Below, piece by piece: positions 1 through 64,000 of a stretch of DNA of 64,000 nucleotides. Source of the stretch: Candidatus Loosdrechtia aerotolerans. Its GTDB lineage: Bacteria; Planctomycetota; Brocadiia; Brocadiales; Brocadiaceae. A program made the translations under genes and the position numbers. The stretch is taken from NCBI GenBank assembly GCA_021646405.1, contig SOER01000002.1:1-64000 (forward strand), in the 5' to 3' direction. The notes under the pieces were generated by a model. That model worked only from the letters and a program-made list of their open reading frames with translations. It ran no database searches and was not told the DNA's origin. Numbering within the stretch: the stretch's first letter is position 1; each line of letters opens with the position of its first letter.

Positions 1-1
1 T

Positions 2-85
2 ACGCAACTGCATGAGGATATTCTGAATTATTTCACCTTTGATGCCACAATCTATCAACCATTAAAAACTATTTCTTCTGCTTAA
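2..85 (+). CDS. 3' end of an unidentified gene (partial)
   Basis: An open frame enters from the left edge and ends in TAA at 83-85, giving 27 residues that finish in KTISSA. A good hairpin terminator follows 12 nt later, which supports a real gene end. Nothing in the visible residues identifies a family, so no function is proposed. Confidence 0.45.
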   Translation, partial: TQLHEDILNYFTFDATIYQPLKTISSA

Positions 86-96
86 GAAAAAAAACC

Positions 97-137
97 TCTT
101 GAATGTCAGATATATCTGATATTCAAAAGATTTTTTA
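97..137 (+). terminator. Rho-independent terminator
   Basis: A near-perfect stem (TTGAATGTCAGAT pairing with ATCTGATATTCAA) is followed by a run of six T. It lies just after the stop codon of the left-edge gene and is preceded by an A-rich stretch. Confidence 0.75.
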
Positions 138-138
138 T

Positions 139-308
139 TGAATTACTCAGGTTCAAAGTTCAGGGTTCAGGGTTGAAAGCCAGGTAGGGCGGGTATTGCC
201 TGCCAAAGGAAAGAATATCTGTTTTGAGATTATGAGAGCACCTGAGTGATCAGCTTCAGTCCTCCCTTGCCGAATATTAAACCGGGAACCCTGAACCTGA
301 GCAGTCAC
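139..308. repeat. Degenerate MITE-like element A (GTAAYTACTCAGG ends)
   Basis: The left end reads TGAATTACTCAGGTTCA and the right end, on the other strand, GTGACTGCTCAGGTTCAG. Both are followed inward by runs of the GGTTCAGG heptamer type. The ends match the other elements at 3287, 8498 and 57128 and the terminal repeats of the IS66-family element at 15560. The 8-bp flanks (ttttttat and tattattt) do not match well, so no target duplication can be claimed. It sits between a terminator and the 3' end of the ferritin-like gene. Confidence 0.5.
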
Positions 309-318
309 TATTATTTCT

Positions 319-762
319 TTAATCTTCCCGAAAGACAAAATCGTCGTAGTACAACTCTAATTTGTGCTTATGTTTCAGTTCTTCCTGGGCCAGCATCCTG
401 CACAACTTTTTTACCTCTCCGTTATTCATTGATTTTGCCATACTAACGTAAAAATTATAGGATTTCTGCTCCTTCTTCATGGCAACGATTAGCAGGTCCT
501 GAGCATCCTTAACCTCTGTGATTTCTTTATCAACAAGGTATTCTGTAATATGGAGGTCCTGGATGTCATCCGGTTTAAATTCTTTAATTTTAGATACATC
601 CAGCGCCTCCAGCATCTTTTTATGTTTTAGCTCCTCTTCAGCCAATTCTTTAATCCATGCCCTTGCGGCTGCGTCCTGAACTGTTTCTAAAGCGTTCATG
701 TAAAACTTGTGTGCCCTATCCTCTTGTTCTGTCGCCTGTTTAACAATTTCCTGTATATCCAT
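319..762 (-). CDS. Rubrerythrin/ferritin-like protein
   Basis: This 147-residue protein is almost entirely helical. Two ferritin-like half-repeats show di-iron-type ligands: an early E with ExxxFYxxA spacing (EQEDRAHKFYMNA), an EEELKHKK motif around residue 41, KKEQKSYNFY around 96, and AQEELKHKHKLE near 125. There is no rubredoxin domain, so electrons would have to come from a separate partner; a rubredoxin and a thioredoxin reductase are encoded just upstream on the same strand. It is probably a cytoplasmic peroxide or iron handling protein and the last gene of the minus-strand redox block. Confidence 0.85.
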   Translation of the reverse strand: MDIQEIVKQATEQEDRAHKFYMNALETVQDAAARAWIKELAEEELKHKKMLEALDVSKIKEFKPDDIQDLHITEYLVDKEITEVKDAQDLLIVAMKKEQKSYNFYVSMAKSMNNGEVKKLCRMLAQEELKHKHKLELYYDDFVFRED

Positions 763-794
763 CGTTCTCTTCCCCCTCTTCCAACATGAAAAAA

Positions 795-1739
795 CTATTT
801 TTTTATTTTACCCAACGTTTTCCATTCGTTTAATTTATGTTCAGCAGCTATAGCCGCAGTTACCCCTTCTCCTACAGCGGTTGCAATTTGCCGGTAGGAG
901 TTCTTCCGGACATCCCCGGCGGCGTATAGTCCCTCAATAGCCGTCTCCATATGGATATTTGTCTCAATATGGCACCCGGGATCCACACACAACAGGTTGC
1001 CTAAAAAAGCTGTGTTGGGAGAGCTCCCGATAAAAATAAAAATCCCTTCACATGGAATATCCTTCTTCTCCCCCGTTACTACATTCCTGGTAATAATACC
1101 CTCGACACTCTCATTCCCGTAAATACTTTCGACCACGGTATTCATCACCGTATGTATTTTTGGGTTTGAAAGGGCGTCGTCCAGATAAATCTTTGTTGCT
1201 CTGAATTGGTCCCTCCTGTGGATTATGCGAACAGATTTAGCATATTTCGTGAGGAAAATACCTTCGGTTATGGCAGAATCGCCTCCTCCGACGACGACGA
1301 CATCTTTCTCCTTATAAAAAGCACCGTCGCAGGTGGCACAGTAACTCACACCTTTACCATAAAACTCTTTTTCACCCGGCACGTTTAATTTTTTGGGGTC
1401 TGCACCGGCGGCTATAATGGCTATGTGACTTGCATATTTTTCCGCATCTGTTGTAATGATCTTTACGTTATTCTCAACCTCTAATTTCAGAACGTCCTCA
1501 TACCGGATCTCTGCTCCAAACCGCCTGGCCTGTGCCTCCATTTGCTGCGTCAAGTCTACGCCGGTAATAACATCGGGAAAACCAGGATAATTTTCAATGA
1601 GTTCTGTACCGATCAGTTGTCCTCCTAAAAACCTTTTTTCAAGAATAACGGTCTTAAGCAGGGCCCGACATGTGTAAATTGCAGCGGAAAGGCCGGCCGG
1701 GCCTCCACCGATAATTATTATATCATAATCTTTATTCAC
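795..1739 (-). CDS. trxB: Thioredoxin reductase
   Basis: FAD/NAD(P)H flavoprotein that reduces thioredoxin-like partners. The N-terminal FAD motif IIIGGGPAG (residues 8-16), the redox-active CATC (C134/C137 followed by DGAF) and the second nucleotide motif VVGGGDSA are all visible, and the C-terminal AAGDV motif is present. The preferred start is a GTG at 1739, which overlaps the TGA of the upstream cytochrome gene (GTGA) and has AAGGGA upstream. This gives 314 residues, normal for TrxB. A longer ATG frame begins at 1778 but would overlap the cytochrome gene by 43 bp. The overlap suggests translational coupling. Confidence 0.92.
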   Translation of the reverse strand: MNKDYDIIIIGGGPAGLSAAIYTCRALLKTVILEKRFLGGQLIGTELIENYPGFPDVITGVDLTQQMEAQARRFGAEIRYEDVLKLEVENNVKIITTDAEKYASHIAIIAAGADPKKLNVPGEKEFYGKGVSYCATCDGAFYKEKDVVVVGGGDSAITEGIFLTKYAKSVRIIHRRDQFRATKIYLDDALSNPKIHTVMNTVVESIYGNESVEGIITRNVVTGEKKDIPCEGIFIFIGSSPNTAFLGNLLCVDPGCHIETNIHMETAIEGLYAAGDVRKNSYRQIATAVGEGVTAAIAAEHKLNEWKTLGKIKK

Positions 1740-2338
1740 ATTCCCTTTAGTCCCTTTACTGTATTTAAAACCTGCCATCCATAGTAATTCAGGGCAAATT
1801 GCTTTTTCTCAATATGACACATTAAACACTGCCTGGTCCCTTTTGTAACCCATTCACGCGTTACAAAAGCGGTTTTAGATTTTTCCCCTCTTGTTGTTAA
1901 TTTATCCTTTCCGGCATGGCAGAAATTACATTCCGTTCCCATAGTCTCACTCAGCTCAAACATGTTTCTCGCCTGCTGCTCATTTTCTCTAAAGTTCTTA
2001 AGGTCAATATGACAATAATCACATTCCACACCTAATGCCACAGAGGCATTCATCATTTCCTTTGATTTCTCTCCTGCCTCTGTAAAAACCGTCAGATCAT
2101 CATTATGGCAAAAATTACAGTCAACCCCTAACAGGGATGTCATTCTCTGAATTATTGCCTCCCGCTCTTCCTTTGTACCCCGAAAGTACGGGTTTGAGTA
2201 TATGGCACTTGGTGTGGTTGTCTCTGTCTTCTCTGCATATGATACAATAGGATTCCTGAGGAAAAGACAGAGTGTACCAAAGACGGCTAATCCGCAGAGT
2301 ATTAAATATTTTTTTTGGAATGGTTTTACCATAAACAT
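1736..2338 (-). CDS. Tetraheme c-type cytochrome
   Basis: Exported multiheme electron carrier of about 200 residues. An N-terminal hydrophobic segment (residues 11-28) serves as signal or anchor. Four CxxCH heme sites follow at about 74, 106, 137 and 171 (CNFCH, CDYCH, CNFCH, CLMCH). Each of the first three is preceded by a short helix, two of these holding Met, the arrangement seen in photosynthetic reaction-centre cytochrome subunits. The open frame extends upstream to 2434, but that part overlaps the rubredoxin gene, so a start at 2338 (or 2332) is chosen. The ribosome site is weak, hinting at coupling to rubredoxin. Redox partner unknown. Confidence 0.82.
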   Translation of the reverse strand: MFMVKPFQKKYLILCGLAVFGTLCLFLRNPIVSYAEKTETTTPSAIYSNPYFRGTKEEREAIIQRMTSLLGVDCNFCHNDDLTVFTEAGEKSKEMMNASVALGVECDYCHIDLKNFRENEQQARNMFELSETMGTECNFCHAGKDKLTTRGEKSKTAFVTREWVTKGTRQCLMCHIEKKQFALNYYGWQVLNTVKGLKGM

Positions 2339-2360
2339 GTCCAGTATAAAAACAAGATTT

Positions 2361-2522
2361 TTAATCAATTTTATCAAACATTTCCTTACCCGCACCGCAA
2401 GAAGGACAGACCCAATCCTCCGGTAAATCTTCAAACGATGTTCCGGGGTTCACACCATTATCCGGGTCACCCTTTTCCGGGTCATAAATATAACCGCATA
2501 CCCTACATTCCCATTTTGACAT
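2361..2522 (-). CDS. Rubredoxin
   Basis: A 53-residue gene. It has the two classical iron ligating pairs CRVCG (residues 6-10) and CPSCG (39-43), plus the conserved [14 protein letters not shown] and DLPEDWVCP blocks. It carries one electron, typically to rubrerythrin or superoxide reductase-type acceptors, which fits the four ferritin-like proteins on the same strand. A GGAGGGA ribosome site precedes the ATG. It lies directly upstream of the tetraheme cytochrome gene. Confidence 0.93.
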
Positions 2523-2624
2523 ATTCCCTCCTTCTGAAAATTAACAAATCATCGGTTCTATCTTACCTGCACGCATATCTCGTTATTTTACACTGCCCTA
2601 TGGACCGTTATCAACTCTTAAAAT

Positions 2625-2657
2625 AAAAAAGTGCAAAAGCGGCTTTTGCACTTTTTT
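2625..2657 (-). terminator. Bidirectional-looking terminator
   Basis: A stem of GTGCAAAAGC pairing with GCTTTTGCAC is flanked by A-run and T-run on the two sides. It lies 17 nt after the stop of the cytochrome gene read on the minus strand and separates it from rubredoxin. Confidence 0.8.
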
Positions 2658-2673
2658 ATTTTCATTCTAAAAA

Positions 2674-3201
2674 CTAGCGGTTTTCAACTGGTATTTGTTT
2701 ATCCCTCATCTCTGCATGGCAATCAAAACACGTTTTTTCAACCATATTCGTAAATGCCTTGAATGTTGTACGTTCATCGTATGATTTTGCAGCATTCTGT
2801 ACCTCAAGTGCAGATGAGGCTATTCTTTTCAGGTATACATTAAATTCTTCTTTTAGTTTTTCAACCTTTTTTGAATCGCCCGGATCTATTTTGGCACGCT
2901 CAAACCAGGTATTTTCTTTCGGGTCTGTAGGAAAGAATGTTTCATTAATCTTGTAACTCTTATTTACGATCTCACTTGCTTCCTGCCCGACGTATTTAAA
3001 GTTGCCAACCAACAAACCGTTTAGCATATTGTCTATATGCTTTGCTATCTCATTCATCAATACCTTGGTGGGCTCCATAACTTTTTCATGCCCGGGAATC
3101 ATCTCTTCGTTTGCAGGAACCGCACAAGGATTAACAACACTCATCAACCCTACTACACATAAACCTAAAAAACTATTTTTCAGGAACCCCTTCTGTATCA
3201 T
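2674..3201 (-). CDS. Class II (cytochrome c'-like) monoheme cytochrome c
   Basis: A 175-residue exported protein with a signal peptide (KNSFLGLCVVGLMS) and a helical body that ends in a single CFDCH heme site about 15 residues from the C-terminus. That C-terminal heme placement is typical of four-helix class II cytochromes. The ATG at 3201 has AAAGGAGG upstream and is preferred to the longer frame starting at 3243. It is a paralogue of the next gene at 3614, with the same length, the same HID/ERVNxMLNxxLxGN-type block and the same heme position. Function beyond periplasmic electron transfer is not evident. Confidence 0.82.
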   Translation of the reverse strand: MIQKGFLKNSFLGLCVVGLMSVVNPCAVPANEEMIPGHEKVMEPTKVLMNEIAKHIDNMLNGLLVGNFKYVGQEASEIVNKSYKINETFFPTDPKENTWFERAKIDPGDSKKVEKLKEEFNVYLKRIASSALEVQNAAKSYDERTTFKAFTNMVEKTCFDCHAEMRDKQIPVENR

Positions 3202-3286
3202 GGCCCCTCCTTTCATCATGAAATATTTTTTATAGAAAAGCATCTTACTGTACGTAATTTATTCTCTCAGATTAGCGATAAGAAAG

Positions 3287-3513
3287 GTAACTACTCAGGT
3301 TCAGGGTTCAGGGTTGGCTTGTTCCCAAACTCTGTTTGGGAACACCATTTCAGACGAAACTCTGTTTCGTGTTTCGTCATCGAAACAGAGTTTCGATGCC
3401 CATTGTGTTCCCAAACAGAGTTTGGGAACAAGCCTGTGGCAGGCCAGCAGGCTACTAAGACTTAGCTTGATGCATATGCCCCTACCCCTGAACCCTGAAC
3501 CCTGAATAATTAC
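3287..3513. mobile_element. MITE B, non-autonomous IS66-type element with perfect 8-bp TSD
   Basis: The ends are GTAACTACTCAGG (left) and, on the other strand, GTAATTATTCAGG (right). The element is flanked on both sides by the identical 8-mer taagaaag (3279-3286 and 3514-3521), the direct-repeat length of IS66-family transposition. Inside, GGTTCAG-type heptamers border a core with a perfect 30-bp inverted repeat (3316-3345 with 3405-3434) and a second internal palindrome. No coding potential is seen. The insertion landed in the stem of the terminator at 3515, and removing the element restores a continuous sequence. Confidence 0.85.
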
Positions 3514-3514
3514 T

Positions 3515-3556
3515 AAGAAAGTGCAGATTATCAGGAAATCTGCACTTTCTTTCTGC
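3515..3556 (-). terminator. Hairpin terminator of the upstream cytochrome gene
   Basis: AAGAAAGTGCAGATT (3515-3529) pairs exactly with AATCTGCACTTTCTT (3537-3551). A second hairpin (TTGAGAAC at 3569 pairing with GTTCTCAA ending at 3600) lies between it and the gene stop at 3614. The target duplication of MITE B overlaps the outer stem. Confidence 0.6.
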
Positions 3557-3613
3557 TTATCCCCATAATTGAGAACGACACTTTATGTGTCAGTTCTCAA
3601 GGGTTTGTTTCCC

Positions 3614-4141
3614 TTAATCCCGGTATTCTTTGTGACATTCAACACATGTCTTCTTTATCAAGCCATGAAAGGCATCCAGGGCTGCACCCTCATCTCTTGC
3701 ATCGGCAGCTTTTTTAATTTCCTGTAAACCTGAATCTATTCTGCCGAAATAGGACATAAAATCTTCCCTTAACTTTACAAAACTTTCTAAAGCTTCCGGC
3801 TGTAAATGGGAGGTTTTCGGGTCTTTTTTGAATGCTTCGATATCTAAACTGTGAGGAAAATAGGTATTGATAATCTGATGCCCTTTCGCTGAAACAACCT
3901 CAGCATTTTCCTTAACAGCCTCATAATTACCCTCCAGTATTGCGTTAAGCATATCATTTACTCTTTCCCGTATCTCAATTGCTACATTTCTCAGGGGTAA
4001 TTTGACATCTTTATGCCACATAGTCTGGTATTTATGATATATCATCTGGCCTCCCTCAGCAAAAGCAGGAGAAGAACCGACAAAACCGGATAACCCTACG
4101 AAACTTAATACACCTATACCTAATATTACCCTCTTCTTCAT
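3614..4141 (-). CDS. Class II (cytochrome c'-like) monoheme cytochrome c, paralogue
   Basis: A 175-residue exported helical protein with a signal peptide (residues 1-28, ending near AFAEG) and a single CVECH heme motif near the C-terminus. It aligns along its whole length with the product of 2674-3201, so the pair arose by tandem duplication. AGGAGGAC lies upstream of the ATG. The two genes are separated by terminator-like hairpins and by MITE B, so they may not be strictly co-transcribed. Confidence 0.82.
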   Translation of the reverse strand: MKKRVILGIGVLSFVGLSGFVGSSPAFAEGGQMIYHKYQTMWHKDVKLPLRNVAIEIRERVNDMLNAILEGNYEAVKENAEVVSAKGHQIINTYFPHSLDIEAFKKDPKTSHLQPEALESFVKLREDFMSYFGRIDSGLQEIKKAADARDEGAALDAFHGLIKKTCVECHKEYRD

Positions 4142-4293
4142 AATATTTGTCCTCCTATCTTAGTCAAAGCCTCTATCCTCATACACAACAATACATTTAA
4201 AAACACTACCATCACAATACTATGCAGATAATACCACTCCTCATTCCTCCTTTCTCAACATTGTGCCAGAAAAAACACAGTAGACTATGCACT

Positions 4294-5718
4294 TTATGCT
4301 GGAATATCCTTACCATGTGGTTCCGTCATAAAAACAGGCGACAATACCTGATTCAGCTGATCATCGGAAATGAGTTTTTCCCGGAGAATAATGTCTTTTA
4401 TGGATTCTCCTGTCCTCATTGACTCTTTCACCACCTCTGCTGCTTTTGAATATCCTATAATAGGATTCAAAACAGTAACGATTCCAATACTCTTTGTAGC
4501 ATAATCCCAGCACTTATCCGCATTTACAGTTATACCAGAGATACATTTATCGTTAAACACCTTTGCGGCATTCGTTATGATATGGAGTGAGTCCAGTAAT
4601 TTATATTGGATCAAAGGCATCATAACGTTAAGCTCAAATTGTCCTGCCTGCACAGCCATAGTAATCGACATATCGTTCCCTATTATTGAAAAACATACCA
4701 TATTCATCATCTCAGGAATGGCGGGATTCACTTTTCCCGGCATGATAGATGAACCTGGCTGTACGGCGGGCAAATTGATCTCCGCTAATCCTGTATTGGG
4801 TCCGGAGCACATAAGCCTTAGATCGTTTGAAATACGGATAAGTTCTCCGGCTAATGTGCGGAGGGCACCTGAAACTTCAATAAACGGTGCATTACTCTGC
4901 ATAGCTTCAAACCGGTTTTTCGATGCCCTGAGATCTAAGTTCGTCATTTTCCGAAGCTTTTCAATAACCCTGGAGGTAAATTCCGGATGGGTATTGATTC
5001 CCGTACCTACAGCACTCCCGCCAATTCCCAGCTCTTTTAAGCCTTCACTTACCCTTTCAATCCCCTTCGTTGCTTTAAATATCGACTCTGCATAACCGGA
5101 GAATTCCTGACCTACACGGATAGGTACAGCATCCTGAAGATGTGTACGGCCTGCTTTTACTACAGAATCAAAGGATTTTGCTTTCTGGTTAAAAGTTTCG
5201 GTTACAATATACAGATTTTTAACAAGTTTCTTTGTAAGCTGCAGTGCCGTAATACGCATTGCTGTCGGGTAGACATCATTCGTAGACTGCCCATAATTAA
5301 CATGATCGTTCGGATGCACTACAGAGTAATCCCCTTTCTCCCCGCCAAGCATTTCAATTGCAATGTTTGCAATAACTTCATTTACATTCATATGATGAGA
5401 TGTCCCGGCACCTGCCTGATATACATCTACCAGAAACTGGTCGTGAAACTCGCCATTTAATATCCGGTCACATGCAAGAATAATCATGTTACCAATTTTG
5501 CTTTCGAGACAGCCAAGTTCTACATTCACCATCGCTGCCGCTTTTTTTATTTGAACAAGTGCTGAGGTAAAAACAGGTTGCGGTGTTTGCCCGCTAACAG
5601 GGAAATTCTCAATGGCTCTGGCAGTTTGGATTCCATAATAAACATCAACAGGAATCTGCAATTCACCCAAATAATCTCTCTCTGTACGAAATAAATGTAT
5701 CACGCTTTTATTCATCAT
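4294..5718 (-). CDS. aspA: Aspartate ammonia-lyase (aspartase)
   Basis: Converts L-aspartate to fumarate and ammonia. The 474-residue length, the start block DYLGELQIPVDVYYGIQT, the THLQDAVPIRVGQE block at about 192 and the superfamily signature GSSIMPGKVNP (322-332) place it in the aspartase/fumarase group, and the N-terminal block favours aspartase over fumarase. Its ATG overlaps the end of the upstream ferritin-like gene by 11 nt, so the two are translationally linked. Its link with iron and peroxide proteins is not obvious; release of ammonium would fit an anammox host, but that is speculation. Confidence 0.9.
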   Translation of the reverse strand: MMNKSVIHLFRTERDYLGELQIPVDVYYGIQTARAIENFPVSGQTPQPVFTSALVQIKKAAAMVNVELGCLESKIGNMIILACDRILNGEFHDQFLVDVYQAGAGTSHHMNVNEVIANIAIEMLGGEKGDYSVVHPNDHVNYGQSTNDVYPTAMRITALQLTKKLVKNLYIVTETFNQKAKSFDSVVKAGRTHLQDAVPIRVGQEFSGYAESIFKATKGIERVSEGLKELGIGGSAVGTGINTHPEFTSRVIEKLRKMTNLDLRASKNRFEAMQSNAPFIEVSGALRTLAGELIRISNDLRLMCSGPNTGLAEINLPAVQPGSSIMPGKVNPAIPEMMNMVCFSIIGNDMSITMAVQAGQFELNVMMPLIQYKLLDSLHIITNAAKVFNDKCISGITVNADKCWDYATKSIGIVTVLNPIIGYSKAAEVVKESMRTGESIKDIILREKLISDDQLNQVLSPVFMTEPHGKDIPA

Positions 5719-6259
5719 TCTTTATCTTATTTACGGTATTCATCCACATATCATAGATACGCCCCTCGTTCTCCGCTTCCCAGAGTTCTTTCTGTTCAAG
5801 ATATTTAAGGGTATTCTTTAATATATGGAAATGAAGCTTCTCTTCATTAGCAAGAAAGTGGTATACCTCTTTTTCTTTTATATTCTCAGTCTCTCTTCCG
5901 GCATGTTCATAAAACGTAATCCCGTCCTCTTCTACCTTCATCGCTAATTTTATGGCATCTATATCACTGGTACTGGCATTCACCCGCTTTTTCAGCTCAT
6001 TACCCATCTTTTGAAATACGTTGATAAGCCTCTGCCCGGAATTTGCTTCAGCCTTTTCCATTGGCCGGGATGTTTCTCCGGAATTGAATAGCAACGCCCG
6101 AAGCCTTTTTACATGCATTTTTTCATCTTCTACAAAAGACCGGAACATCGCCTTCCCCATCGGATGAGAGGTCCTGGATGCCAGGTTGTTATAAAGCTTT
6201 ATTCCATCCATCTCCATCCGGAGTGCAATTGATTTTACATCCTCTAACATATTATCCAT
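5708..6259 (-). CDS. Rubrerythrin/ferritin-like protein
   Basis: A 183-residue helical protein with two ferritin-like halves. The first holds EMDGIKLYNNLA, then EDEKMHVKRL near residue 46; the second KVEEDGITFYEHA near 112, then ANEEKLHFHIL near 138. These supply the E and ExxH ligands expected for a di-iron centre. There is no rubredoxin tail. A strong GGAGGGG ribosome site precedes the ATG. It belongs to the minus-strand oxygen-defence block and overlaps aspA at its 3' end. Confidence 0.85.
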   Translation of the reverse strand: MDNMLEDVKSIALRMEMDGIKLYNNLASRTSHPMGKAMFRSFVEDEKMHVKRLRALLFNSGETSRPMEKAEANSGQRLINVFQKMGNELKKRVNASTSDIDAIKLAMKVEEDGITFYEHAGRETENIKEKEVYHFLANEEKLHFHILKNTLKYLEQKELWEAENEGRIYDMWMNTVNKIKNDE

Positions 6260-6359
6260 TATCCCCTCCGTAGTCCTACACTGTACTCGTTCTTGCTGTC
6301 TGTCTTCTGAAACAACTTACTCCCCCATACATAACTTACGATAAATTGCACCTGTGGTA

Positions 6360-6713
6360 TCATGGAAGGGGTTTTATTGTATAGTCATTATCTATATCAA
6401 TAAGGGCAAATTTCTGGCAACATAATGGACACCGTTCTTCGTTTCCTATGGAAGGCATCTTTCCAAAATTAATTTCCCATCCACACATGAGGCAATAAAA
6501 GTTTACGTCGTGATCGTCTGTCTCAATATTTCTGATAACCTTTCCAAGGGCATCCCGGTGACTCTTTGCCGCTCTTGCCAGATGTTGAAATGTTTCTTTT
6601 ACCTTACTGTCCTGAGAAACACCGGCAAACTGGTTATACAAATGTTCCTGCTCTTCCTCTACCTCTAAGTTTGATTCTAAAAATTCTAATATTGACTTAT
6701 ATCCTTCTCTCAT
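6360..6713 (-). CDS. Rubrerythrin-like protein with C-terminal zinc-ribbon/rubredoxin-type knuckles
   Basis: This 117-residue protein starts with a helical ferritin-like segment (EEEQEHLYNQFA around residue 18 and ARAAKSHRDAL around 47), too short for a complete four-helix domain. It finishes with two cysteine knuckles, CLMCG and CPLCC, spaced like a small rubredoxin or zinc ribbon. It could be a reduced rubrerythrin working as a dimer. Twelve nucleotides separate it from the gene upstream, so they are probably one transcript. Confidence 0.72.
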   Translation of the reverse strand: MREGYKSILEFLESNLEVEEEQEHLYNQFAGVSQDSKVKETFQHLARAAKSHRDALGKVIRNIETDDHDVNFYCLMCGWEINFGKMPSIGNEERCPLCCQKFALIDIDNDYTIKPLP

Positions 6714-6724
6714 GTATCTCCCCT

Positions 6725-6916
6725 TTATGATGATAACCTGTCAAGATGGTCTTCCAATTCTGCCTTATACCGTATCTCATTATGTAATATACCTTCAAGA
6801 AGGGCATTAATTTGTGAATCACTAAATGCCTTAATTTGGCTACTATATCGTTCTATAGAAATATCCTTTTTCTGTATTGCCTGTTTTATGTTCTCGATAT
6901 CGTTACTTTTGCTCAT
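6725..6916 (-). CDS. Short two-helix ferritin-like protein
   Basis: A 63-residue protein predicted to be two helices joined by a short turn (AFSDSQ). The second helix carries GILHNEIRYKAELEDHL, which recalls the metal-binding helix of short two-helix ferritin-like proteins such as encapsulated ferritins, although the usual ExxH is replaced by ExxY. It is the first gene of the minus-strand redox block. AGGAGGG lies upstream of the ATG. Family assignment is tentative. Confidence 0.6.
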   Translation of the reverse strand: MSKSNDIENIKQAIQKKDISIERYSSQIKAFSDSQINALLEGILHNEIRYKAELEDHLDRLSS

Positions 6917-7020
6917 TATTATAACCCTCCTAATTCTGATAAATGTTTTTCAATTACATTTACCATACTCAATTATTGTACCAAAGTAGTAACTTTTAAA
7001 AATTACACCCAAATTTATTC

Positions 7021-7035
7021 TAATTATGATAATTA
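7021..7035. promoter_or_regulatory. Candidate Fur/PerR-type 7-1-7 palindrome
   Basis: TAATTATGATAATTA is a perfect 7-1-7 inverted repeat about 105 bp upstream of the first gene of the iron/peroxide block (ATG at 6916). The architecture is that of Fur-family boxes, but the half-sites are not the consensus PerR or Fur sequence and the region is AT-rich, so chance is possible. Confidence 0.3.
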
Positions 7036-7171
7036 AACACAGTTGTAATGTGTATACAATCAGAATAATTTGAGACGATAAGTGTCATACCTGTCAAAAA
7101 ACGTAGATCAAAAATCCACGTATTTAGATTTTCCTGCCATAAATCTGTGAATCAATTTAACAATTTATGTA

Positions 7172-7199
7172 TTGACAATAGATGATATACATTTATAAT
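7172..7199 (+). promoter_or_regulatory. Consensus sigma-70 promoter
   Basis: TTGACA (7172-7177) and TATAAT (7194-7199) are both perfect consensus hexamers with a 16-bp spacer. The predicted start is near 7206. The only downstream features are a terminated short transcript and then the amidase gene. Confidence 0.8.
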
Positions 7200-7205
7200 G
7201 ATCGT

Positions 7206-7362
7206 ACAGGTTAGGGGTAGATTATAAACAATTGAAAGAGTAACAACAGAAAGCTTCAGTCGTAGCATGCATATGCATGCAAAACAGTAGAGAAAGCTGT
7301 GGGTAAACAGACGTTAAAAGCCTTACAGTGGAAGGAAGTCTAACAATCTGTAAGGTTTTTTT
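7206..7362 (+). ncRNA. Candidate small RNA or attenuated leader of the amidase gene
   Basis: A perfect promoter and a strong terminator bracket about 155 nt with no plausible reading frame. Inside are a 16-bp perfect palindrome (GCATGCATATGCATGC at 7265-7280), a short ACAG/CTGT hairpin and the terminator hairpin CCTTACAG/CTGTAAGG (7321-7355) followed by seven T. I do not recognise a known riboswitch or 6S-like consensus. It could be a stand-alone sRNA or a regulated leader, since the amidase ATG lies 70 nt beyond the terminator. Confidence 0.5.
7321..7362 (+). terminator. Rho-independent terminator
   Basis: CCTTACAG (7321-7328) pairs perfectly with CTGTAAGG (7348-7355) and is followed by seven T. 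It ends the short transcript that begins near 7206. Confidence 0.85.
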
Positions 7363-7431
7363 AATAAAGCAATTACATTAAAGAGCCTCGCAGAGAAACA
7401 CCGTTGTATTACTTACTTTCAGGTTACAAAT

Positions 7432-8094
7432 ATGGGCAAGCACGAGAGGATTATCCAATATGCATCGCTCTTTACAACGGCGGCGACATTAGGGGTATTT
7501 ATCTCTTTATCCTTTCTTGATGATTTAACTATCGGGAAGACACTGTTTCTCTTTAACCCTCCGCGGATAGACCGGTCAGACCCGGAATTCAAAATTGCAC
7601 ATCTCTGCTATACAGATGTAACTGAAAACCAGTGGAAATATATTGTTATTCATCACAGCGCAACCACAAAAGGCAATGCTGCCCGGTTCGACGATTATCA
7701 CAGGAACAAAAGGGGCTGGAAGTACGGACTTGCCTATCACTTCGTCATTGGAAACGGAACGTTCTCAGGTGATGGTGAAATTGAGGTTGCCGAGAGATGG
7801 AGGAAGCAAATCCACGGGGCCCATACAGCAAATATGGATTGCAACCGGATAGCTATCGGAATATGCCTTGTTGGTGATTTTGAGAATGCAGGTACCCCTA
7901 CCAGTAAGCAACTTGATTCATTGGTTAGATTAACCCATTATCTTTCCGAAAGATATAACATACCTTTATCTAACGTAATATTGCACAGCCAGGTACATCA
8001 GAAAGGTACCGCGTGCCCCGGTAAAAATTTTCCATTTTCGGAATTTAAAACACGTCTTATGCAAAGCGTATCAAATCCGGACAATCGCATCTGA
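7432..8094 (+). CDS. N-acetylmuramoyl-L-alanine amidase (amidase_2/PGRP type)
   Basis: Zinc amidase that cleaves the peptide stem from muramic acid. A membrane segment at residues 15-30 would anchor it facing the periplasm. The catalytic domain (about 65-215) shows the family ligands: first His in VIHHSATTKGNA, the catalytic Tyr in LAYHFVIGNG, second His in ILHSQVHQKG and the Cys/Asp-region ligand in TACPGKNFP. The ribosome site before ATG 7432 is weak. Presence of a peptidoglycan amidase is consistent with a thin peptidoglycan layer. Confidence 0.87.
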   Translation: MGKHERIIQYASLFTTAATLGVFISLSFLDDLTIGKTLFLFNPPRIDRSDPEFKIAHLCYTDVTENQWKYIVIHHSATTKGNAARFDDYHRNKRGWKYGLAYHFVIGNGTFSGDGEIEVAERWRKQIHGAHTANMDCNRIAIGICLVGDFENAGTPTSKQLDSLVRLTHYLSERYNIPLSNVILHSQVHQKGTACPGKNFPFSEFKTRLMQSVSNPDNRI

Positions 8095-8095
8095 T

Positions 8096-8452
8096 TCATC
8101 TATCGTATTTTGTCTGCTCCTTTAGAAGAGTCTTCTTTACGTCTTCTACAGACAGGCCGTAAAGTTTCCCGTACTGCTGCAATCCCTTATCATATTTATA
8201 ACTTCTTACAGCTGCAAGCCCCAAACCTCCTCCCGGGAAATACTCATAAACCATGATAGTCTGCTCTTCTGTATCTACAAGATAGAATGGTTGCCGGTTA
8301 ACAATTGGTACCCCTACTACTCCAAAGACCCGCCTTGCACTGCCATCACCCTGTGCAATAACGTAATTTGGTGTATGTTTAAAAATCACAATTATGAGTA
8401 ATAAGGCAATAATTATAAGTAAAACCGTCTTTACATCATATAATTTGCACAT
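8096..8452 (-). CDS. Hypothetical membrane-anchored protein
   Basis: A 118-residue protein with one N-terminal membrane segment (residues 9-26, a run of L, I and V) followed by a small soluble domain with the pattern FYLVDTEEQTIMVYEY and a C-terminal basic helix. I do not recognise the family. It converges with the amidase gene, the two stop codons being adjacent. Confidence 0.6.
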   Translation of the reverse strand: MCKLYDVKTVLLIIIALLLIIVIFKHTPNYVIAQGDGSARRVFGVVGVPIVNRQPFYLVDTEEQTIMVYEYFPGGGLGLAAVRSYKYDKGLQQYGKLYGLSVEDVKKTLLKEQTKYDR

Positions 8453-8497
8453 ACCATATACTCCATAGCTAATCCTTACAAATAGATTAAGTTAAAA

Positions 8498-9147
8498 ATA
8501 ACTCCCCAGGTTCAGGGTTCAGGGCATATGCATGAACTTAACGCCTTCGGCGGACTTTTACTCAACACACTCCATGGTATAGTTGTTACACCCCGGACAT
8601 CCGACTTTTGGCGTATACCCTATGACAATACATGGTGTTCCTCTCTCGTACAAGAATAAATCTCTTTCATCAAGGATGAGACCCTTCGCTCCACTCAGGG
8701 TGACAGAATACAGGTTGCCATCCTGCAACCCTTCATTTCACTCTGGATGAGATGTCAGCAGGGAATTTGTCATTCTGAACGAAGCGAAGCGGAGTGAAGA
8801 ATCTCAGCAGCGAAGAATCTCGTCTTTTCATGGTGTTAAGAGAGCATCTTATGCTGAACAAATGAAAATTCCTATACAATCAAGCTAAGGAGCCTTTCCT
8901 CACTCTGCTATCAGCTTGCGCACCCTTACGCTCTCTCTACATCAAGAAAAAGTACAGCGCTATTCCGCATGCTATCGTGAATCGCACCCTAAAGGGATGC
9001 GGCTACATTTTGCGGCAACACGTTGCCGAAGGCAACGACAAGTAGCCGCAGGTCTTTAGCCTGCGCACACCCACGATTAAATTCCAGAAAACAGTACAGC
9101 AAAATTCCTTAGCTTGATGCATATGCCCTGAACCTGAGGAAAATTAC
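8498..9147. repeat. Composite MITE-like element C
   Basis: A noncoding stretch of about 650 bp with the family ends: ATAACTCCCCAGGTTCAGGG on the left and, reversed, CCTGAACCTGAGG followed by AAAATTAC on the right. Inside it carries a palindromic module at about 8989-9056 (GGATGCGGCTAC pairing with GTAGCCGCAGG, and GTTGCCGAAGGCAAC) and a GAAGAATCTC/GAGATTCTTC-type module, both of which recur near 30650-30870. No target duplication is visible and there is no open frame of note. Confidence 0.55.
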
Positions 9148-9150
9148 TAA

Positions 9151-11457
9151 TTATCTCTTATTATACCTATTATACAATCGTTCAAAAGTGTTTTCTGCCT
9201 GATCTCTCCTGATAATAATTGTGGGTTTTAAGAGGATTATTAGATTCGATTTTTCATTCGTTTTTCTTGTACGGGAAAACAACCTTTTTATTACCGGTAT
9301 CTTGGACAACAGGGGAATACCTGTTGTTATCGTTTGTCTATCGACATCACCCAGTCCACCTATCATAAGTGTTCCTTTATCGGGCACACATACCGTTACC
9401 GATACCTGAGAAACATTTAGTCTGGGCAATTGAACCGTTTGTGTGGGAGGAATATCAACAACCCCCGCCACTCCGCTTGAAATTTCAGTATCCGGACTAA
9501 CCCCCGTAGTAAAAGTAAACTCATCAATTGCCTCAATTTGAAACACTGATGGGGTTACTTCAAGGTAAATATATTTCCTGTCTGCACTTACAATAGGTCT
9601 GACATCAAAAGTGGTTCCCTCAGGTACTGTGCCGATAACAGGCGTTACAATACCTTCCGAAACAGCTGTACTTTGAACATAATTTCTTGTCTGCACAACT
9701 GCAATATTTCCGCGTTGGGTATTGGAAAGTGTTATTCGCGGAGACGTGAGTATTTCCGAATCCCTGCTCTCCTGAATGGCACGGATAAGTCCCCTTACCA
9801 GATCATCGTTTAAAATAGAATAGTTAATGCTCAGCCCCTGAATCCCTTCATCAAGAAGGCTTCCTGATATATCCTGAGCACCCGTATCTACCTCTACACC
9901 ATCACTAAAAAGCTTCGAGAAATTACTCCCAATATCTTCCAAAAACTCATCAGTAACCGTAACGAAACGGGCCTCTATACTTACCTGAAGGTTTTGTGAA
10001 GCCCTTAAGGAGGTCAGCAGATTTGCAATCTGCTTGTGAACAGATTTTGTGTTAACCACTACCAAATCACCCGGCTGGCCTTGCCTTGCAACGATGCTCC
10101 CTTCGCCCTGACCGGGAATATTAATGCGGCGCATACTGCCATCGGATGTACCACCTACAATACTTGTGCGATATGACCATGATGAAGGGTCGACAGTTGT
10201 TACAATGAGTTCAATCAGGTCAAATACCCGGGCAGAAGGATCCTTTATCTCTCCATCATCCTTTCTCTTCATAGCCATCTGGGTATAAGATGCAGTAATA
10301 TCAAACTCGAGAGGTTCTTTATCCTCAAGATTAATTAAGATATCCCTCACATCATAAACCCGTAGTTCCATTTTTTGTTTATAGATATGCAGAATATCCC
10401 CTTCAACTACATATTCATACCCTTTCGGTAAAATATAGTTCAGAGCGGTTCTTAAAGATACATCCTTAAGTTTTAGCGTAATCGGAACATTACCTGCTTC
10501 CGGTTCAATAATCATATTAATATCTGCCTTCTCTCTTAAGAATGTGACAACGTCTTTTAAAGATGTATCTATAAATTCGAACGAGATAATAGTATTCAGG
10601 GCGTCTTCGATTACATCTGGTAAAGGGCCATCCAGTGGATTGGGATTTATCTGGAGTAACTTCGTCTTTCCTTTTGTCACTTCAAAAATCTCATTTAAAT
10701 GAGGTGGTGTACGCTGTAAGATCTCATTCCATTGTTCCCTTGAGGGATATCTCAGGATATCCTGATAAGGAATGGATAGTTCGGAAATATATTCTCTGTT
10801 CTTCAGTCTTTCCTGGGTATAGATCGTATTTAAATATTCTTTCATACCTGTATGTTTTATATCATCCACTTTTCTCTTTATGTACAACGCTTCTTTATTG
10901 AACGGGTTTCTTTTTAGTATGAGCTCCGCAATTGCAAGGGCATCATCATATCGCTTCTCCTGTACTGCAACAGAAGCATCCCGGATTAAGATCGATGTAT
11001 CCCGTGGTATTCTTTTCTCCGGAGAAGGCTGGTCAGATTTTTTTGGCACTATACCTGCTTCTTCATTACGGGGCTCAGGCCTTTGCCTGTTTTTGTTTTG
11101 TTTATCTTTGCCCTGTATCCCTGTTTTATTTGATGATGCAGCAACCGCCTCCTTCTCTTTTAGAACTTTACCTTTATCAGGTACCTCCTGCGGCACTTTT
11201 TCCCCCGAAATGCGTTGTTTTGATTCTGTTAACAGTTCCCGGATTTGTGTGTTATCCGGTTCCAAAAGGATGGCTAACTCAAGTGCCTCTACAGCTTTTT
11301 GATAATCCTGTAACTCCAGGTGCGTTTTAGCAGACTTGAGATAATAATTATTTATTGCAGAAGACTCCACTGCCAGGACATGGTATGTATGCACATGTGT
11401 TAGAGAAAACACGAAAAGTACCATAAAAATAATAGTGAAAATTGTTCTGTTTCCCAT
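9151..11457 (-). CDS. Secretin (PilQ/GspD family) with N-terminal TPR region
   Basis: A 768-residue outer-membrane pore protein. A signal peptide (residues 7-28) is followed by a TPR-like helical repeat (about 35-70), a charged linker, a second TPR-like piece (about 160-195), an STN/N-type domain (ISFEFIDTSLKDVVTFLREK, about 290) and a C-terminal secretin domain with the hallmark GTLMIGGL and IPLLSKIPVIKRLFS blocks. It is the last gene of a four-gene operon whose other members look like PilM-PilN, PilO and PilP, so it is probably the pilus or type II secretion outer-membrane channel. Confidence 0.88.
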   Translation of the reverse strand: MGNRTIFTIIFMVLFVFSLTHVHTYHVLAVESSAINNYYLKSAKTHLELQDYQKAVEALELAILLEPDNTQIRELLTESKQRISGEKVPQEVPDKGKVLKEKEAVAASSNKTGIQGKDKQNKNRQRPEPRNEEAGIVPKKSDQPSPEKRIPRDTSILIRDASVAVQEKRYDDALAIAELILKRNPFNKEALYIKRKVDDIKHTGMKEYLNTIYTQERLKNREYISELSIPYQDILRYPSREQWNEILQRTPPHLNEIFEVTKGKTKLLQINPNPLDGPLPDVIEDALNTIISFEFIDTSLKDVVTFLREKADINMIIEPEAGNVPITLKLKDVSLRTALNYILPKGYEYVVEGDILHIYKQKMELRVYDVRDILINLEDKEPLEFDITASYTQMAMKRKDDGEIKDPSARVFDLIELIVTTVDPSSWSYRTSIVGGTSDGSMRRINIPGQGEGSIVARQGQPGDLVVVNTKSVHKQIANLLTSLRASQNLQVSIEARFVTVTDEFLEDIGSNFSKLFSDGVEVDTGAQDISGSLLDEGIQGLSINYSILNDDLVRGLIRAIQESRDSEILTSPRITLSNTQRGNIAVVQTRNYVQSTAVSEGIVTPVIGTVPEGTTFDVRPIVSADRKYIYLEVTPSVFQIEAIDEFTFTTGVSPDTEISSGVAGVVDIPPTQTVQLPRLNVSQVSVTVCVPDKGTLMIGGLGDVDRQTITTGIPLLSKIPVIKRLFSRTRKTNEKSNLIILLKPTIIIRRDQAENTFERLYNRYNKR

Positions 11458-11497
11458 ATACCCTTATTATTAAAAGAATATGAAGATTTAATGTGTG

Positions 11498-12295
11498 TTA
11501 TTGTGTTATTGAAGCGTGTATTGTTGGGCGAACGGTAGCAGTATCTGTTCCTAAATTTACCAATTCTCCAATCCATAAGTCATAAGACTTCCCTTCCTTA
11601 TACTCAAATACAATTTTTGAAGCGGTAACCATGTGTGTTTCTTGTATAAGTGAAGTACCCAAAAAGTTACCACCCTCATCCCGAAGAACCTGTGTTTTGG
11701 TAATACTATATGGTTTGCGTGCAGAAGGAACAATTTCTCTTAACTTACAACGGGTAGTAAAATCTACCATTTCTTTTTTTACCGCAGCTTTTTCACCTAT
11801 CGCGCTCCCCTTATGAACAACAAAACTCTTTGTAAACCATGCCTCCTTATATAATTTCCTCACCTGAATTAATGCAAGTTCTGCAGTACCGCCTTTATAG
11901 ATAAATTCAGTCCCCCCCGGAATATCGACATTCAAACGGGGATGGATTTCCGGCTCTTTCGTTAATAAATCCCCGGTTGTAATATCAGGGGTTACTTCTT
12001 TTTTTGAATACTTACTAAAAAGCTGAGACCGTTGTAACAGATTTATACCGGGCGGTGTTGTAAAACGTAATTTTAGTTGTTCTGCATCTCCAAGCTGTAT
12101 ATCCGTTGCCGGCGGTACTTCCGTCTTCAGTCTCCGGCTAATGACATTTGATGATACCCGGGCTTTTGCATCAAGTTCATGTGTTTTTCTGTTTAACGTC
12201 ACAAATGTATGGATTGCCGTATATACCAGATAATATACAGCAAGGCAGAGGATGAATTTTTCAGCATGTTTAAACAGGAAGTTTTTAAAATTCAT
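11498..12295 (-). CDS. Pilus assembly protein, PilP-like by position
   Basis: About 265 residues with one N-terminal membrane segment (KFILCLAVYYLVYTAIHTF) and a periplasmic part rich in beta strands. No firm family motif is visible; the PilP-like role rests on position between a PilO-like gene and the secretin. ATG at 12295 has GAGAAG upstream; a GTG at 12313 is an alternative start. Distances to neighbours are 40-50 bp, so co-transcription is likely. Confidence 0.6.
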   Translation of the reverse strand: MNFKNFLFKHAEKFILCLAVYYLVYTAIHTFVTLNRKTHELDAKARVSSNVISRRLKTEVPPATDIQLGDAEQLKLRFTTPPGINLLQRSQLFSKYSKKEVTPDITTGDLLTKEPEIHPRLNVDIPGGTEFIYKGGTAELALIQVRKLYKEAWFTKSFVVHKGSAIGEKAAVKKEMVDFTTRCKLREIVPSARKPYSITKTQVLRDEGGNFLGTSLIQETHMVTASKIVFEYKEGKSYDLWIGELVNLGTDTATVRPTIHASITQ

Positions 12296-12345
12296 GCTTC
12301 TCGATAAAATCACTTTCTCAGACTTATAAGAGTAACGAAGGCAGG

Positions 12346-13233
12346 CTATGCTTTGTAATCAATGACATATGCATCAACAGTAACATGAATAACCGGAGTT
12401 GATACCGGATCGCTGATATCCTGACCCGGAACATCTCCGTTCTTCAAAGACCGGTCAGGAGTATACACTTTACCCGTACGTACAATCGTAACACCCTCGA
12501 TAACAAATGGAATCTCTGATTTCAAAATCCCGTGCAGCAGAAAATTTATATGGTCTGTTCGCAGTTCTGCTCTGAGGGAAACGGGTATAGCAGTATAGAG
12601 GTGTGCAAAAGACGGATCATAAGAATATGAGGACTCCCGGAACTGAATCTTTTCAAGTCTTACAACTCCAGCATCGTTTACAATACCATGGATAAGCGCC
12701 TCGATAATCCAAAACTTTTTTTGTACAGGTAAAATATCATCCCACGGCGGAATATCAGCCCCCCAATCCCGGAATGGTAAAGCACCTTTATCCAGAATAA
12801 CATTACTCTTCTGGATTTTCTCTAACAGAAGAGCGATTCGCCTTGTATATTCACTCTTCCAGAGTGCCACATCTCCTATTCTGACACCTCCCTTTTCAGG
12901 ATCTTCCGTCATAAAAACAGCCTCCAGCCGGTCATCCATTTCTTTCAGAAAGGAGTTACACTCCTCAATTTCTTTCCTGTAGAGATCAACCTCCCGTTTT
13001 TTTGATTCAATCCATTTCCCGTTATAGAGATCTTTTTTTAAAACATTCCTTTCCAATGCAGTTGATGAGTCCTGTATAGCACTACAACTCTTTGCGTATT
13101 GGTTTGAGAGTGGATAAATACCTATAAAGAACACCAGTATGAGAATGAAAAAAATAATACCAGCGGCTATCCAGAAACCAAACACACCGGTAAATGTATC
13201 CGATAAGGTTTTTTTCAGTTGAGAGAAATCCAT
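12346..13233 (-). CDS. PilO-like inner-membrane protein
   Basis: A 295-residue protein: short cytoplasmic N-terminus, one membrane segment (residues 18-38), a coiled-coil stretch (about 45-105) and a periplasmic alpha/beta domain (about 160-290). This is the architecture of PilO and of type II secretion GspM-like proteins. Its position directly after the PilM-PilN fusion supports that reading. Sequence identity to known PilO cannot be judged by eye. Confidence 0.6.
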   Translation of the reverse strand: MDFSQLKKTLSDTFTGVFGFWIAAGIIFFILILVFFIGIYPLSNQYAKSCSAIQDSSTALERNVLKKDLYNGKWIESKKREVDLYRKEIEECNSFLKEMDDRLEAVFMTEDPEKGGVRIGDVALWKSEYTRRIALLLEKIQKSNVILDKGALPFRDWGADIPPWDDILPVQKKFWIIEALIHGIVNDAGVVRLEKIQFRESSYSYDPSFAHLYTAIPVSLRAELRTDHINFLLHGILKSEIPFVIEGVTIVRTGKVYTPDRSLKNGDVPGQDISDPVSTPVIHVTVDAYVIDYKA

Positions 13234-13289
13234 ACCTTAAATAAAATAATTCCTCTTTTTCAGGAAACCGTTCAAAACACTTTTCACAT

Positions 13290-15053
13290 TCATGACGCTG
13301 AAGTACCCTTTGTTTGGGATAACAATAGTTCTGTTTCAGCCCGCATCTCTTCACGTGTTTTTATAATCCAACGTATCTCAAAACTGATGAATCCTCCTGA
13401 TTCGTCTTCTTGTTCTATTTGACGGCAGGACCCGGGAACAATTTCAACATTTCTAAATGCAGGAACCTTTTGATTGAAAAGGGTCAGGCCTTGAATTGGT
13501 TTTAGAACGCTCTCCTCGATAAATCCCATCCTTGGGTCCTTACTCTCTCCCTTCATCCCCATAAGCAGTATTTTTTGGGGAGGTGCAGGTTTTTTCTGTG
13601 GTGCCGCCTTTTTATTTCGAAAGAATCTCTGTGGTGCTTGTTTGGGTGTCTCTTCAGTTTTTATTGCATCAGCATCTACCCAGGAAGACTGAATACTCGC
13701 TATAAATACCTTATCAGGTATTACAGATACCAGCTTATCCAGTGCTTCTATCCAGAAAAATCTTGAAGAATCAATAGAAGAAGTAACGGCTAGTGCTGAT
13801 TTGTTTGTTTGTGCCTGAGTTTCTGCGCCTTTATACTTCCTTTCGAATTCACGAACATTCTGCAATACCCTTTGATTATCCGTTTCAGTATTGTTCAGAT
13901 ATTTGGTCTGTTCCTGTAATCCGTAATACTGAATACCAAGTGATACCGCTAAACAGCCAAGCGTAGCTACAGCATAAGGTTTCTTCTTCGAGATCTCTGC
14001 CGCCTTAACGAACTCTAACGGTAATAAATTTGTCTGTACCCGCCCTAATCCTACACCCTGAAGCGCAAGTCCCAGAGCGACACCGAAATTTAATATATTC
14101 TCATGAAAATACGCAGGATCAACTTTGCCTGATAATTTTAAATTATTTACGGCTCCGGGAACCCTCACCTCGTAATTGAAATTATTGGATATATATTCCA
14201 CGCAAAGCGGATTTTTAAATACATTTCCCAGCAATACAATGGTTTTAAAATTAACCGCATCTTTTGCCAGCGATTTATAGTACTCCATCGATTTCTGTAT
14301 TTCCTTAACAAGGTCGGTAGTTACTACAGCATGTTGAATACTTCTTAACCAGAGATGCGAACCATCTGCAATAATCAGGTCAGTATTTTCAGCTTCTGCA
14401 TGTATGATAATCGTTGAGCCATCAATATGCTGGTCAAAGGTGGCAAAGTTATAAACGGCAAGAGGAGAGACCTGCAACATCCGGACCCTCTGTTTAAGAG
14501 GGGTAATGTTGGCTAATATATGATCAAGCGTTGCCCTCTTCGATGCAAAAATCCCTATTTCTATCCCCTCCATATCAGGTTTAAACTCAGACAACTGCTG
14601 ATAATCCCATACGATTTCTTTCATATCAAAAGGAATCTGTTGTCTTACCTCATACTGAATAACAGCTTTTAGTTGTCTCTTCTCTGCGGGGGGAACAACG
14701 GTAAATCTGGGTAGTATAAGCTGGCCCGGAACGGAAACCGACAGAGTGTGGAGACTATCAATTCTATGCTTTACCAGGAAGGTCTGTATGGCATCTTTAA
14801 TATGCGTTGACTGTTGAAAACCTGTATTTGGTAAAAGGGAAGAATATTCAATAACCTCTGCCTCATCAATGGATAATGACCCTGATGTTTGTGTAACTTT
14901 CACGGCCTTTAAGGCGTGCCCGCCAATATCTAACCCCCAGGCAGCCTTCTCCTTGCCATACCTGAAAGTCTGTAAGAATTTCAGGGTATGCAGATTAGGC
15001 TTTCTTAATCGTATTGATATGTGTGGTAGTTTTATTCTGGAAAGATATTTCAT
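13290..15053 (-). CDS. pilM: PilM-PilN fusion protein
   Basis: Residues 1-345 form an actin-like PilM domain: WGLDIGGHALKAVKV near 39, VSVPGQLILPRF, and the phosphate-binding NFGVALGLALQGVG near 325. A membrane segment follows at about 365-382 with a coiled-coil (YLNNTETDNQRVLQN) and a periplasmic PilN-like domain to residue 587. In most bacteria PilM (about 350 residues) and PilN (about 200) are separate, so this is a fusion tying the cytoplasmic ring to the inner-membrane platform. First gene of the operon; the ribosome site is weak and a terminator-like hairpin lies 24 bp upstream. Confidence 0.82.
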   Translation of the reverse strand: MKYLSRIKLPHISIRLRKPNLHTLKFLQTFRYGKEKAAWGLDIGGHALKAVKVTQTSGSLSIDEAEVIEYSSLLPNTGFQQSTHIKDAIQTFLVKHRIDSLHTLSVSVPGQLILPRFTVVPPAEKRQLKAVIQYEVRQQIPFDMKEIVWDYQQLSEFKPDMEGIEIGIFASKRATLDHILANITPLKQRVRMLQVSPLAVYNFATFDQHIDGSTIIIHAEAENTDLIIADGSHLWLRSIQHAVVTTDLVKEIQKSMEYYKSLAKDAVNFKTIVLLGNVFKNPLCVEYISNNFNYEVRVPGAVNNLKLSGKVDPAYFHENILNFGVALGLALQGVGLGRVQTNLLPLEFVKAAEISKKKPYAVATLGCLAVSLGIQYYGLQEQTKYLNNTETDNQRVLQNVREFERKYKGAETQAQTNKSALAVTSSIDSSRFFWIEALDKLVSVIPDKVFIASIQSSWVDADAIKTEETPKQAPQRFFRNKKAAPQKKPAPPQKILLMGMKGESKDPRMGFIEESVLKPIQGLTLFNQKVPAFRNVEIVPGSCRQIEQEDESGGFISFEIRWIIKTREEMRAETELLLSQTKGTSAS

Positions 15054-15069
15054 ACTCTATACCGGATAC

Positions 15070-15123
15070 AAAAATAAAGGCCTTATCCCAAAAAAGCATA
15101 ATAAAACATCTTGGGTAAGGCCT
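15070..15123 (-). terminator. Terminator-like hairpin in the leader of the pilM operon
   Basis: AGGCCTTATCCCAA (15078-15091) pairs with TTGGGTAAGGCCT (15111-15123). On the minus strand it is followed by TTTATTTTTG and then, after about 17 nt, by the pilM ATG. It is either an attenuator for the pilus operon or the terminator of an unseen minus-strand transcript. Confidence 0.5.
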
Positions 15124-15390
15124 CTGTCTTTATATTTTCTCGTTTATGGCTCATGTTTGGCAGTAAGGCTATCTTTCTAGCAGTCAGAATAGTTTATCGT
15201 GCTTAAAGACCCTTTCCTTTGCGTCCCCCAATCACTTGGGGTTTGCCCTTTTCATTTTTTACAGAACTATACGCCTGTTTATATAACACTCCTGATAGTA
15301 TATGTCAAATAAAAAATGGTATAGATTGTACAGGAATGATTGCAGTCACGAAAATGCCTTTATCTGTAGATCTTATTTTAACTATCTGAA

Positions 15391-15537
15391 GCAAGACGCA
15401 GAGCGTCCTGGAGCACATTCCAATGCGGAGCGTTGGAACGAGATAATACGGGGACATGGTTTATCCATAGCACCCAAGGTTTTCAGTAAGTTAATGCTTA
15501 TGGCCTTAAACCGGGAACCTTGAACCTGAGGAGTTAC
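15391..15537. repeat. Intergenic repeat D abutting the IS66 element
   Basis: The stretch carries a GAGCGTCC / CATTCCAATGCGGAGCGTTGG repeat motif and ends with AAACCGGGAACCTTGAACCTGAG followed by GAGTTAC, the same right end as element A. A matching left end was not found, so it may be a truncated copy. It lies 22 bp from the left terminus of the IS66-type element. Confidence 0.45.
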
Positions 15538-15559
15538 CAGATTTTTCTGTTTGCAATCC

Positions 15560-17178
15560 GTAACTATTCAGGTACTTTTTGATATAAGACATAAAAAGTG
15601 ATCAAATTCGTTATTTTTTGCTGGATTTAGTAGAGTTATTCACTTAAGGTTTAAGTATGAAAGCTTTAACACCAGAAGAAGCACTGGAAATATATCATGC
15701 TGGCCCGGAAGCGGTTGTAAAAGCTCTCTGTGAGTTAAGCGCTGCTGTTGAGCGTTTAGAGCGTCGAGTCAAAGAACTTGAGAACCAATTAGCTCAAAAT
15801 AGCAGGAATAGCAACAAACCACCGAGCAGTGATGTATTCAACAGACCCAAGAGTTTGCGGCCAAAGAGCAAACGAAAACCAGGAGGCCAGAAAGGACATC
15901 CCGGTCAAACACTCCAGATAGTTGAAAATCCTGACCACATTACCTGGCACAAGGTTGATAAAAAGTGCAGTTGTGGACACGTTTTGAAAGACCAAACAGT
16001 TCAGACTTACAGACGTCGTCAGGTTTTTGATATCCCCCCAATTAAAGTACAGGTAACTGAACACAGGGCTGAAGTGAAAACTTGTCCTCAGTGTGGTCTG
16101 ACACATAAGGCACCATTTCCAGAAGAGGTAGCAGCACCAGTACAATATGGATCAAACTTGAAAGCCATAGCCGTTTATTTAAGGGGGTACCAACTTCTGC
16201 CTTCCCAGAGGACTGCTGAGTTATTTGAGGATTTATTCTCTTGTCCAATCAGTGAAGGGGTATTGGATAGTATTCTCAAAGAAAGTTCAGCACATCTGGA
16301 AGAACCGGTTGAAAGAATTAAAGAGCAACTGAAAGTCTCATCATCAGTAAATTTTGATGAAACAAGCATATCCTCTAATGGGGATACGCATTGGTTACAT
16401 ACTGCCAGCACCAAAGAGCTCACTTATTATTCAATTCATCAAAGACGTGGCCAGGAAGCTATGAACGATATTGGAATATTGCCCGAATTTCAGGGAACGG
16501 CCATCCATGACAATTTGAGTGCCTATTTTACCTACAAGCAATGCCGTCATGGTTTATGCAATGCTCATCACTTAAGAGAACTTGTCTTTATCAAAGAGAA
16601 CTATGATCAGTCCTGGGCCGGTGAGATGATCAAATGTTTGTTAAAGATGAAACACAAGAGCGAAAAAGCCAGAGAAGCAAATCAAAGGCAATTGAGCCAG
16701 AGGCAAATCAAGTATTTTGAGAGACGCTATCAATCGATTGTTGAAAAAGGCTATAAAGCGAATCCACTCAGAGATCCTCTCGGTGGAGGGAACAAGCGGG
16801 GAAGACCCAAAAAAGGTAAGGCCAGATGTTTGGTAGAACGATTTGATATCCATCGTCAAAAAGTCTTGGCCTTCATGTATGACTTCAATGTCCCTTTTGA
16901 TAATAACCTGGCCGAACGGGATATCCGAATGGCCAAGTTGAAGCAAAAGATCTCAGGCACATTTCGTAGTGAAGAGATGGCTCATGACTTTTGTCGAATC
17001 CGCAGTTTTATCTCCACTGTTCGTAAACAATCCCGAAAGGTCATAGAAGCCATTGGAACCATATTTAGCGGTTCGCCATTAATCCCGGTTCATGGATAAA
17101 CGTGTCAAAGAACAAGAGACTTACCTAAAAATTTACTCGCTATTTATGCTGTTTTTGTGAAACTACCTGAGTAGTTAC
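15560..17178 (+). mobile_element. IS66-family insertion sequence (single-ORF type)
   Basis: Terminal inverted repeats are GTAACTATTCAGGTAC (left, 15560) and, on the other strand, GTAACTACTCAGGTAG (right, ending 17178); both start with GTAA, as in IS66 elements. The only gene is the DDE transposase, and no tnpA/tnpB-type helper genes are present. The flanking 8-mers (tgcaatcc and gatataaa) differ, so there is no target duplication; this suggests rearrangement after insertion. Confidence 0.82.
15657..17099 (+). CDS. tnpC: IS66-family transposase
   Basis: A 480-residue DDE transposase. In order: N-terminal leucine-zipper-like helix (LSAAVERLERRVKELENQ, about 27-44), a basic linker rich in Pro and Ser (PPSSD, KRKPGGQKGHPGQ), a zinc-binding domain with CSCGHVLKD and CPQCGLTHK (about 108-155), then the catalytic core with the first Asp in VNFDETSIS, the second in AIHDNLSAYF with the downstream CNAHHLRE, and the final Glu in NNLAERDIRMAK. 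The frame is intact, so it may be active and may mobilise the GTAAYTAYTCAGG-ended elements of this window in trans. Confidence 0.93.
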   Translation: MKALTPEEALEIYHAGPEAVVKALCELSAAVERLERRVKELENQLAQNSRNSNKPPSSDVFNRPKSLRPKSKRKPGGQKGHPGQTLQIVENPDHITWHKVDKKCSCGHVLKDQTVQTYRRRQVFDIPPIKVQVTEHRAEVKTCPQCGLTHKAPFPEEVAAPVQYGSNLKAIAVYLRGYQLLPSQRTAELFEDLFSCPISEGVLDSILKESSAHLEEPVERIKEQLKVSSSVNFDETSISSNGDTHWLHTASTKELTYYSIHQRRGQEAMNDIGILPEFQGTAIHDNLSAYFTYKQCRHGLCNAHHLRELVFIKENYDQSWAGEMIKCLLKMKHKSEKAREANQRQLSQRQIKYFERRYQSIVEKGYKANPLRDPLGGGNKRGRPKKGKARCLVERFDIHRQKVLAFMYDFNVPFDNNLAERDIRMAKLKQKISGTFRSEEMAHDFCRIRSFISTVRKQSRKVIEAIGTIFSGSPLIPVHG

Positions 17179-17282
17179 GATATAAATATATAATAAAAAA
17201 TGAAATTATTCCATATTTATACTTATTTTATTCTTTAAACCATTTAAATTGCTTACCTAATATTTCATATGGTAAGTCTTAC

Positions 17283-17309
17283 TTGACAAAGTGGCATAAT
17301 TAGTATTAT
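17283..17309 (+). promoter_or_regulatory. Probable promoter of the DsbA-like gene
   Basis: TTGACA (17283-17288) is followed after 15 bp by TATTAT (17304-17309). It lies about 190 bp before the DsbA-like ATG in an otherwise AT-rich gap (17179-17500) in which nothing else is recognised. Confidence 0.4.
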
Positions 17310-17500
17310 TGTATAGAAGGAGATGATAATTCTGTTTCTGTTTCTCGATAATTGACGATATCCTCTCTATAAATGAAAAAAACATCATTGGCAGCTAAAT
17401 AAACATATAATAAACAACATATCGCAGTAAACCTTCTCCGTCGTCATATCTCTGCGAGAAATAACAGTACAGGAAATTACCGGTTTTGGAGGAAGAGGGT

Positions 17501-18151
17501 ATGACAAATAAACACCAAGTCCATATTGCCATCTGGAGTGACTATGTATGCCCATTCTGTTACCTTGAGATGCCAATTTTTCATCAAATTCGGAAAGAAT
17601 TTGATGAAGTTATTGAGGAAAAATGGTATGCATTTGAACTCAGGTCTGATCCTGTTCCCACACTTGATCCTGAAAGTGAATATCTCAGGGTTACATGGGA
17701 ACGTGCCGTTTACCCAATGGCACGTATGCGGGAAATGACACTCCGTCTTCCACCGGTACAACCGAGAAGCCGGAAAGCATTTGAAGCTGCAAAATTTGCC
17801 CATGAAAACGGGCGCTTTGAGGCTATGAACCAGGCCATCTTTCGTACCTTTTTTGAAGAGGGACGGGACATAGGTGATAATACTGTTCTCCTTGATATTG
17901 GGGTGTCGGTTGGATTAGACCGTGAAAAACTGCGGGAGGCATTAGATACAGGTCAGTACACAGATCAGGTTCTTGAAGATGAAAAGCTTGCCCATGATTT
18001 AAGAATTACTGCAGTACCAACAATGCTTATTGGCAAGTCTGATCAACCATTAAAGAAATCGGTTGTAATTACTGGTGCCCAGCCGTATAAGATATTGAGG
18101 ACTACCATAGAACGCATGATACATGAAAAACCTTTAGAAACGAAACAGTAA
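17501..18151 (+). CDS. DsbA-family (FrnE-like) thiol oxidoreductase
   Basis: A 216-residue thioredoxin-fold protein with the active-site CPFC (C17-C20) at the end of the first strand (IWSDYVCPFCY), a helical insertion and the cis-Pro segment AVPTMLIG near 170. There is no signal peptide, matching the cytoplasmic FrnE subgroup linked to oxidative stress. The ATG at 17501 with GGAGG nine bases upstream is preferred over an in-frame TTG at 17486. The next gene follows after 15 bp, so both are probably one operon. Confidence 0.85.
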   Translation: MTNKHQVHIAIWSDYVCPFCYLEMPIFHQIRKEFDEVIEEKWYAFELRSDPVPTLDPESEYLRVTWERAVYPMARMREMTLRLPPVQPRSRKAFEAAKFAHENGRFEAMNQAIFRTFFEEGRDIGDNTVLLDIGVSVGLDREKLREALDTGQYTDQVLEDEKLAHDLRITAVPTMLIGKSDQPLKKSVVITGAQPYKILRTTIERMIHEKPLETKQ

Positions 18152-18166
18152 GAGAAGGAAAATGTT

Positions 18167-18892
18167 ATGATTACAACAACTGAAATCGCACCAGACATAT
18201 ACCGTATTTCGACCTATATAAAGGAAATTGACCTGCAATTTAACCAGTTTATTATTAAAGATAGTGAACCGTTGTTATATCATACCGGCATGAGACGTAT
18301 GTTTCCCCTCGCTCATGAAGCGGTATCAAAAATTATTGATCCATCACACATCCGATGGATCAGTTTCAGCCATTTTGAGGCCGATGAATGTGGTTCCCTG
18401 AACGAATGGCTTGAAGCAGCGCCATTGTCGCAGGCGGTTTGTAGCACCGTTGGTGCACTGGTGAATTTGAGTGATTACGCATCCCGGCCACCCCGCGGAA
18501 TGGCAGTAGATGAGGTATTGAATACGGGTAAATACCGGTTTTGCTTTCGGCCAACACCACATCTTCCCCACGGCTGGGATGCAGGTATGACGTTTGAAGA
18601 GACGAACCGGATACTGTTCTGTTCGGATTTATTTCTTCAGTATGGTAATAGAGAGGCATTGACAGAATCAGATGTGACAGATCGGGTACGAGATGCACTG
18701 GTGAAATACCAATCTGGTCCATTGAAGGATTCCATGCCATATACTTCAAAGACGGAACCATTATTACAAGGACTTGCTGCATTGAAACCAAAAATACTTG
18801 CAACAATGCACGGCTCATCCTTTCAGGGTGATTGTGAGCATGCATTGTATGAATTAGCACAGGTAATGAGAGAAGTATTTGGTGGAAGGTAG
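18167..18892 (+). CDS. Di-iron metallo-beta-lactamase-fold protein (flavodiiron ODP-like domain)
   Basis: 241 residues with the ODP-type oxygen-binding di-iron site: HFEADE (H-x-E-x-D, about 65-70), a His in TPHLPHGWD (about 130), Asp in LFCSDLF (about 149) and the last His in [11 protein letters not shown] (about 210). The flavodoxin domain of complete flavodiiron proteins is missing, so an external electron donor such as rubredoxin or a flavodoxin would be needed. A possible O2 or NO reductase, or sensor. GAAGG lies upstream of the ATG; it is paired with the DsbA-like gene. Confidence 0.82.
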
Positions 18893-18908
18893 AGAATGTA
18901 CCCTGCGC

Positions 18909-19385
18909 TTATCGACCAGAATCACACGAGTCATCACGAATCATTACATAATGATCAATAGCGGCCTCCCGAAACATATTTCCAACGATCGTAAATCCAT
19001 GCTTTTGATAGAAATGGGTAAGGTATGCCTGTGCGTGTAGCTTAAATTTCTTATAACCCCGCTCCTTTGCAGTGAATATCATAAACTCCGTTAATTGATG
19101 GCCTTTGTTTTTTCTCCGGTATGATTTTCGTACTGCTATACGTTCCAGCTTTGCATATTCTCCATAAGCACGTATACGACCGGATGCAAAAGGCTCTCCG
19201 TTCTCTTCGCCGAGAATATGTATTGCTGAGTAATCATACGCATCTCGTTCTATTTCGTAGGAAACACCCTGTTCTTCGAGAAATACTATACCGCGTACAA
19301 TGAATACCTTGATCAGATCATTCAGATCTGTTACTACTTTAAACATGTTCAAAGGAGAAATGCCAACGGCCGTGGAATGTGCCAT
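18909..19385 (-). CDS. GNAT-family N-acetyltransferase
   Basis: 158 residues with the GNAT core: strand ASGRIRAYG, then IAVRKSYRRKNKGHQL, whose RRxNxGxxL loop is the acetyl-CoA pyrophosphate-binding motif A, and the C-terminal AQAYLTHFYQKHGF typical of the ElaA/PhnO-like subgroup. The substrate cannot be told from sequence. It lies 8 bp after the SDR gene on the same strand. Confidence 0.8.
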   Translation of the reverse strand: MAHSTAVGISPLNMFKVVTDLNDLIKVFIVRGIVFLEEQGVSYEIERDAYDYSAIHILGEENGEPFASGRIRAYGEYAKLERIAVRKSYRRKNKGHQLTEFMIFTAKERGYKKFKLHAQAYLTHFYQKHGFTIVGNMFREAAIDHYVMIRDDSCDSGR

Positions 19386-19393
19386 TCTGAATT

Positions 19394-20344
19394 CTACCCC
19401 TTGTCCGATAGATATCTTTCGGTTTTCGTACTGGAATCATCGTTTATTTCTTTCAACGTTGTTTCCTGCCAGCAAGAAAAATCTTCCGAATGTTGAATCC
19501 GTGTTGAATGCATATTTTGCGGTGATAAAGAGGAGAATGCCTGCCGGCTAGTATCAAAATTCTTTCTCACCCATTTTAATATGAAGGGTAGTTTATATGT
19601 TATTATGCGGGCCAGGATTACCAGTAGGCGGTTTTTGAATCCCGGGATGTATATTGCCCGGCCCCTCCTAAGTGCTTTTAGTGATTTTACTGCTACTTCT
19701 TCTGCTGTCATCCAGAATATTTTAGGGATTCGTGAACGATTAAAATTTCCAAACTCAGGGGTATTATGAAATCCGGTATGAGTAAAACCAGGGCAAAGGG
19801 CCTGAACTTTAACACCAGTACCGACTAATTCCGTTTGTAACGCTTCAGAAAAGGTAACCAGGTATGCTTTGGTGGATGAATAGGTAACACTTCCCGGAAT
19901 CGGTTTAAAAGCACCAATTGAAGAAACATTGATAATAGATCCCTTCCGATGTGCAATCATTCCTGGTAAAGCAGCCCGGCAGAAACGCATAGTGGCTATA
20001 ATATGAACATGTATCATATCAAGTTGTTTCGAGAGATTAACTTCAATAAAATTGCCGGATGTACCAAAACCTGCATTATTAATCAGTATATCCAAATTTT
20101 TTATCATAATAATATAGTTTTCTATCTTTTCAATATCAACAGGATTTGATAAATCAGCAACTAAGATTTTAACAGTAACTGGATATTGTTCCTGTAATCG
20201 GGTAGCCAAGGTTATCAGCTGCTCTTTTTGTTTATCAAGAAGGATAAGATTTTTTCTTCTTGCCGCCAGTTGACAGGCAAAGGCCGCGCCAATTCCACTT
20301 GATGCTCCGGTGATAAAGGCTGTTTCCATTGTATTTCTGTTCAT
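19394..20344 (-). CDS. Short-chain dehydrogenase/reductase
   Basis: An NAD(P)-dependent oxidoreductase of 316 residues. It shows the Rossmann motif TGASSGIG (about 10-17), NNAGFG (about 90), catalytic Ser in NVSSIGAF and the YxxxK in TYSSTKAYLVTF. A C-terminal extension of about 60 residues with a hydrophobic, basic stretch (LLVILARIITYKLPFILKW) suggests membrane association. ATG 20344 preceded by GAGAGAAAG is chosen; the frame stays open to 20464, but that part overlaps the upstream gene. Confidence 0.85.
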   Translation of the reverse strand: MNRNTMETAFITGASSGIGAAFACQLAARRKNLILLDKQKEQLITLATRLQEQYPVTVKILVADLSNPVDIEKIENYIIMIKNLDILINNAGFGTSGNFIEVNLSKQLDMIHVHIIATMRFCRAALPGMIAHRKGSIINVSSIGAFKPIPGSVTYSSTKAYLVTFSEALQTELVGTGVKVQALCPGFTHTGFHNTPEFGNFNRSRIPKIFWMTAEEVAVKSLKALRRGRAIYIPGFKNRLLVILARIITYKLPFILKWVRKNFDTSRQAFSSLSPQNMHSTRIQHSEDFSCWQETTLKEINDDSSTKTERYLSDKG

Positions 20345-20375
20345 CTTATACTTTCTCTCATAATATCCTGTACTG

Positions 20376-20801
20376 CTAATCTTCGTAATGTGGAATGGAG
20401 CGCCGTATCTTTTTGATCTTGCTGCGGTGATACTTGGTCTCCAACTGACGTTTTTTTGCCGCAATTGTTGGTTGTGTCCTTCTCCGATGTTTCGGTTTCT
20501 CTGCTGCCTTACGGATTAAATTGATTAAGCGATCAACAGCATCCTGACGATTTTTTTCCTGGGAGCGGAAACGTTGTGCACGAATGATAAGAATACCATC
20601 TTTCGTAATTTTTTTACCAGCCGATTGAGTAAGCCGGTTACGGATATCTTCCGGCAGGGAAGATGAGTTTTTTACATCAAACCGGAGTTGTACGGATGTT
20701 GCTACCTTATTTACATTCTGTCCTCCTGGCCCCGGAGAGCGAATAAAGTCCAGTTGAATTTCCCTTTCATCAATTACAATATTTCGTGTGATATAAATCA
20801 T
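20376..20801 (-). CDS. arfB: Peptidyl-tRNA hydrolase ArfB (release-factor-like ribosome rescue protein)
   Basis: 141 residues with the catalytic GGQ in SPGPGGQNVNKVAT (about 24-37), followed by a basic C-terminal tail (RRRTQPTIAAKKRQ, RSKIKKIRR) that enters the empty mRNA channel. Without a stop-codon recognition domain it acts on stalled ribosomes, as in the YaeJ family. It lies upstream of the SDR gene on the same strand. Confidence 0.92.
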   Translation of the reverse strand: MIYITRNIVIDEREIQLDFIRSPGPGGQNVNKVATSVQLRFDVKNSSSLPEDIRNRLTQSAGKKITKDGILIIRAQRFRSQEKNRQDAVDRLINLIRKAAEKPKHRRRTQPTIAAKKRQLETKYHRSKIKKIRRSIPHYED

Positions 20802-21084
20802 GCCTCCCAGTATAAAAACTTCCTACGAAAAATACAACAATTTGTAATATTTTCGTTTTTTAAAAAAACCTGAAAGGGTTATGTTTCCCTTTATTGATAC
20901 AGCTCCGTTAGGAGCGATCTGTGCTCTGTTTTTAAAGTATTTTAAAGATGTGGGTAGTAAGGATAAGCTCTGGAAGGGGACAGCCTCCTTACGGAGGTTA
21001 TGGTTCGCTGCTTTTCGTTATCTCAAAGGAAAATAGTTACCCTATGTAACCTGTGCAGAATATAGTTTAAGAATTCGAACGGAA
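20802..21084. other. Intergenic region without recognised gene
   Basis: Contains a short AGCTCCGTTAGGAGCGATCTG motif near 20900, a type of small palindrome often dispersed in genomes, and a purine-rich stretch. No convincing frame, RNA or promoter was found. Confidence 0.4.
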
Positions 21085-22236
21085 TTATTTTGGTGGTGAT
21101 GATGTAAAACGATAGATCCCGCCGTCAAAAGCTACCATATAGAGTTCTTGTTGCTCATCTATTCCAAATGATGATATACTAAGCTTCGTAGTCAATAACC
21201 TTGTATTTACCGGAGGATGAGAGCCATCATACTTAAGAGACCAAATATGTCCCGAATAAAAATCAGTATAGATATATGCCCCGGTTAATTCCGGAACCTC
21301 TGATCCCCGATAAACGTATCCCCCAATGATTGTAGCACCGAGTTTGCGTTCATATTCCCACAGTGGAAGTTCCAGGCCTGATGTATCACATCCCATAGGG
21401 GGATTGAAGCAGTGCAGCCCTTCCATAATATTCCATCCATAATTTTTTCCTTTTTGGATAATGTTTATCTCTTCAAAACGCCACTGGCCTACATCTGCCA
21501 CCCAGAGCATTCCGGTTTCCGGATCAAAGCTGAATCGCCAGGGATTGCGCATGCCATAGGCATAAATCTCTTCCCGAAATCCGGAGGTATTTTCTGTAAA
21601 CGGGTTATCAGCAGGGATTCCGTAATTTCTCGTTTCTGATGGATTATCTACGTCTATTCTGAGGATCTTCCCCAGGAGTGTTTCACGGTTCTGTCCATTT
21701 CCATGCGGATCACCACCTGATCCCCCATCGCCGGTAGCAATGTATAAAAACCCATCCGGACCAAAGGCAATTTGCCCTCCGTTATGATTACTGAAGGGTT
21801 GAAGAAATTGCAGAATAATAAATTCACTGTCTTTCACTGCAGTATTGGGATCTGTCTGGCTGACACGATACCGTGCGATAACAGTACGTCTTGGATTGAG
21901 AGCAGTATAATTTACATAAAAACAACCATTGTTCTTAAAATGCGGATGAAACGCCAGACCGAGTAGCCCTTCCTCGCCACCGCGATCATTCACCCTGTCC
22001 TGAATATTTAAGAACACCATCTTCTCTCTGGTGCGAGGATTATTCTTAAACACAAAAATTATTCCCCGTTTTTCTAAAACAAAGAGCCTGTTCGTTCCAT
22101 CGCCCGGATTTTGTAGATCGGTAGGGTGAACGAATTTGAGATTAGGGAAGGCTGCTTTAATATGAATTTGAGTATATGCAAGGTCCGGGAAGATATAAAT
22201 AAAAAAAATCGTAAGGGGTATTATCAGTATTTTCAT
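21085..22236 (-). CDS. PQQ-dependent soluble aldose sugar dehydrogenase (GSDH family)
   Basis: 383 residues with a signal peptide (about 1-22) and a six-bladed propeller. Family blocks are clear: NPGDGTNRLFVLEKRG near 42, GLAFHPHFKNNGCFYVNY near 96, the catalytic-His block NHNGGQIAFGPDGFLYIATGDGG near 150 and YAYGMRNPWRFSFDP near 222. It would oxidise aldoses in the periplasm using PQQ and a cytochrome acceptor. PQQ synthesis genes are not in the window. The gene upstream (tpx) ends 8 bp before it, so an operon is likely. Confidence 0.88.
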   Translation of the reverse strand: MKILIIPLTIFFIYIFPDLAYTQIHIKAAFPNLKFVHPTDLQNPGDGTNRLFVLEKRGIIFVFKNNPRTREKMVFLNIQDRVNDRGGEEGLLGLAFHPHFKNNGCFYVNYTALNPRRTVIARYRVSQTDPNTAVKDSEFIILQFLQPFSNHNGGQIAFGPDGFLYIATGDGGSGGDPHGNGQNRETLLGKILRIDVDNPSETRNYGIPADNPFTENTSGFREEIYAYGMRNPWRFSFDPETGMLWVADVGQWRFEEINIIQKGKNYGWNIMEGLHCFNPPMGCDTSGLELPLWEYERKLGATIIGGYVYRGSEVPELTGAYIYTDFYSGHIWSLKYDGSHPPVNTRLLTTKLSISSFGIDEQQELYMVAFDGGIYRFTSSPPK

Positions 22237-22244
22237 ATGTCGTC

Positions 22245-22784
22245 TTATATAAGTTTCTTTACATAACGAAAGATTTTTTCTTCATTGTAATAGTTCGTTA
22301 ATTCCGGAACAACTTCCCTGTATCTTACAATATCGTCTCTGTCAATAATAAAGATAGAGCGGGCAAGAAGTCTTAACTCTTTAATTAAGACTCCATATGC
22401 ATTTCCAAAAGAGGCATGTCTGTGGTCGGAAAAGGTTTGTATCTTATCTATACCTGCAGATGCCCTGAACAGCGAAATTGCAAAGGGAAGATCCATGGTA
22501 ACAGTAAGTAAAGCAATGTCATCCGGCAATTCTGCTGCCCTCTGATCAAATTTTTTTGTCTGCATATAACAGATAGGTGTATCGAGAGAAGTCGCTACGC
22601 TGATAACTTTCACCCGCTCTGTAAAATCTTTTAATCCGGTTTCATTCAGATCTCCATCGAGAACAGTAAAATCGGGCGCTTTATCACCGATCTTCAGTTC
22701 TGAACCGACAAGGGTAACAGGATTTCCCCGGATTGTGATAATATCTTTTCTTTCTGTTATATGTTCTGTCGTTTTCACTTTCAT
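22245..22784 (-). CDS. tpx: Thiol peroxidase lacking the resolving cysteine
   Basis: 179 residues of the atypical 2-Cys peroxiredoxin Tpx family: peroxidatic Cys72 in SLDTPICYMQT, preceded by DFTVLDGDL, and the VPELTNYYNEEK end block. C72 is the only cysteine in the protein. Canonical Tpx has a resolving Cys in the block after the DLPFA motif; here that block reads DLPFAISLFRASAG. It would therefore have to act as a 1-Cys enzyme using an external thiol. It sits between SRPBCC and sugar dehydrogenase genes. Confidence 0.9.
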   Translation of the reverse strand: MKVKTTEHITERKDIITIRGNPVTLVGSELKIGDKAPDFTVLDGDLNETGLKDFTERVKVISVATSLDTPICYMQTKKFDQRAAELPDDIALLTVTMDLPFAISLFRASAGIDKIQTFSDHRHASFGNAYGVLIKELRLLARSIFIIDRDDIVRYREVVPELTNYYNEEKIFRYVKKLI

Positions 22785-22932
22785 AGTATAATAATCAAGA
22801 GATTTCGAAGTGTTTGGCTAACATTTCGTAATATTTCAATGGTAAAAGAGCGGGTATCAATGGTAGCACAGGTATTTTGTCCGCACTACCATTGATGAGA
22901 GGGGCTAGAGAAGAATTATCCTTTAGGTAACC

Positions 22933-23403
22933 TCAGGTAACCTCGCCACCCTTAATTGTTCCGCGCCATGCACCCGTTTCGGTTCCGCGCTGCTCAATAA
23001 ATCTCTTAAAGCGCTCTAAATCACCTTCAACCCGGCTGGAAAGGGCGCCAAATATATCACCCATCTTTTCGGTTGCTCCTCTTGGCTCATATTCTAATCC
23101 TACCGTAACAACTGTTTTGTTGGGATCTGCAGTAGAACTTTTAAACGATACGGTACCTCTGTTCGGTGCGCCTGATGTGCTTTCCCAGGCAATTTGGCGA
23201 TCGGGAAGCTGTTCGGTAATTTTAGCATCCCATTCCACATCTTTTCCCATAATCTCTGCACGCCAGTGAAGATGCTTTTCATCAAGTTGTCTTACTTCTT
23301 TAACGCCTTCCATAAAACGTGGAAATTCTTCAAATTGGGTCCATTGGTTATATGCCGTGCTTACCGGTACATTAACTTCTATTGATTTTTCAATTTTTTC
23401 CAT
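22933..23403 (-). CDS. SRPBCC-family (polyketide cyclase/dehydrase-like) protein
   Basis: 156 residues of START-like fold. It begins IEKSIEVNVPVSTAYNQWTQFEEFPRFMEGV and ends in VEGDLERFKRFIEQRG, both hallmarks of the cyclase_2-type SRPBCC proteins. The ligand is unknown. An A-rich, GGAG-containing leader precedes the ATG. It is a single gene between tpx and the SBBP gene. Confidence 0.82.
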   Translation of the reverse strand: MEKIEKSIEVNVPVSTAYNQWTQFEEFPRFMEGVKEVRQLDEKHLHWRAEIMGKDVEWDAKITEQLPDRQIAWESTSGAPNRGTVSFKSSTADPNKTVVTVGLEYEPRGATEKMGDIFGALSSRVEGDLERFKRFIEQRGTETGAWRGTIKGGEVT

Positions 23404-23465
23404 AATGGTACTACTCCTTTCATAATTGTTGACAAAATAGAAACAACATGTTTTTCTGCTTTATT

Positions 23466-25634
23466 TCACTCTTCTGAAGAGGAAAGTTCACTATCAAGTT
23501 GAGATAAGAAGGCATCGGCATCACTGGTAATAGAATTATCAAAGGCATCCGGAGTTACTGGAAAATTAAATGATCCGGTACTGCCTGTTACAAAGATATT
23601 TCCCTCTGTATCCCGGGCAATGGAACTGCCAATATCAACCTTGGTTCCTCCTAGAAAGGTTGAGACAAAAAGGCTTGTTAAGGTATTGTTTAGCTTTGTT
23701 ATAAAGATATCAGAAGAATCATTAAACGAGGTATCGAAAGCCCCGGGGGTCGTAGGAAAATCAGGTGATCTCGTATTTCCACTCACATAGATAGTTTCAT
23801 CCGGCCCTAAGACGAGAGAATTGCCGCTGTCACTATCGAATCCTCCTAAATAGGTAGATGCAAGAAGATTCATTAAGCTTGCATCCAGTTTTGATACAAA
23901 GGCATCCTGGTTGCCACCGTTAAAAAAAGTATTAAAGGTAAGAGAGGTCACAGGGAAATCAAACGATCGGGTAAAGCCGGTTACGATGATATTTCCGTTT
24001 GGATCTGTAATAATAAAGTTGCCTTTTTCGGTCTCGAATCCACCGAGTAAGGTAGATGCGAGAAGGATTGTCAGAGAGTTATCCAGCTTTGATATGAATA
24101 CATCAAAGCTACCACCCGGAATAGTATCGAAGGTTCCCGGTGTAATCGGAAAATCTACCGATGCAGTACCGCCGGTTACATAAAGATTTCCACCAGGGTC
24201 TATAGTTAAAGAGCCAGCCGATTCTGATGCAAAAGCTGCGCCTCCCAGAAAAGTAGATCCAAGAAGGACAGTAAGATTACTATCCAGTTTTGATATGAAG
24301 GCATCGCTGCTTCCATTAAAGGATGTATCAAAAGCATTGGGAGTTACCGGAAAATTTGTTGATGCTGTAGACCCGGCTACGAAGACATTTCCGTCAGAAT
24401 GAGTCGCTACAGAGGTACTGTTATCGGCAGAGGATCCGCCTAGAAAAGTAGAGGCAAGGAGTTCTGTTAAGTCTTTATCAAGCTTTGATAGAAAGGCATC
24501 ACTGCCCCCATTAAAGGATGCATCAAAGGCACCGGGAGTTACTGGAAAATCAGAAGAGAAAGTATTTCCCGTTGCATAGATATTCTCATGAGAATCTATT
24601 GCCAGAAAGCTAATACGTTCAGAAAAAGATCCTCCCAAAAAAGTAGAGGCAAGGAGTTCTGTTAATGAATTATTGAACTTTGATATGAAGGCATCGTTAC
24701 TTCCTGTAATTGATCCATCAAAGACGCCAAAGGTTATCGGAAGATCAGGTGAAAAGGTCTCGCCGGCTACATAAACGTCCCCGGCAGGGCTCACAACCAC
24801 GGAGTTAATTTTCTCAAAAGAGAATCCTCCCAGATAAGTGGAAGCGAGGAGGGGATCGATAATAAGTTCCCTCGTTCTGTCATAAGGCGCGACTCTGAAA
24901 CCGTACACAAATTTTTTACGGAGAACGCTATCATTTTGCATGTTGTCTTCCGGAGATTGAATACTATAATGAACAGGTATTTCTTTCCTTTTTCCATCAA
25001 TTTTCTGATATGCAACCGGTTTGGTAAAGGTAACCGTTTCTCCCGATATATCTACCTCAAGCTCTCCGTTTTCATTTATCCGTAATGCGGTTGCTCCGAT
25101 TAGCTTTATCTTTATCATATCCGGATTGGCATATGGTTTCACGTAAAAGAGTTTTTCGATACTGTCTCTCTGAGACCTTACTTTTACCTCTATCCCCTTG
25201 TATACCTCTCCTAGATGAATATCCTCATACGCAGGTATATTTCCGGTTCCTGAGGAAGGGCTGTTCCCTTTAAAATAGCCTACCTTTGTTGCTGTCTTTT
25301 CTTCTCCTGTTATTTCAGTTACCTTTCCATAGAGAATTTCTTCTTTAAATACTATCATCCGATGTGCCTTTTTATTTGTTCTCAGGGAATAAACTATCTC
25401 ACCCTTTTTTGTTACAAATACAGTTCCATTTTTGGTGTTGGAATAAAATTTTATTTTGTTATTTACTTGTCCATGATTAGAGAGAAAAGGTATGTGGAGC
25501 TTTTGTAATGTTTGAGTAACCTTTTCTACGGATGGATTCCTCCTATCATCTGGTCCGGCAAGGAGTATCCGGGTTAAAAATAGAGCAGATAAAAGAGTTT
25601 TTAGCAATATTCGGGCCAGAGTTTTCCATCTCAT
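23466..25634 (-). CDS. Exported SBBP-repeat beta-propeller protein
   Basis: 722 residues with a signal peptide (about 1-26), an N-terminal domain (about 40-270: SNHGQVNNKIKFYS, then VYSLR, KGIEVKVRS, DPLLASTYLGG) seen in SBBP proteins, and seven consecutive repeats of about 62 residues, each with LLASTFLGG, then IYVTGxTxSxDFPVTPGAFD and DAFISKLD. Seven copies would close one seven-bladed propeller. The C-terminal tail is acidic and serine-rich. Probably a periplasmic or surface structural or binding protein; ligand unknown. Confidence 0.85.
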   Translation of the reverse strand: MRWKTLARILLKTLLSALFLTRILLAGPDDRRNPSVEKVTQTLQKLHIPFLSNHGQVNNKIKFYSNTKNGTVFVTKKGEIVYSLRTNKKAHRMIVFKEEILYGKVTEITGEEKTATKVGYFKGNSPSSGTGNIPAYEDIHLGEVYKGIEVKVRSQRDSIEKLFYVKPYANPDMIKIKLIGATALRINENGELEVDISGETVTFTKPVAYQKIDGKRKEIPVHYSIQSPEDNMQNDSVLRKKFVYGFRVAPYDRTRELIIDPLLASTYLGGFSFEKINSVVVSPAGDVYVAGETFSPDLPITFGVFDGSITGSNDAFISKFNNSLTELLASTFLGGSFSERISFLAIDSHENIYATGNTFSSDFPVTPGAFDASFNGGSDAFLSKLDKDLTELLASTFLGGSSADNSTSVATHSDGNVFVAGSTASTNFPVTPNAFDTSFNGSSDAFISKLDSNLTVLLGSTFLGGAAFASESAGSLTIDPGGNLYVTGGTASVDFPITPGTFDTIPGGSFDVFISKLDNSLTILLASTLLGGFETEKGNFIITDPNGNIIVTGFTRSFDFPVTSLTFNTFFNGGNQDAFVSKLDASLMNLLASTYLGGFDSDSGNSLVLGPDETIYVSGNTRSPDFPTTPGAFDTSFNDSSDIFITKLNNTLTSLFVSTFLGGTKVDIGSSIARDTEGNIFVTGSTGSFNFPVTPDAFDNSITSDADAFLSQLDSELSSSEE

Positions 25635-25687
25635 TATTCCGCTGTCTCCAGGTATATTTTTAGTGACTTTCCTGAATTATCTGTTCA

Positions 25688-25845
25688 TCAAAAATAGCCG
25701 ATGAGTATCAAAATGATAATAATAATAAGAAGAATTAATCCTAACCCCCGGTTGGATAATAACCCCATCCAGCGCTATAAGGCCAAGTGGGCATTATACC
25801 GATAAGTGCCAAAATGAGTAAAACTATCAGTAGGATTCTTAACAT
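25688..25845 (-). pseudogene. DUF3309-like small membrane protein, frameshifted at a G-run
   Basis: From the ATG at 25845 (AGAGGAAAG upstream) the frame encodes a hydrophobic helix and the family block MPTWPYSAGWGYYPTGG, then hits TAG. Shifting frame at the run of five G (25745-25749 on the plus strand) restores the expected continuation LGLILLIIIIILILIGYF with a stop at 25688. So the usual two-helix DUF3309-type protein of about 52 residues is broken by a single-base loss at a homopolymer. It could be a true mutation, slippage variation or a sequencing error. Confidence 0.6.
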
Positions 25846-25964
25846 AGTATACTTTCCTCTCTTAATGGTGATAAAGATACTCCATCTCTACTCCTGATGG
25901 CTGATAAAATCTCAATGTCAATACACAAAGGATTGTGTAGGGTAACCTATCCGGTACTTTTTCT

Positions 25965-26065
25965 CTAAAGAAAGAGCGTAATCCCCCTTCGTCCCCCTTT
26001 AAAAAAGGGGGAGAGCATAATCCCTTTTAAAAAGGGGGAGGAAATGACACGGGGGACTAAACAGT
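25965..26065. repeat. CCCCCTTTAAAAAAGGGGG-type hairpin repeat
   Basis: Two neighbouring palindromic pieces (CCCCCTTTAAAAAAGGGGG and CCCTTTTAAAAAGGGGG) lie between the diheme peroxidase and the DUF3309-like gene. They resemble short dispersed hairpin repeats. No gene is seen in 25846-26189. Confidence 0.5.
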
Positions 26066-26189
26066 CTTATCATTTCACCTGAATTTGACAATGTACTGGC
26101 GCTTCATGACATCATGATCATGATATCAATATCAATGGATTTCTTTTGCAAGATGCCGTAAAGTAGTTATGACTACAATACTCGTTCGT

Positions 26190-27611
26190 TTATAAAGACT
26201 TTAGATATTCAACAAGATCGTTCATCTCCTGATTGCTTAATCCAAGGTTTAAAGCTGTATTATAGTGCTCGACTACATCTTTTAACGTTTCAAAACGGCC
26301 ATCATGAAAGAATCTGCCTTTATTTTCCTCTTTCATAAATATGCCAAGCTCACGTATAAAAAGACCTTCCAGGTTCATAGTCTTATATTTATTATCTGGT
26401 GCCCGGTCGGCCTGAAAGCTGTCAATACCGATTTCATCAGGTTCATGGAGGTTCCATCCCGGCTCTGTAAAGAGTGGTACAACATGGCAGTTATTACATT
26501 CTGCTTTACCTACAAAAAGTTCTCCTCCGCGTTCGGCAGCATCTTGATTAAAATGTGTGCCTGGTATTGGTTCTGGCGCAGGAATGGCTAATTGATAGAA
26601 ATGGAGTGCCGGAAGTTTCGATGTAATTAAATCCTCTTCAGGTTTTGTTTGGATATTTCCAAAACCCTCCCTGGCGGCAACGGGAAATTTCGAGGAATCG
26701 CTCATGCGGGGGTCGAAGAAGGTTCCCTTGCCGTGCAGTTCTATATTCGCTACAAAGGCATTCCAATAAGTAACCGTACCCCATGCACCGGTCCACGTAT
26801 GTAAATTAAACCCTGCCTGATCGAATGCATTAGGAATAAGGGTTGCCGCGGAACTACCATCCGGCGCAAAACCTTTACCATCCAGGATAAGTTCTGCATC
26901 AAATTTTCCTGGACCCCAGGCATTAAGCACATTTTTTACTGTATCAACATTCGTATTAAGTATATTGGCAATAACATTTAAATTAGGAGCAAGGGCTATG
27001 ATAGCGCCAACATTGAGGTCATGATTTGCCCAGCCATCCAATCGCTCACCAATACCAGAAGTTAAAGAATTATTTACCGTAGAATGACATAGCGCACATT
27101 GAAAACCTATTGATTTTAAACTGCCGTTATTATTGAAGAAACCAGTAACACCAACAACTGCATTCTGTTTGAGCAGGAGTAGGGTATTATTTGGATCGTC
27201 CAGATCAAACTCGCCATTCCTGATCATGCGAATAATAGGGCTCGGAAGTGCTTCTTCATCAACTTTAAGCCCTAACTCTAATGCTTGTCTAGGAGTTACT
27301 GTTTCAATAACTTTATGAAGCTGAAGTTCGTCACCCCAGAATTCCTCATCACCAAAGGTATCAAACCGGAAGATTTGCTGACCTTCGGCAAGAAAATCCG
27401 ATACCTCTGATTCTGGCCTTTTTACTTTAGCAACCATTTTTTTAATGAATGGATTTACTTTTCCAGCAATTGGGTTGTTGCCCCGCGGGTCTTGTTTCCG
27501 TTCTTTGCCTGTTGAATCCTTTTGACTTGATAAAATGAGGCTGAAAGTTATTGCAAGGAAGATAACAGGTACTGTTCTCATGATCACCTTCCGTTTTGTT
27601 GAAGAATGCAT
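26190..27611 (-). CDS. Diheme cytochrome c peroxidase-family protein
   Basis: 473 residues, exported (hydrophobic segment about 12-28). It has two CxxCH sites, CALCHS near 175 and CNNCHV near 367, and the C-terminal peroxidase-family block with KTMNLEGLF and FFHDGRFETLKDVVEHYN. It therefore belongs to the CCP/MauG superfamily, but with about 190 residues between hemes and a long N-terminal region it differs from short bacterial CCPs. Likely a periplasmic peroxide reductase or oxidase. A strong GGAGAGGAGAA ribosome site precedes the ATG. Confidence 0.82.
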   Translation of the reverse strand: MHSSTKRKVIMRTVPVIFLAITFSLILSSQKDSTGKERKQDPRGNNPIAGKVNPFIKKMVAKVKRPESEVSDFLAEGQQIFRFDTFGDEEFWGDELQLHKVIETVTPRQALELGLKVDEEALPSPIIRMIRNGEFDLDDPNNTLLLLKQNAVVGVTGFFNNNGSLKSIGFQCALCHSTVNNSLTSGIGERLDGWANHDLNVGAIIALAPNLNVIANILNTNVDTVKNVLNAWGPGKFDAELILDGKGFAPDGSSAATLIPNAFDQAGFNLHTWTGAWGTVTYWNAFVANIELHGKGTFFDPRMSDSSKFPVAAREGFGNIQTKPEEDLITSKLPALHFYQLAIPAPEPIPGTHFNQDAAERGGELFVGKAECNNCHVVPLFTEPGWNLHEPDEIGIDSFQADRAPDNKYKTMNLEGLFIRELGIFMKEENKGRFFHDGRFETLKDVVEHYNTALNLGLSNQEMNDLVEYLKSL

Positions 27612-28142
27612 TTCTCCTCTCCTCTATAAATAAAGTTTAAAAACCTAACAAAGATTTGACCCAGAAATGCAAGAGATATTTGGTAGACTTATCTCACTCT
27701 AACAAACAACATGCCTTTAAAACGTGTGTTATATTGAGAATTCCTATCAGGATAAATATTGCATATAACTTTTTAAGAGATAACTAGTTGTAACCATAGT
27801 CATGTTCTAAATGATTATCCTGGAGAACCTGTTCTTTTTTATTTTTGTATGAATACCTATACATGCACTCGTTGATTTGTTTTCATGTACTTGCAATATA
27901 AACGGTTATGTTGTTTTGTATCTGTTGGCAAAAGCATACTTTCAATATGGGATTGCATACATTTTGTTTAAGGGGATTAATCCTGAGTGGAATAGAGATT
28001 ATGGAGAGATAATTCTGTCAATACTTGCAGAAGACATACTTTGTATGATATGAAATTGGAGGCTGAATCTGGTAGACTCAGAAGGTGTGGCTGTCAAATA
28101 CCTTAAAAAATTTGAATGAAGTAAAAACCCCTTGTAAACTCA
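27612..28142. other. 530-bp gap with no recognised feature
   Basis: AT-rich sequence without an ORF of coding character, without strong hairpin or consensus promoter. It presumably holds the promoter of the diheme peroxidase gene. Confidence 0.35.
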
Positions 28143-28700
28143 TTATCCTTTTTCTTCGGTGGATACAGGCTTATAGCTCAATTTTGATGTTAGGTCTCTA
28201 AATATCCTGAGTACTATTTTTAGTTTTACAGCAACTTTGCCGGGAGTGCATCGTATATATTTAATCGTAAGGTATGGTAAGTAGCGGCTGTTTACAACCT
28301 TATTATCCTTCAATGCGGGAATTTTGTTTAAATAACATGTAAGTAATTTTGCCTTTTCTGCATTTTTCCCCAATTTTAGAAATGGGAATTTCAGATGTAT
28401 TACGTTCAAAAATGGTTTGTAATAGAATGGTTTAAGATCAAGTATTCTAAAGGTTACCGACCTTGTATCCTCACTAAATTCACATGATTCATAATGAAGG
28501 GTAGCTTCAATATTTGATGCCTTTAATACAAAATATCCATCGAATAATTTGATAGAAAGGGTTTGTGAAAAGTCCTTGATACATTCATTGATACGATCCT
28601 CACTCAGGTTTAGCTCTCTTTTTACAAGGCTTTTTATAGTCATAACAGAGAATATGCTTCTCTCTTTCTGAAAAATATCTGTTTTCCCAAAATTCATCAT
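28143..28700 (-). CDS. Hypothetical protein
   Basis: About 185 residues, mixed alpha/beta and strongly basic (theoretical charge clearly positive), without signal peptide, membrane segment or cysteine cluster. It holds the repeated pattern LKPFYYKPFLNVIHLKFPFLKL in its middle. ATG 28700 with AGAAGGTG upstream is chosen; a GTG at 28709 is also possible. I do not recognise the family. Stands alone between two gaps. Confidence 0.6.
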   Translation of the reverse strand: MMNFGKTDIFQKERSIFSVMTIKSLVKRELNLSEDRINECIKDFSQTLSIKLFDGYFVLKASNIEATLHYESCEFSEDTRSVTFRILDLKPFYYKPFLNVIHLKFPFLKLGKNAEKAKLLTCYLNKIPALKDNKVVNSRYLPYLTIKYIRCTPGKVAVKLKIVLRIFRDLTSKLSYKPVSTEEKG

Positions 28701-28976
28701 TCGTAACACCTTCTACCTAATAGACACCAAAATTAATTAGTTATATATACCTTAATGAAGCGAAGCCCGCCTATCTTCATTTTAAAACCCGGACTGTTTA
28801 CCTTATACATTTTTCCTAACTATTATAAAATAGTTAATATTCTCCTATTTTTCTGTACTTGTCAAATACAAATTTTGTAAGCTCTTAGGCCCTGTAAAGA
28901 ATGTAGAGGATAAAAAGCTTGCAAAAAAGAAATTTTTGCATTGTAATACAAGTAAAAATATCCATGAAAGGGCAAT

Positions 28977-29144
28977 ATGTCAAAAGCAGAATGCGTAATA
29001 TGTCGTTATACCTATGATCCTCAACGAGGTGACCCGAAAAAGAATATTAAGGCAGGGACAGAGTTTGAGGATTTACCAGCAGATTGGGTGTGTCCGATCT
29101 GTGAATCTGAGAAAGATTTATTTGATATTCTTGACAGGACATGA
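28977..29144 (+). CDS. Rubredoxin (second copy)
   Basis: 55 residues. Iron ligands CVICR (6-10) and CPICE (39-43) and the blocks YTYDPQRGDP and DLPADWVCP are present. Arg replaces the usual Gly after the first CxxC, and Glu after the second, so its potential may differ from the copy at 2361. AAAGGG precedes the ATG. The stop overlaps the start of the M20 peptidase gene (ATGA), giving an unexpected two-gene unit. Confidence 0.92.
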   Translation: MSKAECVICRYTYDPQRGDPKKNIKAGTEFEDLPADWVCPICESEKDLFDILDRT

Positions 29145-30322
29145 AGAACAGTGACGTGAAAGATTACATGCACAATGAAGAGACGGAAATTATTAACCTT
29201 GCATGTAAATTAATACATCAGAAGACGGAAAATCCTCCCGGAGACGAGATCCTTGCTGTACGGGTTGTAGAGGATTTTTTTCAATCATTATGCATTCCGT
29301 ATACCATCTTTGAAAAGATAAAAGGTAGGGCAAATATCGTTGGTTATATAGGTCGCAAGGAGGTTGGGGTTCCAACCTTACTGGTGGCATGCCATCTTGA
29401 TGTTGTACCGGCAGGCAATGGCTGGGCCGGAAATCCATATGATGCCTGGATAGAGAATGGGCGGATTTACGGCAGGGGGGCCTCTGATAACAAAGGGCAA
29501 ATGGCTGCCATGATGGCGGTTGCAAGATTTCTCAAGGAGAATGAGTCCAGGCTAAAAGGTCAGTTCTTGTTAGCCGGTGTTGCTGATGAAGAACGAGGCT
29601 CGGCCTTAGGATTAGAATATTTGCTCAATGAATGCGGGGTGAGCACAGATCTTGCCATCATTCCTGATATTGCACATAACATGCAGATGATTGATGTAAC
29701 TGAAAAAGGTACCTTATTTTTAGAAATCACCTCTCATGGTAGACAGGCGCATGGTTCCACGCCGGAAATGGGAATAAACGCGATATGGAATATGATGATA
29801 TTCCTTGAGCGTATACAACAGTTGAGATTCAGACAAACCTCTCATCCACTCCATACTCCACCTACAATAAACCTTGGATCTGTTCATGGTGGAACAGCGC
29901 CTAATATTGTTCCTGCCCTCTGTAAGGCACAATTGGATATTCGTTATTTGCCGGGAGACTCATCTGATGCTATCGTCGGCGATATAAAGGGTATTCTAAA
30001 AGAAATTGAATCGCAGTATCCTGCCCGCTTTGACGTAAAAATTATCTCTGATCAGTCACCTACTGCTGTCCCTTCAGATACCCCCCTTGTGGAATTAATC
30101 TCAAAACATGCGCAGTCTGTTCTTGGTATTCGTCCGGAGCCAAAGGGATTATCCGGTGCTACAGTAACAAAACAACTTATCCAGAAAGGTATTACAGCCG
30201 TTGGATTTGGTCCTGGCGATGAGACTGATGCACATGCTGCAAACGAATCAATCAGTATCAGGGAACTGATTGATTTCGCAGAGATTATGACCTTAGTTTC
30301 CCTTGATATATTAGCAGAGTAG
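29141..30322 (+). CDS. M20-family metallopeptidase (ArgE/DapE/CPG2-like)
   Basis: 393 residues. Di-zinc ligands are seen in VACHLDVVPAG (His), YGRGASDNKGQMA (Asp), ADEERGS (Glu, with the catalytic EE) and the late DAHAANES (His). The lid/dimerisation domain lies at about 180-295. It hydrolyses an N-acyl amino acid, succinyl-diaminopimelate or dipeptide; the sequence does not settle which. Start overlaps the rubredoxin stop by 4 nt, so translation is probably coupled. Confidence 0.88.
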   Translation: MKNSDVKDYMHNEETEIINLACKLIHQKTENPPGDEILAVRVVEDFFQSLCIPYTIFEKIKGRANIVGYIGRKEVGVPTLLVACHLDVVPAGNGWAGNPYDAWIENGRIYGRGASDNKGQMAAMMAVARFLKENESRLKGQFLLAGVADEERGSALGLEYLLNECGVSTDLAIIPDIAHNMQMIDVTEKGTLFLEITSHGRQAHGSTPEMGINAIWNMMIFLERIQQLRFRQTSHPLHTPPTINLGSVHGGTAPNIVPALCKAQLDIRYLPGDSSDAIVGDIKGILKEIESQYPARFDVKIISDQSPTAVPSDTPLVELISKHAQSVLGIRPEPKGLSGATVTKQLIQKGITAVGFGPGDETDAHAANESISIRELIDFAEIMTLVSLDILAE

Positions 30323-30469
30323 CTATACGTTTTGTAAACCATGCAAAGATAATTGAGAGAGATAAAAACTACCTTCTTGAACTTAAGGCGAAAGCTATTG
30401 GTCAAATTGAAATTGATCTCCTTTTCCCCATTTCGTATTCTTCAGGCTTATAAATTGTTTAAATTCAAA

Positions 30470-30497
30470 TTGAAAAGCATTAAAAGTGTGTTATAAT
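30470..30497 (+). promoter_or_regulatory. Promoter of the tRNA gene
   Basis: TTGAAA (30470-30475) and TATAAT (30492-30497) are separated by 16 bp; the tRNA begins 15 bp further on. Confidence 0.7.
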
Positions 30498-30511
30498 AAT
30501 ATGAATTAAGA

Positions 30512-30585
30512 GGGCCCATAGCTCAGTCGGTTAGAGCAGCGGACTCATAATCCGCGTGTCCAAGGTTCGAATCCTTGTGGGCCCA
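30512..30585 (+). tRNA. tRNA with CAT anticodon (Ile2 or elongator Met)
   Basis: Cloverleaf parts fit: acceptor GGGCCCA/TGGGCCC, D-arm GCTC...GAGC, anticodon arm GCGGA-CTCATAA-TCCGC with anticodon CAT, T-arm with GGTTCGAATCC, discriminator A. CCA is not encoded. CAT can be read as elongator Met or, after lysidine modification, as Ile for AUA; the CTCATAA loop fits either. It is not an initiator tRNA, which has three G-C pairs in the anticodon stem and a mismatched first pair. Confidence 0.93.
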
Positions 30586-30619
30586 TATTTTTCAAACCAC
30601 AACACATAGCAACCTCAAA

Positions 30620-30991
30620 AGCTTGCCAGACTGTTCCGCACTTTAGCGCGAAGCGCATTCTAAAGGGATGCGGCTATCGTTGTGCCGAAGGCAACTCCAT
30701 GTAGCCGTAGGTCTTTAGCCTGCGCACACTCACGCTCAAACACCAAAAAAAGTACCGTAAAATTTCTTAGCTCGTATGTATAGGAATTTTCATGTGTTCA
30801 GTATAAGGTGTTCTCTTAATACCATGAGAGGGTGAGATTCTTCGCGGAGTGAAGAACCTTGAAAGGTTTTTGCGGTTTAAGACCCAGGGAAGGTGTGAAG
30901 CTGGTTTGTCATGTGTTCTCCATAACCTTCAGGCAGTTCTTTTCCTAACGCCTTTAACCCTGCGCTCTGAACATTGAGCCTGAGTAGTTCA
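30620..30991. repeat. Intergenic repeat E (shares modules with element C)
   Basis: The module TAAAGGGATGCGGCTA ... GTAGCCGTAGGTCTTTAGCCTGCGCACAC (about 30650-30731) matches 8989-9062. The following part, TATAGGAATTTTCAT then GTGAGATTCTTCGCGGAGTGAAG, matches the reverse complement of 8765-8880. The right end CCTGAGTAGTTCA at 30979-30991 is the family terminus; a left terminus was not found. So two copies carry the same modules in a different relative order. Confidence 0.55.
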
Positions 30992-31061
30992 TAATATGTA
31001 CGATAGAGAGTGTAGGTGCGTCGTCCTACACATCACAAGCCAATCCGAAAAATAGAAATCC

Positions 31062-31093
31062 CCCTGTATTCTTTCTCAGAAATACAGGGGGAT
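31062..31093 (-). terminator. Terminator of the porin-like gene
   Basis: CCCCCTGTATT pairs with AATACAGGGGG around a short loop; on the minus strand it is followed by ATTTCTATTTTT. It lies about 85 bp after the porin stop. Confidence 0.75.
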
Positions 31094-31179
31094 GTTAAAT
31101 TTCTCACATTTCTTAAGATTCAAGAAATCTTCGCAAACTCTATAATTTACGATTTAAAATCTAAAATCAGCTATAGTTT

Positions 31180-32406
31180 TTAGAAGATGTATTCAATTCC
31201 TATACCATAGATATTTGCTGATGAATCCTTAACACCAATGGCATCAGGGTCAGAATAGTGAATGTACCGGTATTCTGGCCTGAATAAAAGGTTTTCCCTC
31301 ATTTCTATATTCAAGGTAAGGGTTACATCCCATATCGTTTGATCAAAGAACCTTACGCCGTCCCTGTCATCAAAATATTCATACCGTATAACTCCCTGGA
31401 TCCAGTCGGTAAAATCATACATAGCATATGGTGCAACTCCAAACCAATGTCCGGTATTCCCCGTAGCAACACCGTTTGCGATATCCAACCCTGCATCTTC
31501 TGCCTGACCCCAATCAACATTAAGCATAAATGCCAGATTGCTGGTCAACTGATACGTGGTTACAAGGTCAAAGAGCGAAACAAAACCACCATTGGATTCC
31601 GTTCTTTGAACATTAGCGGGAATCGGACCTGCTTCATTGTCCCATCCCTCAGCACCGTGGATACCGGCCAGAGAAATAAAGAACCTATCCGTTGGTGTAT
31701 ACGTAAGGTACCAACCCCAGGACTTTGATGAGTTATTATCGATAAACGAATCCCATCCGTTTACTCCATAAAGGGTTAAACTTACGGTATCCGTGAGGTC
31801 ATAACTGGCACTCATTCCTGTATGGGTAAAAGGGATGGCGTTGTTGTACAGGGTTCCGTGCTGATAGTTCGGATTATTTATGTTCTCTACCAGTTCCGCC
31901 CCGATCCATGTGTAGATCTTACCAAAGGTAAATGTTATACCTTTTCCAATAGGTGCTATCCATGATACGTTTGCAGTTGCAACAGTGAAAATGTCGTCAC
32001 GGTCAACGTCATTTGTATCTTCTTCACCCAGGAAGGTGATCCTCTTTGCCTTTTCTCCAAAATAAGTATGTAATTGCCAGCCTATCGGGTGTTCGTCGGT
32101 AGCCTCTTTATCCAAAAAGAGCGCAAAGCTTTCAAAGGTAAGTGAATGATTTTCGTTTTCACCGATAAAATTAAGCGGGGTTAGAGAGTCCTGCCCTGCA
32201 GGTGCTTCATCATTATAAAAATAATTTGTGTCTACAAAACCACTTACATTCAGATCCTTTAATAACGTTGTGAGTATGCCTTCTTCTGTAACCTGTGCAT
32301 CTTCCTCCGGCACAACATCCAAAATCTGTGCAGAAACTGGTGTGGTAAAAGCCGCCATTGCACTACATAATAACCCAGCCAACCCCCAATTGTATAAAGA
32401 TTTCAT
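31180..32406 (-). CDS. Outer-membrane beta-barrel (porin-like) protein
   Basis: 408 residues with a signal peptide (about 1-26, ending SAQ). The body is rich in alternating strands with aromatic girdle residues, for example SKSWGWYLTYTPTDRFFISLAGIHG and HWFGVAPYAMYDFTDWIQGVIRYEYF. It ends with IYGIGIEYIF, a C-terminal aromatic as required for barrel assembly. It matches the general pattern of uncharacterised 14-18-strand OMPs; no substrate is implied. Followed by its own terminator; the gene stands alone. Confidence 0.78.
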   Translation of the reverse strand: MKSLYNWGLAGLLCSAMAAFTTPVSAQILDVVPEEDAQVTEEGILTTLLKDLNVSGFVDTNYFYNDEAPAGQDSLTPLNFIGENENHSLTFESFALFLDKEATDEHPIGWQLHTYFGEKAKRITFLGEEDTNDVDRDDIFTVATANVSWIAPIGKGITFTFGKIYTWIGAELVENINNPNYQHGTLYNNAIPFTHTGMSASYDLTDTVSLTLYGVNGWDSFIDNNSSKSWGWYLTYTPTDRFFISLAGIHGAEGWDNEAGPIPANVQRTESNGGFVSLFDLVTTYQLTSNLAFMLNVDWGQAEDAGLDIANGVATGNTGHWFGVAPYAMYDFTDWIQGVIRYEYFDDRDGVRFFDQTIWDVTLTLNIEMRENLLFRPEYRYIHYSDPDAIGVKDSSANIYGIGIEYIF

Positions 32407-32945
32407 CGAAATTACCCCCTTTCCTAAATTTAATATGCTTTAATGCAATGAGCAAATACAAGTAACATAATCTATGGTATTTATCTGATAATTTATCCCT
32501 CCTTTCTTAACGATGGTAAAACAAAGACCTTAAAGAAAAGGTTTTTAGCCTAACTGATTAGTAAAGCTAATAGTGCAGTTAGATATAGGTATTTTGCAAA
32601 AAGAGTACCTTTCCATACTTACTTATAATACACAATGAATATATTTATTATTTTTAAATTATTCAACAATAACAAAGGCAACCCTTACATAACTAACACT
32701 TAATAAGTTATGGCTTCGATGTGTTCCGTAAAAGGGAAAAGATAAATAGATCTTTTACTTTGGACAAGATAAATAAAGAACTTATGGTATTTTTTTTGTT
32801 TGCTTTAAATCGACCATAAAGTGGATGATATGCTACAATTGGTTAGCTTGATAAATTTCCTTTATGACGCATTATTATATTTACTCTGGCTTTTGTCAAT
32901 AAAAATCTTGTCAGGAATTATCTGATCCTGCATTTTTTTTCTTCC
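32407..32945. other. Long divergent intergenic region
   Basis: AT-rich region between the porin-like gene and fhs. Apart from the fhs promoter at 32946 and a short imperfect hairpin around 32525-32550 in the porin leader, no gene or RNA is recognised. Confidence 0.4.
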
Positions 32946-32973
32946 TTGACCTTGATAATTTTCCCAGTATAAT
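32946..32973 (+). promoter_or_regulatory. Promoter of fhs
   Basis: TTGACC (32946-32951) and TATAAT (32968-32973) with 16 bp between them, 65 bp before the fhs ATG. Confidence 0.65.
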
Positions 32974-33037
32974 TTCTCAATTCAATTATAATTCTTTTGT
33001 GTAAATATAAAGAATATTATTAAGGAGGGAAAAATAT

Positions 33038-34801
33038 ATGGCACTGGACCCTACCAAACATGCTGATTGGGAGATAGCAGAAGATGCCGAGACCCGGATG
33101 AAAACAGTTTATCAGCTGGCAGAGGAATTGGGTTTGACAAAAGAAGAGTTACTTCCTCATGGGCATTACGTTGCAAAGGTTGATTTTCGGAAGGTCCTGG
33201 AACGGGTTGAAAATACGCCTAACGGAAAATTTGTTGATGTAACCGCCATAACCCCAACGCCGCTTGGTGAGGGAAAATCAACTACTACGATGGGACTGGT
33301 TCAGGGCCTGGGAAAAAGAGGGAAAAAGGTTGTCGGTGCTATTCGCCAGCCATCAGGAGGGCCTACGATGAATATTAAGGGCTCTGCTGCAGGTGGTGGT
33401 CTTTCCCAATGCATCCCTCTAACCCCTTTCTCTCTTGGATTAACGGGCGACATTAACGCCATCATGAATGCCCATAATCTGGCCATGGTTGCCATAACAT
33501 CCAGGTTGCAGCATGAATTCAATTACAATGACGAAGAGCTTGCAAAGAGGAATCTAAAACGTCTTGATATTGATCCGGACAGGGTTGAATTGAAGTGGAT
33601 TATTGATTTTTGTGCTCAGGCGCTGAGAAAAATAATTATAGGCATTGGCGGCAAGATGGACGGTTTTATGATGGAATCCGGATTTGCTATAGCGGTATCC
33701 TCTGAGCTTATGGCGATTCTCTCCGTGGCAAACGATTTAAAAGATATGAGAGAACGGATCGGAAAGATAGTTGTTGCCCAGGATAAGAGAGGTAATCCGG
33801 TAACAACCACAGATCTTGGTGTGGCAGGTGCCATGACTGCATGGCTGGTAGGTGCTATCAATCCAAACCTTATGCAGACAATTGAAGGACAACCTGTTTT
33901 TGTTCATGCAGGACCCTTTGCGAATATTGCTATTGGTCAATCCTCAATTATTGCCGATAGAGTGGGCTTAAAGTTAGGTGATTATCATGTAACAGAATCA
34001 GGATTCGGGGCGGATATTGGATTTGAAAAGTTTTGGAACTTAAAATGCCGTTTCTCGGGACATCGCCCAAATGCAGCTGTAATTGTTGCCACCATTCGCG
34101 CTCTGAAATGTCACGGCGGTGCTCCCATTCCTGTGCCTGGACGTCCTTTAGATCCGTGTTATAAAGAGGAAAATGTTGGATGGGTGGAAAAGGGAACAGA
34201 GAATCTTATCCATCATATTAACACAGTAAAGAAGGCTGGAATCAACCCTGTGGTTTGTATTAATCATTTCTATACAGATACCGAGGCTGAAGTTAAAGTA
34301 GTTCGCAGACTCGCCGAGCGGGCCGGAGCCCGTGTTGCCGTATCATACCACTGGCAGAAAGGGGGAGAAGGTGCCTTGGAGCTTGCTGATGCGGTAGTTG
34401 ATGCCTGCGAACAGCCCACAGATTTTAAATTTCTCTATGAGTTAAATACTCCTTTAAAAGAGCGCATTGAACTGATAGCAAAGGAAGTGTATGGTGCGGA
34501 TGGCGTTGATTACGCCCCGGAGGCCCAGACAAAGATCAAGGCACTGGATAACGACCCTGATATTTCAAAACTGGGAACCTGCATGGTGAAAACCCATCTT
34601 TCTGTTACCGATAATCCGCAATTAAAAGGCGCACCGAAGGGATGGAGATTACGTATCCGTGATATATTAACCTTCAAAGGAGCCGGGTTTGTGGTGCCAC
34701 TGGCCGGAGATATTAAACTCATGCCGGGTACAAGCTCAGATCCTGCATTCCGGCGCGTAGATGTTGATGTAAATACAGGAAAGGTAAAAGGACTTTTCTA
34801 A
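33038..34801 (+). CDS. fhs: Formate-tetrahydrofolate ligase
   Basis: ATP-dependent enzyme joining formate to THF, part of one-carbon metabolism and the methyl branch of the Wood-Ljungdahl pathway. 587 residues, slightly longer than the usual 557. The ATP motif [14 protein letters not shown] (about 75-88), the [19 protein letters not shown] block and the FAP-type [16 protein letters not shown] block are intact. Start ATG has AAGGAGG nine bases upstream. Single gene closed by a strong terminator. Confidence 0.96.
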
Positions 34802-34890
34802 CCCTTTACAAAATTATTGCAAACCGGTCTTAAAAAGATCTTCAAGGCGAAAAGCATATCCTGAATCGTCAAAATATCTTTATTTTTTCA

Positions 34891-34930
34891 AGAAGGCTAT
34901 TGAACGGTACCGTTCAATAGCCTTCTTCTT
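34891..34930 (+). terminator. Palindromic terminator after fhs
   Basis: A perfect 20-bp inverted repeat (AAGAAGGCTATTGAACGGTA with its complement) at 34891-34930, followed by a short T/C tract and preceded by TATTTTTTC. It separates fhs from secA. Confidence 0.75.
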
Positions 34931-35043
34931 TCATGACTTCTAAACATTACCTTGACTATATATTCGTATTTGCTTACAATACTAGAGAGTGTAAATATTA
35001 TTTGAGATTTAAAAATATTATAAAATCTTCCATATAGAAAACC

Positions 35044-37671
35044 ATGAGCTTACTAACCAAAATATTTGGAACATCTAACGATCGGTATCTGAAAAAGATT
35101 AAACCTGTCGTAGACCATATTAACTCCCTTGAGCCAAAAATGATGTTGCTGACCGATGCAGAACTCCGTAAAAAAACAGACGAATTTAAGGAGAGGTTAT
35201 TAAGAGGAGAAACCCCGGATGAAATTCTGCCGGAGGCATTTGCAACGGTAAGGGAGGCAAGCAGAAGGATACTTATAGCTCCTAATCCTGACAGTCCTAA
35301 CCGCACCATGCGCCATTTTGATGTCCAGTTAATCGGCGGTATTGTCCTTCACCAGGGAAAGATTGCCGAAATGGCAACGGGAGAAGGAAAGACATTGGTT
35401 GCTACCCTGCCAGCCTATCTGAATGCGCTGACAGGAAGGGGCGTTCACATTGTTACCGTTAACGATTATTTGGCAAAACGTGATAGGGATTGGATGAGTC
35501 CCCTTTATGAATTTTTAGGATTAAAGGCTGGAGCTATCCAGGGACATCAGGAGCATGAAGAAAAAAAGGCTGCTTATGCGTGTGATATTACCTACGGAAC
35601 GAATAATGAATTCGGTTTTGACTACCTCCGTGATAATATGAGGGGGAGGGTGGAAGACCAGGTTCAGATTAGCCGCGGCCTGCACTATGCGATTGTTGAT
35701 GAAGTTGATAGTATATTAATTGATGAGGCACGTACCCCCCTTATTATCTCAGGCCCGACAGAAGAGTCTACGGAAAAATATTATATAGCAGACAGGGTTG
35801 CCAGGCGTTTAAAATCAGGAAAACACTTTGAAATAAAAGAAAAAGAACGAATGGCACATCTTATTGATGACGGTATCGAAGAGGTTGAGAAACTTCTGAA
35901 TGTTGACAGTATCTATACTGACAGGAATATGGAATGGCCCCATTACATCGAACAGGCCCTTCGTGCACATCATCTTTTTAAAAATGACAGGGACTATATC
36001 GTTAAAAACGGTGAAGTAATTATTGTTGACGAATTTACCGGGCGTTTGATGGAAGGGCGTGTATGGAGCGATGGATTGCACCAGGCCATACAAGCAAAGG
36101 AACATCAACGCATCAAGGAAGAGAACCAGACCTTAGCCACTATTACCCTTCAGAATTTTTACCGATTGTATAAAAAGCTTGCCGGAATGACTGGTACAGC
36201 ACAGACAGAAGCCGCAGAGTTTGACAAGATATATAAGCTGGAAGTAGTTGCAATCCCAACCAATAAGCCCATGCGCCGTACAAATTATCCGGACCGTGTC
36301 TACCGGACGGAAAAGGAAAAATTTGATGCTATTATTCAGGAAATTGTAGAAGTCCATAAGCAGGGAAGGCCTATACTGGTTGGAACGGTATCTATTGAGA
36401 GATCTGAAATTCTCAGTGAGAAACTTGGGAGAGAAGGTATTGAACATGAGGTACTGAATGCGAAGCATCATGAACGGGAAGCCCAGATTGTGGCAAAGGC
36501 TGGCCAGGGAGGAAACGTTACTATCGCAACGAATATGGCCGGGCGCGGAACGGATATCGTTCTTGGTGAAGGAGTAGCTGCCCTCGGTGGACTCCATATC
36601 ATCGGTACTGAAAGACATGAAGCAAGGCGTATCGATAATCAGCTCCGCGGGCGTGCAGCTCGTCAGGGAGACCCTGGTTCGTCCCGATTCTATGTATCCT
36701 TGCAGGATGATTTAATGCGTATCTTTGCCTCGGAACGCGTAAGTTCACTTCTGAAGATGTTTGGTATGGAAGAGGGGATGGCTATCGAACATTCTATGGT
36801 CACAAAATCCATTGAAAGGGCACAGAGAAAGGTTGAGGTGCATAATTTTGAAATACGAAAACACCTGCTCGATTATGATGAGGTTATGGACGAACAGAGA
36901 AAAACGATATACGGTATACGGCAGAATGTCCTCGAAGGAAAGAACCTCCGTGATTATATTTTTAGAATGATAGAGGACAGTATCCAGGAGACGGTCCGTT
37001 TTGCCTTTGATGTCCGGAAAAGCACTGAAGAAGATCAGTTGGATCTTGCCGCCTGGTTTAAACAAAAATTCGGAATAGAAGTTAGTTTGGATGGAAATGA
37101 GGATAGAACACGCGAAAATGTAGAAGAATTTTTCATAAAAAAGGCCATCGAGGCTTACGAGGAAAAGGAGAACACCATTGGCAAGGACCAAATGGAGATG
37201 ATTGCCCAAATACTCTTACTGGAAAAGATCGATATGAAGTGGAAGGACCACCTTTATGCCATGGATCACCTGAGATCTGGTATTGGTCTCCGGGGATATG
37301 CGCAGATAGACCCGAGGATTGAGTATAAGAAGGAGGCCCTTTCAATGTTTGAGAGCATGAACGTATCAATTAGAGATGAAGTAACCGATCTCGTATTTAA
37401 ATTACAACTTGGCAGAGAGCCTGAGAAGAAAGATATCTGGCACCCGGATCATTTCGTTCATCAAGAAGCCCCTGGGTTAAGTGCAACCCAGCAATCTCCA
37501 TCTGCTGTAGCCACAAATCAGGTCGCAAATACACATACAAATAAAGAAGAGCGTGTAGAGCAAAAGGTAGAACCTATTCGCGTATCAGTCAAGATTGGTA
37601 GAAATCAGCCTTGTCCGTGTGGTAGTGGTAAGAAATTCAAACAGTGCTGCGGCAGGGCTATGCAATCGTAG
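35044..37671 (+). CDS. secA: Preprotein translocase ATPase SecA
   Basis: 875 residues. Walker A in MATGEGKTLVATLPAYL (about 110), the DEAD-like DEVDSILIDEARTPLI, the NMAGRGTDIVLG helicase block (about 500), and the DNQLRGRAARQGDPGSSRFY motif are all present. The C-terminal SEC-C zinc motif CPCGSGKKFKQCCG binds SecB and membrane. It drives protein export through SecYEG. First of a run of plus-strand genes, 61 bp before the Kdo transferase. Confidence 0.97.
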   Translation: MSLLTKIFGTSNDRYLKKIKPVVDHINSLEPKMMLLTDAELRKKTDEFKERLLRGETPDEILPEAFATVREASRRILIAPNPDSPNRTMRHFDVQLIGGIVLHQGKIAEMATGEGKTLVATLPAYLNALTGRGVHIVTVNDYLAKRDRDWMSPLYEFLGLKAGAIQGHQEHEEKKAAYACDITYGTNNEFGFDYLRDNMRGRVEDQVQISRGLHYAIVDEVDSILIDEARTPLIISGPTEESTEKYYIADRVARRLKSGKHFEIKEKERMAHLIDDGIEEVEKLLNVDSIYTDRNMEWPHYIEQALRAHHLFKNDRDYIVKNGEVIIVDEFTGRLMEGRVWSDGLHQAIQAKEHQRIKEENQTLATITLQNFYRLYKKLAGMTGTAQTEAAEFDKIYKLEVVAIPTNKPMRRTNYPDRVYRTEKEKFDAIIQEIVEVHKQGRPILVGTVSIERSEILSEKLGREGIEHEVLNAKHHEREAQIVAKAGQGGNVTIATNMAGRGTDIVLGEGVAALGGLHIIGTERHEARRIDNQLRGRAARQGDPGSSRFYVSLQDDLMRIFASERVSSLLKMFGMEEGMAIEHSMVTKSIERAQRKVEVHNFEIRKHLLDYDEVMDEQRKTIYGIRQNVLEGKNLRDYIFRMIEDSIQETVRFAFDVRKSTEEDQLDLAAWFKQKFGIEVSLDGNEDRTRENVEEFFIKKAIEAYEEKENTIGKDQMEMIAQILLLEKIDMKWKDHLYAMDHLRSGIGLRGYAQIDPRIEYKKEALSMFESMNVSIRDEVTDLVFKLQLGREPEKKDIWHPDHFVHQEAPGLSATQQSPSAVATNQVANTHTNKEERVEQKVEPIRVSVKIGRNQPCPCGSGKKFKQCCGRAMQS

Positions 37672-37732
37672 TATTGCTACTCTCTCAAGGTGCCAATGAA
37701 GGTATGTAACCGGGGAATTCATTTCGTACGCT

Positions 37733-39052
37733 ATGTCTGCCATCTTTAACATTATTTATATAACGGCACTTACCTTTAGTTCACCGTATCTCCTTCTAAA
37801 GATTCTCACAAATAAACGGTACCGTTCCGGCATTCCGCAACGCCTGGGCTGGATCACAGTAAGAGAGAGGAAGAGCCCTTGTATGTGGATTCATTGTGCT
37901 TCGGTTGGAGAGGTTTTAACAATAAAAACACTTGTAAAACACTTGGAAAAAGAGTTTAATACATGGGATATCGTCTTATCTACAAATACGAATACGGGGT
38001 TGTTCGTTGCTCAAAAAAACTTTCCGGGAAGGAAGGTTTTCTATCTTCCTCTCGATTTCAGTTGGATCATTGATAAGGTCCTGAATGCGATAGCTCCCAA
38101 CTGTTTGATCCTTATTGAATTGGAACTGTGGCCTAATTTCATAATGGCTGCGGCAAAGAGGAATATTCCGGTAATTCTTCTGAATGCCAGAATATCTGAA
38201 AAATCGCTTAAATGGTACCGCATACTGAGTAAAATCTCGGAACGGTTCTTTGAGAGTATAACACGAAAAGGGAATTTCTTTTGTGCAAGAACTTCCGGTG
38301 ATGCAGACAGGCTTAAAAATTGGGGTATACCAGAAGAGCAGATGGTAATTACGGGAAATATGAAATTTGATACTATTATAACTACTTTGCCAAAAGAAAC
38401 AGAGGTACAGTTAACGCAGGTATTTGAGATTGATAAACAGGATAAGATCATTGTTTGTGGTAGTACCCATGAAGGTGAAGAAATTATTCTGTTGAGAACC
38501 TTTCAACATATACGGAAAAAATTTAATACCCTGAGATTCATTTTAGTACCGCGACATATCGAAAGGGTTAATGATATCATTACGGTAATTGAATCCCTGG
38601 GGCTCAAACATGTTAAAAAAACCTCGCTCGATAAGGGGGAGGGCACTATAGACAGGCAGAAGTATGAGACAGTTATTCTTGTAGATACGGTAGGGGATTT
38701 ACTTGCCACATATAGCATAGCTGATTGTGTTTTTGTAGGAAAAAGCCTTGTGCCAAAAGGTGGACAAAATATACTGGAACCTGCAGGACTGGCTAAACCA
38801 ATCATTATCGGACCTTATACATTCAATTTTCATGAAGAAGTTCAACTATTAAAAGAGGCAGATGCAATAAAGATTGTTCAGGATGAATCATCATTATCAA
38901 ACGAAATGATGTATGTATTGGAGCATCCAGTAGAGGCCCAAAACATGGGTAAAAGGGCGCAGGCTGCTGTACGAAAACAAAGGGGTGCTACTGATCGTAA
39001 TGTAAGAATAATAAGGGAAATTTTATTGAAGGAGAAGGTAGTATTCATATGA
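37733..39052 (+). CDS. waaA: 3-deoxy-D-manno-octulosonic acid transferase
   Basis: 439 residues: N-terminal membrane anchor (about 4-25) then the GT30 glycosyltransferase fold. [18 protein letters not shown] near 60, the [28 protein letters not shown] block and the C-terminal [25 protein letters not shown] are diagnostic. It transfers Kdo from CMP-Kdo to lipid A precursor, so the organism makes an LPS-type outer membrane. Stop overlaps the metK start (ATGA). Confidence 0.92.
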
Positions 39053-40215
39053 AGAAAGGAAGGCACTTATTTACCTCTGAATCAGTATCTATGGGGCATC
39101 CGGATAAGGTTGCCGATCAGGTATCTGATGCCGTATTGGATGCAATGCTTGAGCAGGATCCTATGAGCAGGGTGGCATGTGAGACCCTGGTAACAACAGG
39201 CGTTGTCTTTGTCGCAGGTGAATGCACCACAAAGGCTAACATAGATATCCCGGTTATCGTAAGAGATACGATAAAAGAAATTGGCTATACTGATGCCATG
39301 ATGGGGTTTGATTATAATTCCTGCGCAGTTATTACCAGTATCGGGAAGCAATCCCCTGACATTTCTCAAGGTGTAAGTGGGGAGGGTCTTTATAAGGAAT
39401 TTGGTGCCGGCGATCAGGGAATGATGTTTGGCTGCGCCTGCAATGATACCCCGGAATTAATGCCGCTTCCCATTATGCTGGCTCACAGGATTATTATAAA
39501 GATTGCCGAGATGAGGCAAAATGGAATACTAAAGTACTTACGGCCTGACGCAAAATCTCAGGTAACCGTAGAATTTCAAGATCATATACCTATCCGGGTT
39601 CATACAATAGTTATTTCTACCCAGCATACATCTGATGCGAAGTATGAGACGATTAAGGAAGACATGATTGAAAAGGTTATAAGGCAGGTAGTGCCTGCAA
39701 ATTTATTAGACGATAAAACAATCTTTCATGTTAATCCGACAGGACGTTTTGTGATTGGTGGTCCTCAAGGGGATTGTGGTCTGACCGGAAGAAAAATTAT
39801 CGTAGATACCTATGGAGGCTGGGGACGTCATGGCGGTGGTGCTTTTTCGGGAAAAGATCCGACAAAGGTTGACCGAAGTGCGTGCTATGCAGCAAGGCAT
39901 ATTGCAAAGAATATCGTGGCTGCAGGTTTAGCAGACCGATGCGAAGCTCAGGTAGCGTATGCAATCGGTGTAGCAAAACCTCTTGCCATTCATATTGCTA
40001 CGGAAGGTACGGGGAAAATACCCGATGAAAAACTTACCCAGATTTGTGAAGAGGTCTTTGATATGACACCGAATGGCATCATTGAACGGTTAAAGCTAAG
40101 AAGACCTATCTACAGGCTTACAGCCAGACACGGCCACTTTGGCCGGTCAGAGGACACATTTACCTGGGAAAAGACGGATATGGTAGATACATTACGAAAG
40201 GCTGCTGGCATCTGA
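39049..40215 (+). CDS. metK: S-adenosylmethionine synthetase
   Basis: Makes SAM from methionine and ATP. 388 residues, normal length. [13 protein letters not shown] (about 16-28), [10 protein letters not shown] (about 120), and [17 protein letters not shown] (about 263) form the signature. The second signature normally reads GAGDQGIMFG; Met for Ile is conservative. Its ATG overlaps waaA by 4 nt, and ahcY follows after 128 bp, starting the SAM-cycle group. Confidence 0.96.
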
Positions 40216-40328
40216 GTCAAAAATACGGATATAATCTTTTTTCTATCCTTTCCAATGATTTTCAAGAAGGTGGTGTTAGCACAATATTTTGACAAGAGTA
40301 TGATAAAAACAGGATTTACGATATTTAA

Positions 40329-41603
<1,275 letters not shown>

Positions 41604-41609
41604 TTTTCT

Positions 41610-42923
41610 ATGGCTGTTATAAAACCGTTTCGTGGATTAAGATACAACCAGGATGCCATTACTGATATTTCATCGGTCGTAACACCACCCTATGATGTGA
41701 TTTCTGCTCATGATCAAGAGTGGTATTATCAGATGCATCCTCATAATATCATTCGCCTCGACCTCGGTAAGGATATGCCCGGGGATACGGAAGAGGTTAA
41801 TAAATATACCCGTGCAGCGGAATTTTTAAAAAACTGGAGGAAAAATGAAGTTCTTAAACAAGAAGATGCTCCTGCAGTGTATATTTATGAACAGGAATTT
41901 TTAATCGGTACCCAAAGGATAGCCCGGCGAGGATTTATTGCTCTGGTAAAATTAGAACCTTTCGATAAGGGACAAATCTATCCTCACGAACAAACGCTCT
42001 CTGGTCCCAAAGCAGACCGTTTGAAACTCATTCAGTCGTGCCAGGCAAATCTCAGCCCGATATTCTCTCTGTTTCCGGATGAAGATAGTACCATCGATAA
42101 TTATCTGTCTGCAGTTACCCCTTCAGAACCAGAGGTAGACTTTATCGATACTACGGGTGTGAGAAATAAAGTCTGGGTAATTAAAGAAACGTCTGTTATT
42201 GAGGAATTGATTAGACGTATGAGAGAAAAGCCTCTCTTTATTGCGGATGGGCATCATCGTTATGAGACTTCATTGGCATATAAGGAGCAGATGTGCAGGG
42301 GAAATGGCAAGCCTGAAGATGATTTAGCCGTAAATTATGTAATGATGATGTGTGTTTCGATGAATAATCACGGATTGAAGATTCTTCCGGCGCATCGATT
42401 AGTACGGAATATTAAAAATTATCACTTTGATCAGGTTCTCCAATCAATAGAAGAGGCTTTTACGGCTGAACGGCTTAATAGTGGATGTCAATTGGAGGAC
42501 TTTATTTCACGATTCAATGCAGAAACGAGAAACCATACTTTTGGTATGTACGTTGGCCAGGAGGACCTCTATTATACGTTGTATTTACGGAGTCAAAAAC
42601 TGTTAGATGCAGCATTCGCTCATGGACATCCGGAATGGAAACATTTAGATACCGGTATCCTGCATGGCATGATTATCAACAGAATACTGGGGATAAATTT
42701 TTTTGATGTTACCCAGAAAGATAATGTAAAATATGTGAAGGATGAAAAAGAGGCTGTAACACTCGTAAAATCAGGTCACTATCAACTGGCATTCTTTCTT
42801 AAGCCTACTCCTATTGAGCAGGTAAAAGAGATTGCTATGGCACGAAAGGTTATGCCTCCAAAATCGACATATTTTTATCCCAAATTAATTACCGGTATTG
42901 TTATCAATAGCCTGAACGAATAG
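41610..42923 (+). CDS. DUF1015 family protein
   Basis: 437 residues beginning MAVIKPFRGLRYNQ, with VTPPYDVIS near 28, YPHEQTLSGPKADRLKLI near 128, FIADGHHRYETSLAYKE near 210 and a C-terminal MPPKSTYFYPKLITGIV; these are the defining blocks of DUF1015. No reaction is known to me for the family. It follows ahcY by 6 bp and so is co-transcribed with a SAH hydrolase, which hints at a role in handling cofactors or amino acids. Confidence 0.85.
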   Translation: MAVIKPFRGLRYNQDAITDISSVVTPPYDVISAHDQEWYYQMHPHNIIRLDLGKDMPGDTEEVNKYTRAAEFLKNWRKNEVLKQEDAPAVYIYEQEFLIGTQRIARRGFIALVKLEPFDKGQIYPHEQTLSGPKADRLKLIQSCQANLSPIFSLFPDEDSTIDNYLSAVTPSEPEVDFIDTTGVRNKVWVIKETSVIEELIRRMREKPLFIADGHHRYETSLAYKEQMCRGNGKPEDDLAVNYVMMMCVSMNNHGLKILPAHRLVRNIKNYHFDQVLQSIEEAFTAERLNSGCQLEDFISRFNAETRNHTFGMYVGQEDLYYTLYLRSQKLLDAAFAHGHPEWKHLDTGILHGMIINRILGINFFDVTQKDNVKYVKDEKEAVTLVKSGHYQLAFFLKPTPIEQVKEIAMARKVMPPKSTYFYPKLITGIVINSLNE

Positions 42924-42948
42924 GTATTCCATCGTTTGTGATTAGTAA

Positions 42949-42977
42949 TTGACAGGCAAAATATTTTTCGCTATAAT
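42949..42977 (+). promoter_or_regulatory. Consensus promoter of the SAM-riboswitch unit
   Basis: TTGACA (42949-42954) and TATAAT (42972-42977) separated by exactly 17 bp. Predicted start near 42984, 13 nt before the riboswitch P1 stem, so the unit has its own promoter separate from the metK-ahcY transcript. Confidence 0.88.
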
Positions 42978-42996
42978 TACGACAAAATCGATTTGT

Positions 42997-43119
42997 CTTA
43001 TCGAGAGTGGCTGAGGGACTGGCCCTACGAAGCCACAGCAACCGATTGTATCCAGAGGATGTAGTAACCGGGTACGATGCTGGTGCTAATTCCTGTCTCA
43101 TACTATGGGAAAAGATAAG
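42997..43119 (+). promoter_or_regulatory. SAM-I (S-box) riboswitch
   Basis: The P1 stem pairs CTTATC (42997) with GATAAG (43114-43119). Conserved S-box parts follow in order: GAGAGTGGCTGAGGGACTGGCCC, GAAGCCACAGCAACC (P2 GTGGC/GCCAC), the pseudoknot segment, AACCGGG and GGTGCTAATTCC. Antiterminator AAGATAGGAA (43117-43126) can pair with TTCCTATCTT (43140-43149); its 5' side overlaps P1, so SAM binding should favour the terminator and turn the downstream genes off. Confidence 0.93.
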
Positions 43120-43131
43120 ATAGGAACACAG

Positions 43132-43172
43132 AAAGCCTCTTCCTATCTTATATTACGGAAAGAGGCTTTTTT
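43132..43172 (+). terminator. Riboswitch-controlled terminator
   Basis: AAAGCCTCTTCC (43132-43143) pairs with GGAAAGAGGCTT (43157-43168) and is followed by TTTTTTATTT. Its 5' strand overlaps the antiterminator pairing with the S-box 3' end. Confidence 0.88.
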
Positions 43173-43200
43173 ATTTCCTGGATCAGTTGGAGACGAAAAG

Positions 43201-44445
43201 ATGGGATTTGTAAAAGGCTTAAAATGCCGGGAGTGTGGAAGGCTATATCCAAAAGAGCCATTACACGTGTGTAGTTTTTGTTTCGGTCCTTTAGAAGTTG
43301 ACTATGATTATGACGGAATTAAGAAGGTTCTTACAAAAACAGTAATAGAATCTCGTGGTAAAACGATGTGGCGTTACCGGGAACTCCTCCCGGTCGACGG
43401 AGAACCTACCGTTGGTGCCCTGGTTGGTTTTACGCCTCTTATTAAGGCAAATAACCTGGCAAAGGTTTTAGGGGTAGAAGAACTCTATATAAAGAATGAC
43501 TCGGTAAACTACCCAACGTTTTCCTTTAAGGACCGGGTTGTCTCAACGGCCCTGACAAAAGCAAAGGAGTTTGGATACAGGACTGTAGGGTGTGCTACAA
43601 CAGGAAACCTGGGTAATGCGGTAGCTGCTCAGGCTGTACAGGCAGGTCTGGAAAGCTATATCATTATGCCAGCTGATCTGGAACAGGGTAAGATCATCGG
43701 GACTTTGATTTACGGTACAAATGTAATAAAGGTGAAAGGAAATTATGATAATGTAAATAAACTCTGTTCTGAAATTGCCGATAAATACGGTTGGGCTATT
43801 GTCAATGTCAACTTAAGACCTTATTACGGTGAAGGTTCAAAGACCTATGGATATGAAATCATGGAACAACTGGGATGGAAGGTACCGAAACATATTGTTG
43901 TTCCTATGGCAGGCGGTTCTCTGATTACGAAGATAGAAAAATCTATTAAAGAATTTGTAAAGTTAGGGTTTATTGATACGGCAGATACAAAATTACATGG
44001 TGCCCAGGCTAGTGGCAGTGCACCGATAACTACAGCCGTTAAGCTGGATACCGATGTGATAAAGCCTGTGAAGCCAAAGACAATTGCGCAATCAATCGCA
44101 ATCGGTAATCCGGCAGATGGATTTTACTCTGTAAAAACTATCGGTATAACAGGCGGATGGGCAGAGGATGTTGTAGATGATGAACTTGTAGAAGGTATTA
44201 AATTACTTGCCAGAACTGAAGGTATTTTTACGGAAACAGCAGGTGGTGTAACCGTTGCCGTCACAAAAAAGCTTATTGAACAGGGTAAAATACCAAGAGA
44301 TGAATCTATTGTAATAAGTATTACAGGGAATGGGCTAAAAACCCAGGAGGCAGTATTAAATAGATTAGAGATTCCAAAAATTATTAACCCTTCCCTTGCT
44401 GAGTTCGATGCCATCATGGAAGAGAGAATGGCAGCTATACAGTAA
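43201..44445 (+). CDS. thrC: Threonine-synthase-like PLP enzyme under SAM control
   Basis: A 414-residue fold type II PLP enzyme. An N-terminal zinc ribbon (CRECG near 9 and CSFCF near 24) is followed by the PLP-lysine block NYPTFSFKDRV and the glycine loop ATTGNLGNAVAAQ, and MAGGSLITK. The family normally converts O-phosphohomoserine to threonine. The start at 43201 with GGAG upstream is chosen because the frame beginning at 43105 runs through the riboswitch terminator. SAM control and the sulfur-carrier gene 33 bp downstream suggest a role in homocysteine or methionine synthesis instead of, or besides, threonine; this is an inference. Confidence 0.85.
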   Translation: MGFVKGLKCRECGRLYPKEPLHVCSFCFGPLEVDYDYDGIKKVLTKTVIESRGKTMWRYRELLPVDGEPTVGALVGFTPLIKANNLAKVLGVEELYIKNDSVNYPTFSFKDRVVSTALTKAKEFGYRTVGCATTGNLGNAVAAQAVQAGLESYIIMPADLEQGKIIGTLIYGTNVIKVKGNYDNVNKLCSEIADKYGWAIVNVNLRPYYGEGSKTYGYEIMEQLGWKVPKHIVVPMAGGSLITKIEKSIKEFVKLGFIDTADTKLHGAQASGSAPITTAVKLDTDVIKPVKPKTIAQSIAIGNPADGFYSVKTIGITGGWAEDVVDDELVEGIKLLARTEGIFTETAGGVTVAVTKKLIEQGKIPRDESIVISITGNGLKTQEAVLNRLEIPKIINPSLAEFDAIMEERMAAIQ

Positions 44446-44478
44446 AGTTATAAAGGTAAATTTGAAAGGAGCATACGA

Positions 44479-44766
44479 ATGCCAATAACGGTACGAATCC
44501 CGACACCATTAAGGACTCTTACGAAGGGTGCTGATGAGGTAACGGTGGAAGGAGAAAACATTAAAGATTTGATTGACAATCTCGAAGCCAATTATAAAGG
44601 GATTAAAGAAAGAATCTGTGATAGTGATGGTCAAATCAGGAGGTTTATCAATTTTTACCTCAATGATGAAGATATCAGATTTATGGGTGACTTGAATACG
44701 CCAACAAAGGACGGTGACCATATATCCATAGTACCAGCCATTGCTGGCGGTAATTACAATATTTAA
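44479..44766 (+). CDS. MoaD/ThiS-family sulfur carrier protein
   Basis: 95 residues with the ubiquitin-like fold: PITVRIPTPLRTLTKG start, LNDEDIRF and the IVPAIAGG end. The diglycine is not terminal but followed by NYNI, so the tail must be cut before the Gly can be adenylated and thiocarboxylated, as known for CysO/HcyS-type carriers that need a JAMM protease. No such protease or adenylating enzyme lies in the window. AAAGGAG precedes the ATG. Co-transcribed with the thrC-like gene. Confidence 0.87.
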   Translation: MPITVRIPTPLRTLTKGADEVTVEGENIKDLIDNLEANYKGIKERICDSDGQIRRFINFYLNDEDIRFMGDLNTPTKDGDHISIVPAIAGGNYNI

Positions 44767-44972
44767 AGAATTAGAATTGCTGGTCCAGTATACTAGTGTT
44801 GCTAACTATTTAGTATGCGTGTAAAGGGGTAACGCGGATTACACCCTTGCATGAGAAAAGGGAATTGGAGTGATAATGAGCGTTTACCGTACGGGAAGGG
44901 TAGATACATGGTATACCCCTGGTTGGGAGGAGTAGAGAATAAACGGAAATGATTCTTGTTGTAAATGCCTGA

Positions 44973-45704
44973 TTATGAGAGATTTATAAACTTATTTCTG
45001 ACCTCTTCAATTTTTCCGCAAGTCATTTTTCCCTCAGGGCATATATCATCAACACAACCAGGGCCAGCATTCTTAAATATATTTGGTGAAACGTGCTTAA
45101 CAAGCCGGAGCATCTCTGTTGCCATGATTCTAATCTCCCATTGAGCGCGATTACAACAGCGAACCCGAAAGAAGTGTAATAACTCGCGGGCATTCATGGT
45201 AACAATAATCTTTGTTTCTGTGGCATTCGGGAGTAAAAAACGGGCATCCTCGGAAGCGCTCTCTCCATTTTTTTCAAGAGCCTCGGCAATCTCATCATAC
45301 CACTTTTGAATAGTATCCATTTTTTCCGTAAACCATTGTTTTTTGCCTATTTTTTCAATACTTGGCGGAATAATAAAGCTGAATCCCCCTGTTTTCTTTG
45401 CCTGCTGGCTTACATATCTCTGGCTCTGCTGGGAATAGGATGCTAACCGGTGTCTTACGATTTGATGAGAGCAGGCGCGTGAGATACCTTCTACACCAAA
45501 AGTAAAGGTGACGTGTTCGACCGGCGAGAGATGTCCCATATCGATTAATTTCATAATGAGATTTGTATAGTCCTTGTTTTTAACCTGTGTCTTTAACTCA
45601 TCAACAGAGGCAGGACTATAACACAGCTTAGCTGCCTGGGCTATTACTTCTTCCGGATTAGGGGTATGTTTTAATAATATCACATGTAATTTAGATTCAG
45701 CCAT
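44973..45704 (-). CDS. thyX: Flavin-dependent thymidylate synthase
   Basis: 243 residues. The ThyX motif RHRxxSxxxxSxRY is seen as RHRLASYSQQSQRY (about 84-97), with further family blocks LSPVEHVTFTF and the C-terminal REIRIMAT / RCCNRAQWE. It makes dTMP with FAD and methylene-THF, without forming dihydrofolate. It is likely the organism's only thymidylate synthase. Followed closely by nothing on this strand; cobO lies upstream. Confidence 0.94.
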   Translation of the reverse strand: MAESKLHVILLKHTPNPEEVIAQAAKLCYSPASVDELKTQVKNKDYTNLIMKLIDMGHLSPVEHVTFTFGVEGISRACSHQIVRHRLASYSQQSQRYVSQQAKKTGGFSFIIPPSIEKIGKKQWFTEKMDTIQKWYDEIAEALEKNGESASEDARFLLPNATETKIIVTMNARELLHFFRVRCCNRAQWEIRIMATEMLRLVKHVSPNIFKNAGPGCVDDICPEGKMTCGKIEEVRNKFINLS

Positions 45705-45740
45705 ACATGAATAACTCTCTTTATATGTTTAAATACCTGT

Positions 45741-46286
45741 TTAAAATTCGATACCCTTTTGTGCCGTAATACCTTTCTTATAGACATGTTTAATTTCCCG
45801 CATATCGGTTACGGTATCGGCGATTTCAATAATCTTAGAATGGGCATTGCGCCCTGTAAGTACCATATGCAATCTTTGAGGCCTTTCGTTTAACACCGTG
45901 ATCACGTTATTAACGTCGAGGAGGCCGTAATCGATCATATTATTAATCTCATCAAGGATAACCATATCATAGAGATCAGAAAAAATTTCCTGTCGTGCAT
46001 AATCCCAGGATACTCTGGCATTCTCAAGAATGGTATTTGTATAAGGAAGCTCCCCCTGACCTCCTTTATTTCTTACCTTAATAAATCCCTGCCCTAATTG
46101 TACAATTTTAAAATCTGGCCCTAATCGCTTAACTGCTTCAAGTTCACCAGTAGGCAATGATCCTTTAATAAATTGAAGCATAAGCACCTTCATACCATGC
46201 CCGATGGCCCGCAAACCAAGACCCAGTGCAGCCGTCGTCTTGCCCTTTCCTTCACCGGTATTCACTATGAGGATGCCCTTATCCAT
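45741..46286 (-). CDS. cobO: Cob(I)yrinic acid a,c-diamide adenosyltransferase
   Basis: 181 residues of the CobA/CobO/BtuR family: P-loop NTGEGKGKTTAALGLGLRA at the N-terminus (about 10-28), LQFIKGSLPTGE, and DMVILDEINNMIDYGLL near 107, ending with the HVYKKGITAQKGIEF typical of this family. It adenosylates corrinoids, making adenosylcobalamin. Encoded 36 bp before thyX on the same strand. Confidence 0.93.
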   Translation of the reverse strand: MDKGILIVNTGEGKGKTTAALGLGLRAIGHGMKVLMLQFIKGSLPTGELEAVKRLGPDFKIVQLGQGFIKVRNKGGQGELPYTNTILENARVSWDYARQEIFSDLYDMVILDEINNMIDYGLLDVNNVITVLNERPQRLHMVLTGRNAHSKIIEIADTVTDMREIKHVYKKGITAQKGIEF

Positions 46287-46532
46287 ATTTATTCTTATCG
46301 CAACTCGTAAAATTAGCCGGAATAAAACAGAGGGAAATTTATGTCCATTGAAGAGATAGTTATATATATCAGGTACTTGTTGAAAAGAAACTATAAATAC
46401 TATAATATGTTAAAAAAGGATATTAATCAAGGGTTAATGGGTTTCTTATTAAATCTTCGAAGTATGAGAAACGTTTATCACCGTTTTTCTGTTTCTGTAC
46501 AGTTGAGACTGTTTTGAATGAAAGGGGTTAAT

Positions 46533-47039
46533 ATGTCAGAAGTTAAGGAATCTGATCTGCCGAGTATTGGTAAGAAATTTACCTTACAGCTTGATTCGGG
46601 TGAGAAGTTGGTTGTTGTAATTCACTTTTCAGGAGAAAGGGAGGTCTTTATATTTGCGAAGGGCAGTGAGGAGCCTACCTTAGTAACAAGGTTTACTGAT
46701 GAAGAGGCTCGTCAGATTGGTGCAATACTTTCCGGAACATATTTCCAGCCGGTTATCGAGAAAGAACAGAAATTAATGATGAAAAATGTGATTATGGACT
46801 GGGTTAAAATTGAACCTGATTCAGTACTGGCCGATAAAAAAATCGAAGAACTTAGTATTAGAAAAATAACTGGGGTATCTATTACGGCAATTATTCGGGG
46901 CGAAACCATAATACCCAATCCACAGCCGGGTGAGGTTATTTTACCCCAGGATACAATTATTATTATCGGAAATAACAAACAGATTAAAGATTTTATAACC
47001 ACTTTTAAAATTGAGGACTATTTAGAAAATGTTCATTGA
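46533..47039 (+). CDS. RCK/TrkA-C-domain regulatory subunit of a K+/H+ antiporter
   Basis: 168 residues. The C-terminal half (about 85-160: ITGVSITAIIRGETIIPNPQPGEVILPQDTIIIIGN) is a typical RCK_C domain binding a nucleotide or ion signal, and the N-terminal half a small alpha/beta domain. This is the layout of KhtT-like subunits. AAAGGGG upstream makes ATG 46533 better than 46518. Its stop overlaps the antiporter start by 11 nt, so the two are one unit. Confidence 0.86.
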   Translation: MSEVKESDLPSIGKKFTLQLDSGEKLVVVIHFSGEREVFIFAKGSEEPTLVTRFTDEEARQIGAILSGTYFQPVIEKEQKLMMKNVIMDWVKIEPDSVLADKKIEELSIRKITGVSITAIIRGETIIPNPQPGEVILPQDTIIIIGNNKQIKDFITTFKIEDYLENVH

Positions 47040-48201
47040 TGAGAGTGTTTTATCCTTAGGTATTTCCCTTCTTGCCTTATTTTTTGCCGGCTTTTTAGCC
47101 ACCAAAATAAATCAATCCCTTACTGCCGTTTTTATCGGGGTTGGCATGCTCCTTCAGTATTTTTTTTATGTCACAATTATAACGGAATTTATTGCTATGC
47201 TTGGTATTATCTTTATGCTCTTTATGTTTGGCCTTGAACTCTCCGTTGGGAGTCTTGTTAAGAATCCCGGGAGGGTGTTGTATGCAGGAACATATGACCT
47301 TCTCTTCAATTTCCCCGTGGGGCTGTTTGTTGGTTGGCTGCTGGGATATGATTTGATACACACATTCGTACTTGCAGGAATTATTTATGTAACAAGTTCG
47401 GTAATTGTCGCAAAATCTATTATTGATTTAAAACGGGCTGCAAATCCAGAAACTGAGTATGTTCTTAATGTCTTGATTTTTGAAGATATATTTATTGCCA
47501 TATTTCTTGCATGTATTGTAGGCATTACTCATCATGGTTACTTAGATGCAACGAGTATCTTTTTTGTTATTCTGAAGACCTCCGCCTTTTTTCTGTTTTT
47601 TATCATCCTGGCGAGAACTTCCCAAAAATATATCGATAAGATTATTAATATTGATCATACGGAATTATTTGTGATCCTCATCCTTGCAATTATTGTACTT
47701 TCAGCAGGAGGTGCAGCAAGAATAGGGCTGTCTGAGGCAATCGGTGCATTTCTTGCCGGGCTTTTATTATCAAGTACACAACAGAGACAGAGAATCTCGG
47801 AAGCGATCAAGCCTTTTCAGCAATTCTCAACAGCCATCTTTTTTGTTGCATTTGGAATGTCAATTAACTATAAACATATTGTTCACCTTATCCCCATGGG
47901 GATATTTATTTTTATCCTCTCTTCCTTTAGCAAGGTATGTGGAGGATATTTTATAGGCAGGAAATATGATCTGAGCGAAAAAGCCAGTCTGAGACTGGGT
48001 TTTAACCTTGTTCCACGGGGAGAATTCTCAATCATCCTGGCAGGTGCTGTTGCCATGAACCAGAATATGCCTTATCCACTAAAGTCTTTAACGGGTGTAT
48101 ATGTATTATTGAGTGCTATTCTCGGCAGTATTATACTGAAAGAGTCAGATTGGATTATAAAATGGTTTATTGAACGAAAAAATACAGAGGTCCAGAAGTA
48201 A
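47029..48201 (+). CDS. CPA2-family cation/proton antiporter (KhtU/KefB-like)
   Basis: 390 residues with about 12 membrane segments. The family-typical LGIIFMLFMFGLELSVGSLVKNPGR, the ITSS-like VTSSVIVAKSI and the LSEAIGAFLAGLLLSST blocks are visible. It has no C-terminal TrkA-N domain, that role being supplied by the partner protein encoded just upstream. It probably exports K+ or Na+ for pH or osmotic control. Confidence 0.88.
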   Translation: MFIDESVLSLGISLLALFFAGFLATKINQSLTAVFIGVGMLLQYFFYVTIITEFIAMLGIIFMLFMFGLELSVGSLVKNPGRVLYAGTYDLLFNFPVGLFVGWLLGYDLIHTFVLAGIIYVTSSVIVAKSIIDLKRAANPETEYVLNVLIFEDIFIAIFLACIVGITHHGYLDATSIFFVILKTSAFFLFFIILARTSQKYIDKIINIDHTELFVILILAIIVLSAGGAARIGLSEAIGAFLAGLLLSSTQQRQRISEAIKPFQQFSTAIFFVAFGMSINYKHIVHLIPMGIFIFILSSFSKVCGGYFIGRKYDLSEKASLRLGFNLVPRGEFSIILAGAVAMNQNMPYPLKSLTGVYVLLSAILGSIILKESDWIIKWFIERKNTEVQK

Positions 48202-48246
48202 GTTACCCGGAGACAAGCGTGTATGAGCAGATTACCATAAGATTTG

Positions 48247-49269
48247 TTACAACACCCTCTTACCCAATTTATGCCGTAATGACATCAAAACTTCCCGTAT
48301 CATTAGCCATTTATCTTCAAGTGCCCACATGTGGAACGGGAGTACACAGCCGCATCGTAAGCAATCGGCCTGGGGACCCATCATACAAGGTTTTTTAATC
48401 TGACCCTGAGGATCAAGACAGAAAGCCACCTCTTTGAATATACAATTTCGTGTTACTTCTCTGCACTTATCGGACTTCATAAGTTTAAGAACAAGGCTAG
48501 GTACGCCTATGAAGTCGCCATATTTTTCTTCCTTTAACCTGAGCAGTGTGTCTAATATCTCATCGCGTAACTTCCAATCAGGCCAGAGATCATTATTTTT
48601 TAAGCCTCTTATTGGCGTATGTATCTGAAATAAGCATCCTTTAACACCAACATCCTTCCATTCTTCAATAAAATATTCAATATCCTGATAGTTTACCGTA
48701 TTAATGACCATTGATACCAAAATCTTCAATTCGGGCCTCCTGGCGTTTCTTTTTATCCTGTCATGGCAGCCCTTTCCCCGGATGGTATCATGGGTATTCT
48801 TCTTTCCATCTACGGATATATAAAAATTTACATCAGGCCAATTAGGAAGCTCAATAGTACCATTGGTTGCTACCAGATTTGATTTAAAATATTTCATTCC
48901 ACGTTCTATTAATGCTTGCCTGAGGAGAGGTTCGCCACCAACCCAGGAACATTGATAAAACGGAAAATCCGTTTCTTTCAAACTCTCCAGTTTTTCAATC
49001 CATTCATTATCCGTAAGTTCAGGTTTCTCCTCATAATCGTGTGCATAAAAATAACAATGTTTGCAACGCAGGTTACAGCGATTGGTAATATCAATTGAGC
49101 CTATTGCACCTTTCGGTTTACCAAAGAGATCAAACCTGGCCAAGTCGTATAACTTAAAGAAAAACTTTGTTTTTTCTTTCCCGATCTTTTTACAGGCGTA
49201 ATCAAAGAGTTTATCCCTGAACGTCTGTTCCGGACCGGTTCGCTTCTTTTCTAAGGTAGTGTTTGTCAT
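48247..49269 (-). CDS. Radical SAM protein with C-terminal cysteine-rich (SPASM-like) region
   Basis: 340 residues. The 4Fe-4S motif CNLRCKHC (about 65-72) is followed by the GGEPLLR block and a beta-barrel core. The last 70 residues carry seven Cys (CREVTRNC, AFCLDPQGQIKKPC, ADCLRCGC), enough for an auxiliary cluster. Family members modify peptides or build cofactors; no substrate gene is seen nearby. The start overlaps no other gene. Confidence 0.85.
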   Translation of the reverse strand: MTNTTLEKKRTGPEQTFRDKLFDYACKKIGKEKTKFFFKLYDLARFDLFGKPKGAIGSIDITNRCNLRCKHCYFYAHDYEEKPELTDNEWIEKLESLKETDFPFYQCSWVGGEPLLRQALIERGMKYFKSNLVATNGTIELPNWPDVNFYISVDGKKNTHDTIRGKGCHDRIKRNARRPELKILVSMVINTVNYQDIEYFIEEWKDVGVKGCLFQIHTPIRGLKNNDLWPDWKLRDEILDTLLRLKEEKYGDFIGVPSLVLKLMKSDKCREVTRNCIFKEVAFCLDPQGQIKKPCMMGPQADCLRCGCVLPFHMWALEDKWLMIREVLMSLRHKLGKRVL

Positions 49270-49326
49270 TTTATATGGGAAGGATCAATGTGAATTTCTT
49301 CGGATGTTTGAGTATCCTTATGGATA

Positions 49327-49683
49327 TTATTCATATAATTTAAGTTCTTTACCGGTAATCATGGCGATTTTTTTCCCAAGATTCTTCATCTCCCTGAAGC
49401 CGCCTCGACTTGAAGACTGCCCTACCTCATCTACTAGTATCTGTCTTCCATCGGTTAAATGCAAAAATACTAAATACCGTATACAGTTATCTGGTACCGA
49501 ATCAATTTCTTCTTTTACAACTTCCACCCTTTTTATCTGAGTGAAAGGAAAACTCTCCTCATTATCAAAAAAAAGAGTCCTTCTTACCTTTGTTGTTACA
49601 TGCTCTGTTCTTCCGTCAATGGTAATTGCCTTGAAAAAGGAACTTATTACAAGTTTATTTGTAATCTTCTTTTTCACTACCAT
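49327..49683 (-). CDS. Hypothetical protein
   Basis: 118 residues, likely a small beta-rich domain (VTTKVRRTLFFDNEESFPFTQIKRVEVV, then IRYLVFLHLTDGRQILVDEVG) with a helical C-terminus, faintly resembling PH-like bacterial domains. No signal peptide. AAAGGGG lies upstream of the ATG. It precedes the radical SAM gene on the same strand by 57 bp, so it may be part of the same transcript. Confidence 0.6.
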   Translation of the reverse strand: MVVKKKITNKLVISSFFKAITIDGRTEHVTTKVRRTLFFDNEESFPFTQIKRVEVVKEEIDSVPDNCIRYLVFLHLTDGRQILVDEVGQSSSRGGFREMKNLGKKIAMITGKELKLYE

Positions 49684-49900
49684 GATAATCCCCTTTTTTT
49701 CAATAGTAGTTTGGATGTAAGGTCAATTGAATTACAGGGGAATATACCACATACACATTGGATAGTCAAAATTATATTTTCATAAATTGTTCTGTTCATT
49801 TACATTATGGAGCATTCATATACACAATACTCCATTGGCAAAATAATCCACTGACATCAGAAAAACGAATATATCTTATTGATAAAACTGAAAAATAGAA
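49684..49900. other. Intergenic region without recognised gene
   Basis: AT-rich gap; apart from the terminator at 49901 nothing is recognised. Confidence 0.35.
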
Positions 49901-49934
49901 AAGCTTCCCATCTCCCGGTAAGATTGGGAAGCTT
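49901..49934 (-). terminator. Terminator of the PPIase gene
   Basis: AAGCTTCCCA (49901-49910) pairs with TGGGAAGCTT (49925-49934); on the minus strand it is followed by TTCTATTTTTC. It lies 57 bp past the PPIase stop. Confidence 0.75.
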
Positions 49935-49991
49935 ATTGTTGAGGATTATATTCAAGAGATATAAGGTATGAACCGGAGATTCTCCGCTCTG

Positions 49992-50945
49992 CTATACCCT
50001 AATATCTATCTCGGCCTTCTGTTTAAGTTCTTTTAATAAAGTGTTAAGGCTTTCAGACATCATATCAATCTTAACATCCCGCTTTATATCGTTAAAATTA
50101 ATGTCCTGTCCTTTTCGTATGTCTGTTACCTTTATGATGTGGTAACCAAAATCTGTTTCTACGGGATCACTTATCTGTCCTTTTTTCATGGAGAATGCAG
50201 CGGCAGCAAACGGTTCAACCATTTGTCCTTTTCTCACAAAAAATCCCAGGTCCCCGCCTTTTTCTTTAGAGGGACAGTCTGAATATTTCTTTGCAACCTC
50301 GCCAAAATCCTTTCCGGCCTCTATCTCTTCTTTTGCCTTCTTAATTTTCTCCTTTGCCTGAGCTAGTTCTTCTTCTGTATTCATTTTTCGTGTATCTACA
50401 AGGACATGACTTGCCTTTACCTCGGTACCATCGTATTCTGACCTTTTCTTCTCAAAATACGATTTTATCTTCTTATCGTCAATGTCCTTTCCTAAGTACT
50501 TTTCCAGGGAAAGGGAGATCGTGATATCTCTTTTCAAATCTTCAATACTTCCCCCATGACGTTCAAGTATTTGTTCTAATGTCTGGCCCTGGAGTTCCGG
50601 GTTAGATTGGGCCTCCTCCCGGACCTTATTCAATTCTGCTTCTACATCAGCTTGTTCGGCCTCGATCTTCTTATTCTTAATAAATTGCATAATAAGCTTT
50701 TGGGTAACGAGACCATCAACGATCTGTCTTGTTACCGTTGGAACCTGTTCTTGGCTTATCTGATTTGCAAATCTCCCCAGTATTTTATCAACCTCCTCCT
50801 GTGTAATAGTTTCACCGTTTACTGTTGCTACTACCCTCTGTTCTGCCTTTGTAGTTTCTTTTTCAGCAGAGGCAAAAGCATTCATATGAATGCATAATAT
50901 CCCCGCCAGTACAATTCCTGTTGGCTTCATGAATCTATTCAGCAT
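49992..50945 (-). CDS. Periplasmic peptidyl-prolyl isomerase (SurA/PpiC-type)
   Basis: 317 residues. A signal peptide (about 1-27) precedes a SurA-N-like chaperone region ([37 protein letters not shown]) and one parvulin domain (about 175-290: [51 protein letters not shown]). Assists folding of exported proteins such as porins. Upstream MarC and regulator genes are on the same strand. Confidence 0.9.
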
Positions 50946-51038
50946 TACCTATTTCTCCTGTAAATAATGAGTTTAAAATAACAATTCTACAATTCTAATA
51001 TAGAACAACCAGCAAAGTCAAACCAAATAAAGTTAAAT

Positions 51039-51668
51039 TTAAGAAGACTTTGTTATGGAGAGTATTGTGTCTGTTATTCCCCGTCTGATCATCATTACTG
51101 CTATAGAGGCTAATAGAAGGGATGCTACTTTTGCAAATGCCCTGGAACCTCCTTCACCCATAATCCGGTAGATAAAATCGGAATTCATAAAAACGATCCA
51201 TACAATAAAAAGATTTACGACGAGTGACACCATGGTAGGGATATAACCGTAGAGGTCTATTATAATAATAAGGGAAGTCAAAAGAGCTGGTCCCACAACC
51301 AGGGGAATTCCTAACGGAACAACACCTACCGTTGAAGTTATAGTCCCTTTTGCCTTTCTTTCTGAAAAAAGCAAATCATTAATGGCAAAAACAAGCAATA
51401 AAAGCCCTCCTGCCATTTTAAAATCGTACATTTCAATTCCTAATATGGAGAAAACAAATTTACCAATAATGACGAATCCAATGCTAATTGAGATGGCGGT
51501 CATAAGAGACTGATTTATAATCCGTGTTTTCACTGGCTTTTCTATTCCTTCCACCAGTGATATAAAAATAGGGAGTATCCCTAAAACATCGATTGCTACA
51601 AAAATGGGAATAAAGGCAAGTAAAAAATTATGCCAATGTGAAAAGTAAAGAATGTGTAAGTATTCCAT
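51039..51668 (-). CDS. MarC-family integral membrane protein
   Basis: 209 residues with six membrane segments and the MarC blocks FIPIFVAIDVLGILPIFISL at the start, GGLLLLVFAINDLL near 90 and VPLGIPLVVGPALLTSLI near 123. The function of MarC proteins is unproven. The gene starts 19 bp after the upstream sigma-54 regulator gene, so it is likely co-transcribed. Confidence 0.88.
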   Translation of the reverse strand: MEYLHILYFSHWHNFLLAFIPIFVAIDVLGILPIFISLVEGIEKPVKTRIINQSLMTAISISIGFVIIGKFVFSILGIEMYDFKMAGGLLLLVFAINDLLFSERKAKGTITSTVGVVPLGIPLVVGPALLTSLIIIIDLYGYIPTMVSLVVNLFIVWIVFMNSDFIYRIMGEGGSRAFAKVASLLLASIAVMMIRRGITDTILSITKSS

Positions 51669-51687
51669 TGATTTAGATTATTCCAAA

Positions 51688-53049
51688 CTATAGGAGCTCT
51701 GTAATTTTATGCTTTTTTAATTTATTATAAAGACTTGCCCGGGAGATTTGAAGTGCGTTCGCTGCCTTCTCTTTATCTCCGTCCATTAATTCAATCGTAT
51801 TAACAATTATCTGATGTTCAACTTGATCCATTAATACGTGAAGTGGTTTCCCAGAAAAATCTTGCTGGAAACTCGTTTTTTCCTGATAGAGAGGTATATC
51901 AATAGGTTCTATCACCTTTCCTTTGCAGAGAATTACTGCACGCTCAATAACATTCTCTAGTTCCCGCACGTTTCCCGGCCAGTTATATGACATCAGTCTG
52001 TGTAGTGCCTCACGGGTAATGCCCTCTATTGTTTTTCGGTTCTTTTTATTATGGAGAGAGAGGAAATGTGAGACGAGCATCGGAACATCGTCTATGCGCT
52101 CTCGTAAAGGCGGAAGAAAAATGCGGATGACATTCAGACGATAGAAAAGATCCCTGCGAAATAAGCTCTTTTCAACATGATCCTCCAGATTTATATTTGT
52201 TGCGGCAACAATACGTACATCCACCCGTATCGGATGGTCACTTCCTACCGATTCAAATTCACTATCCTGCAGAACACGAAGTAATTTTGCCTGAACAGTA
52301 AGAGGGATGTTGCCAATCTCATCCAAGAATATCGTGCCACGGTCTGCCATTCTAAAACGGCCGGTTCTGTCCTTTGTTGCCCCGGTAAAGGCCCCTTTTT
52401 CATGTCCGAAAAGTTCACTCTCCAGAAGTGTCTCTGCCAGTGCAGCACAATCGACTTTTACAAACGGACGGTCCTTACGGGCACTATTATAATGAATAGC
52501 CATTGCTACCAATTCTTTACCTGTTCCGGTTTCACCTTGAATTAAAATATTAGCTTCGGTATTCGATACGTTCGATATAATATCATATATCTTTTTCATC
52601 TTTGAACTCTCACCAATAATATTGCCAAAGGTATATTTTTCACCGAGTTCAGAGCGTAGCCGGTCCACTTCTCCTTCAAGCCTCTGCATTCGTAATATCT
52701 TTTCAATAACAATGACAAGTTCATCACGTTTAAATGGTTTTGTAATATAATCTGTAGCTCCCAATTTCATAGCTTCTACAGCATTTGTAACAGTACCATA
52801 GCTTGTCATTACAATTACGTCTATAGGTGAATTTTTCTGCTTAACCTTTTTCAAAACCTCCATGCCATCCATGTCAGGCATTGCTAAATCAGTAAGGACG
52901 ATTGAATATATTTCATTATTGGGGAGTATCTTTTCAATGGCTTCTCTGCCGCTGGTAACGATATCCGATGTATATCCCCTGCTCGTGAGAAGCTCTTTGC
53001 ACATTTCTCCCATTGCTTTATCATCATCTACAATTAGTATTTTTTTCAA
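51688..53049 (-). CDS. NtrC-family sigma-54-dependent response regulator (canonical GAFTGA)
   Basis: 453 residues: receiver domain with phospho-Asp near 55 (IVLTDLAMPDMDG), an AAA+ domain with Walker A GETGTGKE and the sigma-54 loop in GHEKGAFTGATKD, and a Fis-type HTH ending GDKEKAANALQISRASLYNKLKKHKI. The loop is intact, so it is expected to activate sigma-54 promoters. No kinase is adjacent on its strand; it is divergent from the first kinase cassette (53281). MarC follows. Confidence 0.93.
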   Translation of the reverse strand: MKKILIVDDDKAMGEMCKELLTSRGYTSDIVTSGREAIEKILPNNEIYSIVLTDLAMPDMDGMEVLKKVKQKNSPIDVIVMTSYGTVTNAVEAMKLGATDYITKPFKRDELVIVIEKILRMQRLEGEVDRLRSELGEKYTFGNIIGESSKMKKIYDIISNVSNTEANILIQGETGTGKELVAMAIHYNSARKDRPFVKVDCAALAETLLESELFGHEKGAFTGATKDRTGRFRMADRGTIFLDEIGNIPLTVQAKLLRVLQDSEFESVGSDHPIRVDVRIVAATNINLEDHVEKSLFRRDLFYRLNVIRIFLPPLRERIDDVPMLVSHFLSLHNKKNRKTIEGITREALHRLMSYNWPGNVRELENVIERAVILCKGKVIEPIDIPLYQEKTSFQQDFSGKPLHVLMDQVEHQIIVNTIELMDGDKEKAANALQISRASLYNKLKKHKITELL

Positions 53050-53280
53050 GGTTTACTATCCTTTCCATAATTTCGAAGCTTTTTTGCAATTTGATTTTCC
53101 TGCAAATCAGGCAGATTCCTGATCATTTTCTGACATTTTTATCATCTGTTCAAAAATGACTTTAGAGCGATCTCACGATTTCTCGTTGATAAAATTATCG
53201 TAATTCGCTAGAATGATGCGTTAAATTTATTTCTATACTGTATTATACCAATCTTTTTGCGTCTTTAAATAAAAAGAATT

Positions 53281-54810
53281 ATGATAAAAAATAATCTGTG
53301 GAGACGGATTATCTTTGGTTATATAATCATTACCCTGTTTATGTTGTCGATAAGTTTTTATTTAATCTTTCGTCTAAATTTTTTTAATAAAGTTACTGAT
53401 TCGGTTATAAAATCCAATATTCCTTCCATAGGAAATAGTGAAAAGCTTATAGACAACCTTCTCGAACAGGTTCGAAACGAAAAAAAATACATTATTACCA
53501 ATGATATTGCTTTTTTAAACCTTTTTCATAAGAAGAAAAATGAATTTTTTGATCGGTTAAAATTTTTAGAGGAGTCGGTAACGAAGGAAGAAAAAATATT
53601 AATAAATAAGATAAAAGAATGGTATGACAAATACATCGAAATGGTTTCTAAAGAGTTTATTCTCGTTGGTAAAGATAAAATTATTCCGCCAAGCACCCGT
53701 TATGAAGATGAAAAAAAGAATATCCTTGAACAAATTACCAAGTCGATTAATGAAATAATTCTGTCTCAACAGGCCATATTAATAAAAAAAATAGAACAGT
53801 TACAAATAACTGTGCATAAATCTACCCAGATATCTCTTTCCTTAATCCTGGCTGCGATCTTATTCGGAACACTATTTTCCTATTTCTTTACCCGCAGTAT
53901 ATGCTTACCTATAAAAATTTTAAAAGATGCGACTGTACGTATTTCTCAAGGGGATTTAGATCATCGGATCAAGACACCGTCTATGGATGAAATTGGTACT
54001 CTGGGAGCTGCATTTAATCAAATGTGCGATAGACTGAAAGAACTTGATTTAATGAAATCGGAGTTTATTTCCAATATCTCACATAACCTGAAAACCCCTT
54101 TAACTGCTATCCGTGAGGCTAACGAGCTCATGTTAGACGAAGTTGCCGGTCAAGTATCTGAATCACAAATAAAACTTCTGAATATCATGAAAGAAAGCAC
54201 GTACCGGCTTTCTATGATGATTAATGATATACTGGATATTTCACGGGTAGAGGCAGGATTGATGAGGTATAATTTCCAATATGCAAACATTGATCATATT
54301 ATCCGAAAGAGTATTAGCGAACTGAGCTTTCTTGCAGAACGTAAAAATATTTCCTTCAACTATACTGATAGTGCCTCTATTCCCGAAGTTTTGTTAGACC
54401 GTGTCAAAATTGCCCAGGTAATAGATAATATCTTTAGCAATGCTATCAAATTTACCCCGCTAGGAGGTACCATTACAATAAAAGCAACAGAGATTAAGGG
54501 CAGCGATTTTTCCCATAATATGAGAGGAGGAAATCAGATAAATACGGTACGCTCTTTAGTTCAGATCAGTATATCGGATACCGGGATCGGGATACCGGTT
54601 GAATACCATAAAAAGATTTTCGACAAATTTCAACAGGTTGATACGAAAGGAAAAAGTAGTATGAAAGGTACCGGCCTGGGACTCTTTATTGCAAGACAAA
54701 TTATCGTCGACCACGGGGGTGATATCTGGGTAGAAAATAATAGAGGAGAAAACGGTATTACATTTCATTTTACATTACCACGGGAATATGATTATACGTA
54801 TAATGGCTGA
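53281..54810 (+). CDS. GlrK-like sensor histidine kinase (cassette 1)
   Basis: 509 residues. TM1 (about 10-30), a periplasmic helical region (about 31-183), TM2 (about 184-204), HAMP (about 205-257), HisKA with phospho-His268 in SNISHNLKTPLTAIREANEL and an HATPase domain (DNIFSNAIKFTP, ISDTGIGIP, KGTGLGLFIAR). The LKTPLxAxREAxELxxDxVxG stretch after the H-box resembles enterobacterial GlrK (QseE). It is the first gene of a three-gene cassette duplicated at 58627; the signal is unknown. Confidence 0.92.
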   Translation: MIKNNLWRRIIFGYIIITLFMLSISFYLIFRLNFFNKVTDSVIKSNIPSIGNSEKLIDNLLEQVRNEKKYIITNDIAFLNLFHKKKNEFFDRLKFLEESVTKEEKILINKIKEWYDKYIEMVSKEFILVGKDKIIPPSTRYEDEKKNILEQITKSINEIILSQQAILIKKIEQLQITVHKSTQISLSLILAAILFGTLFSYFFTRSICLPIKILKDATVRISQGDLDHRIKTPSMDEIGTLGAAFNQMCDRLKELDLMKSEFISNISHNLKTPLTAIREANELMLDEVAGQVSESQIKLLNIMKESTYRLSMMINDILDISRVEAGLMRYNFQYANIDHIIRKSISELSFLAERKNISFNYTDSASIPEVLLDRVKIAQVIDNIFSNAIKFTPLGGTITIKATEIKGSDFSHNMRGGNQINTVRSLVQISISDTGIGIPVEYHKKIFDKFQQVDTKGKSSMKGTGLGLFIARQIIVDHGGDIWVENNRGENGITFHFTLPREYDYTYNG

Positions 54811-54846
54811 TATAATTTCATGAAAACCTGTAGGAGGATAAACCCT

Positions 54847-55482
54847 ATGAGTATTTTAAAAACGGGAAAATACTGCTTTTTCCTGTTCTTATTCTTTTCC
54901 CTTATCCTTGTGAATATTGGTTGTACCCACCTGGCAATGAAAAAGGAATTAAGCAAAAAAAACGAAGAAATCAAAATGACGAAAGTAGACCTCCAGGCTA
55001 AGGAAAAAACTATTCATGATCTGTTGAATCGCCTTTCCTGGAAAGATCAGGAAATAGGAAAGCTTACCGATGACCTTCGTACTGCTTCAATGACAATTAA
55101 AGCCCTTCAGGAAGATATTGAGAAGCTCAAAAAAGTAGACCTCTTAGATCGTCTTTCTTTAAAGGACCAGGAAATCGGAAAACTTATGGATACACTCAAA
55201 ACCTCAAACCGATTGGTTGAAACTCTCAAGAATGAGGTTGAGAAGCTCAAAAAAGTAGATCTCTTAGAGCGCCTTTCTTCAAAAGATAAAGAGATTGGAA
55301 AACTCTCTGATAAGCTCCATAGTGCTGGCTCTACAATTGAAGTCCTCAAAAATGATATTGAAAAACTGAGGGAAGTAGACCTCCAGACGGAAGAAAAAAA
55401 GAAAGAGGTAAGTAATACGATTCAAGATACGATGACAAGCACATTAGAGGTAAAACAGGAAAACGGTACAATAACCAAATGA
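54847..55482 (+). CDS. Coiled-coil lipoprotein (QseG-like position, cassette 1)
   Basis: 211 residues. Signal with lipobox NIGC (C26) then a continuous coiled coil. Three copies of a 40-residue unit, each beginning NRLSWKDQEIGKL-like and ending EKLKKVDLL-like, fill about 55-180, and the C-terminus is polar. TAGGAGG upstream selects ATG 54847 over the frame start at 54820. In the enterobacterial module the equivalent QseG is an outer-membrane lipoprotein that modulates the kinase; by analogy this may link envelope state to the kinase. Confidence 0.85.
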   Translation: MSILKTGKYCFFLFLFFSLILVNIGCTHLAMKKELSKKNEEIKMTKVDLQAKEKTIHDLLNRLSWKDQEIGKLTDDLRTASMTIKALQEDIEKLKKVDLLDRLSLKDQEIGKLMDTLKTSNRLVETLKNEVEKLKKVDLLERLSSKDKEIGKLSDKLHSAGSTIEVLKNDIEKLREVDLQTEEKKKEVSNTIQDTMTSTLEVKQENGTITK

Positions 55483-55518
55483 GAGTAAGAGATAAGATAG
55501 CTGAATACGATAAACATC

Positions 55519-56886
55519 ATGCAAAATGAGAAGATATTAGTTATTGACGATGACACAAATATACTGGAAGTTCTCCAAATGCGTTTAAAAGCATTGGGCT
55601 ATTATGTTGTCATAGCAAAGGGCAGCGAAGAGGCTAAGATAGCATTATCTACGACTTCCATTAACCTTGTTATCCTCGATTTACGGTTAGCAGAAGAGGA
55701 TGGTATTCAACTGATGGAAGATATCTTAAGCCGCTATCCAACACTTCCCGTTGTTATCCTGACAGCACATGGAAGTATTGAAAGTGCGGTTGAAGCCATG
55801 AGAAAAGGAGCGTACAGCTATATAACGAAACCTTTTAATAATGAAGAGCTATCCATCCTCGTTAAGAATGCCCTTGAAAAACAAAGACTTGCCCGGGAAA
55901 TTGAGCATCTCAGAAGTAAACTCGATGAACAGCATACCTTCAGGAATATCATCACTCAGAACAAAAAAATGCAAGAAATTTTAAAACAGGTCTTAAAAAT
56001 ATCCCAGACTGATTGTACCGTTTCCATTTACGGGGAGAGCGGTACTGGCAAGGAAATGATTGCAAGGGCTATCCATCACAATAGTAATAGGGCGAAAGGT
56101 CCTTTTGTTGCAACAAACTGTGGTGCTATACCAGAGGGATTATTGGAAAATGAACTCTTTGGACATGTGCGCGGTGCATATACAGATGCTCATGACTCCA
56201 AAGAGGGGCTTTTTGCACGGGCTGACGGAGGAACCATCTTCCTCGATGAGATTAGCAATACCTCCCCTACGTTGCAAGTTAAGCTCTTAAGGGTACTGCA
56301 GGAAAGAGAAATTAAACCTGTTGGTGGTTCAAAGAATATTAAGATTGATGTAAGAGTTATTGCCGCCTCAAATATAGACCTGCAAGAAGCCGTACAGGAA
56401 GGGTCATTTCGCGAGGATTTGTTTTATCGTATACATGTTGTGCCCATTTACCTTCCCCCTTTACGGGAAAGAAAGGATGATATTCCTCTGTTAGCCACGT
56501 ATTTTATGACAGAATTTTGTAAAGCACTGAAAAAAAATATCCTTGAATTTACTCCCGCTGCTATCCAAAAAATGACCCTCTACGATTGGCCGGGTAATAT
56601 ACGTGAATTAAGGAATAAGGTTGAACATGCCGCTATTATGAGTAACAAAAATACCATAACTCCGGAAGATTTATTTGTCAACGCAACCACTCAGAAGAAT
56701 ACTTTTAACTCATTTAAGGATGCTAAAGAAAGATTCGAACGTGAGTATCTGGAAAATCTCTTGAAGGTTAGCAGCGGAAATGTTACAAAGGCCTCGAAAA
56801 TGGCAAAGCGGTACAGGGCTGAGATTTATAAATTAATTAAAAAATATAATATAAACCTTGAGAATTATAAGAATAATTTTCCGTAA
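55519..56886 (+). CDS. GlrR-like NtrC-family response regulator with GAYTDA loop (cassette 1)
   Basis: 455 residues: receiver (phospho-Asp54 in VILDLRLA), AAA+ with Walker A GESGTGKE (172-179), Walker B GGTIFLDEIS, and a C-terminal HTH region FKDAKERFEREYLENLL... GNVTKASKMAKRYRAEIYKL, close to GlrR. The sigma-54 loop reads GAYTDA (219-224) where GAFTGA is expected: Phe to Tyr and Gly to Asp. The same change occurs in the paralogue, so it is not random damage. Its effect on sigma-54 activation is untested here. Confidence 0.92.
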   Translation: MQNEKILVIDDDTNILEVLQMRLKALGYYVVIAKGSEEAKIALSTTSINLVILDLRLAEEDGIQLMEDILSRYPTLPVVILTAHGSIESAVEAMRKGAYSYITKPFNNEELSILVKNALEKQRLAREIEHLRSKLDEQHTFRNIITQNKKMQEILKQVLKISQTDCTVSIYGESGTGKEMIARAIHHNSNRAKGPFVATNCGAIPEGLLENELFGHVRGAYTDAHDSKEGLFARADGGTIFLDEISNTSPTLQVKLLRVLQEREIKPVGGSKNIKIDVRVIAASNIDLQEAVQEGSFREDLFYRIHVVPIYLPPLRERKDDIPLLATYFMTEFCKALKKNILEFTPAAIQKMTLYDWPGNIRELRNKVEHAAIMSNKNTITPEDLFVNATTQKNTFNSFKDAKERFEREYLENLLKVSSGNVTKASKMAKRYRAEIYKLIKKYNINLENYKNNFP

Positions 56887-57127
56887 AACAACTCCGGAAA
56901 ATATATCCCTTTTCACTTGATAGCGTACCATCAGGGTACTACTTATGGTACCTAATAGGTTGAAACCGAACAGTGTTTATCCGCGTTAACCATAGCCTTA
57001 CTTTGCAAGCCCAATTCTAATACATCCTGTTCGGTTTCAACAATAGGTGATTCTGATTTTCATATTATCTATGTCAGCGGAAGACTCTTGCGGACCCTCT
57101 TAAAGGGTGTTCTTAGCTGATAATTTT
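56887..57127. repeat. Intergenic region with long inverted repeat
   Basis: Two 15-bp perfect arms, GTTGAAACCGAACAG (56959-56973) and CTGTTCGGTTTCAAC (57027-57041), enclose 53 bp. The arms extend outward with a partial match (CCTAATAG and AATAGG). A separate GTACCAT/ATGGTAC hairpin precedes it near 56927-56951. No ORF. It could be an RNA hairpin, an operator pair or a small repeat element. Confidence 0.45.
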
Positions 57128-57212
57128 GTAATTACTCAGAATGATTTTAAATTTGATGTAGGGATGTATATTACCCTTACCATTCGTTTTGTATGGTGCC
57201 CTGAGTAATTAC
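57128..57212. repeat. Small MITE-like element F
   Basis: An 85-bp stretch bounded by perfect 12-bp inverted repeats GTAATTACTCAG (57128) and CTGAGTAATTAC (ending 57212), the family terminus shared with elements A-C and the IS66 ends. The flanking 8-mers differ, so no target duplication is visible. Confidence 0.55.
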
Positions 57213-57240
57213 AATGGTAACAACATTGCTGTGATTTAAC

Positions 57241-57273
57241 AAAAAGGCAACCTTTAAAGGTTGCCTTTTTGTA
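57241..57273 (-). terminator. Bidirectional terminator after the acidic-repeat gene
   Basis: A perfect 20-bp palindrome GGCAACCTTTAAAGGTTGCC (57246-57265) is bordered by A5 and T5. It is 28 bp downstream of the acidic-repeat stop (minus strand) and could also stop transcripts from the left. Confidence 0.85.
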
Positions 57274-57300
57274 TGCCCTTGAGGGCGTTCTGGCCATTGC

Positions 57301-57684
57301 TTATTGTATGAGATGTCCGTCCTCTTCCTTTTCATCATCCTCGGATGTGAGCTGTATGAGATGTCCGTCCTCTTCCTTTTCATCGTCCTCGGATGTGAGC
57401 TGTATGAGATGTCCATCCTCTTCCTTTTCATCATCCTCGGATGTGAGCTGTATGAGATGTCCGTCCTCTTCCTTTTCATCATCCTCGGATGTGAGCTGTA
57501 TGAGATGTCCGTCCTCTTCCTTTTCATCATCCTCGGATGTGAGCTGTATGAGATGTCCATCCTCTATTTTTTCTTCTTTCTCTCCATCCTCTGCAATGAC
57601 AGGACTTACAAAAGCCATATTTAATATGCCACCATAAACTAATGCACCAGCAAAAGCAAAACCAAGACCTAACTTCTTCAACAT
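57301..57684 (-). CDS. Exported protein of acidic 16-residue repeats
   Basis: 127 residues with a signal peptide (MLKKLGLGFAFAGALVYGGI, end near VIAEDG). The mature part is almost wholly the repeat EDGHLIQLTSEDDEKE, five full copies plus a partial, ending in HLIQ. It is very acidic, with regularly placed His; metal, cation or surface binding is conceivable. ATG 57684 has AAGGGG upstream. A sigma-54 promoter is found 130 bp upstream, between two sigma-54 regulator cassettes. I know no family. Confidence 0.75.
   Translation of the reverse strand: MLKKLGLGFAFAGALVYGGILNMAFVSPVIAEDGEKEEKIEDGHLIQLTSEDDEKEEDGHLIQLTSEDDEKEEDGHLIQLTSEDDEKEEDGHLIQLTSEDDEKEEDGHLIQLTSEDDEKEEDGHLIQ
57305..57565. repeat. 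48-bp tandem repeat (five full copies)
   Basis: Units begin at 57305, 57353, 57401, 57449 and 57497, each 48 bp and nearly identical, with a diverged partial at 57545. The unit length keeps the reading frame of the acidic protein, so copy number can change without frameshift. Confidence 0.9.
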
Positions 57685-57789
57685 TTCTTTTCCCCTTCGT
57701 AGATTCGGAAAATATCCCATGCTCCTGAGAACACTCTCATGGTAGTCACTGGGAAATCAGATAGAAAAGCTCGGACAAAATTGCTTTTC

Positions 57790-57803
57790 GCGTCACGTGA
57801 CGC
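57790..57803. promoter_or_regulatory. Perfect palindrome at the predicted transcription start
   Basis: GCGTCACGTGACGC is a 14-bp perfect palindrome lying next to the predicted start of the sigma-54 promoter of the acidic-repeat gene, where a repressor could act. Confidence 0.35.
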
Positions 57804-57814
57804 TAGTACCTAGC

Positions 57815-57830
57815 AGCAAGGTACTTGCCA
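57815..57830 (-). promoter_or_regulatory. Sigma-54 promoter of the acidic-repeat gene
   Basis: On the minus strand the sequence TGGCAAGTACCTTGCT has GG and GC 10 bp apart and differs from the sigma-54 consensus TGGCACG-N4-TTGCW by one base (A for C at position 6). The direction faces the exported acidic-repeat gene. The predicted start is near 57804. Confidence 0.78.
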
Positions 57831-58626
57831 AGGGATTTTTGTATGAAAATTTTTGATAAGGATAATCCATAACTATTTAAAATAAAACATATTATAATCA
57901 ATTTATTTGATGTGTTATATTATTCTTTTTGGAGAAAGAGAGATTTTTATTCGTAATTGTTATGTATGCATGTCATACAATTTAGTTATAAATTAATTTG
58001 TAAGTATCTATAATACAAAAGTATATATTTTAATTTGTCCCGTCTTTAAAAACATACAATGTTGTATATAAAAGCATACATCCTTTTTTGAGCTCAGATT
58101 GTAAAATTATCTAAAATAACAAGAGGAGAAGATCTTTTTTTGGTGTGCCATGTCACAGCCTAGTTCTGTCACAATTTTGTGCCACTTCACATAAAAACAA
58201 GATTTAACCTACAGTAAATTAATATCTTATAAAATTTCTTGCTATTGTGTTTTATTGTATTACATTTTTTCCAAACCTCCAAACCTGTCGTTTTATAATC
58301 AGATTTATCCTCAATATCCCATAAAGCTGCAGTTTATCCCCGGGATAATTCAACAAATACCATGGAAATTAAAATTCTCATACTTATTTATATTTGAGAA
58401 TATAAATAAACGGATTATTAAATAAAAATTTAATTTTTTACTATCCTTTATCCATGATTGGCACATCTTTTTCTTTATCAAGACCTTATGGGTTTAATAA
58501 TATTTTCAGTATGTATTTCACTTGCCTGCAATACGCTATGTTATTTTGATAAGCCTTTTTATTATTGTCACCTGTTATCTTCATTGAGTTAATAAATTTA
58601 CCCCTGATCGTTTTTAAGATAATAGC
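57831..58626. other. Long AT-rich intergenic region upstream of kinase 2
   Basis: No coding ORF. A cluster of short direct repeats, TGTGCCA (58144 and 58178) and TGTCACA (58151 and 58167), is the only ordered feature. It might be an upstream activator site for either the acidic-repeat promoter or kinase 2. Confidence 0.4.
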
Positions 58627-60162
58627 ATGATTAAGAATAACCTTTGGAAACGAATGATCCTTGGGTACATTGTTATCGCTTTATTTATGTTGGCAATGAG
58701 TTTTTATTTACATATTCGATTTAATCGTCTCAATAAGGTTGTTGATTCAATTGTAAATGTCGATATTCCTTCTATTGAAATCGGGAAAAGATTAGTTGAT
58801 GGCCTTTTAGAACAGGTTCGAAATGAAAAGAAATATCTTATTACGAGTGATAAAGCCTTTTTAGATCTTTTCGAAAAGAGAAAAACAGAATTTTTTGATA
58901 ACCTGCAATTACTAGAGGAGCCTGCAGAATCTAACAAAGAAAAAAAGGTCTGCATACGTCACATAAAAGAACTTTATGACAAGTATCTTGCTATAACTAC
59001 GAAAGAATTTATATTTATCGGGTATGATGAGTCTATTACACCGGATTCTCTTTATGAGATGAAAAAGCAGAAGGTCCTTGATAGGCTTACTCGAACTATG
59101 CAGAAACTAGTCCAGAATCAGCAATCAACATTGATTCAAAAGATCGGGTTGTTTCAGAAAACTATGCATAAATCCACAAAAATATCCCTTGCTATTATAT
59201 CATTTGCTATTATTTGTGGGGCAATCTTCTCTTATCTCTTTACGAATAGCATATGTGCCCCGATAAAAACCCTTAAAGAGGCAACGGAGCGTATTGCCAA
59301 TGGGGATCTGGACCACCGGGTTACTGTTACTTCCCGCGATGAAATTGGTAGTCTGGGAATAGCTTTCAATCAGATGTGTGATAAATTGAAAGAGGTTGAT
59401 CAGATGAAATTAGAGTTTATATCAAATATCTCGCATAACTTGAAAACCCCTTTAACCTCAATACAAGAGGCAAATGCACTTATGCTGGATAAAATCGCAG
59501 GTCAATTATCAGAATCACAAACCAAACTCCTTACTATTACAAAGGAAAACACACTCCGGCTTATTATGATGATTAATGATCTCCTGGATATCTCACGATT
59601 TGAAGCAGGGTTAATGAGATACAATTTTCAATACCTGAATATTCAGGATATTATTCAGAAGAGTATCGATGCGATACGTTTTTTGGCAGAAAGTAAAAAT
59701 ATACATATTCAACAGTGTATAAGCGAGACCTCTGTTCCAAAAGTTCTTTTGGATCGTGATAAGATCTCTCAAGTATTAGATAATATTCTCAGTAATGCCG
59801 TTAAATTTACCCCGCCGGGAGGTTCTATCACAGTAAAGGCACACGAGGTCGATACAGCCTCCATTTCCCATATTTTTGAAAACAAAAATCAAGTGCACAA
59901 GGTACACTCTTTTATTCAGGTCAGTATATCTGATACCGGAATTGGAATACCTGCTGAGTACCATAATAAGATTTTTGATAAATTCCAACAGATTGTAAAC
60001 AAGGGAAAAGGAGGTATCAGGGGAACAGGATTAGGACTTTTTATTGCAAAGCATATTGTATCCGATCATGGGGGAAATATTTGGGTGGAGAACAATGTAG
60101 GAAACGGGAGTATCTTCCATTTTATATTACCCTCACGATACGATTATGCGCTGAGTTCTTAA
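58627..60162 (+). CDS. GlrK-like sensor histidine kinase (cassette 2)
   Basis: 511 residues, collinear with the kinase at 53281 from the start block (MIKNNLWKRMILGYIVIALFM) to the end. TM1, periplasmic helical region with EQVRNEKKYLITSDKAFLDLF, TM2, HAMP and HisKA with phospho-His near 270 (SNISHNLKTPLTSIQEAN), then HATPase motifs DNILSNAVKFTP and RGTGLGLFIAK. The periplasmic part has diverged more than the kinase core, suggesting a different ligand. First gene of the second cassette. Confidence 0.92.
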   Translation: MIKNNLWKRMILGYIVIALFMLAMSFYLHIRFNRLNKVVDSIVNVDIPSIEIGKRLVDGLLEQVRNEKKYLITSDKAFLDLFEKRKTEFFDNLQLLEEPAESNKEKKVCIRHIKELYDKYLAITTKEFIFIGYDESITPDSLYEMKKQKVLDRLTRTMQKLVQNQQSTLIQKIGLFQKTMHKSTKISLAIISFAIICGAIFSYLFTNSICAPIKTLKEATERIANGDLDHRVTVTSRDEIGSLGIAFNQMCDKLKEVDQMKLEFISNISHNLKTPLTSIQEANALMLDKIAGQLSESQTKLLTITKENTLRLIMMINDLLDISRFEAGLMRYNFQYLNIQDIIQKSIDAIRFLAESKNIHIQQCISETSVPKVLLDRDKISQVLDNILSNAVKFTPPGGSITVKAHEVDTASISHIFENKNQVHKVHSFIQVSISDTGIGIPAEYHNKIFDKFQQIVNKGKGGIRGTGLGLFIAKHIVSDHGGNIWVENNVGNGSIFHFILPSRYDYALSS

Positions 60163-60204
60163 ACTCTTTTAGTTTAACGTATACTATTATAAGAGGATAC
60201 TACC

Positions 60205-60879
60205 GTGAGCAGTACAATAGTAAAAAGAGGGTGCTCTCTTCTCTTGTTTTGTTTTCTTGTACTTTTCCTAAGCACCGGTTGTACCAAGTTCGATCGCAGA
60301 GAAGAGTTAGTTAAAAAAAACGAGGAGATTGAGACTGCCAGGCGTGACCTGAAACATAAGGAAAAAACTATTGCCGATATTTTCAACCGGCTTTCCTGGA
60401 AAGATCAGGAAATTGGAAGGCTTAATGATGAACTCCGTAATGCTAAAATGAAAATCGAAGACCTTAAAGACGATATTGAAGGATTGAAAAAAACAGATTT
60501 CTTAGAAAGACTTTCTAAGAAAGATCAGGAGATAGGAAGGCTCACAGATGAACTCCATAACGCCATGGCAGTCATTAAAAACCTTAAAAGCAGTGCTGAG
60601 AAATCCCAGAAAACAGAACTTTTGGATCAACTGTCCATGAAGGAACGTGAAATTGGAGTACTGACGAATGAGCTCCGCAGTTCACAATCGAAAATTGAAG
60701 ACCTAACAACTGATATCGGAAAACTTCGTGAAGTTGATGTATTAATGGAAGAAAAAAAGAAAGAAGTGGGGAATCATACTGAAAAGAAAGTTTCAGAAAA
60801 TTCTATAGATATATCAATTGAAACCAATACAGAAACAGAAACCAATACAGAAACAGCAGAAAAACAGAATTCTGATTAA
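60205..60879 (+). CDS. Coiled-coil lipoprotein (cassette 2)
   Basis: 224 residues starting at GTG with AGAGGA upstream; lipobox STGC (C26). Three 40-residue coiled-coil units follow, as in the cassette 1 protein (NRLSWKDQEIGRL, ERLSKKDQEIGRL, DQLSMKEREIGVL), and the C-terminus is longer, with repeated NTETET segments. Length, lipobox place and repeat count are conserved between cassettes, so it is a working part of the module rather than a bystander. Confidence 0.85.
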   Translation: MSSTIVKRGCSLLLFCFLVLFLSTGCTKFDRREELVKKNEEIETARRDLKHKEKTIADIFNRLSWKDQEIGRLNDELRNAKMKIEDLKDDIEGLKKTDFLERLSKKDQEIGRLTDELHNAMAVIKNLKSSAEKSQKTELLDQLSMKEREIGVLTNELRSSQSKIEDLTTDIGKLREVDVLMEEKKKEVGNHTEKKVSENSIDISIETNTETETNTETAEKQNSD

Positions 60880-60899
60880 TTTATGTAGGGTAATCCATT

Positions 60900-62297
60900 A
60901 TGTCAAACGAAACTATTTTAGTAATAGATGATGACACGAGTATACTAGAAGTTATGCACATGCGTTTAAAGGCATTAGGCTACCGTGTATCAACCGCCAG
61001 GAGTAGTGATGAAGCAAAAAAAATGTTATTAGCTACTTCCTTTAATCTTGCCATTGTTGATTTAAGATTGGGAGAAGAAAATGGTATCGAACTCATGGAG
61101 GAGATTATTGGTACATATCAAAAGATCCCTATAATAATCCTGACTGCACATGGAAGTATTGAAAGTGCAGTTGAAGCCATGAGAAAAGGAGCATATAGCT
61201 ACCTTACGAAACCGTTTAATAATGAGGATCTGACACTCCATATAAAAAATGCGCTTGAGAAACAAAAACTGACCCGGGAGATAGAGGACTTGAGAAATCA
61301 GCTCAGTGACCAGTATAATTTTAAACATATTATTGGTAACAATAAAAGAATGCAGGAAATCTTTGAACAGATTACAAAGATAGCTAAAACGGACTGTACC
61401 GTTGCTATCTATGGTGAGAGCGGTACCGGTAAGGAATTAATTGCCAAGGCGATCCATCATAATAGCAACCGTGTGAAAAATCCATTCATAGCTACAAACT
61501 GCGGAGCCATCCCGGAAAGCTTACTGGAAAATGAACTCTTTGGACATATACGCGGTGCATATACGGATGCCTATGAATCAAAAGAAGGACTTTTTGCACA
61601 AGCGGATGAGGGGACTATTTTTTTAGATGAGATTAGTAATACATCACCGGCATTACAGGTTAAACTGTTAAGGGTACTGCAGGAAAGAGAAATTAAACCT
61701 ATCGGAAGTACAAAAAGTATTAAGGTTAACGTGCGTGTTATTGTTGCATCGAACACAAATTTGCAAAAGGCCGTGAATGATGGGACGTTCCGCGATGATC
61801 TGTTTTATAGAATCCACGTTGTACCCATTTATGTTCCACCCTTACGGGAGAGGAAAGATGACATTCCGCTTCTCGCTACCTACTTCATGGCAGGATTTTG
61901 CAAAGTGCTTAAGAAGGATATCCGGGGATTTACCCCTGCAGCTATCCAGAGAATGCTTCTCCATGACTGGCCAGGAAATATACGCGAGTTACAAAATAAG
62001 GTTGAACATGCCGTTATTATGACGAATAAGAATATAATCACGCCCGATGATCTTTTTATCGATACAAATATGCTCAAGAATACCTTCAATTCTTATAAAG
62101 ATGCCAAGGAGAGATTTGAGCGTGAATATCTTGAAAGCCTCCTGAGGATAAGCAAAGGAAATGTAACCTATGCTTCAAAAATAGCTAAACGGTATAGAGC
62201 TGATATTTATAAGCTTATCAAGAAGTACAATATAAACACCATGGAGTATAAAGGTAATGCAGCCTCCTATTTGGAAAAAATTATTGTGCATAGTTAA
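60900..62297 (+). CDS. GlrR-like NtrC-family response regulator with GAYTDA loop (cassette 2)
   Basis: 465 residues, collinear with the regulator at 55519: phospho-Asp54 in AIVDLRLG, Walker A GESGTGKE, GAYTDA at 219-224, Walker B GTIFLDEIS and the HTH region YKDAKERFEREYLESLL... GNVTYASKIAKRYRADIYKL. A short C-terminal extension (YLEKIIVHS) is extra. Three nearby regulators invite crosstalk. Confidence 0.92.
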   Translation: MSNETILVIDDDTSILEVMHMRLKALGYRVSTARSSDEAKKMLLATSFNLAIVDLRLGEENGIELMEEIIGTYQKIPIIILTAHGSIESAVEAMRKGAYSYLTKPFNNEDLTLHIKNALEKQKLTREIEDLRNQLSDQYNFKHIIGNNKRMQEIFEQITKIAKTDCTVAIYGESGTGKELIAKAIHHNSNRVKNPFIATNCGAIPESLLENELFGHIRGAYTDAYESKEGLFAQADEGTIFLDEISNTSPALQVKLLRVLQEREIKPIGSTKSIKVNVRVIVASNTNLQKAVNDGTFRDDLFYRIHVVPIYVPPLRERKDDIPLLATYFMAGFCKVLKKDIRGFTPAAIQRMLLHDWPGNIRELQNKVEHAVIMTNKNIITPDDLFIDTNMLKNTFNSYKDAKERFEREYLESLLRISKGNVTYASKIAKRYRADIYKLIKKYNINTMEYKGNAASYLEKIIVHS

Positions 62298-62363
62298 AAC
62301 AATACGAAAGCTGCATGAAGAAACATACCCTGTTGAATCCTTGTTGTTAAACAGGGAAACCTT

Positions 62364-62379
62364 TGGCAAGGATATTGCT
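62364..62379 (+). promoter_or_regulatory. Sigma-54 promoter of the cysteine-rich protein gene
   Basis: TGGCAAGGATATTGCT has GG and GC 10 bp apart and the same TGGCAAG-N4-TTGCT form as the promoter at 57815. It lies 67 bp after the cassette 2 regulator stop and faces the small exported protein at 62705, with a start near 62391. Confidence 0.78.
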
Positions 62380-62445
62380 GAAGTTTTCATATTATAAAAT
62401 CTTTTTCGGAACTTCTGCTATGAATAGTTTAGTATCTAGTATTAT

Positions 62446-62690
62446 GAACCAGCGCGAACAGAGAAGGGATGAAGGTACAAAGAGAGGGGGGACAGGCGGA
62501 GTAAGCACAGGTACCGGCCGGGGGAGGAGAGATACCACAGGAGAAGAGAGAAAAGGAACAAATAAAATAAAAGAGAAAAAAGAGAAAGAAGAATAGAAAA
62601 GGAATAACAAAAGAAGGAAAAGAAAGAGAACAAAAAGCAGAAAGAGAAATGGAAGAGTCAAAAAAACAGGGGAGAAAAGGATATTAATGA
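62446..62690 (+). other. Long purine-rich tract in the leader of the cysteine-rich gene
   Basis: Roughly 240 bp in which the plus strand is overwhelmingly A and G, for example AGAAAAAAGAGAAAGAAGAA. It would be an unstructured 5' leader of the sigma-54 transcript. The frame across it encodes a low-complexity basic peptide and is not taken as a gene. Confidence 0.5.
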
Positions 62691-62704
62691 AAGGAGATGC
62701 AAAT

Positions 62705-62965
62705 ATGTTTAAGAAGATCGGTATTATAGCTATCATTACTGGTACGTTGATGTTTGGTATAAATGCTCCTCGTTCTTTTGCGCAAAAGCCTGGCTGTCCG
62801 GAAGATTGTAAGTGTGGGCCCGATGTACCTTGTGAAGAGCGAGGATGTGTAAAAGAGAAAACAAATACCTGCTTTTGCGGAGAATATGAATATAAAGAAA
62901 TGGAGAGAGAGGAGAGGTCTGTTAGAACCGATATTCAGGGAATTTCCTCTCAATATGAGGAATAA
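62705..62965 (+). CDS. Small exported cysteine-rich protein
   Basis: 86 residues with a signal peptide (about 1-25, MFKKIGIIAIITGTLMFG). The mature part has seven Cys in 31 residues (GCPEDCKCGP, CEERGC, TCFCGE), then a charged helical tail. ATG 62705 has AAAGGAG upstream. A metal-binding or disulfide-rich function is plausible; no family is recognised. It is preceded by a sigma-54 promoter. Confidence 0.78.
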   Translation: MFKKIGIIAIITGTLMFGINAPRSFAQKPGCPEDCKCGPDVPCEERGCVKEKTNTCFCGEYEYKEMEREERSVRTDIQGISSQYEE

Positions 62966-63018
62966 ACGTATTCACCTGAATTCTCATCTTCCGATGCTAT
63001 AGCAGAATCATGAAGAGA

Positions 63019-63504
63019 TTATTCTGTACGGATTCCTCTTATCTTGTCTAAAATCCCGCAGTAGTGTTCTCCAAAACCATTGATCTCTATCTTTCTTTGA
63101 CTCTCAGAAATAACCGATAAGGTTATTTCTATGTACTCTTTTGGCAGAGCGCCGTACACGTTATCTGCCCATTCTACGAGAGACACGCCCTCTCCAAAGA
63201 GTATTTCATCACTTCCAATATCAGTCATATCCTGAATACTTTCCAGCCGATATGCATCAAAATGATAGACGGGAATCCGCCCTTTATATATATTGATCAA
63301 TGAAAATGTAGGGCTCTTGACAATATGTTTGTCCATGACACCAAGTCCCTGAACAATACCCTTTACAAGGGTTGTCTTCCCGGCACCCAGCTCTCCGACA
63401 AGAGCAATAACATCTCCGGGCGCTAATAACCTCCCAAGCCTTTCTCCAAAGTGTATGGTTTCGTTTGCACTCATACTTATAAAAGTTACTTTCCCTTCTT
63501 TCAC
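63019..63504 (-). CDS. tsaE: tRNA threonylcarbamoyladenosine biosynthesis ATPase
   Basis: 161 residues. The P-loop GELGAGKTTLVKGIVQGLG (about 37-55) and the blocks SPTFSLINIY, HFDAYRL and LVEWADN are those of TsaE (YjeE), which drives the t6A-modifying complex on ANN-decoding tRNAs. Its start overlaps the thiL stop by 4 nt, so translation is coupled. Confidence 0.94.
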   Translation of the reverse strand: MKEGKVTFISMSANETIHFGERLGRLLAPGDVIALVGELGAGKTTLVKGIVQGLGVMDKHIVKSPTFSLINIYKGRIPVYHFDAYRLESIQDMTDIGSDEILFGEGVSLVEWADNVYGALPKEYIEITLSVISESQRKIEINGFGEHYCGILDKIRGIRTE

Positions 63505-64000
63505 AGTTCCCCGCTATCGTTGAATTCTGATTGTAGGTGCTCGTAGCCCCGTGGTTTTATACGTTTGATATGCCCCTGTGCATACTTCATCCGTATACCA
63601 CGCCCGGAAACGATTTTCCCAATACAACGGAATGTCCTCTCTGGAAATAAATTTGATTCCATAACCTTCTTTGCCTGACCTTTTGATACTATTATCAATA
63701 GTTCATAATCTTCACCATCAGATAGTGCATGGTAGAGCGGTGTATTTCCCGTTTTCTTTGCTATTTCTTCTGCTGCTTTTGAGACTGGAATCGTATCTTC
63801 GTAGAGAATAGCACCTACATGACTCTCCTCTAAGATATGATTCAGATCTGCGGTTAACCCGTCACTGATATCAATCATAGCATGTATGGTAAAATGTTTA
63901 TTGAGAAGGATTCCCTCCTTTAACCGCGGTTCAAAATGAATATGCTTTCCAAGGATTGATCCGCCTAAAGTACCGGTAACGAGGATCATGTCATTTACCT
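63501..64000 (-). CDS. thiL: Thiamine-monophosphate kinase, C-terminal part (5' end beyond the window)
   Basis: The visible 166 residues continue the frame to the right edge (VNDMILVTG), so the true start lies outside. Blocks match the middle and C-terminal part of ThiL: VTGTLGGSILGKH, AMIDISDGLTADLNHILEES and SDGEDYELLI. It phosphorylates thiamine monophosphate to the diphosphate. Coupled to tsaE. Confidence 0.9.
   Translation of the reverse strand, partial: VNDMILVTGTLGGSILGKHIHFEPRLKEGILLNKHFTIHAMIDISDGLTADLNHILEESHVGAILYEDTIPVSKAAEEIAKKTGNTPLYHALSDGEDYELLIIVSKGQAKKVMESNLFPERTFRCIGKIVSGRGIRMKYAQGHIKRIKPRGYEHLQSEFNDSGEL

Follow-up and report, generated by a model that had tools for sequence, protein, structure and literature searches.

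The window, i.e. the entire 64,000-nucleotide (64-kb) stretch of DNA that was analysed, contains a gene for an N-acetylmuramoyl-L-alanine amidase of the Amidase_2 family, preceded on the same strand by a promoter, a leader and an intrinsic terminator. The features considered in this study are given below, with positions numbered as in the window.

7147–7171, + strand: A+T-rich stretch directly 5′ of the −35 hexamer, within the block that is matched in relatives
7172–7199, + strand: consensus promoter TTGACA-16-TATAAT, which is conserved before the orthologous amidase genes
7206–7362, + strand: predicted terminated leader RNA of approximately 157 nt, its start placed from the −10 hexamer and its end from the T-run
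7206–7333, + strand: putative eroded c-di-GMP-I aptamer (5.7 bits over positions 1–133 of a family-specific model, and the helix comparison below)
7265–7280, + strand: 16-bp palindrome, or 6-bp hairpin, in the presumed former variable end loop of helix P2
7316–7362, + strand: intrinsic terminator, whose 5′ arm (AGCCTTAC) corresponds to what was the 3′ strand of P2 in the aptamer
7432–8094, + strand: amidase gene (PF01510, 7.4e-23), the presumed regulated gene, with orthologues in relatives
15156–15257, − strand: intact c-di-GMP-I riboswitch, 7 kb away and outside the element, before a pilM-like gene; used as an internal comparison

The amidase is 220 amino acids long, and its start codon is situated seventy bases 3′ of the terminator. 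The nearest noteworthy ORFs upstream of the leader lie on the opposite strand. A ferritin-like gene (5708–6259, − strand) is weakly similar, below the cut-off, to the EncB family of encapsulin cargo proteins; two small genes lie beside it, of which one is rubrerythrin-like.

A preliminary description of this locus had reported consensus promoter hexamers, a strong terminator and no reading frame between them, and these observations were confirmed. The promoter (7172–7199, + strand) is of the sigma-70 type and matches the consensus at 12 of 12 positions, with a 16-nt spacer. Promoters with 12/12 matches and spacers of 15–19 nt occur twice in the window, at 7172 and 42949, against a chance level of 0.1 per window (20 in 200 dinucleotide shuffles, both strands). 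The second of these (42949–42977, + strand) is located directly 5′ of a SAM riboswitch (42995–43121, + strand). A leader peptide was looked for, but no + strand ORF of at least 20 amino acids starts inside the leader. The folding of the leader as a whole is only mildly better than that of shuffled sequences (z-score of −1.9).

The terminator has the form A4GCCTTACAG...CTGTAAGG-T7, i.e. a GC-containing hairpin followed by a T-run, with arms at 7316–7328 and 7348–7359 and the T-run at 7356–7362. The hairpin, folded alone, has a free energy of −16.4 kcal/mol. A consensus terminator scanner reported no terminator at the leader because its loop limit is 8, so the designation of the terminator as strong rests on the folding. 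The 16-bp palindrome to which attention had been drawn (GCATGCATATGCATGC) is exact, but it is less remarkable than the promoter; perfect palindromes of that length number six in the window versus 1.5 per shuffle. Its position corresponds to the variable end loop of P2 in the presumed ancestral riboswitch (see below), and it is probably incidental.

Relatives of the element were sought in 59 genomes of the order, 33 from the family and 26 from other families. The latter were searched for the amidase and for RF01051, and the comparison of leaders was confined to the family, in which the genome containing the window groups with Brocadia, Jettenia and Kuenenia. When a 231-bp element was used as the DNA query against the 59 genomes, only promoter-sized or short matches were obtained besides the window itself. 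Most of the short matches had E values above 0.01 and look like chance. The promoter-sized matches in family members span query positions 1–53 (7150–7202), and a separate protein search placed them upstream of the amidase orthologue. Of the 30 genomes whose contig includes the region upstream of the amidase, 27 contain a TTGACA-N15-18-TA(T/C)AAT sequence, 100–675 nt before that gene. The promoters of G004 and G016 were matched only with strings fitted to them, and the pattern search revealed none upstream of the amidase in G002.

Leaders were readable in 31 of the 33 family genomes. G007, in which no close amidase orthologue was found, and G025, in which the contig ends 54 nt upstream, were omitted, and in G020 an amidase copy without such a leader (L049) was set aside for a copy with one. 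Much of the family has retained the order promoter, leader, terminator, amidase. The window shares the promoter, the terminator with a AGCCTTAC arm and the amidase, in that order, with the group defined here as the Brocadiaceae amidase-leader element. On the + strand, the interval from the terminator to the start of the amidase contains no other promoter-like site and this, together with the conserved order, supports the earlier suggestion of an attenuated leader for the amidase gene.

In 19 of the 31 readable leaders, a c-di-GMP-I riboswitch at or above the Rfam gathering score is situated between the promoter and the amidase. The count includes matches to RF01051 (GEMM-I) and those to RF03167, for which the score only slightly exceeds the cut-off of that model. 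Many of the relatives' leaders read AAAGGCAAACC...GGACGCAAAGG...AGCCUUACUGCCGAAG. The residues of c-di-GMP-I that contact the ligand are given as G20, A47 and C92 in PMC4744006, and their equivalents are present in all eight of the intact leaders tabulated. Rfam labels the amidase leaders L043 and L053, as well as the pilM-side copy in the window, as c-di-GMP-I-GGC (RF03167), with scores of 59.1–63.8 bits against a cut-off of 59. These copies read GACGCAAAG instead of the RF03167 consensus, GACGCGAAG, and the label therefore appears borderline and doubtful. The window's own amidase leader differs from c-di-GMP-I-GGC in having no match to that model.

In the intact relatives, AGCCUUACU serves two helices, as the 3′ strand of P2 and as the 5′ arm of the terminator, and binding of c-di-GMP should therefore favour read-through. 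Judged from this anatomy, P2 stabilised by the ligand would block the terminator, and the amidase would be switched on. c-di-GMP-I riboswitches can act via terminators and anti-terminators, according to PMC11218506.

The window leader itself was searched against Rfam with Infernal, at gathering and permissive thresholds (E ≤ 10). Only two snoRNA matches, attributable to chance, were returned, and thus no informative family. In the Rfam scan of the whole window, the only c-di-GMP-I copy found was that near 15155, and no match to RF01051 at the gathering score was obtained in the amidase leader. The earlier statement that the leader matches no riboswitch consensus is thus literally true with respect to Rfam, but it is misleading, as the orthologous leader is c-di-GMP-I in the 19 relatives mentioned above.

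From the 19 intact leaders, 14 were used to derive a leader profile and 14 an aptamer covariance model. Kuenenia and g8 are absent from both; the leader profile also lacks G018, the aptamer model lacks G011, and the window was excluded from the leader profiles used here. The best match of the profile to the 64-kb window is the intact copy at 15255–15072 (− strand; E value of 3.7e-19), and the second best is 7261–7364 (+ strand; E value of 0.18), for which place, strand and register are correct. When the promoter and five intermediate leaders were added to the profile, the window was matched at 7149–7362 with an E value of 3.7e-6. For the leader alone, 2000 dinucleotide shuffles were scored with three profiles, and with no profile did any shuffle reach the real score. 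On the aptamer model, L048, an intact leader outside the model, scores 124 bits, the pilM-side copy 86.7 bits, and the Kuenenia and g8 leaders 68–73 bits. Below these, the graded series continues with Jettenia (64–68 bits) and g4 (36 bits) down to the window (5.7 bits, from cmsearch with filters off, 7206–7333 against model positions 1–133). No match to the model was reported for G001, g2, g3 or four eroded g9 leaders. The window leader scores poorly with each model taken singly (E value of 0.18, 5.7 bits, no Rfam match), and the case for its homology to the leaders of the relatives therefore depends on position, on the promoter and on the 3′ third.

In one alignment the window equivalents of G20, A47 and C92 are G, A and T, with the 5′ half aligning ambiguously. 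A c-di-GMP-I-UAU variant, indicated by another hand alignment (U at 20 and 92), was considered and set aside, as it was not reported by Rfam and disagrees with the alignments from MAFFT and cmsearch.

Helices were compared in an alignment of 12 leaders, comprising eight of the 19 intact ones and four of the six that keep the terminator. In the window, P1b retains 5 of 8 pairs, P2 retains 3 of 10 and the terminator 8 of 9, and the two inner P1 pairs are broken. The P1b helix with its inner GC pairs and the P2 helix that characterise RF01051 are thus not present in intact form. In G001, the other member of the genus compared, the aptamer retains 0 of 18 pairs and the terminator 9 of 9, and the leader is 58 nt shorter than that of the window. 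The g4 leader retains P2 (9/10) and the terminator (9/9) with 2 of 8 P1b pairs; the corresponding values in Jettenia (g5) are 10/10, 8/9 and 4/8. In Jettenia, allowing one bulge restores the P1b hairpin, both on inspection by eye and in the alignment from cmsearch, so that what is missing there is chiefly the two inner GC pairs. Judged from these leaders, the sister lineages show intermediate stages of aptamer erosion.

In the amidase tree, the six leaders that have a terminator but no Rfam-recognised aptamer group together as a single branch (g4/g5/g1), for which the support, 80/80, is not strong. Over the 31 leaders, the distribution of intact and non-intact aptamers on that tree entails at least four changes. 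Within g9, two leaders have an intact aptamer, and four (L039, L055, L154, L155) have neither an aptamer nor a terminator found by pattern, with the promoter kept 353–675 nt before the amidase. In g3 the promoter is present with only 72 nt to the gene and nothing recognisable between them.

Two terminator pairs have changed on both sides, one of them in G001; the same count is reached by 7 of 500 shuffles, and slid versions show fewer such changes. At fourfold-degenerate sites of the amidase gene, only 26 of 59 are identical between the window and G001, and it is therefore unlikely that the retained terminator arm merely reflects recency of divergence.

These comparisons make it quite probable that the element in the window is the orthologue of the Brocadiaceae amidase c-di-GMP-I attenuator, whose sensor has decayed, and that it now acts as a constitutive, leaky attenuator. 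It most probably represents a decayed riboswitch leader and not an unknown class of RNA or an orphan RNA. It shares with c-di-GMP-I (RF01051) its orthologous position, the promoter, the P2 3′ strand and the terminator, and it differs in its broken ligand-binding arm and P2, with the scores given above. In this lineage the ligand-binding arm and P2 would have decayed while the promoter and terminator stayed, and control by the ligand has probably been lost. The sequences show the homology, the gene order, the retained promoter and terminator and the lost aptamer pairs, and from these are deduced transcription, the loss of ligand binding and constitutive behaviour. Since P2 cannot form as it does in the relatives, the terminator can form, no other promoter is seen between terminator and gene, and the nearest noteworthy upstream ORFs are on the opposite strand, a terminated RNA of approximately 157 nt and constitutive low read-through are expected. 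Most transcripts would stop at 7362, and the amidase would be expressed from those that read through. The element resembles attenuator leaders with a constitutive intrinsic terminator in its arrangement of promoter, leader, terminator and gene; it differs from them in its presumed descent from a riboswitch.

A point that sits uneasily with this interpretation is that the terminator is kept in the window yet is found in neither the four g9 leaders nor g3, which is odd if it is merely repressive. A less likely explanation, to which some weight should nevertheless be given, is that the leader has been re-tooled, termination being controlled by another ligand, a protein or a different antiterminator, such as pairing of the leader 5′ end with CCUUA of the terminator arm. 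The platform would then have outlived its sensor: the ancestor of g4, Jettenia and g1 would have lost the c-di-GMP arm, and a promoter-terminator leader would have been selected with a new input, a sequence of events that is also possible but doubtful. The terminator is present in all six g4/g5/g1 leaders though no Rfam aptamer is found in any, g4 and g5 also retain P2, and the minimum free energy fold of the truncated window transcript pairs the terminator arm with the leader 5′ end. In folding of truncated transcripts, the value for pairing of the terminator 5′ arm is 0.65 in the window, similar to the 0.48–0.76 of intact relatives, so an alternative antiterminator is conceivable. The predicted alternative pairing is, however, no stronger than in other leaders, and no new sequence or structure is common to the window and G001.

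It is improbable that the transcript is an independent small RNA with other transcripts as its targets. A consensus promoter and a terminator around 157 nt without a frame fit such an RNA, but both are inherited from a cis-acting leader, the central sequence is unconserved even in G001, from the same genus, and the amidase has no other visible promoter. A c-di-GMP-I riboswitch that still functions but has diverged too far to be detected is very improbable: unfiltered cmsearch does align 7206–7333 to the full model, but with a score of only 5.7 bits, with P2 and two inner P1 pairs broken and with T as the equivalent of C92. An unrelated leader that by coincidence has a good promoter and terminator, as the weak stand-alone scores might indicate, is scarcely credible given the shuffle results, the E value of 3.7e-6 with the promoter, and the recurrence in relatives of the gene, the order and the terminator arm.

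The genome containing the window has only five c-di-GMP-I riboswitches over the cut-off and six GGDEF domains. One riboswitch copy, at 15156–15257, precedes a gene for a PilM-like protein (PF11104) within a cluster on the minus strand whose last gene encodes a secretin; its Rfam label, c-di-GMP-I-GGC, was obtained with 59.1 bits against the cut-off of 59. G001 and G002 also have a c-di-GMP-I match on the strand opposite to the amidase, 6.6 kb and 6.3 kb downstream of it, respectively. The neighbouring copy is therefore intact in three genomes in which the amidase-side aptamer has been lost. A sixth copy, L168 (G000:C55:98394-98488, − strand), has 21.2 bits against a cut-off of 35, looks like another eroding aptamer, and precedes an open frame that is at least 400 residues long. 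Across the family, the number of c-di-GMP-I riboswitches varies from 1 to 56 per genome (G003, G020 and others). The Brocadia-type (g11) genomes contain 21–56, and two g11 genomes have 15 and 19 GGDEF domains.

Searches of an open-access library for c-di-GMP riboswitches with amidases or anammox, for riboswitches in Kuenenia and for riboswitch decay revealed nothing on this element. The leaders described here constitute a natural series, for one orthologous gene in one family, from an intact riboswitch, through a sensor-less leader with a terminator, to a bare promoter. The series allows one to ask how genes escape or inherit second-messenger control, and it bears on what selection retains a terminator once the switch is gone. 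The findings further connect c-di-GMP with a peptidoglycan amidase of anammox-type bacteria.
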